Assembly: GCA_013213905.1 (NCBI GenBank)
Contig: JABSSQ010000507.1
Span: forward strand, 1-34,291
Reading direction: 5' to 3'
Source: Verrucomicrobiales bacterium
GTDB taxonomy: Bacteria; Verrucomicrobiota; Verrucomicrobiia; Verrucomicrobiales; DEV007
DNA: 34,291 nucleotides
Part shown: positions 1 through 34,291 of the stretch, one piece after another
Layout: every line of letters begins with the position of its first letter
Position numbering within the stretch: the first letter of the stretch is position 1
The notes under the pieces: generated by a model
Seen by the model: only the letters and a program-made list of their open reading frames with translations
Databases searched by the model: none
Told to the model about the DNA's origin: nothing
Made by a program: the position numbers and the translations under genes

Positions 1-483
1 ATCGCTCGGAACCTTCAGGATTATCGCGACACTCCTCCATGGAGACGCTTCTTTCTAGCACTGACCCTGAATAGTGTGCATGCAGTCTGCCTCATCCGAC
101 TGCAACAGTGGTGCTATCAACACCGAATACCGACCCTCGTGGTCGCCAAACTGTTGTTCTGGATATTTCGAATCGAGATCAGCAACGAAGCAAGCATTGG
201 GCCCGGGCTGCGATTGCCGCACCCGACCGGCATCATCATTGCCCCGCGATCGACCATCGGTTCAAACTGCGACCTTTACGCCGATACACGGCTTATGCTC
301 GCGAATGGCCATCCTCAAGGCCCTACTCTGAACGATGGAGTCTTCATGGGCGACGGCGCCAAAGCTGTTGGGAAAATTGAGATCGGACAGAATTCTGTCG
401 TTGGTGTTTCAGCCGTTGTCACCAGAAACATTCCTCCAAATGTTAGGGCTGCGGGCATACCCGCTCGGATCTTAAACTCGTGA
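1..483 (+). CDS. serine acetyltransferase-like hexapeptide-repeat acyltransferase (5' partial)
   Basis: The reading frame is open from base 1 to the TGA at 481-483, so the N-terminus lies outside the window; the GTG at 76 is internal to the family and not a convincing start. The visible ~160 residues form a left-handed beta-helix acyltransferase of the CysE/WcaB type: hexapeptide repeats (ASIGPG, IGSNCDLY, VGKIEIGQNSVVG), the LPHPTGIII block that aligns with LDHATGIV of CysE, and the closing AAGIPARI motif. The active-site His of the HATG block is kept, but the Asp before it in CysE is Pro here. CysE-like enzymes in EPS loci usually O-acetylate a sugar or lipid-linked precursor rather than serine. 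With glycosyltransferases starting 16 nt downstream, a polysaccharide O-acetyltransferase is my preferred reading; true serine acetyltransferase is the alternative. Confidence 0.8.
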   Translation: MARNLQDYRDTPPWRRFFLALTLNSVHAVCLIRLQQWCYQHRIPTLVVAKLLFWIFRIEISNEASIGPGLRLPHPTGIIIAPRSTIGSNCDLYADTRLMLANGHPQGPTLNDGVFMGDGAKAVGKIEIGQNSVVGVSAVVTRNIPPNVRAAGIPARILNS

Positions 484-498
484 CCGGCCAGGATTATT

Positions 499-2457
499 AT
501 GAATATTCTCGTTGTTTACCCCTACATTCCTTACCCACTCGACCGCGGCACCTACCAGCGAACTTTTCATCTTCTTAAAGGACTATCCGAACACCATACG
601 GTCGATTTTATTGCCTTAAGCGAGAGCGGAAAAAGGACGGAAAGCCGCTCCGTCTTCGAGGAATTCTGTCGCGAAGTCAGCTTGGTTCCCTTCACCCATC
701 CGAGTTGGGAAAAACTACTACCTGCTCGTCTTTTCCGGACACTACCTTCGACGATTCAACATTGGAAATCGGAAGAGTTGGCCGGCACTATTCGAAAGCA
801 ACTCAAGCGTCACAAATACGATGCCGTTCATGTCTGTGATATCGTTCTCGCTCAGTATTTTCTCAAGGAACATCGGGACATTCAGCTGATCGTCGACCGC
901 AGCCGCGTCGATCTTCAGTTTCAGTTGCAGCAGACTCAAATCTCGATCAGTTCTTTCAAAAACAAGCTGCTCGCTTTCGAAAATATCGCGAAGCTCTGGT
1001 GGTATGAAAAACGAGTCGCCCGCCGAACTCACCGTCAAATCGTTTGCGGCCCGGACGATGCCGTATTCATCAGGAACCACATCAAAAGGAACGCCTCTAC
1101 CACCGTGATACCCAACGGGGTTGACATCGACTATTTCTATCCAGATCCGTCGAAAGGTCGTGACGAGTCACCAACGATCATGTTCTGCGGAGCGATGGAC
1201 TACACGCCGAACTCAGACGCAATCCATTGGTACTTCAATACAATCCATCAGCGAATTCAGAAAACAATCCCGAAGCTGAAAGTCTTCATTGTCGGGCGAG
1301 GCGGCGGTCCTTCGATCGAGAAATACGGGAAGCTTCCCGGCGTCACAGTGACGGGCTCAGTACAGGACGTTCGCCCCTACTATCGTCGATCCTGGCTTCA
1401 AATCGTGCCACTGCGAATCGGAGGTGGCACGCGACTTAAAATCGTGGAGAGCCTTTCCATTGGGACACCCGTTGTCTCAACAACAATCGGCGCACAAGGC
1501 CTCGACCTGGTGCACGGCGAAAACATCCTACTCGCAGACTCAGATACGGAGTTTTCGCAATGCGTGATAGATGCGCTTTCCTCGAGTTTGCTTCGCAAAA
1601 GGCTTCTTGAGAAAGGAATCAAGGAGGCCGAGAAGCGATTTTCGTGGTCGTTTATTTCACGCAAACTCATCACCGCCTATAACCCAGGCAACGACGCATC
1701 CTGCGAGCGTGTCAGCCTTCTCGAGCTGCCCTTTGACAGAATCTCGATGAAAGGCGCTCTGGTCAGAATCTCGGAAATGGTCGAGGCGCGAACACCATGT
1801 CAGATTGCCACCGCCAATGTTGACTTCGTTCTCCAATCCAGGAGAGATTCGGAACTCAAGAAATCCATTGAACAAGCGAAGCTCGTTCTCTGCGACGGGG
1901 CGCCACTCGTTTGGTTGTCACGTTGGTTGCAAAAATCTCTCCCGGAACGAGTCGCGGGATCTGATCTCGCACCCCACCTCCTCGAATTAGCAGAGAGAAA
2001 AGGTTGGAGCATTTACTTCCTCGGGGGCTCTCGTGAAGTCCTCCGTGACGCCATCGGGAACGTCAGGGAGCGCTATCCACGACTGTCGATCGCGGGGTTC
2101 CACTCACCGCCCCATGCGCCTCTGGAGGAGATGGATCACGAAGGCATCGTACGCCGGATCAAAAAGACGAAACCGGACCTGCTCCTCGTCAGCCTCGGCT
2201 GCCCAAAACAGGAAAAGTGGCTGGCAAGACATCTGGAGAAAACTGAAGTTCCTGTCGGGATTGGTCTGGGCGCTACCGTTGATTTCCTCGCCGGCCACAT
2301 GAAGCGGGCACCACTATGGATGAGGCAAAGTGGATTGGAGTGGGTTTTCCGGTTAGCCCAGGAACCACGCAGGTTGGTTCATCGTTACGCGGCAGACTTT
2401 TCTTTTTTCTTCTCGGCCGTGGTGGAAACGCTGTTCAAAAAACCCGACCACATTTGA
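499..2457 (+). CDS. bifunctional GT4-GT26 glycosyltransferase fusion (exosortase-locus type)
   Basis: The 652-residue protein joins two glycosyltransferases. Residues 1-400 are a GT-B, GT4-type enzyme resembling the PEP-CTERM/exosortase-associated sugar transferase family (TIGR03087): N-terminal VVYPYIPYPLDRG, then IPNGVDIDYFYPD, GAMDYTPN and the donor-site stretch LRIGGGTRLKIVESLSIGTP. Residues ~410-640 are a WecG/TagA/CpsF (GT26) domain: TANVDFV near 437, LCDGAPLVW near 466, LGCPKQEKW near 566 and the late FLAGHMKRAP. GT26 enzymes transfer N-acetylmannosamine-type or glucosyl residues to lipid-linked intermediates on the cytoplasmic membrane face. A fusion suggests two consecutive sugars are added by one polypeptide. 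An AGGA lies about 7 nt before the ATG. The next gene starts 3 nt after the stop, so they are probably co-transcribed. Acceptor and donor sugars cannot be read from sequence. Confidence 0.9.
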   Translation: MNILVVYPYIPYPLDRGTYQRTFHLLKGLSEHHTVDFIALSESGKRTESRSVFEEFCREVSLVPFTHPSWEKLLPARLFRTLPSTIQHWKSEELAGTIRKQLKRHKYDAVHVCDIVLAQYFLKEHRDIQLIVDRSRVDLQFQLQQTQISISSFKNKLLAFENIAKLWWYEKRVARRTHRQIVCGPDDAVFIRNHIKRNASTTVIPNGVDIDYFYPDPSKGRDESPTIMFCGAMDYTPNSDAIHWYFNTIHQRIQKTIPKLKVFIVGRGGGPSIEKYGKLPGVTVTGSVQDVRPYYRRSWLQIVPLRIGGGTRLKIVESLSIGTPVVSTTIGAQGLDLVHGENILLADSDTEFSQCVIDALSSSLLRKRLLEKGIKEAEKRFSWSFISRKLITAYNPGNDASCERVSLLELPFDRISMKGALVRISEMVEARTPCQIATANVDFVLQSRRDSELKKSIEQAKLVLCDGAPLVWLSRWLQKSLPERVAGSDLAPHLLELAERKGWSIYFLGGSREVLRDAIGNVRERYPRLSIAGFHSPPHAPLEEMDHEGIVRRIKKTKPDLLLVSLGCPKQEKWLARHLEKTEVPVGIGLGATVDFLAGHMKRAPLWMRQSGLEWVFRLAQEPRRLVHRYAADFSFFFSAVVETLFKKPDHI

Positions 2458-2460
2458 TCG

Positions 2461-3651
2461 ATGAAAATTGCTCTCTCCACCAGCGTGATCGATCGCGGCA
2501 AATCAGGTGTCGCCCGCTATGTCATCGAAATCACGAAAGCCATCCTGCACCGCCTCGGAACGGATCAGTTTATCCTGTTCGTTCTTGAAGACGACCTGCC
2601 GCTTTTTGCTTTTGCTGAGAAAAAAGCAACGATTGTCCCGGTCAAAGAAATCTGGCGTCGTCCGGTTCTGAATATCGTCTGGCACCAGATGGTCCTGCCC
2701 CGGCTACTGAGTCGTCATCGAGTCGACCTGCTGCATGTTCCCAGCTATCGCCGCATGGTCTGGCATGCGCCATGTCGAAAAGTGGCAACCATACACGACC
2801 TCGCCCCTTTCAGGCTCAGCGGAAAGTATGACTTCCTCCGCATGATCTATGGCCGCTATGCTGCCAGAGCACTCGCCCGTCGGCAGGATGCTATTCTCAC
2901 GGTCAGCAACTACACTGCCTCCGACATCGAAGTGTTCTTCGGTATTCCGAAGGACAGAATTCACGTTGCCTTTAACGGACTCGATCACGAACGCTTTTAC
3001 CCACGCACCGCGCACGGATCTCAAGTCGGTCGCAATCTATACTTCCTATATGTTTCGAGGCTGGAACATCCGGCCAAAAATCACGTTCGCCTGATCAAAT
3101 CTTTTAACCACTTCAAAGACACCACCGGTTCGAAGTGGAAGCTGGTTCTCGCGGGTGGCGACTGGCATGGCTCAGAGATCATCAAAACATCGGCCAGAAA
3201 CTCACCGCATGCCTCATCCATCGAGCTCCCGGGTTTTGTCCCGGACCAAGAGCTTCCCGAGTTATACCGAAATGCAGGCGCTATGGTCTACCCCTCACTG
3301 TTTGAAGGCTTCGGGCTGCCTCCCGTTGAAGCCATGGCCTGCGGCTGCCCGGTGATCAGTTCAGACCGCGGATCGCTTCCTGAAATTACAGGCAAGGCCG
3401 CCCTGCTCGTCAATCCCAACTCAGCACGTGAGCTCGAGTCAGCGATGACTCGGATTGCTACCGAGGCATCTCTGCGAAATGACCTCACGAGCCTTGGAGT
3501 CGAACGCTCGCGATGCTTCGACTGGAACACAGCCGCGGAGGTTACCTTAAAGGTTTTCCGAGCAAACTTGAAGCCTCCAATTGGGGGGATTGAGGAGAAT
3601 CTCTCTCAATCGCATGCTCACACGAGCAAACCACCATGCCTTCCCCTGTAG
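2461..3651 (+). CDS. GT4-family glycosyltransferase
   Basis: A 396-residue GT-B glycosyltransferase of family GT4, expected to work on the cytoplasmic side on a lipid-linked glycan. The N-terminal domain begins MKIALSTSVIDRGKSGVARY, the glycine-rich acceptor-side loop typical of mannosyl/rhamnosyltransferases. The donor domain shows YVSRLEHPAKNHVRLI and the E-x7-E block YPSLFEGFGLPPVEAMACG followed by SLPEITGKAALLVNP. Length is normal for the family. It starts 3 nt after the previous stop and its last 16 nt overlap the following gene. The C-terminal ~25 residues after the catalytic core (Pro/His/Ser-rich) look unconserved, and the DNA encoding them carries a palindrome described separately. 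The ATG at 2461 is the natural start because the Rossmann beta-strand begins directly at residue 2. Sugar specificity is unknown. Confidence 0.9.
   Translation: MKIALSTSVIDRGKSGVARYVIEITKAILHRLGTDQFILFVLEDDLPLFAFAEKKATIVPVKEIWRRPVLNIVWHQMVLPRLLSRHRVDLLHVPSYRRMVWHAPCRKVATIHDLAPFRLSGKYDFLRMIYGRYAARALARRQDAILTVSNYTASDIEVFFGIPKDRIHVAFNGLDHERFYPRTAHGSQVGRNLYFLYVSRLEHPAKNHVRLIKSFNHFKDTTGSKWKLVLAGGDWHGSEIIKTSARNSPHASSIELPGFVPDQELPELYRNAGAMVYPSLFEGFGLPPVEAMACGCPVISSDRGSLPEITGKAALLVNPNSARELESAMTRIATEASLRNDLTSLGVERSRCFDWNTAAEVTLKVFRANLKPPIGGIEENLSQSHAHTSKPPCLPL
3574..3590. promoter_or_regulatory. palindromic element CCTCC-AATT-GGGGGG upstream of the export fusion gene
   Basis: An imperfect inverted repeat, CCTCCAATTGGGGGGAT, lies about 45 nt before the ATG at 3636, inside the unconserved tail of the preceding glycosyltransferase. 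It matches the element at 7371 in 15 of 17 positions, including the whole ATTGGGGGGAT half. Its placement before an export gene suggests an operator or a 5'-leader hairpin. That function is inference; the repeat itself is seen directly. Confidence 0.5.
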
Positions 3652-6623
3652 CATTAACCGGGCATCACTCGCATCAAGAAAAACACGATGCGGCTGCTCT
3701 TCGTTCATCAGAATCCCAGTCAATCGGCTCCCATCGGGGGATTGCGCTGCCCTTCGATCTTCTTAAAATTGTTGACTTGATCTTCGCTAAACGATGGTAT
3801 GTGCTCGCGGCCGGGATGGTAGGAGCCACCCTTCTCGGCATTTTCGCTTTCCTCCGGGTGGAAACACGACATACCGCGACAGCCCAGTTGATTAAACTCG
3901 CTCCCCAGAACTCCCTTCGCCAGAGCGAACAAGGCGACCCCTACACCCCCCGCGAAATGACAATCCCTAACATGGTGTCAATCATGTGGTCGAGACGCGT
4001 CATTGAAGGAGCAGTCGAACGACTCTCCGGCTCCGTAAATGAGGTCATGCTTCGCAAAGGCCTCTCCGTTAATCCTGAACGAAACACAGACATCATTCAC
4101 GTTTCCATCAACTCCGACAAGGATCGTAAAACTTCACTCGCCACCCTCGATGCTTACATCGACGAAGTGCTTGAGTTTTCCCGCCAGATTCAGCAACACG
4201 ACGCCGGAGCTATGGTTAAACTGCTCAGTAAGGAGATCGATCATACAGATCAGGAAATCGACCGGCTCAACCTCCAGCTTCTCACCTATTCGAAGAAAGA
4301 AGGCATCGTCAACCCTGACAAACAGACCGATTCTCTACTTGGCGAAATAGCAAACTTGAACCTGCGTTACCACGAAATTCGACTCGATTATGAAACTCTT
4401 GATTTGAGAATTGGCGAGATCGAAAGCGAACTCTCAAAAGTGAGCCCGGTTGCAGCAAAGCTTCACGATGCCCGCGAAAACCTCGCCACCATGCGCCTTC
4501 GCTACACCGAAGAACACCCCACCTTGCAAAACGCAATCGCGGCAGTAGCCGCTCTCGAAGCAGAGGTAGAAGCTGAAATGGCCGCGCCAGTTCCTGCCGG
4601 CCCTCCCCGACCGGGTGAAAACACCATCGCCGAAAGCCTCTATCTGGACCTCGTCATGCTGCGCGGTGAGAAGCGGGCTCTCGCCGAACAGCTCATCAGG
4701 CTGAGCGAAGTCCGTGTCGAAGTCGACGAGCGACTTAATCAACTGCCAAGAAAGACAATCGAAATCGCACGAATCCAAGCCAAGAAAAGGGCGACAGAAA
4801 CCTCACAGAATCTCCTCGCAGCACGCCTGCGCGAAGCCATGCTGGTGGAGAAAAGCGCTGAAGGCACCTTTCGCCTGCTCTCCAAGGACCGTCTCAACGA
4901 TGTCAGGGTCATCTCCCCGATGCAGAAAACTATTATCGCCGCTGGCGCAGGCTTCGCCGGAGGTGCCGGGATCATCTGCCTGATGGTCATATTTTCCGCC
5001 CTGGCCAGCCCAACAGTTGGTTCAGCTCATGGCCTCAAGCGCTTGTCTAAACTTCCTCTTCTGGGCAAAGCCGAACAGAAAATCCTCGATGATCCCGGAC
5101 AGCGCAAAAAATGGGCATTCAATTCGTGGACCACGCTTTCCCCCCAATTGAAGAGACGGTCGACAGAGCATGCCATTCTTTGTGGAATTATCTGCGAAAC
5201 GAACAGCTTTATACCCCGCCTACTCACGGAAGCTGCCGCGAGACGAGGAGCTTCTGCCCTCCTCATTTCCCAAGAAAAATCAAAGCACTCCATTGATCTT
5301 GAGTGGGCCATCAATAATTTGGATAAAACCGTAAAAACACTAACTGAACAACCAGAACAAATCTTGAATCTTCACCTGGGGAGCCAATGGTCCTGGAACA
5401 CGGACCAAAGAAAGCGCCTCAAAGAAGCTCTGCAGAATTGGGAAGACTACGGCCGACTGGTAATCTTTATTGAATTGTCAGACCCGGGGGCGCCCGAAGC
5501 TCTCCTGGTCTCAGAGGATCTTCCAAATCTGATTTGGGTAGCACGCAGCGAAAGTGATGCCGCAGTCATCTCCGAGCAAATTCGTCTTTACCGCTCCGCG
5601 GGTTGCTCCCTCTCTGGAACTCTGCTCGAATCAGCACCGAGCTACCGACTCTCCGTTTTGAAGCATTTTGAGAAATTCCTCGCTGCTGTCACTATCAGCC
5701 TGACCTCCCTGATCTCTATTCCGGAAGCAACTGCCTCGGATCTATGCCTTCTGGGTCCCGGAGACAAAGTGAATATCAATTTTGTCGGCGCCCCTGAGTT
5801 ATCCAGAGCAGGGGTCACGATCGGTCCGGACGGAACCCTGACCTACCTGCAGGCCCAATCGATCTCCGCGTCCGGTCTCAGTATCGACGGCCTTCGCAAA
5901 GTGCTGAACTTCGAGCTTCGTGAATACTACCAAAACGCCCGCATCTCGGTGACCCCGCTTCTCTTCCGGAGCAACCGGGCTTACGTGTTGGGCAAAATCG
6001 TCAAGAAAGGAGCCGTGCCTCTCGACCGCCCTATGAGGATTACGGATCTGGTCGCTGCAGCCGGAGGCCTTGAGACCGGTTTGTTTCAGCAGAATACCGT
6101 GGAATTGGCCGATCTTCGGCGAAGCTTTCTGGTGCGTCAAGGCGAAAAACTCAGTGTCGACTTCGAAGCCCTGTTCTTCAAAGGAGACATGAGTCAGAAC
6201 TATTTTGTCCAGAGTGGAGACTATCTTTACTTCCCCTCAGCAAACTCCAACGAAATTCACGTTTTCGGAAACGTCAAAATGCAGGGAACTCAGGGCCTGC
6301 TTGCCCACACATCCGTCCACAGTGCCATTGCCCAGGCAGGGGGATTCACCGAAAAAGCCTACCGAAACAAAGTTCTCGTGATTCGGGGATCGCTCGAATT
6401 CCCACAAACTTTCGTGGTCGATATGGACGCGATTCTCGCAGGCAAAGAGGTTGGTTTTCAATTGGAGCCCAAAGACATCGTCTACATTGCTGACCATCCG
6501 TGGGCTCGAGCAGAAGAACTTCTCGCCATGGCAATCGACACCTTTTGCCGCGGTGCGGTCTCATCTTGGGCCGGACTCAACGTCGGGCCTTTCATCTACA
6601 ACCCCATTCTCCCCCAACGTTAA
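3636..6623 (+). CDS. PCP (Wzz/Wzc-like) - degenerate BY-kinase - OPX (Wza-like) fusion protein
   Basis: This 995-residue protein combines machinery usually split between two or three proteins. After a short cytosolic tail, TM1 (about 53-75, RWYVLAAGMVGATLLGIFAF) leads into a periplasmic Wzz/coiled-coil region rich in Glu/Leu heptads (about 180-420). TM2 follows (about 431-455). Residues ~510-670 have the outline of a BY-kinase (CpsD/Wzc) domain but lack a Walker A GKS/T loop, the DxPP-type Walker B and a C-terminal Tyr cluster, so it is probably inactive. A third hydrophobic stretch with a signal-peptide-like end (LKHFEKFLAAVTISL...PEATAS, 675-701) precedes an OPX domain (702-995) starting LLGPGDKVNINFVGAPELS with SLBB-like repeats. 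The topology is consistent: the OPX part would be periplasmic. ATG 3636 is the only in-frame ATG before TM1. Expected role: chain-length control and export of the EPS. Confidence 0.88.
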   Translation: MPSPVALTGHHSHQEKHDAAALRSSESQSIGSHRGIALPFDLLKIVDLIFAKRWYVLAAGMVGATLLGIFAFLRVETRHTATAQLIKLAPQNSLRQSEQGDPYTPREMTIPNMVSIMWSRRVIEGAVERLSGSVNEVMLRKGLSVNPERNTDIIHVSINSDKDRKTSLATLDAYIDEVLEFSRQIQQHDAGAMVKLLSKEIDHTDQEIDRLNLQLLTYSKKEGIVNPDKQTDSLLGEIANLNLRYHEIRLDYETLDLRIGEIESELSKVSPVAAKLHDARENLATMRLRYTEEHPTLQNAIAAVAALEAEVEAEMAAPVPAGPPRPGENTIAESLYLDLVMLRGEKRALAEQLIRLSEVRVEVDERLNQLPRKTIEIARIQAKKRATETSQNLLAARLREAMLVEKSAEGTFRLLSKDRLNDVRVISPMQKTIIAAGAGFAGGAGIICLMVIFSALASPTVGSAHGLKRLSKLPLLGKAEQKILDDPGQRKKWAFNSWTTLSPQLKRRSTEHAILCGIICETNSFIPRLLTEAAARRGASALLISQEKSKHSIDLEWAINNLDKTVKTLTEQPEQILNLHLGSQWSWNTDQRKRLKEALQNWEDYGRLVIFIELSDPGAPEALLVSEDLPNLIWVARSESDAAVISEQIRLYRSAGCSLSGTLLESAPSYRLSVLKHFEKFLAAVTISLTSLISIPEATASDLCLLGPGDKVNINFVGAPELSRAGVTIGPDGTLTYLQAQSISASGLSIDGLRKVLNFELREYYQNARISVTPLLFRSNRAYVLGKIVKKGAVPLDRPMRITDLVAAAGGLETGLFQQNTVELADLRRSFLVRQGEKLSVDFEALFFKGDMSQNYFVQSGDYLYFPSANSNEIHVFGNVKMQGTQGLLAHTSVHSAIAQAGGFTEKAYRNKVLVIRGSLEFPQTFVVDMDAILAGKEVGFQLEPKDIVYIADHPWARAEELLAMAIDTFCRGAVSSWAGLNVGPFIYNPILPQR
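5658..5660 (+). other. possible internal TTG start for a free OPX protein
   Basis: This in-frame TTG would begin a polypeptide with a textbook signal peptide: a basic n-region (KHFEK), a 14-residue hydrophobic core, then PEATAS before the OPX domain. No convincing Shine-Dalgarno sequence precedes it (only GAG about 16 nt upstream), so internal initiation is a possibility, not a call. The alternative is signal-peptidase cleavage of the fusion, or no processing. Confidence 0.25.
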
Positions 6624-6681
6624 CCGGATGACGCATCTAATTCATAGTGGCGATTCGGCGGTGAGGCGTCTAAGCTTTCAC

Positions 6682-7353
6682 ATGTCCGACTCGGAATCCA
6701 TGAGCAGCGACCGTATCCTCAGGATCGGGATCATCGAAGACGATCCCACCCTGCGCCTTTTCGTCACCCGCTTGATCGAAAAGCGTCCCGAGACTTTCAA
6801 ACTTCTCGGCGCCTGGGAAACAGCCGAGGATGCTGTCAAACCCTGCCTCAATGAGAAGCCCGATGTGGTCGTCGTCGATCTTGAGCTACCGGGGGTCTCC
6901 GGTATTGAGTGGATCAACGAGATCTCACCTCATCTGCTCAACACTGCTTTCGTCGTCCTTACCGTTCACGACGCTCCCAAGAAAGTTTTTTCGGCACTTC
7001 GCGCGGGAGCGAGTGGCTACCTCTTGAAGACGTCCAGCCCCGCCGAAATTGCCGATGGCATTCTGCAAGCCGCTGAAGGTGGTGCTCCTTTGAGCCAGGA
7101 TATTGCTCGGCTCGTCATTCAGTCTTTCCAGGAACCGGTCGAGAAAAAGAAGAAGGAGATCCCCGGGCTAACCCCCCGGGAAAGCCAGATCCTTGAGCTC
7201 CTTGCCGAAGGTCTTGTTCCCAAAGAAGTCGGTTACAAGCTGCACATCAGCTACGAGACCGTCAGGGACTACCTCAAATCGGTGTATCGTAAACTTCACG
7301 TGAGATCGCGCACCGAAGCGGTGATCAAGTATCTCCAATACACCGACGAGTGA
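6682..7353 (+). CDS. NarL/LuxR-family response regulator (orphan)
   Basis: A 223-residue two-component response regulator. The receiver domain (about 13-130) shows the acidic pair E19-D20, phospho-acceptor D66 in VVVDLELPG, T94 in VLTVHD and K116 in YLLKTSS, so it looks phosphorylatable. A LuxR-type helix-turn-helix follows (about 160-218): LTPRESQILELLAEG, then VGYKLHISYETVRDYLKSVYRKL. No histidine kinase is adjacent. I chose the ATG at 6682; ATG 6700 is also possible. The longer open frame back to 6451 overlaps the previous gene and adds unconserved residues. It sits between the two OPX-encoding genes, so control of EPS export is the natural inference; the palindromes at 3574, 7371 and 11404 are candidate binding sites. 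Confidence 0.9.
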   Translation: MSDSESMSSDRILRIGIIEDDPTLRLFVTRLIEKRPETFKLLGAWETAEDAVKPCLNEKPDVVVVDLELPGVSGIEWINEISPHLLNTAFVVLTVHDAPKKVFSALRAGASGYLLKTSSPAEIADGILQAAEGGAPLSQDIARLVIQSFQEPVEKKKKEIPGLTPRESQILELLAEGLVPKEVGYKLHISYETVRDYLKSVYRKLHVRSRTEAVIKYLQYTDE

Positions 7354-7370
7354 CGCGCCTGTCGCTTCAT

Positions 7371-7387
7371 CCCCCTATTGGGGGGAT
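7371..7387. promoter_or_regulatory. palindromic element CCCCC-TATT-GGGGGG upstream of the OPX lipoprotein gene
   Basis: CCCCCTATTGGGGGGAT is a perfect 5-bp inverted repeat with a 4-base centre, in the 67-bp spacer between the response-regulator stop (7353) and the ATG at 7421. It agrees with the element at 3574 in 15 of 17 bases. There is no T-tract after it, so a terminator is unlikely. A regulator-binding site or leader hairpin is inferred. Confidence 0.55.
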
Positions 7388-7420
7388 AGTCTCCACGCTG
7401 CGAACGAGTGACCCTGTCGC

Positions 7421-8572
7421 ATGGGTCTACTGTCCTCACAGCTCCCTTTTTCACTCCTTTCCCGGTGGCGCATTCCATCGAGACACCTTCTCATGTTCGC
7501 GGCTATTCTGTGCCTGCAAAGCCTGACCTCATGTCTGCGGCAACAAAAAAGCACCTTTGATCCAAGAGGCTCGAAAAACCCGGCAGCCAACACTGGGCCG
7601 AGAGCGATCGATCCGGCGTTTGCAAAAGCGCAAGCCTCCCAACCGCCCCCGGAATTGCTCTCACCACCCACCACCGACTATGTGCTTGGCCCCAAAGATA
7701 AGATTGAAATCGAATTGTTCGATGAGCCAGGCTCGCGAACTGAAACCTTCGTAACGCCGGATGGCCGAGTCTATTTTGATCTCCTTGGAGGAGTCCTTGC
7801 GGAAGGAAAGTCAACCAGCGAACTGAAGACATCTCTCGAAAATGAGCTCTATCGCTACTACCAGAATCCACAGGTCGGGGTGACTCTTGTCGAAGCCGAA
7901 AGCCAGCAGTTCACCGTTCTAGGGCGTGTCAACGCTCCCGGAAATTACCCGATACGAGAGCCACTGAAAATCCTTGACGCCATCGCCGTGGCCGGAGGTC
8001 TATTCACCTCTCGATTCACCGGCACCACGGAAGAACTGGCAGATCTTCAACACAGCTTCATCGTTCGCGATGGTCAAATGTTACCCGTCGACTTCCAGGC
8101 CCTGATTCGAAACGGGGATCTTTCACAGAACATCTACTTAAAGCCAAATGACCTCCTCTACCTGCCCTCCGCATTGACCAACGAAGTCTATGTCCTCGGA
8201 GCTGTGACAGAGCCCCGTCCCGTTGGCTTCATGAACGAAATGACACTCACGGCTGCTCTGGGCCGGGGTCTTGGAATCCTCAGAACCGCCCATCTTGATC
8301 AGGTCGCTATCATTCGCGGCTCCCTTACCTCACCCCGCATCGCCATCGTCGACGCTGCCGCCATACTTCGAGGTGAAGCAACTAACATTCGCCTCGAACC
8401 CGGAGACATTGTTTACCTGCCTGGAGAAAAAGTCATTTCCGCTGATCAAATTGGACGCAACGCTGTGGACACCTTCGTCCAGGTGGTCGCCGCCAACGAA
8501 GGTGCCAATGCAGGCGTTGGAGCCGACAATGCTTCGCGCGTTGGAGTCACCGTTCCTCTCGGAGTCCAGTAA
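7421..8572 (+). CDS. polysaccharide export (OPX/Wza-like) outer-membrane lipoprotein
   Basis: A 383-residue OPX protein with an N-terminal lipoprotein signal: basic segment (RWRIPSRH), hydrophobic core and lipobox LTSC with Cys at residue 38 when counted from ATG 7421. Starting at the ATG at 7493 would leave the signal without positive charge, so 7421 is preferred. The polysaccharide-export domain begins YVLGPKDKIEIELFDEPGSR and is followed by SLBB-like repeats (QFTVLGRVNAPGNYPI, VYVLGAVTEPRPVGF) and LEPGDIVYLPG. It should be lipid-anchored in the outer membrane and form the export channel or periplasmic adaptor for the polysaccharide. It is clearly paralogous to the C-terminal domain of the 3636 fusion: both share (V)ELADL-x-x-SF, L-x-VDF-x-AL and DLSQN/DMSQN blocks in the same order. 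The next gene begins 2 nt after its stop. Confidence 0.92.
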   Translation: MGLLSSQLPFSLLSRWRIPSRHLLMFAAILCLQSLTSCLRQQKSTFDPRGSKNPAANTGPRAIDPAFAKAQASQPPPELLSPPTTDYVLGPKDKIEIELFDEPGSRTETFVTPDGRVYFDLLGGVLAEGKSTSELKTSLENELYRYYQNPQVGVTLVEAESQQFTVLGRVNAPGNYPIREPLKILDAIAVAGGLFTSRFTGTTEELADLQHSFIVRDGQMLPVDFQALIRNGDLSQNIYLKPNDLLYLPSALTNEVYVLGAVTEPRPVGFMNEMTLTAALGRGLGILRTAHLDQVAIIRGSLTSPRIAIVDAAAILRGEATNIRLEPGDIVYLPGEKVISADQIGRNAVDTFVQVVAANEGANAGVGADNASRVGVTVPLGVQ

Positions 8573-8574
8573 AG

Positions 8575-9921
8575 ATGTGCCAGAAATCCACTCAATCGCT
8601 CCGCCCACTCCTGATTGTCGAGGGCGCGAATCCCAACCTGACCAGCGCTTCGCTCGTGGGGTGGTCCTGCGCTCGATCCATCGCAGCGAAAACCTCTGCT
8701 CACCTGGTGACCCACTGGCGAAATCGGGACGCTTTCATCGAAAGTGGTCTGGTTGAAGGTGAAGATTTTACGGCCATCGATACCAGAAGAATTCAGGATC
8801 TCTCCTGGAGGGTCACAAAAACCTTGAGCCGTGGAGATGCTTTTAGTTGGGGGCTCTACGCTGCCCTTTCCAATCTCGTCTATCCTTTTTTTGAACGCGC
8901 CGTCTGGCACACCTTCAAAAGTCGACTGAATTCGGGTGAATTTGATGTCGTTCATCGGATCCTCCCTCTCTCACCAACGACTCCGAGCTGGCTGGCGCCC
9001 AGGCTGAAGCATGCCGGCGTTCCCTTTATCCTCGGGCCACTGAACGGAGGCGTCCCCTGGCCAAACGGGTTCCACCACTTGCGAAAGGCTGAAAAAGACT
9101 TTGGAGGTATACTGCGCCCCCTGCACCGCCTTCAACCGGGTCACCGCTCGACTTACGCCCACGCCAGCGCGATCCTCGCTGGATCCCGCTCAGCGTTCAA
9201 ATCCATCCCGAAACGTTGCCACGACAAGTGCATCTTCCTGCCGGAGAATGCCATCGAACCGTTGCGCTTCCCTCTCACGGTCAGATCCCAAAGAGCCGCC
9301 GGACCACTGAGAGTGGTTTTTATCGGGCGGCTGGTCGCTCTCAAAGGAGTCGATATGTTGATTGAGGCCGCTATCCCCATGATCCTAAGCGGTGCTCTCA
9401 AGCTCGAGGTCATGGGCGATGGCCCTGAACGCAAGTCACTTGCGGAGAAACTTGAGAGCCACGGGATCCCCGCCAATTCGGTTCTGATCGGTTGGATTGA
9501 ACACAAGGATCTCTCCCGGCAATTGAAGAGTGCTGACCTGTTGGCCTTTCCCAGCATCAGGGAATTCGGAGGTGGAGCTGTTCTCGAGGCTATGGCCCTC
9601 GGCGTCACCCCTGTTGTCCTGAACCATGGTGGTCCTGCCGAACTGGTGCCTCCCGGTTGCGGACATGTTCTCCCCCTCGCGAGCAGCTCCCAGATAGTTT
9701 CATCGATGAGACAGCTCTTTGAATACTACGTGGACCGTCCCGGAGAACTCAATATCATGGGGACTGCCGCTCAGGCCCATGTGCGTCGATACTTCACTTG
9801 GGAAGCAAGATCCGAACAGATCGTCGAGAGCTATCGCTGGGTCCTCAATCAGCAAGACGAGAAGCCAAACTGGGGTAGACCACTTGGATGGCCGGCTCCC
9901 TCTCAGTCCTGCGTTGCTTAG
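8575..9921 (+). CDS. GT4-family glycosyltransferase
   Basis: A 448-residue GT-B enzyme of family GT4, predicted to be cytoplasmic. The acceptor domain carries HRILPLSPTTPSWLA and the GPLNGGVPWP stretch seen in several EPS glycosyltransferases. The donor domain begins LRVVFIGRLVALKGVDMLIEA and has the E-x7-E block EFGGGAVLEAMALGVTPVVL near residues 330-349. It starts 2 nt after the OPX stop, indicating co-transcription and probably translational coupling. It converges on the minus-strand polymerase gene, leaving only 44 nt. Sugar specificity cannot be inferred. Confidence 0.9.
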   Translation: MCQKSTQSLRPLLIVEGANPNLTSASLVGWSCARSIAAKTSAHLVTHWRNRDAFIESGLVEGEDFTAIDTRRIQDLSWRVTKTLSRGDAFSWGLYAALSNLVYPFFERAVWHTFKSRLNSGEFDVVHRILPLSPTTPSWLAPRLKHAGVPFILGPLNGGVPWPNGFHHLRKAEKDFGGILRPLHRLQPGHRSTYAHASAILAGSRSAFKSIPKRCHDKCIFLPENAIEPLRFPLTVRSQRAAGPLRVVFIGRLVALKGVDMLIEAAIPMILSGALKLEVMGDGPERKSLAEKLESHGIPANSVLIGWIEHKDLSRQLKSADLLAFPSIREFGGGAVLEAMALGVTPVVLNHGGPAELVPPGCGHVLPLASSSQIVSSMRQLFEYYVDRPGELNIMGTAAQAHVRRYFTWEARSEQIVESYRWVLNQQDEKPNWGRPLGWPAPSQSCVA

Positions 9922-9965
9922 GCAGCGCCTCGAAACGTCGTTTCTCCGTTTCACCAATCGCTCAG

Positions 9966-11363
9966 TTAGTTCAAGCGGACCTTAGGAGCGCTGGCATAGC
10001 TCAACAGGCCTGACCCCATCCCCACGAGAATCATCCATTGGGATAAATTTTTTGTCTGCGTGAGGATTCGTTCTACCAATCCGTGAGCGTAACATATCGA
10101 GAGCGCTACCAGAAGCGCAACCGCTAGGGCACCGCCGATTGAACCCCGCAACCTCAACGCGGCACAGAGGGGCCACATTAGCGAAGCTCCCAGAAAAAGA
10201 ATAAATCCGGAAAAGCCCAACCAGCCCGTCTCCGCCAACCAGAGCCAGTAAAGGCTTTCCGTCAACGGATTCGCCAAATAGTTCTCCTCATAGACGGTAA
10301 AGCCACGGTCTTCATCCCAGTTCTCCAGAACTTCACTGTATTTCACTCCACGAGGCCGGCTGTTCATGATGCCGAAATTATTCCAGCCCACCCCATTGAA
10401 TGGTTCATCTCTCAACATTGCGGCGCTCTGTCGATTCAGGATATCCCTGAGGTCTTCGTCGACCTCCTCCTCACTCTGCGACACTTGGGCCATTCTCGCT
10501 TTGAAGGAATCCAAAGCAAAAAGGCTCACCACTCCAATACCCAGAACCCCAGCAACGAGGGCGCCTGCAATCCGCCGGTTAAACCCCCGGAAAAGTGCCA
10601 GAGCAAACAAGCTTATAGATCCCACTGCCAAAGCCGCGAGCGACGCGCGTGAAACTGAAACCAAAATCGCCAGAGTCGCACCGAGATACCCACTCAGACA
10701 AAGCCAGAAAACAAGTCCCTTTACCCGAGAGTGGAGCAGAAAACCCAACAGGGAAATCGCTCCAAGGTAACACCACATCGCCATTGGATTTTGATGTTCG
10801 AACCAACCCTTCACCTGGTAGTCGCCATCGAAGACCCTCAGCTTCAAGGCCAGCAAGCCATGATGAAGCAACGCCACCCCGATAGCTCCGACTGCCCACG
10901 AAATATCGTTGTCGTCTCGGATATAGAGAGCCGCAGCAGCGAAAATCAAACCGGCTTTAAAGAACCGAAAAGCAGCCATCCAGGCGTAAGAAGGCTCCGC
11001 ACTGCCCAGCACGGAAAACATCGCGAGGGAACACCAGAAGAAATAGAGTTTCAGCCCCGGAACCGACGGCCTGCCCACCAGTCCGCCGTTGAGACTAGGC
11101 CGGGATGCTCGCAGCACTGCAACGATCAGAGCGAGAGCGAGCACCTCAATTAAAGAGATCTCAAAGCCTTTGGTATGCCCCCGATAAGTCTCGACACTTC
11201 CAATCATGAAGGTGAAGTGTCCGGGCCTCCACCCAGTCATTAAAATCATCAGCCCGAAGACGATCCGCTGAGCCGTTCGCCTGCCCGTAAGGCATACCCC
11301 GAGCAAAGGGGCAAACCCGCCATAGAGCAGAAAGGCGATCAGTAGTTTTAAGACGTCCTTCAT
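9966..11363 (-). CDS. O-antigen ligase / Wzy-polymerase-like membrane protein
   Basis: A 465-residue, very hydrophobic protein with about eleven predicted membrane segments. It has the Wzy_C/O-antigen-ligase hallmarks: a SVSRASLAALAVG segment near 236-248, a large polar loop (about 285-380) with RDEPFNGVGWNNFG, and terminal membrane helices following TESLYWLWLAETGWLG. It would polymerise or ligate the polysaccharide at the periplasmic face. The open frame extends to 11489, but the first 42 residues are unconserved and would overlap the next gene's start. ATG 11363 (MKDVLKLLIAFLLYG) places the first helix normally, so I use it. It is the only minus-strand gene in the EPS locus, convergent with 8575 and divergent from 11468. 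Polymerase versus ligase cannot be separated by sequence alone. Confidence 0.85.
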   Translation of the reverse strand: MKDVLKLLIAFLLYGGFAPLLGVCLTGRRTAQRIVFGLMILMTGWRPGHFTFMIGSVETYRGHTKGFEISLIEVLALALIVAVLRASRPSLNGGLVGRPSVPGLKLYFFWCSLAMFSVLGSAEPSYAWMAAFRFFKAGLIFAAAALYIRDDNDISWAVGAIGVALLHHGLLALKLRVFDGDYQVKGWFEHQNPMAMWCYLGAISLLGFLLHSRVKGLVFWLCLSGYLGATLAILVSVSRASLAALAVGSISLFALALFRGFNRRIAGALVAGVLGIGVVSLFALDSFKARMAQVSQSEEEVDEDLRDILNRQSAAMLRDEPFNGVGWNNFGIMNSRPRGVKYSEVLENWDEDRGFTVYEENYLANPLTESLYWLWLAETGWLGFSGFILFLGASLMWPLCAALRLRGSIGGALAVALLVALSICYAHGLVERILTQTKNLSQWMILVGMGSGLLSYASAPKVRLN

Positions 11364-11403
11364 GGTCGTCCCAAACCTTCGGTGCCCTGAGATCATCCAC
11401 CCT

Positions 11404-11424
11404 CCCCCCATCTGCGGGGGTTGG
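11404..11424. promoter_or_regulatory. C6-N6-G5 palindrome in divergent spacer
   Basis: CCCCCCATCTGCGGGGG (11404-11420) followed by TTGGGG lies in the 104-bp spacer between the divergent polymerase (start 11363) and GT2 (start 11468) genes, about 45 nt from each start. It resembles the elements at 3574 and 7371 but has a 6-base centre. It could be an operator or a leader hairpin; the function is inferred. Confidence 0.4.
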
Positions 11425-11467
11425 GGAAATTTCAAACAAGACTCAAACTGCCACTCGAAACGATTCG

Positions 11468-12304
11468 ATGAAGTTGGAACGACAGCCATGTAGAATCGGA
11501 GTTTTAATCCGCTTCTCCAATTCGGAGACGACCCTCCCTGATGTCATATCAGCCCTGACCCAGCAGACATATCAAGCGGAGGAAATCCTCGGAATCACCA
11601 ATGGATCCTCCGATGACTCTCGCCAGATCCTAACCGAATCAGGTGCTCGGGTAGTCGACTGGAAAGCTCCCTACCATCATTCCAAAGTACTCAACTCCGG
11701 ATTGTCTGAACTACAAACTGATCTCGTATTCGTCCTTAGCTCTCACACAGTCCTAAAAGACAGAGATACTCTCAAATCTCTCGCGAAAACATTCGACGAT
11801 TCGCGAGTAGCCTGCGCCAGTCTTCGTTGGGATACCGATCCCTACTACAGTGACGAAATCGACTGGGATGAAATGGAGGAGAAAGGACTTCGCTTTGGTT
11901 CCATCTACAGCAACAGCATGGGCATGATACGACGTTCATTCTGGTGTGAGACGCCGTTCGATGAATCTGTTCATACAGCAGAGGACTACGCCTGGGCTCT
12001 CGAACAGCTCCGACGAGGCAACCTCTGCCGCCGCCTGGATTTACCGTTTTCATACCAGCGAACCGGATCAGGAAGGGACCGGGCATTCGCCGAGGTCGTG
12101 TTTCGGTTATCATCGCGCTACCAACTACCCGTCGCTTGGCTCGGTCCGGCAAACTCACTCAAACTTCTCCTCATCCAATCGACCCGCCAAGACGATGACC
12201 ACGCGGCTGTGCGCGATCGACTCCTCAGTTGGTTAGACCATCGCCTCCGCGAATTTTTCGGCCCCTCAAGCAGTCTCCCTAACCAAAAATCACAAGTAAC
12301 CTGA
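11468..12304 (+). CDS. GT2-family glycosyltransferase
   Basis: A 278-residue GT-A fold glycosyltransferase. It shows the nucleotide-binding start IGVLIRFSNSETTLPDVISAL, the TNGSSDDS motif (first conserved Asp pair) near residue 45, and TAEDYAWALEQLRRG near 175, where the ED pair supplies the catalytic base in this family. In place of the usual DxD metal motif the sequence reads LSSHTVLKDRD, as in some rhamnosyltransferase-like GT2 members. It is divergent from the polymerase gene and only 13 nt before the DUF4114 gene. No clear Shine-Dalgarno precedes the ATG. Probably one of the EPS-assembling transferases. Confidence 0.88.
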   Translation: MKLERQPCRIGVLIRFSNSETTLPDVISALTQQTYQAEEILGITNGSSDDSRQILTESGARVVDWKAPYHHSKVLNSGLSELQTDLVFVLSSHTVLKDRDTLKSLAKTFDDSRVACASLRWDTDPYYSDEIDWDEMEEKGLRFGSIYSNSMGMIRRSFWCETPFDESVHTAEDYAWALEQLRRGNLCRRLDLPFSYQRTGSGRDRAFAEVVFRLSSRYQLPVAWLGPANSLKLLLIQSTRQDDDHAAVRDRLLSWLDHRLREFFGPSSSLPNQKSQVT

Positions 12305-12317
12305 AAATAAAACAGCG

Positions 12318-13112
12318 ATGAAAACCCTATGTCGAAAATATAAAATTTCCAAATCTTCTGTGCTCCTGCTTCAAGCCGGGATCCTTGCGCTGCCGCTTCT
12401 GGCGGCAGCGCAAAGTGATCTCCCTGAGGGGCTTTACAACGTCGAATTCTCTCAACAGGAACTGAACCGGATTCAGGAACTTTTCCCGGAAAGAGGTGGG
12501 ATCAATCCCAGCTATATTCATTCCCAGACAGATCCTAACTTGATTCTACTCGACGACGCCGAAATCTCGGTCACTTTTATCGACGAAGGTGCCGGATACC
12601 GGAACTCTTTCGGTTACTTCCTCTACGACTCCGAGGGAACTGTCCTCTACGAAGAAACCCTCTTCAACAATGCTTCAAAGATCGGCTCCGGCGGGTCGCT
12701 GAGGGCGGGCGACACACTCGACATCGGGACTTTCGAAGCGGGATCGCAAATTGGTTTTTGGCTCCAAGCCGGAGGTTATGACAACCCTAACGGGTATACC
12801 TACTACACAATCGACTCGCTCAACCCGGATGGCCTGCGCCATATGGCGATCGCTTCCGATGAGACGAACGAACGCCTCGTCATCGGGATTGAAGATCTTT
12901 ACGGACTAGGAGACGAGGACTACAACGATATCATCTTTACATTTTCGGCAACTCCATTTTCGGCGATCGACCGCAGCAACATCCCGACTGGGACGCCCAC
13001 TCCCAGCGCGGCGGCAGTTTCTCTGATTGGCCTCGCAGTTCTCTACCTGAAGCGCCGGCGCCGCAAATCGACACTCTGCGTCGCCGGCACACCAGGTAAT
13101 CTCACTGACTGA
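12318..13112 (+). CDS. DUF4114 surface protein with PEP-CTERM-like sorting tail
   Basis: A 264-residue exported protein. Residues 1-31 form a signal peptide (basic start, then VLLLQAGILALPLLAAAQ). A DUF4114 domain occupies about 85-215 and includes the acidic, probably Ca-binding signature IEDLYGLGDEDYNDIIF near 190. The C-terminus has the tripartite layout of exosortase substrates: a short motif (TPTPSA, a variant of VPEP), a hydrophobic helix (AVSLIGLAVLYL) and RRRRK, followed unusually by about a dozen more residues. The exosortase about 3.3 kb downstream is the likely processing enzyme, which would cleave near the PTPS motif after export. It could be an EPS-associated matrix or surface protein. 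It starts 13 nt after the GT2 stop and ends 6 nt before the TPR gene. Confidence 0.85.
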   Translation: MKTLCRKYKISKSSVLLLQAGILALPLLAAAQSDLPEGLYNVEFSQQELNRIQELFPERGGINPSYIHSQTDPNLILLDDAEISVTFIDEGAGYRNSFGYFLYDSEGTVLYEETLFNNASKIGSGGSLRAGDTLDIGTFEAGSQIGFWLQAGGYDNPNGYTYYTIDSLNPDGLRHMAIASDETNERLVIGIEDLYGLGDEDYNDIIFTFSATPFSAIDRSNIPTGTPTPSAAAVSLIGLAVLYLKRRRRKSTLCVAGTPGNLTD

Positions 13113-13118
13113 AGGCCC

Positions 13119-15335
13119 ATGTCCGCGAAACGCCTTGTTTTCATTCTGCTGATTGTGCTCACTGCAGGCACGACAGGCGTCCTCATTTACCTGATGGGAG
13201 CAGAACGCTCATTGCCCTCCCTCCTGGCCGAGGCAGAATCTCTCGAAAAGGGAGGTGATGTTAGAGGCGCTGTTTATCTTCTTCAGGAGATTTTAACCGA
13301 GGACCCGCATCACTGCGAGGCGCTGAGGCGACTGGCAACTTTAGCAAGAGACCAGGGTCAGTTCCGGGCTGCGGCCGGCTACTGGCGAATCCTGAGAGGG
13401 CTCGAGCCTCTCAACTCCTCTGTTCGCGAAAAGGAATTTGTGAATCGCCTTGCCTACGGCGATTTCCGCACCGTGATTGAGTCACTCGAAGGCCAAGGTC
13501 AGAATGTTCAGACCAGAAACGAGAACCTCCTCCTCGCACGGGCTTTTCTCCAGTCCGGTCGTAGCGACGACGCCCAAGCATTGTTGACTCAGGCCCTGGC
13601 AGACAACCCGTCGGACGAGACGGCCAGGCTTCTTTCGGCAGATATTCAATTCGCCAATGGGGAGACTGAACTGGCAGAGAGACTTTACCGTGACCTCATT
13701 TCGACACCGACTGTCGCTGCGGCTGCCAATATCGGAGTCGGTAACTGCCTTCTGGCTGCTCGACCTCATCTCGCCAAGAGACCTTTCGAACTCGCTGAAA
13801 ACCGTTTCAAACTTGCTGTCGAACTCGAGAAGGGCTCATTCCAGGCGGCCAGAATTCTCGCAAATCACTACCGGAATCTCGGCGAAACTGAAAAGGCAAC
13901 CCGCATCTGGTCCAGCCTCCGAAAACGATACCCATGGGCACCCGAAGTAATCATTCCGCTGGCGGAGTGCCTCACCGCCGAGGGAAGCATCTCAGAAGTC
14001 ACGACCCTCATCGAAGAACTTCCCGGAGGAGTCGGAGGCGTCAGTCTTCGTCACTACCTCGAAGCTATCCTGGCCCACTCTCGGGAAGAATACGACACAA
14101 CCCTTCAGTTTCTTGGTTGGAGCCGCGAATTTGCCGGATCGAGGCCCCTCTTCCAGTGGCTGGAACTGGAATCCAGCATCCGATCAGGTGACCTGGCGAG
14201 GGCACGACAAGCCTTTCGAAAACTGGATGAGACTCGCTCCCTCTCCTGGAGCGGCGATCGCGTTGTTTCGTTTCTCGAAGAATCATCCTACGAAGCATGG
14301 GAGGGCAACGAAATCGCACTGGCAAAGTCCCTCAGCAAATGGTTGCTGGAGTTGCAACCAGCCAATCAAGTGGCTCGGGTGAATTTGATGCGACTCACAC
14401 TCTCCGACGGGCGCTGGAATGAGGCAAGATCGCAAGCTAATGATATTCTGGCAGTCTATCCAAACAGCGAAGCTGCTTTAGAAGTCCGCGGCCGCGCCCT
14501 CCTCGCTCTGAGAGAACCAGAGGCAGCCGAGGAAGACTTCGCTCGACTCATCTCCATCAATCCGGGATCACCCTTGGGAGAATACTGGTTAGGAGTGGCT
14601 TTCTCGCGACGCGGCCATTTCAACCAATCCGCAATCCACCTGGAGAACGCACATAGAAGATACCCCGAGAGCCTCAAGATCTCCGCCGCATTATATGCTG
14701 TCTACCTCGAAACCGATAACGCCACCAAAGCACTGTCTCTGGCTGAACAGCTCACTTCGCAGTCATCGGGCCTTAATCAGTCGGTTGGTCACTCATTCCG
14801 GGCCGGGATTCATCGAATCAATGCTGAACCTGCTTTGGCGATCAAAGAGTATCAGCTGGCAATTAATGCCGCGCCCAACCGAATTCCCTACTACCTCGCA
14901 AAGGCCGACATCGAAATGGAGTCAGGCAAGTACAGAGAGGCCAGAGTTACCCTCGGAAGCGCTCTTCGCATCGACTCTGACCACCTCTACACCCGCTTTA
15001 AAATTGCTCTTTGCGAACATCGATCTGGCGCCCGTGAAACCGCTATCCAACTCTACCGGAACCTGCTGCAGGACTATCCGGACTGGTCTCTCGTCCTTGT
15101 GAATTTGTCCGGGCTGCTCTGCGAAGACCCTCTCGAAAAGACGGAAGCGGTCTCACTCGCCCAGCGCGCTGTCGACCTCACCCCAAACTGGGCAGAGGCG
15201 CATTATCACCTCGCGGAAAGCCTCCGGGCTAACAGTCGCGATGAGGAAGCTCGCTCGGCATACGAAAAAGCACTTTCCCTCGACAAAGACCTCGCTTCGG
15301 CAAGCAGCGCACCCATTGAAGGTGAATCACTCTAA
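13119..15335 (+). CDS. membrane-anchored TPR protein of exosortase/EPS locus (PrsT-like)
   Basis: A 738-residue protein made almost wholly of tetratricopeptide repeats, after an N-terminal signal anchor (KRLVFILLIVLTAGTTGVLIYLM). Many ~34-residue units are visible, for example AEAESLEKGGDVRGAVYLLQ, GSPLGEYWLGVAFSRRGHFN and WAEAHYHLAESLRANSRDEE. It resembles the PEP-CTERM-system TPR family (TIGR02917, PrsT), but no lipobox Cys follows the hydrophobic segment, so it is probably tethered by the helix rather than by lipid. TPR proteins in EPS systems act as periplasmic scaffolds linking polymerase, co-polymerase and export channel, which fits this setting. A GAAGG sequence precedes the ATG at good spacing, and the next gene begins 5 nt after the stop. 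Confidence 0.88.
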   Translation: MSAKRLVFILLIVLTAGTTGVLIYLMGAERSLPSLLAEAESLEKGGDVRGAVYLLQEILTEDPHHCEALRRLATLARDQGQFRAAAGYWRILRGLEPLNSSVREKEFVNRLAYGDFRTVIESLEGQGQNVQTRNENLLLARAFLQSGRSDDAQALLTQALADNPSDETARLLSADIQFANGETELAERLYRDLISTPTVAAAANIGVGNCLLAARPHLAKRPFELAENRFKLAVELEKGSFQAARILANHYRNLGETEKATRIWSSLRKRYPWAPEVIIPLAECLTAEGSISEVTTLIEELPGGVGGVSLRHYLEAILAHSREEYDTTLQFLGWSREFAGSRPLFQWLELESSIRSGDLARARQAFRKLDETRSLSWSGDRVVSFLEESSYEAWEGNEIALAKSLSKWLLELQPANQVARVNLMRLTLSDGRWNEARSQANDILAVYPNSEAALEVRGRALLALREPEAAEEDFARLISINPGSPLGEYWLGVAFSRRGHFNQSAIHLENAHRRYPESLKISAALYAVYLETDNATKALSLAEQLTSQSSGLNQSVGHSFRAGIHRINAEPALAIKEYQLAINAAPNRIPYYLAKADIEMESGKYREARVTLGSALRIDSDHLYTRFKIALCEHRSGARETAIQLYRNLLQDYPDWSLVLVNLSGLLCEDPLEKTEAVSLAQRAVDLTPNWAEAHYHLAESLRANSRDEEARSAYEKALSLDKDLASASSAPIEGESL

Positions 15336-15340
15336 TCTCG

Positions 15341-16477
15341 ATGAAGACTGCGCTTGGCCTACTCTGTTTGATCGCTGCCGCAGCATGGCAGTTCGATTGG
15401 ATCATCGATGCGTGGAGCCACTCCCCGTTGGATCGAAACGGGCCTTACTTCTTTTCGTTCGCTGTCATCTCTGGAATCGTAGGAGGAGTCTTGACCCGCC
15501 ATCTCAGCACTCAGCCGGACCTCACCGGACTCTGGGTCCTGTTCCCTGCCACCGCCGCAATGGTTCTATGCTGCACTCTTGATCTGCGTCTTGGTTACTA
15601 CCTCAGCTGGCTGGCCGCAGTCATGGCTTTCACTTGGACTCGCTGGGGCTGGCCCGCGGCTTTGTGGATCATGCCGCTGCTTGGTATCATAGCCCTCGGG
15701 CTGCCAGTCACCGGCTACCTCTTGAAACTTTCCTCCATCGACATTCCCGGCCTCAACCTCCTCTCGGGATTTGGAATCAAATGCAGTCTCCTCACTGTCC
15801 TCGCAGGAACCTTCTTCTACACCTCAATTCTGAATTCCAAGTCGAGACCGGTCTGGCTGACCCCCTCACAACTTTTCTTTGCCTCCGCCACCTTCCTGAC
15901 TCTCGGATTCCTTGTCGCACAAACCGAAGCAAAAAAGTTTCACAGGGCTTTTCTTCCATTTCCTCCCGACAGTTTACAAACTTCGAATTGGGCCGGAAAC
16001 ATGCTCCCCCTTTCTAATTCAGAAGAAGACGGTTTCGAAGGGACTCAACTGAACAAATATCAGTTCTCCAACCGCTCTGGAGAGACCCTAACACTGTCCG
16101 TTCTGTCGGCCGGAAACTACCCCCGGAGCCTTCACCCCCCGGAATACTGCCTGCTCGGAAGCGGATGGAAAATTAAGGAACGCCTGATTGCCAACCTGCG
16201 GGCCGGGGATACTCCTATCAGAGTTTCTTCATTGGTTTTTCAACGAGATCATCTCAGACTCTACGGAGTCTACTGGCTCAGCTCTCCGGATAGATCGACT
16301 TCCAGCCATGCTGCATTTCGGAGGTCCGGGAAGGCGCTGAAAAACGAGCAATGGCACCTTTTTTTCCTGACCACTCCGACCGGTTCGGAATCGGGTCTTT
16401 CACATTCCCGAATCGAGAACTTCCTCTCCGACTTGACTTCTTCCGAGGGCCTCTTCTCCAGCCATGCCAGCCGATGA
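15341..16477 (+). CDS. multi-pass membrane protein with C-terminal EpsI domain
   Basis: A 378-residue protein. About seven hydrophobic segments fill residues 1-205 and a soluble domain fills 206-378. The soluble part is EpsI-like, the exosortase-associated domain recognised by the SLHPPEYCLLGSGWKI block (H-P-E-x-C ... GW) followed by a short beta-rich end. The membrane part has features of the N-terminal half of exosortases (DWIIDAWSHSPLDRNGPYF, then MPLLGIIALGLPVTGYLLKL) but stops before any ACSG/Arg/His catalytic motif. EpsI is found either as a separate exported protein or fused to the C-terminus of an exosortase; here it seems to be attached to a non-catalytic exosortase-like half. Its last 14 nt overlap the exosortase gene, pointing to translational coupling and a likely complex. 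Confidence 0.8.
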   Translation: MKTALGLLCLIAAAAWQFDWIIDAWSHSPLDRNGPYFFSFAVISGIVGGVLTRHLSTQPDLTGLWVLFPATAAMVLCCTLDLRLGYYLSWLAAVMAFTWTRWGWPAALWIMPLLGIIALGLPVTGYLLKLSSIDIPGLNLLSGFGIKCSLLTVLAGTFFYTSILNSKSRPVWLTPSQLFFASATFLTLGFLVAQTEAKKFHRAFLPFPPDSLQTSNWAGNMLPLSNSEEDGFEGTQLNKYQFSNRSGETLTLSVLSAGNYPRSLHPPEYCLLGSGWKIKERLIANLRAGDTPIRVSSLVFQRDHLRLYGVYWLSSPDRSTSSHAAFRRSGKALKNEQWHLFFLTTPTGSESGLSHSRIENFLSDLTSSEGLFSSHASR

Positions 16478-17429
16478 TCCAAAATCCGCCAGAGGATCAC
16501 TGCGCATAGCGAAGCCGAAGCAACTCATTTTCCCTCTTGTTGTTTGCACTCTTTCCGCCTGCTCGGGATGGAAGGCCAGCCAGGGAGGAGAATATCTTTT
16601 GGCCCAGGCGATGCTCTGGCTGACCGCGTCGACCCTGCTTTTCGGGAGAATCGCCCGAATCCCCCTGAACTCGACTCCGCGAGGTGCTATCCGTTCAAGC
16701 CTATGGTTGCTTCTCGCCCTCCTAATTGCCTCGACGGGTTCCCGGCAGACCCTATCGGTGCCGTGGCTGCTCTCCACACCGCTCCTCTGCATCGCCATCG
16801 GGATCGTTCAGTATTGTTTCGGCAGCAAGGCCGTGCCACCTGTCCTCGCGCCACTGCTCGTCCTTGTAATCGCCGTTCCACAGCTCCCCCTTCTGCTCGA
16901 AGCAGCCAGTCTGCCGCTCAGGATGATCTCCACTCAACTTTCCGGGCTACTCCTCACCTTCACAGGCGTTCCCACAGAAACATTCGGAACAGAGCTCTGG
17001 CTTGGCAAGGAACGAATAGCTGTGACTTCTGCATGCAGCGGCATTTCCTCTCTGGAAAGCCTGCTCTGGCTGGGGTGGATCATCGTAATCCGGCAACAGC
17101 CGCCGGGGCTTCCCAGGCTGTCGACTTACAGTTTCCTGATTCCCTTGGTGATTGCCGGAAACACTCTCAGAATCTCACTTCTTGTTCTCGCGACCCGAAT
17201 CTTCGGCCCTGAAATACTGAGTTCCCCTCTTCACATGCAGACGGGATGGCTGACAGCAGCCTTAACTTTTCTTGCCTTCATAGGTCTTTCCAGCTTCGTC
17301 ACACCGATCTTCCAAAAGCCTCGTGCGATCGCAAACCTCGACGCCGGTAGGACCTCATCGCAACGCCAAACAAAGGTTGGATTCGATCCAACACCGGCGC
17401 AATCTGAGATATCATCTTCAGGGCAATGA
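16464..17429 (+). CDS. exosortase (archaeosortase/exosortase family transpeptidase)
   Basis: A 321-residue integral membrane cysteine enzyme that cleaves the C-terminal sorting tail of exported proteins and probably transfers them to a surface anchor. All three catalytic residues are present in family order: C191 in VTSACSGISSLESL, R236 in AGNTLRISLLV and H257 in PLHMQTGWL. About eight membrane helices are predicted. The N-terminal 17 residues are hydrophilic, and the C-terminal ~40 residues are a polar cytosolic tail. It overlaps the EpsI-domain gene by 14 nt and ends the EPS locus. Sub-family assignment (XrtA etc.) is not possible here; unlike XrtA it carries no fused EpsI domain. The DUF4114 protein at 12318 is the only tail-bearing substrate seen in this window. 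Confidence 0.93.
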   Translation: MPADDPKSARGSLRIAKPKQLIFPLVVCTLSACSGWKASQGGEYLLAQAMLWLTASTLLFGRIARIPLNSTPRGAIRSSLWLLLALLIASTGSRQTLSVPWLLSTPLLCIAIGIVQYCFGSKAVPPVLAPLLVLVIAVPQLPLLLEAASLPLRMISTQLSGLLLTFTGVPTETFGTELWLGKERIAVTSACSGISSLESLLWLGWIIVIRQQPPGLPRLSTYSFLIPLVIAGNTLRISLLVLATRIFGPEILSSPLHMQTGWLTAALTFLAFIGLSSFVTPIFQKPRAIANLDAGRTSSQRQTKVGFDPTPAQSEISSSGQ

Positions 17430-17465
17430 ATCATCTTACCAGCCAAGCAGTAATTTCCGGAAGCG

Positions 17466-17852
17466 ATGAGCGAGGACATGAAATTTCTAACCCGAAAGTG
17501 GATCAAACCGGAGGATCTGAACTCTAACGGAAGCCTCTTCGGCGGCAGCCTGCTTAAATGGATCGACGAGGAAGCCGCCATTTTCACAATCGCACTTTTG
17601 AAAAGTCCCTATGTCGTAACAAAGGCGATGTCGGCGATCGACTTCGTCAGTTCTGGCCGATCAGGGGACATTATCGAAATGGGCATGAAGGTCATTAAGG
17701 TGGGCCGAACTTCCGTCTCACTGCGTTGCGAAGTCCGCAACATCATGACCCATCACACCATTCTTGTGATCGACAAAATTACGTTCGTTAATCTGGATTC
17801 TTCGGGTCTCCCAGCCCCCCATGGCATCTCTTCCAGCTCTCTCTCTGCCTAG
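17466..17852 (+). CDS. acyl-CoA thioesterase, hotdog fold (YciA/ACOT type)
   Basis: A 128-residue single-hotdog thioesterase that hydrolyses acyl-CoA to free acid and CoA in the cytoplasm. The diagnostic N-terminal block is NSNGSLFGGSLLKWIDEEA, with the family Asp at residue 34, followed by AIDFVSSGRSGDIIEMGMKVIKVGRTS. Length is normal for YciA-like enzymes. A GGAAG sequence sits about 4 nt before the ATG at 17466. It begins 36 nt after the exosortase stop, so read-through from the EPS operon is possible, but no functional link is evident. Substrate chain length is unknown. Confidence 0.88.
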   Translation: MSEDMKFLTRKWIKPEDLNSNGSLFGGSLLKWIDEEAAIFTIALLKSPYVVTKAMSAIDFVSSGRSGDIIEMGMKVIKVGRTSVSLRCEVRNIMTHHTILVIDKITFVNLDSSGLPAPHGISSSSLSA

Positions 17853-17935
17853 AGATCGACGCATCACGCGATTAGGGACGGCAGAATACCGCCTCCGCGG
17901 AGATCTAAAGGTAGAAAATCTCAAACCGAGCGCCA

Positions 17936-17967
17936 CAACCCTGTTTGAATCGCGCCGCAACCCTGTT
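17936..17967 (+). promoter_or_regulatory. direct repeat CAACCCTGTT x2 upstream of the DUF1080/haem gene
   Basis: Two exact copies of CAACCCTGTT (17936-17945 and 17958-17967) are spaced 22 bp start to start, about two helical turns. They end 8 nt before the ATG at 17976. Same-face spacing is typical of a dimeric activator or repressor site, but overlap with the ribosome-binding region would favour repression. Function is inferred. Confidence 0.4.
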
Positions 17968-17975
17968 AAGTCTCT

Positions 17976-20900
17976 ATGAAATCGATCCCCTGTATCTTTC
18001 TTTCCTTGTGCCTCGGCGCGAGCCTGCATGCCCAGGAATTCAAGCCCATCTTCAACGGGAAGGATCTCACCGGCTGGGACGGCAATCCGGAACTCTGGTC
18101 GGTTGAGAACGGCGCTATCACTGGCCGGACAACGGGCCCTGACCATCTCGACTTCAACCAATTCCTCATTTGGCAAGGCGGTGAAGTGGATAACTTCGAG
18201 CTCAAGGCCATGGTCCGGGCTACCGGCAATAACTCCGGCATTCAATACCGCAGCAAAGAACTCCCCGAGGTAGGCAAGTGGTCCGTCGGTGGCTACCAGT
18301 GTGACGTGCACCCCAAAGCCGAGAACAACGCCATGATCTACCACGAGAAGGGTCGTGGCATCGTGGTTCAGAATGGACAAAGCGTGGTGGCTGATCCCGG
18401 CGGAGATCGCTGGGTCGTCGCCGAGCGCGACCCCGTCGCTGTCGACATTGCCGACTGGCAGGAATACAAAATTGTCGCGAGGGGCAATCATATCTCTCAC
18501 TACATCAACGATGAGCTCACCATCGAGTTCCATGACTACGACGAAGCCAATCGTTCGCTTTCCGGCCTGCTCGCGATCCAGGTTCACCGCGGTCCCGCCA
18601 TGGAGGTCCAGGTGAAAGACATTCAGCTGAAGGTGCTCCCGGACGGCGGCGTAACCGATTTCGCCAACGCCGACCTGCCTTCCGATGCGCAGAAGATCGA
18701 GAAGCGCAAACCTGCCGCAGGCAAGGGCAAAGGAAAGGCGAAAGCCGCCCCCAAAGGAAAAGGTAAAGCGGCCTCTCCAGCTGCCAAAGCGAAGCCCAAA
18801 GCAGAGGCGAAAGACAACACCGGCGCCCGCATCGGCCAGAACCTCGCCACCCCGGTTGACCGGATCAAGGTTCCCAAAGGTTTCGAGGTCGAACTGCTCT
18901 ACTCTGTCCCCGGAGAAAAAGAGGGTTCCTGGGTGGCGCTTTGTCCCGACGACAAAGGTCGCATCTACGCCAGCGATCAGTATGGAGTGCTTTACCGCTT
19001 TGACCCGCCCGCAGCTGGCGAAACACTTGACCCCGCCAGCATTGTCAAAGTCCCTGTCGACATTCGCGCCATCAACGGCATGGTCTGGTCCGACGGCGCT
19101 CTCTACGCCGGCGTGAATGACTACGAGCGCATCGCCACCAGCGGCTTCTACAAAATCAGCGACAGCAACGGCGACGATGAACTGGACAAAGTCGAATTGC
19201 TTCGCGCTTTCGAGTCCAAAAGTGATCACGGCGTCCACGCCGTTGTGCCGACTCCGGACGGTAAACACTTCTATCTCATCACCGGCAACAACGCCGTCAT
19301 CGAAGGTGGTCCCGTCGAGGGCACCTCACAAAACTCCCCCGTTGCCAAGATTTGGGGCGATGACCATCTTCTACCCCGTCTGCCCGATGGTCGCGGTCAC
19401 AACCGCCATGTGCTTTCTCCGGGCGGAATCGTTTACCGCATCTCCCGCGATGGCAAAGAGTTCGAGATCTTCGCCTCCGGCTTCCGTAATATCTACGGCG
19501 GCTCACTCAACAAGGACGGCGAACTCTTCACCTACGACGCCGACATGGAGTATGACTTCAATACGCCGTGGTATCGCCCCACTCGCGTGAACCACGTCGT
19601 CAGCGGCGGAGAATACGGCTGGCGCAACGGAGCCGGCAAGTATCCCGAGTTCTATCCGGACAACCTTCCCGCCACCGTCAACATCGGTCCCGGCTCTCCC
19701 ACCGGCACCCGTTTCGGCTACGGCGCCAAGTTCCCGGCCAAGTATCAGGAGGCCTACTACATCCTCGACTGGAGCTGGGGCAAGATCTACGCGGTGCATC
19801 TTGAGGAAGACGGGTCTTCCTACAGCGGTACTAAAGAAGACTTCATCACCGGGGCCCCGCTTCCGGTCACCGATCTCATGATTCACCCGGACGATGGCGC
19901 CATGTATTTCGCAATCGGAGGGCGCAAGGTTCAGTCAGGCCTCTACCGCGTGACTTACACCGGCAAGGAAGATACTTCCCCGATCGATCTGACTCCCGAA
20001 ATCTCTGAAGAGCGCCAACTGCGCCACCAGATCGAGAAATTCCACGGAGTCAAAGATCCGAAAGCGATCGAGGTCGCCTGGGGCAATCTCGGCCACCCGG
20101 ATCACTTCATTCGCTCTGCCGCCCGCATCGCCCTGGAGCATCAGCCCGTCGAACAATGGGCAGGCAAGGCCCTGAGCGAAGAAAATCCCGGCAGTCGCAT
20201 CAACGCCCTGCTCGGACTTGCCCGCGCCACCGGAGTCGCGCCCAACCAACGTCCCGAGAGCGGTCACGACATTGATGAGGCGATGCGCGACAAGCTCTTC
20301 GCCTCGCTACTGGAAATCGACTTTGCCTCGCTCAAGCCGCAGGAAAAGATCGCCTACGTCCGCCTCGCCCAAATCATCCTGATCCGCTTCGGAGATCCGG
20401 CGCAGGAGACGATCGATGCTCTCGTCGCCCAGCTTAATCCCGCCTTCCCAGCCAAGTCTTTCGAACTGAACTGGCTGCTCTGCGAAACTCTCGCCCACCT
20501 CCAGGTGCCTGACACCGCAGCCAAGGGAATGGCACTGATCAACTCTGCAGAAAGCCAGGAGCCCCAGATGGAATATGCTCGCAGCCTGCGCATGCTCAAG
20601 GCGGGCTGGACTCCCGAACTTCGCGAACAGCAGCTCGAATGGTTCCTCAAAGCAGCCAACTACCGTGGTGGTGCGAGTTTCAGTAAGTTCATTGAATTCA
20701 TCAAAAATGACTCCCTCGCAACCTTTACCGATGCCGAGAATGAAACTCATGCTGAACTCATCGCGAAGAAGCCTGAGGTGAAGTCAGCCATCGAGAACCT
20801 CGGAGCTATCTTCGCCGGACGCACCCCGACGATGTGGACGCTCGAAGAACTCAGTGAAGCCGCTGAGACCGGCATGACAGGACGCGACTTCGACAACGGT

Positions 20901-21329
20901 CGCAAGATGTTCAGCGCCGCCGCCTGTTACGCCTGCCACCGTTTCGGCAACGCCGGCGGCATGAACGGCCCTGACCTCACCGGTTCCGGTGGACGCTACA
21001 GCCCGCACGATCTTCTCGACCAGATCATCAACCCGAGCAAGGAGATCAACGAGCAGTTTGCCCCCATCGTCGTCACCAAGAATGACGGTTCCATCGTTTC
21101 GGGAGTCGTCGTGAATCTCAAGGGCGACAACGTCACCTTAAACACCGATCTCACTGATCCCAACCAGCGAGTCAACATCGACCGCAAAGAGGTCAAGGAA
21201 ATGGAAGTATCCACCGTTTCCCCCATGCCGCCGATGCTGCTCAACATGCTGAATGAGGAAGAGGTTCTCGACCTGCTCGCCTACGTTCTCAGCGGTGGCG
21301 ACGACGAGAACGAGATGTTCACGAAATAA
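17976..21329 (+). CDS. secreted DUF1080 - beta-propeller - PVC-type haem-binding protein
   Basis: A 1117-residue exported protein typical of PVC bacteria. Residues 1-19 are a signal peptide (ending LHA-QE). Residues ~20-217 are a DUF1080 domain (3-keto-disaccharide hydrolase/LamG-like; FKPIFNGKDLTGWDG, NNSGIQYRS). A Lys/Ala/Gly/Pro-rich linker (about 236-281) follows. Residues ~290-665 are a sorbosone/glucose-dehydrogenase-like propeller (IKVPKGFEVELLYSVPG, FASGFRNIYGG, GGEYGWRNG). A helical, HEAT-like segment (about 680-960) leads to a mono-haem cytochrome c domain of the Pirellula/Verrucomicrobium type with C984-x-x-C987-H988 and a later SPMPPMLLNML Met-ligand region. Expected role: periplasmic oxidation and/or cleavage of a sugar or glycoside with electrons passed to haem. 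The sulfatase gene follows 25 nt later. Confidence 0.9.
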   Translation: MKSIPCIFLSLCLGASLHAQEFKPIFNGKDLTGWDGNPELWSVENGAITGRTTGPDHLDFNQFLIWQGGEVDNFELKAMVRATGNNSGIQYRSKELPEVGKWSVGGYQCDVHPKAENNAMIYHEKGRGIVVQNGQSVVADPGGDRWVVAERDPVAVDIADWQEYKIVARGNHISHYINDELTIEFHDYDEANRSLSGLLAIQVHRGPAMEVQVKDIQLKVLPDGGVTDFANADLPSDAQKIEKRKPAAGKGKGKAKAAPKGKGKAASPAAKAKPKAEAKDNTGARIGQNLATPVDRIKVPKGFEVELLYSVPGEKEGSWVALCPDDKGRIYASDQYGVLYRFDPPAAGETLDPASIVKVPVDIRAINGMVWSDGALYAGVNDYERIATSGFYKISDSNGDDELDKVELLRAFESKSDHGVHAVVPTPDGKHFYLITGNNAVIEGGPVEGTSQNSPVAKIWGDDHLLPRLPDGRGHNRHVLSPGGIVYRISRDGKEFEIFASGFRNIYGGSLNKDGELFTYDADMEYDFNTPWYRPTRVNHVVSGGEYGWRNGAGKYPEFYPDNLPATVNIGPGSPTGTRFGYGAKFPAKYQEAYYILDWSWGKIYAVHLEEDGSSYSGTKEDFITGAPLPVTDLMIHPDDGAMYFAIGGRKVQSGLYRVTYTGKEDTSPIDLTPEISEERQLRHQIEKFHGVKDPKAIEVAWGNLGHPDHFIRSAARIALEHQPVEQWAGKALSEENPGSRINALLGLARATGVAPNQRPESGHDIDEAMRDKLFASLLEIDFASLKPQEKIAYVRLAQIILIRFGDPAQETIDALVAQLNPAFPAKSFELNWLLCETLAHLQVPDTAAKGMALINSAESQEPQMEYARSLRMLKAGWTPELREQQLEWFLKAANYRGGASFSKFIEFIKNDSLATFTDAENETHAELIAKKPEVKSAIENLGAIFAGRTPTMWTLEELSEAAETGMTGRDFDNGRKMFSAAACYACHRFGNAGGMNGPDLTGSGGRYSPHDLLDQIINPSKEINEQFAPIVVTKNDGSIVSGVVVNLKGDNVTLNTDLTDPNQRVNIDRKEVKEMEVSTVSPMPPMLLNMLNEEEVLDLLAYVLSGGDDENEMFTK

Positions 21330-21354
21330 GATCATTCCTTCCGGGGAGCGGAAT

Positions 21355-23154
21355 ATGAAATTGATCACGGCGCTCCTCGCCCTGGGTTTCGCGGCTTCAA
21401 TCGAAGCCGCAGAAAATCCTAACATCGTTTTAATTTACACCGATGACCACGGTTGGCCCGATGTCGGTGTCGCCGGCATCTACGATGACCTGAAAACTCC
21501 GCACCTCGATGCCCTCGCAAAGTCCGGGGTCTACGCGACCAACGGCTACTCCACAGCTCCCCAGTGCGTTCCTTCACGCGCTGGCGTTCTCACCGGTCGT
21601 TCCCAAAACCGTTTTGGGGTAGAAAGCAATGGCTACGACCTGAACGGTTTCAACGAACAACTCACCATTGCGGAACGCCTCAAGGAAGCGGGCTACGCCA
21701 CCGGCCAGATCGGGAAGTGGCACCTCGGACCGACGAACCGGATCACCGAACACGGCTTCGACGACGTCTACGCCAAGAATTCCAATCGTCCCTGCTTCGC
21801 CAATTACACCCTCGATGGCGAGACGATCGAAATGGGTGAAGTCAACGACGGTCTCTACCACCTCGATGCGTGCAGTGCAGCTGCTGTCTCATTTATCGAT
21901 CGCCACGCCGATCAACCCTTCTTCCTTTATCTCGCTTATCGCGCGCCGCATGTCCCGCTGGATGCGCCGGAAAAGTATCTCTCCAGGTTCCCCGGTGAAA
22001 TGCCCGAGCGGCGTCGGCAGGCACTGGCGATGATTTCTGCGATGGATGACGGAGTTGGTCAGATCGTGGCCGAACTCAAGGAGCGCGAGCTTTACGAAAA
22101 CACCCTCATTTTCTTCATCGGCGACAACGGCGCCCCACTAAAGATTCACAAGGAGGATGCTCCCGGCGGCGGTCCCGGATGGGACGGCTCTCTCAACGAA
22201 CCCATGAACGGCGAGAAAGGCATGCTCGCCGAAGGCGGCATGAGGGTCCCCTTCCTGATCAGCTACCCTGCTGTGATTCCCGGCGGCCAGATCTACGACC
22301 ACCCGGTCTGGTCCCTCGATGTCGCAGCGACAGCAGTCAAACTGACCGGTCTTCCGGACGCGCCTGAGCTCGACGGCATCAATCTCATTCCATATCTCAA
22401 CGGAGATAATTCTGAAGCTCCCGACCGCCTGCTGACCTGGCGCTGGATCGCCCAGTCAGCCATCCGTGACGGCAAGTGGAAGCTGCTTCGCGGCATGGAT
22501 CGCGAATACCTTTTTGACCTGGAATCTGACCCTTCAGAGGAAAGCAATCTACTCGCCACCCATCCCGAAGTCGCCGGGCGACTCCGTTCACAACTTTCCG
22601 CCTGGGCAGATGAACTCAATCCTCCCGGCCTCTCCATTCCAGGCAATTCCACCGCCTGGATGAATTACTTCGATTTCTACCTCGATCGCAAAAAGCCAAC
22701 TCCTCTCAGCGAAAGAATTCCACCCAAGCAGGCAGCCAATTTTGATGACAGTCGCGGGTGGACCGTTCGAAGCGGCACGCTGAAACAATCAGCCACCGGC
22801 CTGGCAATCAGCCCTGAGAAGAAAGACAAGGCACCTTTTCTCGTCGCTCCTCGCGAAACCTTCCACAAGCCGATCACTGTTTCCGTGCATATCAGCAACG
22901 AAAGGGCCGGCCCAATCGGCGTCTCGTGGCGGGAGTCAGATCAACAGGACTTTAGCGGCGACCAGATCGTGGTTCTCGATTCTTCTCCTTCCGCAGACGT
23001 TCAAGTGATTGAGTTCACGGTTCCTGTCCAAAGTGCCACGAATCATTTCCGCCTTCATGTGCCAAACGGAATCAGCACGCTACGCAAACTCTCCTTCGAA
23101 TCGGGGGAAAAGACGAAGACCTGGAACTTCACGAACGACAGCAAAGCTGAATAA
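21355..23154 (+). CDS. secreted sulfatase (type I, formylglycine-dependent)
   Basis: A 599-residue sulfatase of the arylsulfatase/alkaline-phosphatase superfamily. Signal peptide: MKLITALLALGFAASIEA. The N-terminal metal site is YTDDHGWPD. The formylglycine motif is CVPSRAGVLTGR with the modified Cys at residue 71, and downstream blocks are IGKWHLG and FFIGDNGAP. The sulfatase core ends near residue 470; an extra ~120-residue beta-rich C-terminal part (from FDDSRGWTVRSG) is not part of the usual core and might bind glycan. I chose ATG 21355 because GGGGAG lies 6 nt upstream and the signal peptide begins there; the longer frame to 21253 overlaps the previous gene. It should remove sulfate esters from polysaccharide in the periplasm or outside. 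The exact substrate is unknown. Confidence 0.92.
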   Translation: MKLITALLALGFAASIEAAENPNIVLIYTDDHGWPDVGVAGIYDDLKTPHLDALAKSGVYATNGYSTAPQCVPSRAGVLTGRSQNRFGVESNGYDLNGFNEQLTIAERLKEAGYATGQIGKWHLGPTNRITEHGFDDVYAKNSNRPCFANYTLDGETIEMGEVNDGLYHLDACSAAAVSFIDRHADQPFFLYLAYRAPHVPLDAPEKYLSRFPGEMPERRRQALAMISAMDDGVGQIVAELKERELYENTLIFFIGDNGAPLKIHKEDAPGGGPGWDGSLNEPMNGEKGMLAEGGMRVPFLISYPAVIPGGQIYDHPVWSLDVAATAVKLTGLPDAPELDGINLIPYLNGDNSEAPDRLLTWRWIAQSAIRDGKWKLLRGMDREYLFDLESDPSEESNLLATHPEVAGRLRSQLSAWADELNPPGLSIPGNSTAWMNYFDFYLDRKKPTPLSERIPPKQAANFDDSRGWTVRSGTLKQSATGLAISPEKKDKAPFLVAPRETFHKPITVSVHISNERAGPIGVSWRESDQQDFSGDQIVVLDSSPSADVQVIEFTVPVQSATNHFRLHVPNGISTLRKLSFESGEKTKTWNFTNDSKAE

Positions 23155-23208
23155 TCCAGGTTCCGGCGTCCAGTCGGAGCACGAACCTCCCCGCGGGTTT
23201 TGGCTGCG

Positions 23209-23244
23209 GACGCCTCGCCCTCCAGTCTTTTTGGGGGCGTCTTT
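23209..23244 (+). terminator. weak candidate terminator after the sulfatase
   Basis: GACGCC (23209-23214) can pair with GGCGTC (23236-23241), followed by TTT. The loop is about 21 nt and the tail is short, so this is weak. It lies in the 277-bp spacer between the sulfatase and the oxidoreductase, in which I see no gene. Confidence 0.3.
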
Positions 23245-23431
23245 CCGTCACCGAAATACGCGATTCACTCATTGCCCTGACGCGATGTCCCTACAAGGTT
23301 TACGTCCGGAAAAAGACTTGCCCGAACCCATTCGGATTCGGCAAGCTCCATCCGAACTTGAGCCAGGAGAGTCTCGAATCCCGCCACCACGCGAGATTGT
23401 CCCCTCTTTCCTCTCGAAACTTATTTTCCCT

Positions 23432-24820
23432 ATGACGGAACAAACCCAGAAATCCAAAGAAGGTGGTGCCTCGCGCCGCAAATTCCTCGCCGGCGGCACC
23501 GCGGTCGCCGCTGCCACCGCACTCCCAGTCGAGCTCTCCGCCCAGGTGGCCGGGAGTGACGAAATTAAGGTTGGCATGATCGGCATGGGCGGCCGCAACA
23601 GCGGCGCCATTGTCCAGAGCCTCAACGCCAACGACGGTGCCCGCCTCACCGCTGTGGCTGAAGCTTTCGCCGATAAGATCGACGGAACCGGTTTCCGCGG
23701 TTCCGGTCTGCCAGCGATCCAGAAACAGCTCGAGAAGATGGGCAAGTCTGCCCAGATTGATGTCCCTAAGAGCCGGCAGTTCGTAGGCTTTGATGCCTAC
23801 AAGGCCGTGGTCGATCAGGTTGATCTTGTTTGTATCGCCACCCCTCCCGGCTTTCGCCCCATGCATTTTGAATATGCTGTGGCCCAGGGAAAACACGTTT
23901 TCATGGAGAAACCCGTCTGTGTTGACGCTCACGGTTTCAATAAAGTCATCAATGCGGCCAAGGAAGCCGACCAGAAAAAGCTGAAAGTCGTCGTTGGACT
24001 GCAGCGCCACTGCCAGGATGAATACCTGCAGTCTTTCCAGAAATACCAGGAAGGAGCGATCGGCGAAATGATCGGTGCCTCCGCTTATTGGGTCGGCAAC
24101 CGCCCCTGGACTGCCCCACGTCAGCCTGGCTACACCGAAATGGAATTCCAGGTGCGTAACTGGCAGCAGTTCGACTGGCTTTCCGGCGACCACATCTGCG
24201 AGCAGCACGTCCACAATCTGGACGTCATCAACTGGTTCGCCAGCGGTGACCCCGTCATGGGCACTCATCCGGTCTCAGCGCAGGGACACGGTGCCCGCAC
24301 CAACGAGTCTGCCAAGATAGGAGAAATCTACAACCAACACTTCATCGAGTATCGCTACGGCCCCGAAGAAAACAGCATGGCGATGTACAGCCAGTGCCGC
24401 CAGATTCCGGGCTGCTGGCGTCGCATTGACGAGGAAATCCACGGCACTGAGGGCATTATGATCCCGGGCAAAGGAACCATCACCGACCTTCAGGGCAAGG
24501 TGCTCTGGCAATATCGTAAGCCACGAACCGGTTACAAGAATCCTAAAGACGCGGAACACGAAAAACTCTGGGACGCTATTCTCAACGACAAGCCTCAGAA
24601 CGATGCTTACTTCGGGGCGAAGAGTTCACTCACTGCCGCCCTCGGTCGAGTCGCCACTTGGAGTGGACAGTTAGTCAACTTCGAAGAGGCCATCAAATCC
24701 GACTTCAATATCATGCCGGAGGAACTTTCTTTCGATGCGGATCCTCCTCGCATGCCCGACGAGAACATGGAATACCCTGCCGCCATCCCGGGCGAATGGC
24801 CGCTTCCGTGGAAAGCATAA
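23432..24820 (+). CDS. Tat-exported Gfo/Idh/MocA-family oxidoreductase
   Basis: A 462-residue NAD(P)-dependent oxidoreductase. The N-terminus has a twin-arginine signal (SRRKFLAGG, then an Ala-rich core ending LSAQ), so it is exported folded with its cofactor, as is common for this family in PVC bacteria. The Rossmann part begins KVGMIGMGGRNSGAIV; the catalytic EKP motif is at 159-161; a C-terminal alpha/beta dimerisation domain follows, with HVHNLDVINWF supplying the usual His-Asp pair. The ATG at 23432 is chosen because it begins the Tat signal; the open frame upstream to 23009 has no conserved content. Substrate is probably a sugar or cyclitol. It is followed by a strong terminator. Confidence 0.9.
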   Translation: MTEQTQKSKEGGASRRKFLAGGTAVAAATALPVELSAQVAGSDEIKVGMIGMGGRNSGAIVQSLNANDGARLTAVAEAFADKIDGTGFRGSGLPAIQKQLEKMGKSAQIDVPKSRQFVGFDAYKAVVDQVDLVCIATPPGFRPMHFEYAVAQGKHVFMEKPVCVDAHGFNKVINAAKEADQKKLKVVVGLQRHCQDEYLQSFQKYQEGAIGEMIGASAYWVGNRPWTAPRQPGYTEMEFQVRNWQQFDWLSGDHICEQHVHNLDVINWFASGDPVMGTHPVSAQGHGARTNESAKIGEIYNQHFIEYRYGPEENSMAMYSQCRQIPGCWRRIDEEIHGTEGIMIPGKGTITDLQGKVLWQYRKPRTGYKNPKDAEHEKLWDAILNDKPQNDAYFGAKSSLTAALGRVATWSGQLVNFEEAIKSDFNIMPEELSFDADPPRMPDENMEYPAAIPGEWPLPWKA

Positions 24821-24846
24821 TCCCCCTCACCGAAGATTGAAATATC

Positions 24847-24889
24847 AAACGGGCCCACTGCTGACGGCGGTGAGGCCCGTTTTCTTTTT
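24847..24889 (+). terminator. rho-independent terminator after the oxidoreductase gene
   Basis: The stem AAACGGGCC (24847-24855) pairs with GGCCCGTTT (24874-24882) around an 18-nt partly structured loop, and is followed by TTCTTTTT. It begins 27 nt after the oxidoreductase stop and is the clearest intrinsic terminator in the window, ending the 17976-24820 block. Confidence 0.85.
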
Positions 24890-24978
24890 CTTGCCCGGTA
24901 TCGAATTCGTTGCCAGTATTCAATACTTTTTGCGGTTTCGCCGAAACCGCTGAGGGTTTACCGTCTGCGCGCTTCCTC

Positions 24979-26244
24979 ATGAACACGAAAGTCCAGGGCA
25001 TTCGATTCATGCCGGCGATAATTGCCATCGCTGCCGTGGGGCATGGAGTCATCGGCTGCAGTCCTGCGCACGCCCAGGTCATTGATGCCCACGAGCACAG
25101 CTCTGCTCTCGACAACTCCCTGATCAAGGCGGTTATCAACTCCGATATTGGGGAAAAGAAAGTCACTCCCATTGCCTTTCCCTTTTACAGCCCGACCCTT
25201 GAAGGCGCCATCGGGCTGGGAGCACTGACCACGTTCAGTACGCAAGAGGGCAATGAAAACCTGCCCCGTTCCACCGCTCAGTTCACGGGGATGTACAGCA
25301 CGCTGGATGCGTTCGCCCTAGGCTCCAGGATCGACTCCTTCTGGAACAATGACAACTTGCGAGCCTTTACCATTGCCGCCTACTCCGAGCTTCCGGATAA
25401 CTATGCAGGCGTTGGCTGGGACAACGGGAACCTCATCGAAAGGGGGCCCAACACGACCCTCTTTGACGGCACCGCTTTCCGGATCAATCAGCGGGTCATG
25501 TATCGTCTCGGCCGAAGCAAGTGGTTCGCCGGACTCAACTACGATCTCTTCTACCAGGACGCACAAAATGTTGCGCCGCTGATGGCGACAGATCCGGACT
25601 TCCTCCGCTACGGTTCCCGCTACCATGATTCCGGCTTTGGTTTCATTCTCTCCCGCGACACTCGTGATGTCACCCTGGATGCCCGCGAGGGCAGCCTTTT
25701 CGAAATTCGCAGCACCCACAATCGTGACTGGCTCGGATCCGATTTTGAGTGGGATGTCTATGACTTCGACATTCGTCACTACCGGCCCTTTCTTCGCGAC
25801 GGCTCCACCCTCGCCTTTCTCTTCCAGGGGCGAATCTCATCCGGAGATGTTCCCTGGGCATCGCACACTTCCGTAGGATCCTCGCGGGATCTTCGCGGCT
25901 ATCACCTTGGCCAATATCGTGATCAGGTCGGAGTTTGGGGCGTCGTCGAATACCGACACCGCTTCCGTCTCAAGGGCAAGAAGCAGTCCACCGTTGAAAT
26001 AGATCCAAAGAATCCTGCCAAAAACCCCCTGCCCGGCCGTCAATTTTCCAAAGGCTCGATGGTGACATGGGTGGGTCTCGGATACATTGGCGAAGATCTC
26101 GGAGATCTTGGTGGTCATCCGCTTCCCAACGCAGGCCTTGGTTATCGATTTGAAATCCAGGACCGGCGCAACATCCGGGCCGACTACGGCTTCGGGCGTG
26201 ATGGCGAGAGCGGATTCTACCTGAGTTTCAACCAGGCGTTCTGA
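24979..26244 (+). CDS. Omp85/BamA-like outer-membrane beta-barrel protein without POTRA domains
   Basis: A 421-residue outer-membrane protein. It has a signal peptide (MNTKVQGIRFMPAIIAIAAV, cleavage near AHA-QV) and then alternating amphipathic beta-strands to a terminal aromatic (FYLSFNQAF), the usual BAM signal. The SSRDLRGYHLGQYRD block matches the conserved VRGF/Y loop-6 motif of the bacterial surface antigen (D15/Omp85) barrel, and NIRADYGFGRDGESGFYLSF is the typical final-strand region. The segment between the signal peptide and barrel is only ~50 residues, too short for POTRA repeats. The open frame reaches back to 24910, but the ATG at 24979 begins the signal. Role is unknown: secretion pore or membrane assembly factor are both possible. 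Confidence 0.78.
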   Translation: MNTKVQGIRFMPAIIAIAAVGHGVIGCSPAHAQVIDAHEHSSALDNSLIKAVINSDIGEKKVTPIAFPFYSPTLEGAIGLGALTTFSTQEGNENLPRSTAQFTGMYSTLDAFALGSRIDSFWNNDNLRAFTIAAYSELPDNYAGVGWDNGNLIERGPNTTLFDGTAFRINQRVMYRLGRSKWFAGLNYDLFYQDAQNVAPLMATDPDFLRYGSRYHDSGFGFILSRDTRDVTLDAREGSLFEIRSTHNRDWLGSDFEWDVYDFDIRHYRPFLRDGSTLAFLFQGRISSGDVPWASHTSVGSSRDLRGYHLGQYRDQVGVWGVVEYRHRFRLKGKKQSTVEIDPKNPAKNPLPGRQFSKGSMVTWVGLGYIGEDLGDLGGHPLPNAGLGYRFEIQDRRNIRADYGFGRDGESGFYLSFNQAF

Positions 26245-26484
26245 GGCCTGTCGATGTTACAGGATAACAGGCTATCGGCCCAACCAGGACCTCGTGACGC
26301 GGCTAACGGTCCTGACCTTGATTCCCATGAAGGCTAGTCTTCGAAGATCCCACTGCCCGCCCTCGATTAACGACGCCCTGGTCCGGAAGAGACCTATCAT
26401 GCCCGCCATAGGCCCGCCATTTGATATCGGCAACGTAGATGTTTTTGTGATTGATCCTGCCGCCATCGGTTGGCTCCTCCCATC
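26245..26484. other. 240-bp spacer with no supported gene
   Basis: Just after the barrel stop, GCCTGT (26246-26251) and ACAGGC (26267-26272) can pair, and CAGGACC (26285-26291) can pair with GGTCCTG (26308-26314). Neither is followed by a T-tract. Both strands contain short stop-free stretches of about 60 codons with no family resemblance. A decayed gene or structured RNA is possible but unsupported. Confidence 0.35.
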
Positions 26485-27015
26485 ATGAAGCTCTCGATGA
26501 TTTCAGCAATGGCACACGGGCGCGTTATCGGCACCGGCCATGGGGGCATTCCCTGGCATTTGCCTCGTGATGTGAAGCACTTCCGCGAATACACCCAGGG
26601 CAAGCATCTCTTGCTCGGTCGTCGTACCTTCGAAGAAATGCTGGGCTGGTTCACTGATCACCACCCCATCGTGCTGACTCACAACACCAATTACGATCCC
26701 GAAGTCGGCTCGGTTGCGCAAACCATGGAGTCAGCACTAGACCTGGCTCTTTCAACCGGAGCTCAAGAGCTTGTCGTCTGCGGGGGATCCGAACTCTACC
26801 ATACTGCCCTGCCCTATGCCGACGAACTGATCCTGACACTAGTCGAAGCTTCGGTCGAAGGAACCGTCCTCTTCCCCGACTTTGAGAAAGATATCACTTG
26901 GGAAGCCGTCTCGGAAAAAACTTTCCCTGCCGACGAAGCCAACTCCTATGCGATGCGCTTCCTTCACCTGCGACGACTTCACCCGGCCGCTGTCCGAACG
27001 GAGATCAAGGCTTGA
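26485..27015 (+). CDS. folA: dihydrofolate reductase
   Basis: A 177-residue DHFR that reduces dihydrofolate to tetrahydrofolate with NADPH in the cytoplasm. Family motifs are in order: MISAMAHGRVIG, the substrate loop GIPWHLPRDVKHF with W24 and the catalytic acid D29, the NADPH-binding GRRTFEEM near 45-52, and VVCGGSELYHTALPYADELILT near 91-112, corresponding to the GG-x-x-Y-x2-LP signature. Length is standard. I chose the ATG at 26485; the open frame begins with a TTG at 26470 that adds only MAPPI ahead of the conserved first strand. No thymidylate synthase gene is adjacent, so it appears monocistronic. Confidence 0.93.
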   Translation: MKLSMISAMAHGRVIGTGHGGIPWHLPRDVKHFREYTQGKHLLLGRRTFEEMLGWFTDHHPIVLTHNTNYDPEVGSVAQTMESALDLALSTGAQELVVCGGSELYHTALPYADELILTLVEASVEGTVLFPDFEKDITWEAVSEKTFPADEANSYAMRFLHLRRLHPAAVRTEIKA

Positions 27016-27275
27016 TAGCGGTACTGTCGCCGCGGAACCCTGACACAAATTTAAGCCTGCGCCTGTGAATCATGCCCCGGTGGATCTATCCTTTCCCCAC
27101 AACCGAGTGGCTCGGCCGCGTTCTTCTCAGAGTGAACGGCAGGAATCAGAAATTAATCATTGGAACTCCGGTCAACCATGACCAACACTCTTCTGGAGAG
27201 AAAATCACCGAGCAAGCGTTCCAAGCCTGGAACACCTTTCGCTCAATGAGTTGATTCGCAATTCCCGTTCTTTGA
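27016..27275. other. 260-bp spacer with no supported gene
   Basis: The spacer between folA and the hydrolase holds one 60-codon plus-strand open frame (27072-27254) without recognisable motifs or ribosome-binding site. No tRNA-like fold, clear terminator or promoter could be picked out. Confidence 0.3.
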
Positions 27276-28259
27276 ATGATAGCTGCACGACAGGCACCCG
27301 CTTCGCGTTCAACAACAACGCTGGTGCTGTTCTTTATGCTCTGTCTTTTCCCGGCGGTTTCTCCCGCCGGAGATGCGGAGACCCAAGCGAATCAAGCTTC
27401 CTCCGAACCCCATTTTCACCTCAAGGATGGCCGTCGACTCACTTATCGAGAATACGGCTCTCGAGACGGCAGACTTGTCTTCTATTTCCACGGCATTTTC
27501 AGCTCGCGATATGAAGCAGAATTGATCGCTGACGAAATTACCGATTCTGGCCTCCGGGTCATCGCTTTGGATCGGCCGGGCATCGGGGGATCTACCTACA
27601 TCCCCAACCGAACCATTCTCGATTGGGTCGAAGACGTAAAACAAGTCGCCGACCTTCTCGGATACGAAAACCGGAGATTCGGGATACTCTCGGTTTCGGG
27701 CGGGGGGAGCTACGGGCTTGCCTGCGCCCACGAAATGCCCGAGCGAATCAGCCATCTCGCCCTTGTTTCTGTCCACACCGGAATCGCAGACACCGGATGC
27801 AAGCCTGCAAAATCTACGAGGCATCTGCAACTGGTCGCGAAGAATCCGCCACTGGCAAGAATGGTCCTCGGCATTCAGCGAGACAAACTGCTTCGTCGAC
27901 CTGAGCTGATCGTTCCCTGGTATCAGGAGAACTGGATCGCCGCCGATGCCAAGGCATTCTCCCGTATTTCGAACAAAGAGCAAAAACTCATCCTGAACGC
28001 TCAGACCGCCATCCGCCAAAAGCCGCGCACCTTCGTCGACGACATTGGGCTACTGGGCAAAGAATGGGGGTTCGATATTTCAAATGTGACCGGGGTATCC
28101 GTTTCCATCTGGAGCGGTGATTCCGATATTGTCGTCCCTCCGGAAATGGCAGAACTTCTGCATCGCCAGATCTCTGGCTCCTCTTTCGTCATCGGCCCCG
28201 GCGAAGGGCACGCTTCCATGCTGAAGAATCACGCTCCATCGATTCTCTCCAAATTCTAA
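27276..28259 (+). CDS. exported alpha/beta hydrolase
   Basis: A 327-residue alpha/beta-hydrolase-fold protein. The first ~32 residues look like a signal peptide (TTTLVLFFMLCLFPAVSPAG). The oxyanion region is FYFHGIFSSRYEA; the nucleophile elbow is LSVSGGGSYG with S141 (the first Gly of GxSxG is Ser here). D282 or D284 in SGDSDIVVP and H312 in GEGHASML complete the triad. It most resembles proline-iminopeptidase or lipase-like hydrolases with the RPGIGGS motif, but the substrate (ester, peptide or lactone) cannot be told. It stands alone between spacers of 260 and 324 bp. Confidence 0.87.
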   Translation: MIAARQAPASRSTTTLVLFFMLCLFPAVSPAGDAETQANQASSEPHFHLKDGRRLTYREYGSRDGRLVFYFHGIFSSRYEAELIADEITDSGLRVIALDRPGIGGSTYIPNRTILDWVEDVKQVADLLGYENRRFGILSVSGGGSYGLACAHEMPERISHLALVSVHTGIADTGCKPAKSTRHLQLVAKNPPLARMVLGIQRDKLLRRPELIVPWYQENWIAADAKAFSRISNKEQKLILNAQTAIRQKPRTFVDDIGLLGKEWGFDISNVTGVSVSIWSGDSDIVVPPEMAELLHRQISGSSFVIGPGEGHASMLKNHAPSILSKF

Positions 28260-28583
28260 TCGAACCTTAAGAGTCAGTATTCGAGCATGACAGTAAGAAG
28301 GAATAAAGCTCGAAGCCAACTGCAACACCAGCTGAAATGGCGCCCTGAATCGAAATCCTTCGCCATAGCGTTCTCCCTCATACAAAGGGCAATGACAAAG
28401 CACGAAATTGATCATGGCCGCAACGAATCACAGTTCGGCAGCGACAAGCAGCAAATTCACTCGAACAGGCCGCCTCGCGCCATCCAAGATGGACGAAGCG
28501 TAGACTCGATTTGCGCAAAGATAACTCCGGTATTCCGCCCTTCCCACGAGGCCTATCCATGGCGATGATGGAAGGACTCGCTT
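28260..28583. other. 324-bp spacer with no supported gene
   Basis: Between the hydrolase and the second sulfatase. A 93-codon plus-strand frame (28287-28568) and minus-strand frames of 111 and 60 codons exist, but none has family motifs, signal peptide or ribosome-binding site, and the plus frame is Arg/Gln/His-rich like out-of-frame translation. The only clear signal is GGAAGGA before the sulfatase ATG at 28584. A decayed gene is possible. Confidence 0.35.
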
Positions 28584-29990
28584 ATGAAATCCCTTTTAAC
28601 TTTTCTGATACTCGCGCTGGGGCTGACCCCTCTTGTTGCTGACGAGCCTCCCAACATCCTTCTCATCTGCGTCGACGACCTCAGGCCGGAGCTGAACTGT
28701 TTCGGCAAGGACTACATTGTCTCGCCTCACATTGATGCACTGGCTGCAAATGGGCGGGCCTTCCAGAACCACTATGTGAATGCCCCCACCTGCGGCGCTT
28801 CGCGCTACACACTTCTCACGGGGACCTACGGATCCAGCAGCAACGGCGCGCTCTTCTCGCGGGCCAAGGAACTTGGAAAAGATCCCGAAGCGTTTCCACC
28901 GTCGATGCCGGCCTGGTTCAAAGAGAACGGTTACACGACTGTCTCTGTTGGAAAGGTTTCACACCACCCCGGTGGTCGCGGCGGTGCCGATTGGAACAAG
29001 GAAGACGAACCCGAGATGCCGCTCTCATGGGATCGCCACCTGCTCCCGGCAGGCGAATGGCAACATCCCCGCGGATGGATGCACGGCCTCGCTAACGGGG
29101 AAATTCGCAAGAATGCCAAGGACATGGATGTCTACCAGGCCCTTGAAGGTGAAGACGATATCTACCCGGACGGCATTTCCACTGACGAAGCGCTCAAGCA
29201 GATGAAGGAGCTGGCCAAAGACGACAAACCGTTCTTCCTCGCGGTAGGCATTCTCCGCCCCCACCTCCCTTTCGGCGCTCCGGCGAAGTATCTTGAACCC
29301 TACAAGGGAAAGAAGCTTCCTCCAGTTCCTCACCCCGAACAACCGGATTGGAAAACTACCTGGCACAAATCAGGAGAGTTCATGAAATACAATCGCTGGG
29401 GGCGAAACCCTAACGAAGACGCTGAGTTCTCTGAAGAGGTTCGACGTCACTATGCCGCCTGCGTCACCTATGCTGATGCTCAGGTTGGCCGCCTCATGGA
29501 GCAGCTCAAGGCCAGCGGAGAAGCCGGCAACACGATAGTAGTTTTGTGGGGAGATCACGGTTGGCATCTGGGTGAGCACGCCATCTGGGGCAAGCATTGC
29601 CTCTTCGAAGAAGCGCTCCGTTCTCCCCTTATCATTTCCTACCCCGGCATCAAGGATGCCGGATTGGCTACCTCATCCACTGTCGAGACGCTCGATATCT
29701 TCCCCACCATCTGCGAGGTCGCGGGACTTCCTGTTCCGGGTTTCGTTACCGGCACGTCTCTCATGCCTCAACTGGATTCCCCGGCAGCCGAGGGACATCC
29801 GGCCTTCGCCTACTCGAAAAATAACCGCACCGTCCGCACAGCGACCCACCGCCTGATTCTTCACAAGGATGGCTACGCCGAACTCTACGATCACACTAGC
29901 GAAGCTGGTGAAACGAAGAATGTCGCCGAGGCCAACCCTGAGAAAGTCAAAGAGCTCACCGCGCTCATCGAATCACGCCTCGCAAATTAG
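28584..29990 (+). CDS. secreted sulfatase (iduronate-2-sulfatase-like)
   Basis: A 468-residue sulfatase with signal peptide [20 protein letters not shown]. Metal-binding start [19 protein letters not shown] and the [20 protein letters not shown] block place it with iduronate-2-sulfatase/choline-sulfatase-like members that are abundant in Planctomycetota and Verrucomicrobiota. The formylglycine site is [12 protein letters not shown] with Cys at residue 70; Ala replaces the Pro of the common C-x-P-S-R. Other active-site pieces are SVGKVSHH and [17 protein letters not shown] Shine-Dalgarno sequence lies about 9 nt before the ATG. It should desulfate an exogenous glycan. It converges with the amino-sugar operon 122 bp downstream, whose enzymes could process sugars it helps release (inference). 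Confidence 0.92.
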
Positions 29991-30001
29991 GCCTTAAGGC
30001 C
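29990..30001. repeat. 12-bp perfect palindrome between convergent genes
   Basis: GGCCTTAAGGCC overlaps the last base of the sulfatase stop codon in the 122-bp convergent spacer. It has no loop or T-tract, so it is not a good terminator. It may be chance or a protein-binding site. Confidence 0.25.
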
Positions 30002-30112
30002 ATAGAAGCAAAGGTCTCTGAAATGACAATATCCTGGCGTAAGAGCTGTCCGTGACACAACCACCCGAATCTCACCTCGCGTTGTCTGCTCCGGGAGGCG
30101 TCGAGAAACTGA

Positions 30113-31348
30113 TCACTCACCGGTCAATTTACCGTAAACTTTCACGGCGGTCAGGCAGGCCAGGCCACAGGACACAAGAAAGCCCAGCCCGGCGATCCCA
30201 ATAATCGGAGCCGGAACCTTTCGCTCCCCTTCGAGGTCCTTCCTAGTCCCCAGATAAACCAAAGCCGCAGCCAGCGCCGGGATCCCCAGAACTGTCATCG
30301 CCTGAGCGATGGTAATGAGAACAACCGTGCTTCCCTCCCGGGCGAAAAACATCATCGCGACTCCCATCCCGATAACCAGCGCCAGGGCAGTCAGGTGCAC
30401 GGGACCGGAATCCGAAAGCCTTGCCCCTTTCTCCAGTGAATCCGACATCACGGTACCTCCGATAAGACAGTTCACGAGAAATGAACTTAAAGCTCCGGCC
30501 AGAATCCCCGAGGCAAACACCACGCGCGCCCACGGACCAAAGAGTGGTTCCAGTTGCAGGGCCACCTCACCGACCGATGACAGAACCACCGGCTCCTCGT
30601 GACCGTAAAAGACCCGGTAGGAAGTCAGCAGGATAGCCATTGTCATGATTCCCAGCACGGAAATGCTGGCAACGGAATCGGTCAGTCCCTTGCGAACGTC
30701 ACCCAGCCCCCATCCTTTTTCCTTTACCAGGTAAGCCTGGTAAAAGGCGCCTCCCACCGAAAAAGTGGTCCCGATCATCCCAAGAAGCGGAAGCAGGTTC
30801 GGGGTTTCGGTCGGTTCAACAAGGACATAGCCACGGGGACGAGAATAAGCCACGACCAGGTTAACGAGGAAAGCCAGGCTCATCAGACCGATGAGGAACT
30901 TCATCAATCTCTCGACGGAGGAATACAAATTCCGCAGCAAATAGAGAGACGCGACGATCAGCCCGTTGAAGACCAGAAGTGTGCCCAGTCGCATACCCAA
31001 CGACCACTCGGACTCGCCAAAGAGCGCCTCCAGTCCGCCGATGAGAGCGATGTTGTTCGATGACTGAAACAGCGCCACGAGAACAAATAGAATCACACCG
31101 ATCGCAATCGTCACGCCGCTCCCCAATCGCTCTCGCAATTCCGTGCAAAGGCTACCCTCATAGACAGCCCCCAGCCACGCTGACAATACCACCATTCCGA
31201 TCATGAGCACGGCGGCACAGACCACCACCGGTAGCCCGAGCAATCCAAATGTCGCACCGACTTTAGAACTCGTCAGGATCGAGCCCGGCCCGAGCACAAC
31301 AGCCGCCACAATGATGGCCGGCCCGATCGATTTCAAAAGTCCTCTCAT
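30113..31348 (-). CDS. Nramp-family-like transporter with non-canonical substrate site
   Basis: A 411-residue LeuT-fold inner-membrane protein with about eleven helices. It has Nramp architecture: TM1 IGPAIIVAAVVLGPGSIL and TM6 TTFSVGGAFYQAYLVKEKGW. The metal-binding DPGN of classical Nramp TM1 is GPGS (residues 20-23), and the TM6 MPHNLYLHS-type segment is GGAFYQAYLV (199-208), so both the Asp and Met metal ligands are missing. It probably does not move Mn/Fe in the classical way. It is the last gene of a four-gene operon; its ATG overlaps the TGA of the nagA-like gene by 4 nt. The operon suggests an amino-sugar or related substrate, but that is inference. Confidence 0.82.
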   Translation of the reverse strand: MRGLLKSIGPAIIVAAVVLGPGSILTSSKVGATFGLLGLPVVVCAAVLMIGMVVLSAWLGAVYEGSLCTELRERLGSGVTIAIGVILFVLVALFQSSNNIALIGGLEALFGESEWSLGMRLGTLLVFNGLIVASLYLLRNLYSSVERLMKFLIGLMSLAFLVNLVVAYSRPRGYVLVEPTETPNLLPLLGMIGTTFSVGGAFYQAYLVKEKGWGLGDVRKGLTDSVASISVLGIMTMAILLTSYRVFYGHEEPVVLSSVGEVALQLEPLFGPWARVVFASGILAGALSSFLVNCLIGGTVMSDSLEKGARLSDSGPVHLTALALVIGMGVAMMFFAREGSTVVLITIAQAMTVLGIPALAAALVYLGTRKDLEGERKVPAPIIGIAGLGFLVSCGLACLTAVKVYGKLTGE

Positions 31349-32259
31349 ACGTTTTCTCCAACGGCTTTTCCGGGATTAAGCGCAACGACTTGCTCGATTT
31401 CTGCGTCACTCATCCCGAGATAGCGACTCAAATTTTCAAGCATCTGCTGAATGGTCAGAGTTGAGCCGGAAAGATTTGGCGCCCCCGGTCGACGTGCCAC
31501 TCCGGAAGAATCAACCTCCACCGGCTCCCCCGAAAGCTCGTAGGTGCCCGCCCCAAGGCCCGAGGCTGAAATCGCATCAGTTACCATGAAGGCCCGGTCC
31601 AGTCCGACCAGATCGAGATAGTTCTTCAGGGCAAAAAAATTGATGTGGTGCCCGTCCGGGATGAAACCGATCCAGAGAAATTCACGCAGACTCAATACCC
31701 GTTGGATGATGTTATCATGGCGCGGCAAATCGACGGGACATCCGTTGCCAAGGTGCGTCACCATTGTCAAACCCTGGTCTATCGCGATGCGCAACTGATC
31801 CCGACTCGCATTGGTATGGCCTGCTGACACAACAACATCACGGTCTGCGAGGTAACGGGTGACTCGTCCGTCGGAATCGGCCTCAGGCGCCAGGGTCACT
31901 ACCTTAGTCAATCCTGCCGACGCATCCAGAAGGCGCCGGGCATCTTCGATGTTGGCGTTCTTGGTCAGGTTAGCCGGGTGAGCGCCGATGTATCCGGGCT
32001 CGGCACTGAGAAAAGGGCCCTCAATGTGGAAACCGGCAATCACCTCGCCGGCGAGATCATCCTGTTCCCGAAGATCGACGAGATTACGAAGTTTACTCTC
32101 CAGGTTTTCGACGGAGTCCGTGATCAACGTGGCCAGGATTCGGTCTCCTCCGTCCCGGCGGACTGCCTCACAGGCCTCGTGCAACTGTGACCCTGTCAGT
32201 TCGAGAGAACTGAAATCCACACCGGCATAGCCGTTAACCTGGAGATCGAACGGTTTCAC
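31345..32259 (-). CDS. nagA: minimal N-acetylglucosamine-6-phosphate deacetylase (NagA-like)
   Basis: A 304-residue amidohydrolase-superfamily protein expected to deacetylate GlcNAc-6-phosphate in the cytoplasm. The catalytic barrel is intact: DLQVNGYAGVDF at the start, E80 in GFHIEGPF, H148 in SAGHTNAS, H169 in THLGNG, H204-H205 in PDGHHI and D228 in MVTDAI. It is about 75 residues shorter than typical NagA. It begins directly at the first barrel strand and ends at NPGKAVGENV, so both segments that form the small beta-sandwich domain are absent. A stop lies upstream in frame, so this is not a start error. It overlaps nagB and the transporter gene by 4 nt each. Confidence 0.87.
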   Translation of the reverse strand: MKPFDLQVNGYAGVDFSSLELTGSQLHEACEAVRRDGGDRILATLITDSVENLESKLRNLVDLREQDDLAGEVIAGFHIEGPFLSAEPGYIGAHPANLTKNANIEDARRLLDASAGLTKVVTLAPEADSDGRVTRYLADRDVVVSAGHTNASRDQLRIAIDQGLTMVTHLGNGCPVDLPRHDNIIQRVLSLREFLWIGFIPDGHHINFFALKNYLDLVGLDRAFMVTDAISASGLGAGTYELSGEPVEVDSSGVARRPGAPNLSGSTLTIQQMLENLSRYLGMSDAEIEQVVALNPGKAVGENV

Positions 32260-32987
32260 AACAGCGAAGCAGCTTCCTCGTCGAGAAAGAAATGGCAGTC
32301 CGGATGAGTCTGCAGAATAGACGCGGGCACTTGGGAGGTCACTTTTCCCTTCAGGGAATTCTTAACCGCTTCCGCCTTTCTCGTATCGGGCACTGTGCAG
32401 ATGATGGTCTTGCTCGCCATAATCCGGCGAATTGACATCGAAATCGCCTGCTTAGGGACGGAATCAAAATTCGGAAACCAACCTTCTCCCAACTGCTGCT
32501 GCCGGCAGGCATCGTCAAGGTCAACGACGAGATAGGGCTCGTTCGTTTCAAAGTCTGCCGGGGGATCGTTAAAAGCGAGGTGTCCGTTCTCACCGATGCC
32601 TACGAAAGCCACGTCAATGCTTTGCTGTTCAATCAGTGCCCCCACCCTGCTGCATTCGGATCCGGCGTCGCCTTCACCATTAAGAAAATGGAACTCTTTC
32701 AAGGGCAGAGGCAATTGGCTGATAAAACGCTGCCACAAATACTTTCGAAACGAAGCGTCGTGCGAAATCGGTAGCCCGATATATTCATCCAGGTGAAACC
32801 CCGTGATCTGCGGCCAGGGCAAATCACGTTGCCGGAGACTTTCGAGCATCTCAAACTGCGATGCTCCGGTGGCTACAATGATCGCAGCACTCCCGCTGGC
32901 AGCCAAAGCGTCCTCCAAGCGGCACGATCCCAACTCGGCAGCGGCGCTTCCCATCTCCGTTTTCGAGCCAAAAACGTTCACATTCAT
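32256..32987 (-). CDS. nagB: glucosamine-6-phosphate deaminase
   Basis: A 243-residue NagB/6-phosphogluconolactonase-superfamily enzyme that converts glucosamine-6-phosphate to fructose-6-phosphate and ammonia. Motifs: IIVATGASQFEMLESL (phosphate loop), FHLDEYIGLP with the catalytic Asp at 67, GIGENGHLAFNDP with H136, and the DDACRQQQLGEGWF block near 158-171. The Asp of the E. coli DGH motif is Asn, as in many other NagB proteins, and the following NEP reads NDP. Its start overlaps the TIM-barrel gene and its stop overlaps nagA, each by 4 nt, so translation is probably coupled through the operon. Confidence 0.92.
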   Translation of the reverse strand: MNVNVFGSKTEMGSAAAELGSCRLEDALAASGSAAIIVATGASQFEMLESLRQRDLPWPQITGFHLDEYIGLPISHDASFRKYLWQRFISQLPLPLKEFHFLNGEGDAGSECSRVGALIEQQSIDVAFVGIGENGHLAFNDPPADFETNEPYLVVDLDDACRQQQLGEGWFPNFDSVPKQAISMSIRRIMASKTIICTVPDTRKAEAVKNSLKGKVTSQVPASILQTHPDCHFFLDEEAASLL

Positions 32988-33844
32988 GACGCTGAGGTTG
33001 CTGCTACGAGTTTGTCCAATCGCCCGGCATAGTCGACCCAGACTTTCCGGGCGTGCCCGGTATCATCGATATCCTGCCCGGCATGAATCGCGGCGGCAAG
33101 ATGGGGCTCGATCGAAAGCCACCCCTCATAACCGTTTGACTGGAGGTCTTTCAGGATTCTCTCCTGGACCGGATCTTCGTCCACGAAACAAGTCGCAAAT
33201 TCTCCATCATCACCCGGTATCGCTGCCTTAATGTGGACATGCACAATTTCACTGCGACAGGCATCGTAGTAGTCCCAGGTCGCTTCACCGCTCTTTTCGT
33301 GGAGGGTGTTATTTCCGGTATCGAAGATCAGTTTGAATGAGGGGAGATCCACCTCCTCGACCAACTCTAGAAACCCTTCCCTCGTGCCCCCGTAACCGCT
33401 GCAATTCTCGTGACCGAGGATGACCCCTTCTCCCTCGGCGATCTCCGCCAACTCACGAATTCGTCTCACCACCTCATGTCGCCAATCCGAATTCTCCAGA
33501 GGTGCTTCAGTGGAATTAGGATAGGACATGATCCTGAGAAACTGACAACCACACTCTCTCATTCGCGGTGCGACTCTCACCAGTTCGTCTTCGTCGATCT
33601 GAAAATCGGTATCGACTGAGCGCGCCCAGTTCCCGATTTGTCCTCCGAATCCAACTACCGCGATACCTTCTGATTGCAGGTAATCCCACGATTGCTTCCA
33701 CTCCTCATCGGTCTGATCGCAGACGTTCTTTCCGTCGATCAATCGGAGTTCGATGGCAGACCATCCCACTTGTTTGAGAACAGAAACCTGATCCGCCAGG
33801 GATTTTTCGGCTTCGTCAGCAAATCCGGTAAATTGAATCGGCAT
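32984..33844 (-). CDS. sugar phosphate isomerase/epimerase, TIM-barrel (AP-endonuclease 2 superfamily)
   Basis: A 286-residue xylose-isomerase-like TIM barrel. Visible metal-site strands are AIELRLIDGKN, ILGHENCSGYGG, KLIFDTGNNT, IVHVHIKAA and WLSIEPHL, giving the expected Glu-Asp-His-Glu ligands. Members isomerise or epimerise keto-sugars, dehydrate inosose or act on related small polyols; the exact reaction is unknown. It is the first gene of the minus-strand operon, followed by nagB with a 4-nt overlap, so it may convert a less common amino sugar or keto-sugar into a form the NagA/NagB pair can use (inference). No strong Shine-Dalgarno is visible. Its upstream spacer is shared with the divergent gene at 34111. 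Confidence 0.85.
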   Translation of the reverse strand: MPIQFTGFADEAEKSLADQVSVLKQVGWSAIELRLIDGKNVCDQTDEEWKQSWDYLQSEGIAVVGFGGQIGNWARSVDTDFQIDEDELVRVAPRMRECGCQFLRIMSYPNSTEAPLENSDWRHEVVRRIRELAEIAEGEGVILGHENCSGYGGTREGFLELVEEVDLPSFKLIFDTGNNTLHEKSGEATWDYYDACRSEIVHVHIKAAIPGDDGEFATCFVDEDPVQERILKDLQSNGYEGWLSIEPHLAAAIHAGQDIDDTGHARKVWVDYAGRLDKLVAATSAS

Positions 33845-33940
33845 GCGACGGGCTTAACGAAATTGACCTGCCCGATCAACCGCAATTCCCCCGCAACCCC
33901 GCCCCCAAGGGTCTTCCGGGAAAATTTTGCGCGGATCTCT

Positions 33941-33981
33941 GTCACGAACAGGGCTTCTCCGGGCTGTTCCCTGCCTGTGAC
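33941..33981. promoter_or_regulatory. inverted-repeat hairpin in divergent spacer
   Basis: GTCAC-GAACAG (33941-33951) can pair with CTGTTC (33964-33969) and GTGAC (33977-33981), leaving a 12-nt loop and a 7-nt bulge. It lies about 100 bp upstream of the isomerase start (33844) and 130 bp from the gene at 34111. Operator or leader structure is possible. Confidence 0.3.
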
Positions 33982-34011
33982 GCGAAGAAGACAGATCGGC
34001 CCGGTGATGAC

Positions 34012-34027
34012 GCTATATTTTTATAGC
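34012..34027. promoter_or_regulatory. AT-rich inverted repeat, possible promoter/operator
   Basis: GCTATA-TTTT-TATAGC is a perfect 6-bp inverted repeat in the 266-bp divergent spacer between 33844 and 34111. The AT-rich core could include a -10 element for the downstream gene or an operator. No matching -35 box is certain. Confidence 0.35.
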
Positions 34028-34110
34028 CAAACACGTCAAAATATTCATACGCTTCGCGCCCTGAATTGTAATCTCTCCCTCCTGGAGACCACCTTTTTTG
34101 AAAAACACCC

Positions 34111-34291
34111 ATGAGTAGCGTGGAAAAACTGTTGCAGGAAGGCCTTGAAAAAGATCCTTCCAACTGGGACCTGAGAATCGAACTCGCCCAGAAACTGGTC
34201 GAAAACGGCGATGCCGACAGCGCCGCAAATACCGTTGCCTCAGGCGAAGGACACCCGGCCGACGACGCCCAACTCCACCAGGCTCTTGAGC
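34111..34291 (+). CDS. TPR-like protein (3' partial)
   Basis: The first 60 codons of a gene running off the window. The peptide starts MSSVEKLLQEGLEKDPSNWD and continues LRIELAQKLVENGDADSAAN, a typical helix-turn-helix TPR pair, and is acidic and soluble with no signal peptide. TPR adaptors bind partner proteins, but the domain architecture beyond the window is unseen. A GGAG about 25 nt upstream is too distant to be a sure ribosome-binding site. The start is supported by the TPR phase beginning immediately. Confidence 0.7.
   Translation, partial: MSSVEKLLQEGLEKDPSNWDLRIELAQKLVENGDADSAANTVASGEGHPADDAQLHQALE

Follow-up and report, generated by a model that had tools for sequence, protein, structure and literature searches.

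The window analysed here, a stretch of 34,291 nucleotides from the genome of a Verrucomicrobiales bacterium, contains on its forward strand one uninterrupted frame (3636-6623) that encodes 995 amino acids without an internal stop. Open reading frame, profile and fold matches identify it as a gene for a polysaccharide co-polymerase (PCP), a BY-kinase-fold domain and an OPX protein (OPX1) in a single chain; a sequence-only reading of this DNA had listed a PCP, a pseudokinase and an OPX domain in one frame, and the list was right. From its N terminus the product has a first transmembrane helix, TM1 (residues 53-74; 3792-3857), the periplasmic domain of the PCP, which has long helices (residues 78-426; 3867-4913), a second transmembrane helix, TM2 (residues 428-456; 4917-5003; both helices as assigned by AF2/DSSP), the BY-kinase-fold domain (residues 458-669; 5007-5642), a predicted internal signal peptide (residues 675-700; 5658-5735) that ends at a signal peptidase I (SPase I)-type site, ATA/SD, between residues 700 and 701, and the predicted mature OPX1 (residues 701-995; 5736-6620). 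Within OPX1 lie Poly_export (5748-5954), SLBB_2 (5976-6230), SLBB (6258-6389) and a predicted C-terminal helix (residues 959-982; 6510-6581), an element that in Wza-like OPX proteins forms an outer-membrane barrel.

The OPX part has the Wza-like make-up of Poly_export and SLBB domains, with strong Pfam matches (Poly_export, residues 705-773, E=1.4e-12; SLBB_2, 781-865, E=8e-17; SLBB, 875-918, E=4e-12). The Wzz profile PF02706, suggested earlier as a check alongside the OPX profiles, stayed below its cutoff on the fused protein (14.1 bits versus 25.5, E=0.06), and the PCP part is fitted instead by the XrtA chain-length determinant TIGR03007 (residues 41-478, E=9e-16), also under its curated cutoff. 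Structure prediction of the full protein bore out the domain assignments. The AF2 model, built from 26 aligned window and GTDB homologues, has a mean pLDDT of 77 and a pTM of 0.37, so the relative placement of its domains is unreliable; residues 42-673 align to Wzc (Z ~19.8, with a high rmsd across the whole span), residues 697-954 align to Wza (Z 13), and the PCP periplasmic domain matches Wzc, KpsE and Wzz. As modelled, the PCP part has the PCP-2a (Wzc-like) layout, with two transmembrane helices around a helical periplasmic domain and a kinase-fold domain after them.

The cytosolic domain matches BY kinases structurally in this model (residues 458-669; CapAB Z 20.1, Wzc kinase Z 19.5). A Pfam search of the window's cytosolic domain alone gave no match, and a profile of twelve homologues of the domain matches CapAB (E=2e-4) and Etk. 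An active BY kinase has Walker A, A' and B motifs and a Tyr-rich tail; the window's domain has neither Walker A nor a Tyr tail, its C terminus continuing into the signal peptide, and Walker A' and B were not recognisable among the fused sequences inspected. The fold is present and the catalytic motifs are missing, as in a BY pseudokinase, and before cleavage a free Tyr-rich tail is impossible in any fused protein. An intact-looking Walker A (e.g., GEGKS or NEGKS), lost in the window's clade, is kept in six fused relatives (L040, L041, L066, L072, L076 and L087), where nucleotide binding may therefore persist.

Downstream of the fused gene, on the same strand, lie a NarL-type response regulator recognised by its REC and LuxR HTH profiles (6682-7353, start codon assigned by eye) and a second, separate OPX gene, OPX2 (7421-8572), whose Wza-like product (profiles; Wza Z 16) is a lipoprotein with the motif LTSC and Cys38 as its lipobox cysteine. 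The sequence-only reading was correct in calling the OPX domain of the fused protein complete, and it had overlooked this second OPX. OPX2 follows in every fused locus whose contig extends far enough, and its C38 is nearly invariant. To judge from ORF spacing, OPX2 lies directly after the fused gene, or overlaps it, in several other Verrucomicrobiota loci. Elsewhere in the window, a glycosyltransferase is fused to a WecG/TagA-type domain in a single frame (499-2457), and the EPS genes are followed (12318-17429) by genes for a DUF4114 protein whose end appears to be PEP-CTERM-like, for PrsT-like TPR and EpsI-like proteins and for an exosortase.

Recurrence of the fusion and its unfused relatives

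The fusion is not peculiar to this contig. Relatives were surveyed, and GTDB was scanned with two OPX peptide patterns taken from fused proteins; together these searches yielded 35 distinct fused sequences, counting the window, and the junction was read in each. Whole-genome surveys covered Verrucomicrobiota; an even draw across the phylum found the fused gene in 4 of 289 genomes and gave two further homologues, which brings the distinct fused homologues in Verrucomicrobiota to 37 counting the window. Two genomes with the fused gene, G111 and G248 (the latter from the even draw), consist of a single contig. The window itself belongs to a metagenome-assembled genome (MAG) of 535 contigs, a setting in which an assembly or sequencing error could join two genes; with the same fusion in many independent assemblies, including these two single-contig genomes, we give that explanation practically no weight and reject sequencing error. 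Both grounds on which the fusion had been held open to doubt, a stop or start lost to error and homologues that are always two genes, are thus removed by the 37 fused homologues. In a codon comparison of nine pairs, pN/pS across the junction was 0.18-0.57; the frame there is therefore under purifying selection.

Two of the fused genes (L072 and L073) come from MAGs labelled Akkermansia muciniphila. These labels may be wrong, because the cps1 locus of A. muciniphila Muc-T is described with Wza and Wzc as separate genes (PMC13343947).

In relatives that fall outside the fused groups, each of PCP, OPX1 and OPX2 has its own gene, and in three of these loci (L079, L095 and L096) the PCP stop and the OPX1 start overlap by 4 bp (ATGA). 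Two of them, L079 and L096, also have the pseudokinase domain, whose end falls close to where it does in the fused proteins, and their OPX1 starts behind it, at the spot that corresponds to the fused joint. Most unfused OPX1 proteins open with a signal peptide of the SPase I type, which ends in a small-x-Ala type site and lacks a lipobox. On the tree of the OPX1 domain, four switches between the fused and unfused states are required, at least two of them forced by well-supported branches, and the tree does not reveal their direction. An unfused OPX pair is also present in the genome of the window itself, on another contig (C254; L004, 1197-3473), and the first member of this pair has an LQA/Q-type signal peptide.

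The third hydrophobic segment

Between the pseudokinase and OPX1 lies a third hydrophobic segment, which is best read, from its sequence features, as the former signal peptide of OPX rather than as an ordinary membrane anchor. In the window it has a charged start, a short hydrophobic core and an Ala at -1 of the site ATA/S (residues 700/701); there is no Cys at +1 and hence no lipobox. The sequence-only reading had noted the segment and overlooked this site. The joint has the features of an SPase I substrate, namely n-region charge, a short h-region and small-x-Ala at -3/-1, and in all 37 fused homologues, the window included, we could assign n-region charge, a short hydrophobic core and an (A/V/T/L/M/G)-x-A site, with Ala at -1 in every one. 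The sites themselves vary (ATA/S in the window; VQA/A, AQA/Q, TDA/Q, AFA/A and others elsewhere), and 24 of the 35 fused proteins whose joint sites were tabulated have Q or A at +1; that table was assigned by eye, L069 having been misplaced by the script, and an automatic scorer picked another nearby site in several of the proteins. Shared ancestry explains part of this conservation.

A small-x-Ala motif alone is weak evidence in Ala-rich helices. A cruder first scan found such a motif near TM1 in 23 of 34 proteins and near TM2 in 19 of 34, and failed to separate the third segment from these two helices because they are Ala-rich. A home-made SPase score, written after the result of that looser scan, takes a hydrophobic core and a polar c-region into account as well. 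Its medians were 10.6 for the third segment and 10.3 for the signal peptides of unfused OPX1 (p=0.52); those of TM1 and TM2 were lower, 7.6 and 7.3 (p<1e-6 each). Given an ad hoc score, overlapping distributions and homologues that are not independent, these p values are guides only. In the AF2 model the third hydrophobic helix, present along with TM1 and TM2, comprises residues 673-692, and residues 688-702, around the site, are disordered (pLDDT<50). A gene of the signal peptidase I family is present in the window's genome.

Probable cleavage, with tethering and internal initiation as less likely readings

We consider it probable that the gene encodes a polyprotein, from which SPase I cuts a PCP-pseudokinase and a periplasmic OPX1 made in a 1:1 ratio, OPX1 then being stacked between PCP and OPX2. 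On this reading an XrtA-type PCP with a BY pseudokinase is joined in frame to the adjacent gene for periplasmic OPX1, whose Sec signal peptide is kept internally. Once TM1 and TM2 had inserted, the coiled-coil domain would lie in the periplasm and the pseudokinase in the cytoplasm, and the internal signal peptide would then take OPX1 across the membrane. A cut by signal peptidase I after Ala700 would free OPX1 in the periplasm and leave the signal peptide on the PCP as a third, C-terminal span. Synthesis as one chain would fix PCP and OPX1 at 1:1. In the exporter, an exopolysaccharide system of the Wzx/Wzy type, OPX1 would be stacked above the PCP and beneath OPX2, the lipoprotein of the outer membrane. 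The frame, its domains, the unfused relatives and the conservation of both fusion and site are observed, whereas we infer the cleavage, the stoichiometry and the stacking; since a conserved SPase I-type site lies at the join, two separate mature proteins are the most likely outcome.

The sequence-only reading had instead proposed that PCP and OPX form one covalent unit; on that view the third segment would be a permanent anchor in the mature envelope and each octamer would bear its own tethered OPX ring. A single frame is indeed maintained in many genomes, and a hydrophobic helix of 15-20 residues is able to span a membrane. The join nevertheless resembles the signal peptide of unfused OPX, with an equal score and an SPase I-type site, Ala at -1, assigned in 37 of 37 fused homologues, and in the window's clade the distances are unfavourable as well. 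From the assigned site to the LGPGD that starts the OPX core there are 5 residues in the window, and this linker is no longer than 8 residues in 13 of 35 fused proteins. Five extended residues reach ~20 Å, whereas the longest PCP helix in the AF2 model has 59 residues and would measure ~88 Å if straight, so that an OPX1 anchored at the inner membrane would be unable to reach the apex of its PCP and cap it. In the E. coli complex, Wza sits on Wzc, octamer on octamer (PMC12881504). As far as the model goes, this geometry argues for cleavage in the window's clade, and it does not apply to the fused clades with linkers of 45-102 residues, often Pro-rich, which could serve as tethers. An uncleaved product strikes us as unlikely for the fusion in general, and we find it equally unlikely that in at least some clades, those with the long linkers, cleavage is absent or partial, a covalent PCP-OPX bridging the periplasm with its OPX1 ring tethered to the PCP octamer under the OPX2 pore.

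Separate OPX1 could also come from an internal translation start, such as the TTG at 5658, which would yield an OPX1 with its own signal peptide, so that fused and free forms both exist. Read from this TTG, codon 675, the signal peptide looks normal, and the OPX1 of L079 and L096 begins at the corresponding place. A Shine-Dalgarno-like motif precedes an in-frame start in only 3 of 35 fused genes, however, and while 31 of the 35 have a start codon near the joint, the other 4 have none. For these reasons internal initiation may occur in individual cases; as a general account of the fused genes we hold it to be quite improbable and reject it.

Comparison with known systems

A polyprotein of this kind has a parallel in another pathway. 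The FbcH precursor of cytochrome b/c1 in Bradyrhizobium comprises a membrane protein and a protein with a signal peptide in one chain, which is cut at the internal signal peptide. This cleavage has reportedly been demonstrated by experiment; the pathway is unrelated to PCP-OPX export, and the cut proposed here is read from the sequence. The literature searched yielded no case of an inner-membrane PCP fused to an OPX.

The closest likeness in architecture is to Wzc and Wza of E. coli (PMC12881504). The PCP shares with Wzc two transmembrane helices, long periplasmic helices and the BY-kinase fold, and OPX1 shares with Wza the Poly_export domain, two SLBB domains and a C-terminal helix, predicted in the case of OPX1. 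In E. coli, however, Wzc and Wza are separate genes, Wza is a lipoprotein and Wzc has kinase activity and a Tyr tail, whereas here PCP and OPX1 share one frame, the kinase is degenerate and a second OPX is the lipoprotein. If the protein is cut, it would be a bacterial polyprotein that fixes the synthesis of PCP and OPX at 1:1, which fits the octamer-on-octamer arrangement of Wza and Wzc (PMC12881504), and natural evidence for which OPX pairs with which PCP. If it is uncut, models of periplasmic bridging will have to be revised.

PCP-2 systems with BY pseudokinases are known, among them EcpK/EpsV, HfsB/HfsA, joined PCP-pseudokinase polypeptides and stand-alone BY pseudokinases (PMC12004946). 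Because such proteins are known, the joined PCP-pseudokinase part is not new, and like them it has the BY-kinase fold without catalytic motifs or a Tyr tail. What sets the present protein apart is the OPX domain behind the pseudokinase, which is not described for those systems in the parts of PMC12004946 consulted. The gene set as a whole resembles an XrtA/PEP-CTERM-type EPS cluster: the best named matches include the XrtA chain-length determinant and the XrtA export protein, and genes for PrsT-like TPR, EpsI-like and exosortase proteins follow in the window. It differs from such clusters in that the scores are under the equivalog cutoffs and that there PCP and OPX form separate families, which here are joined in one frame.
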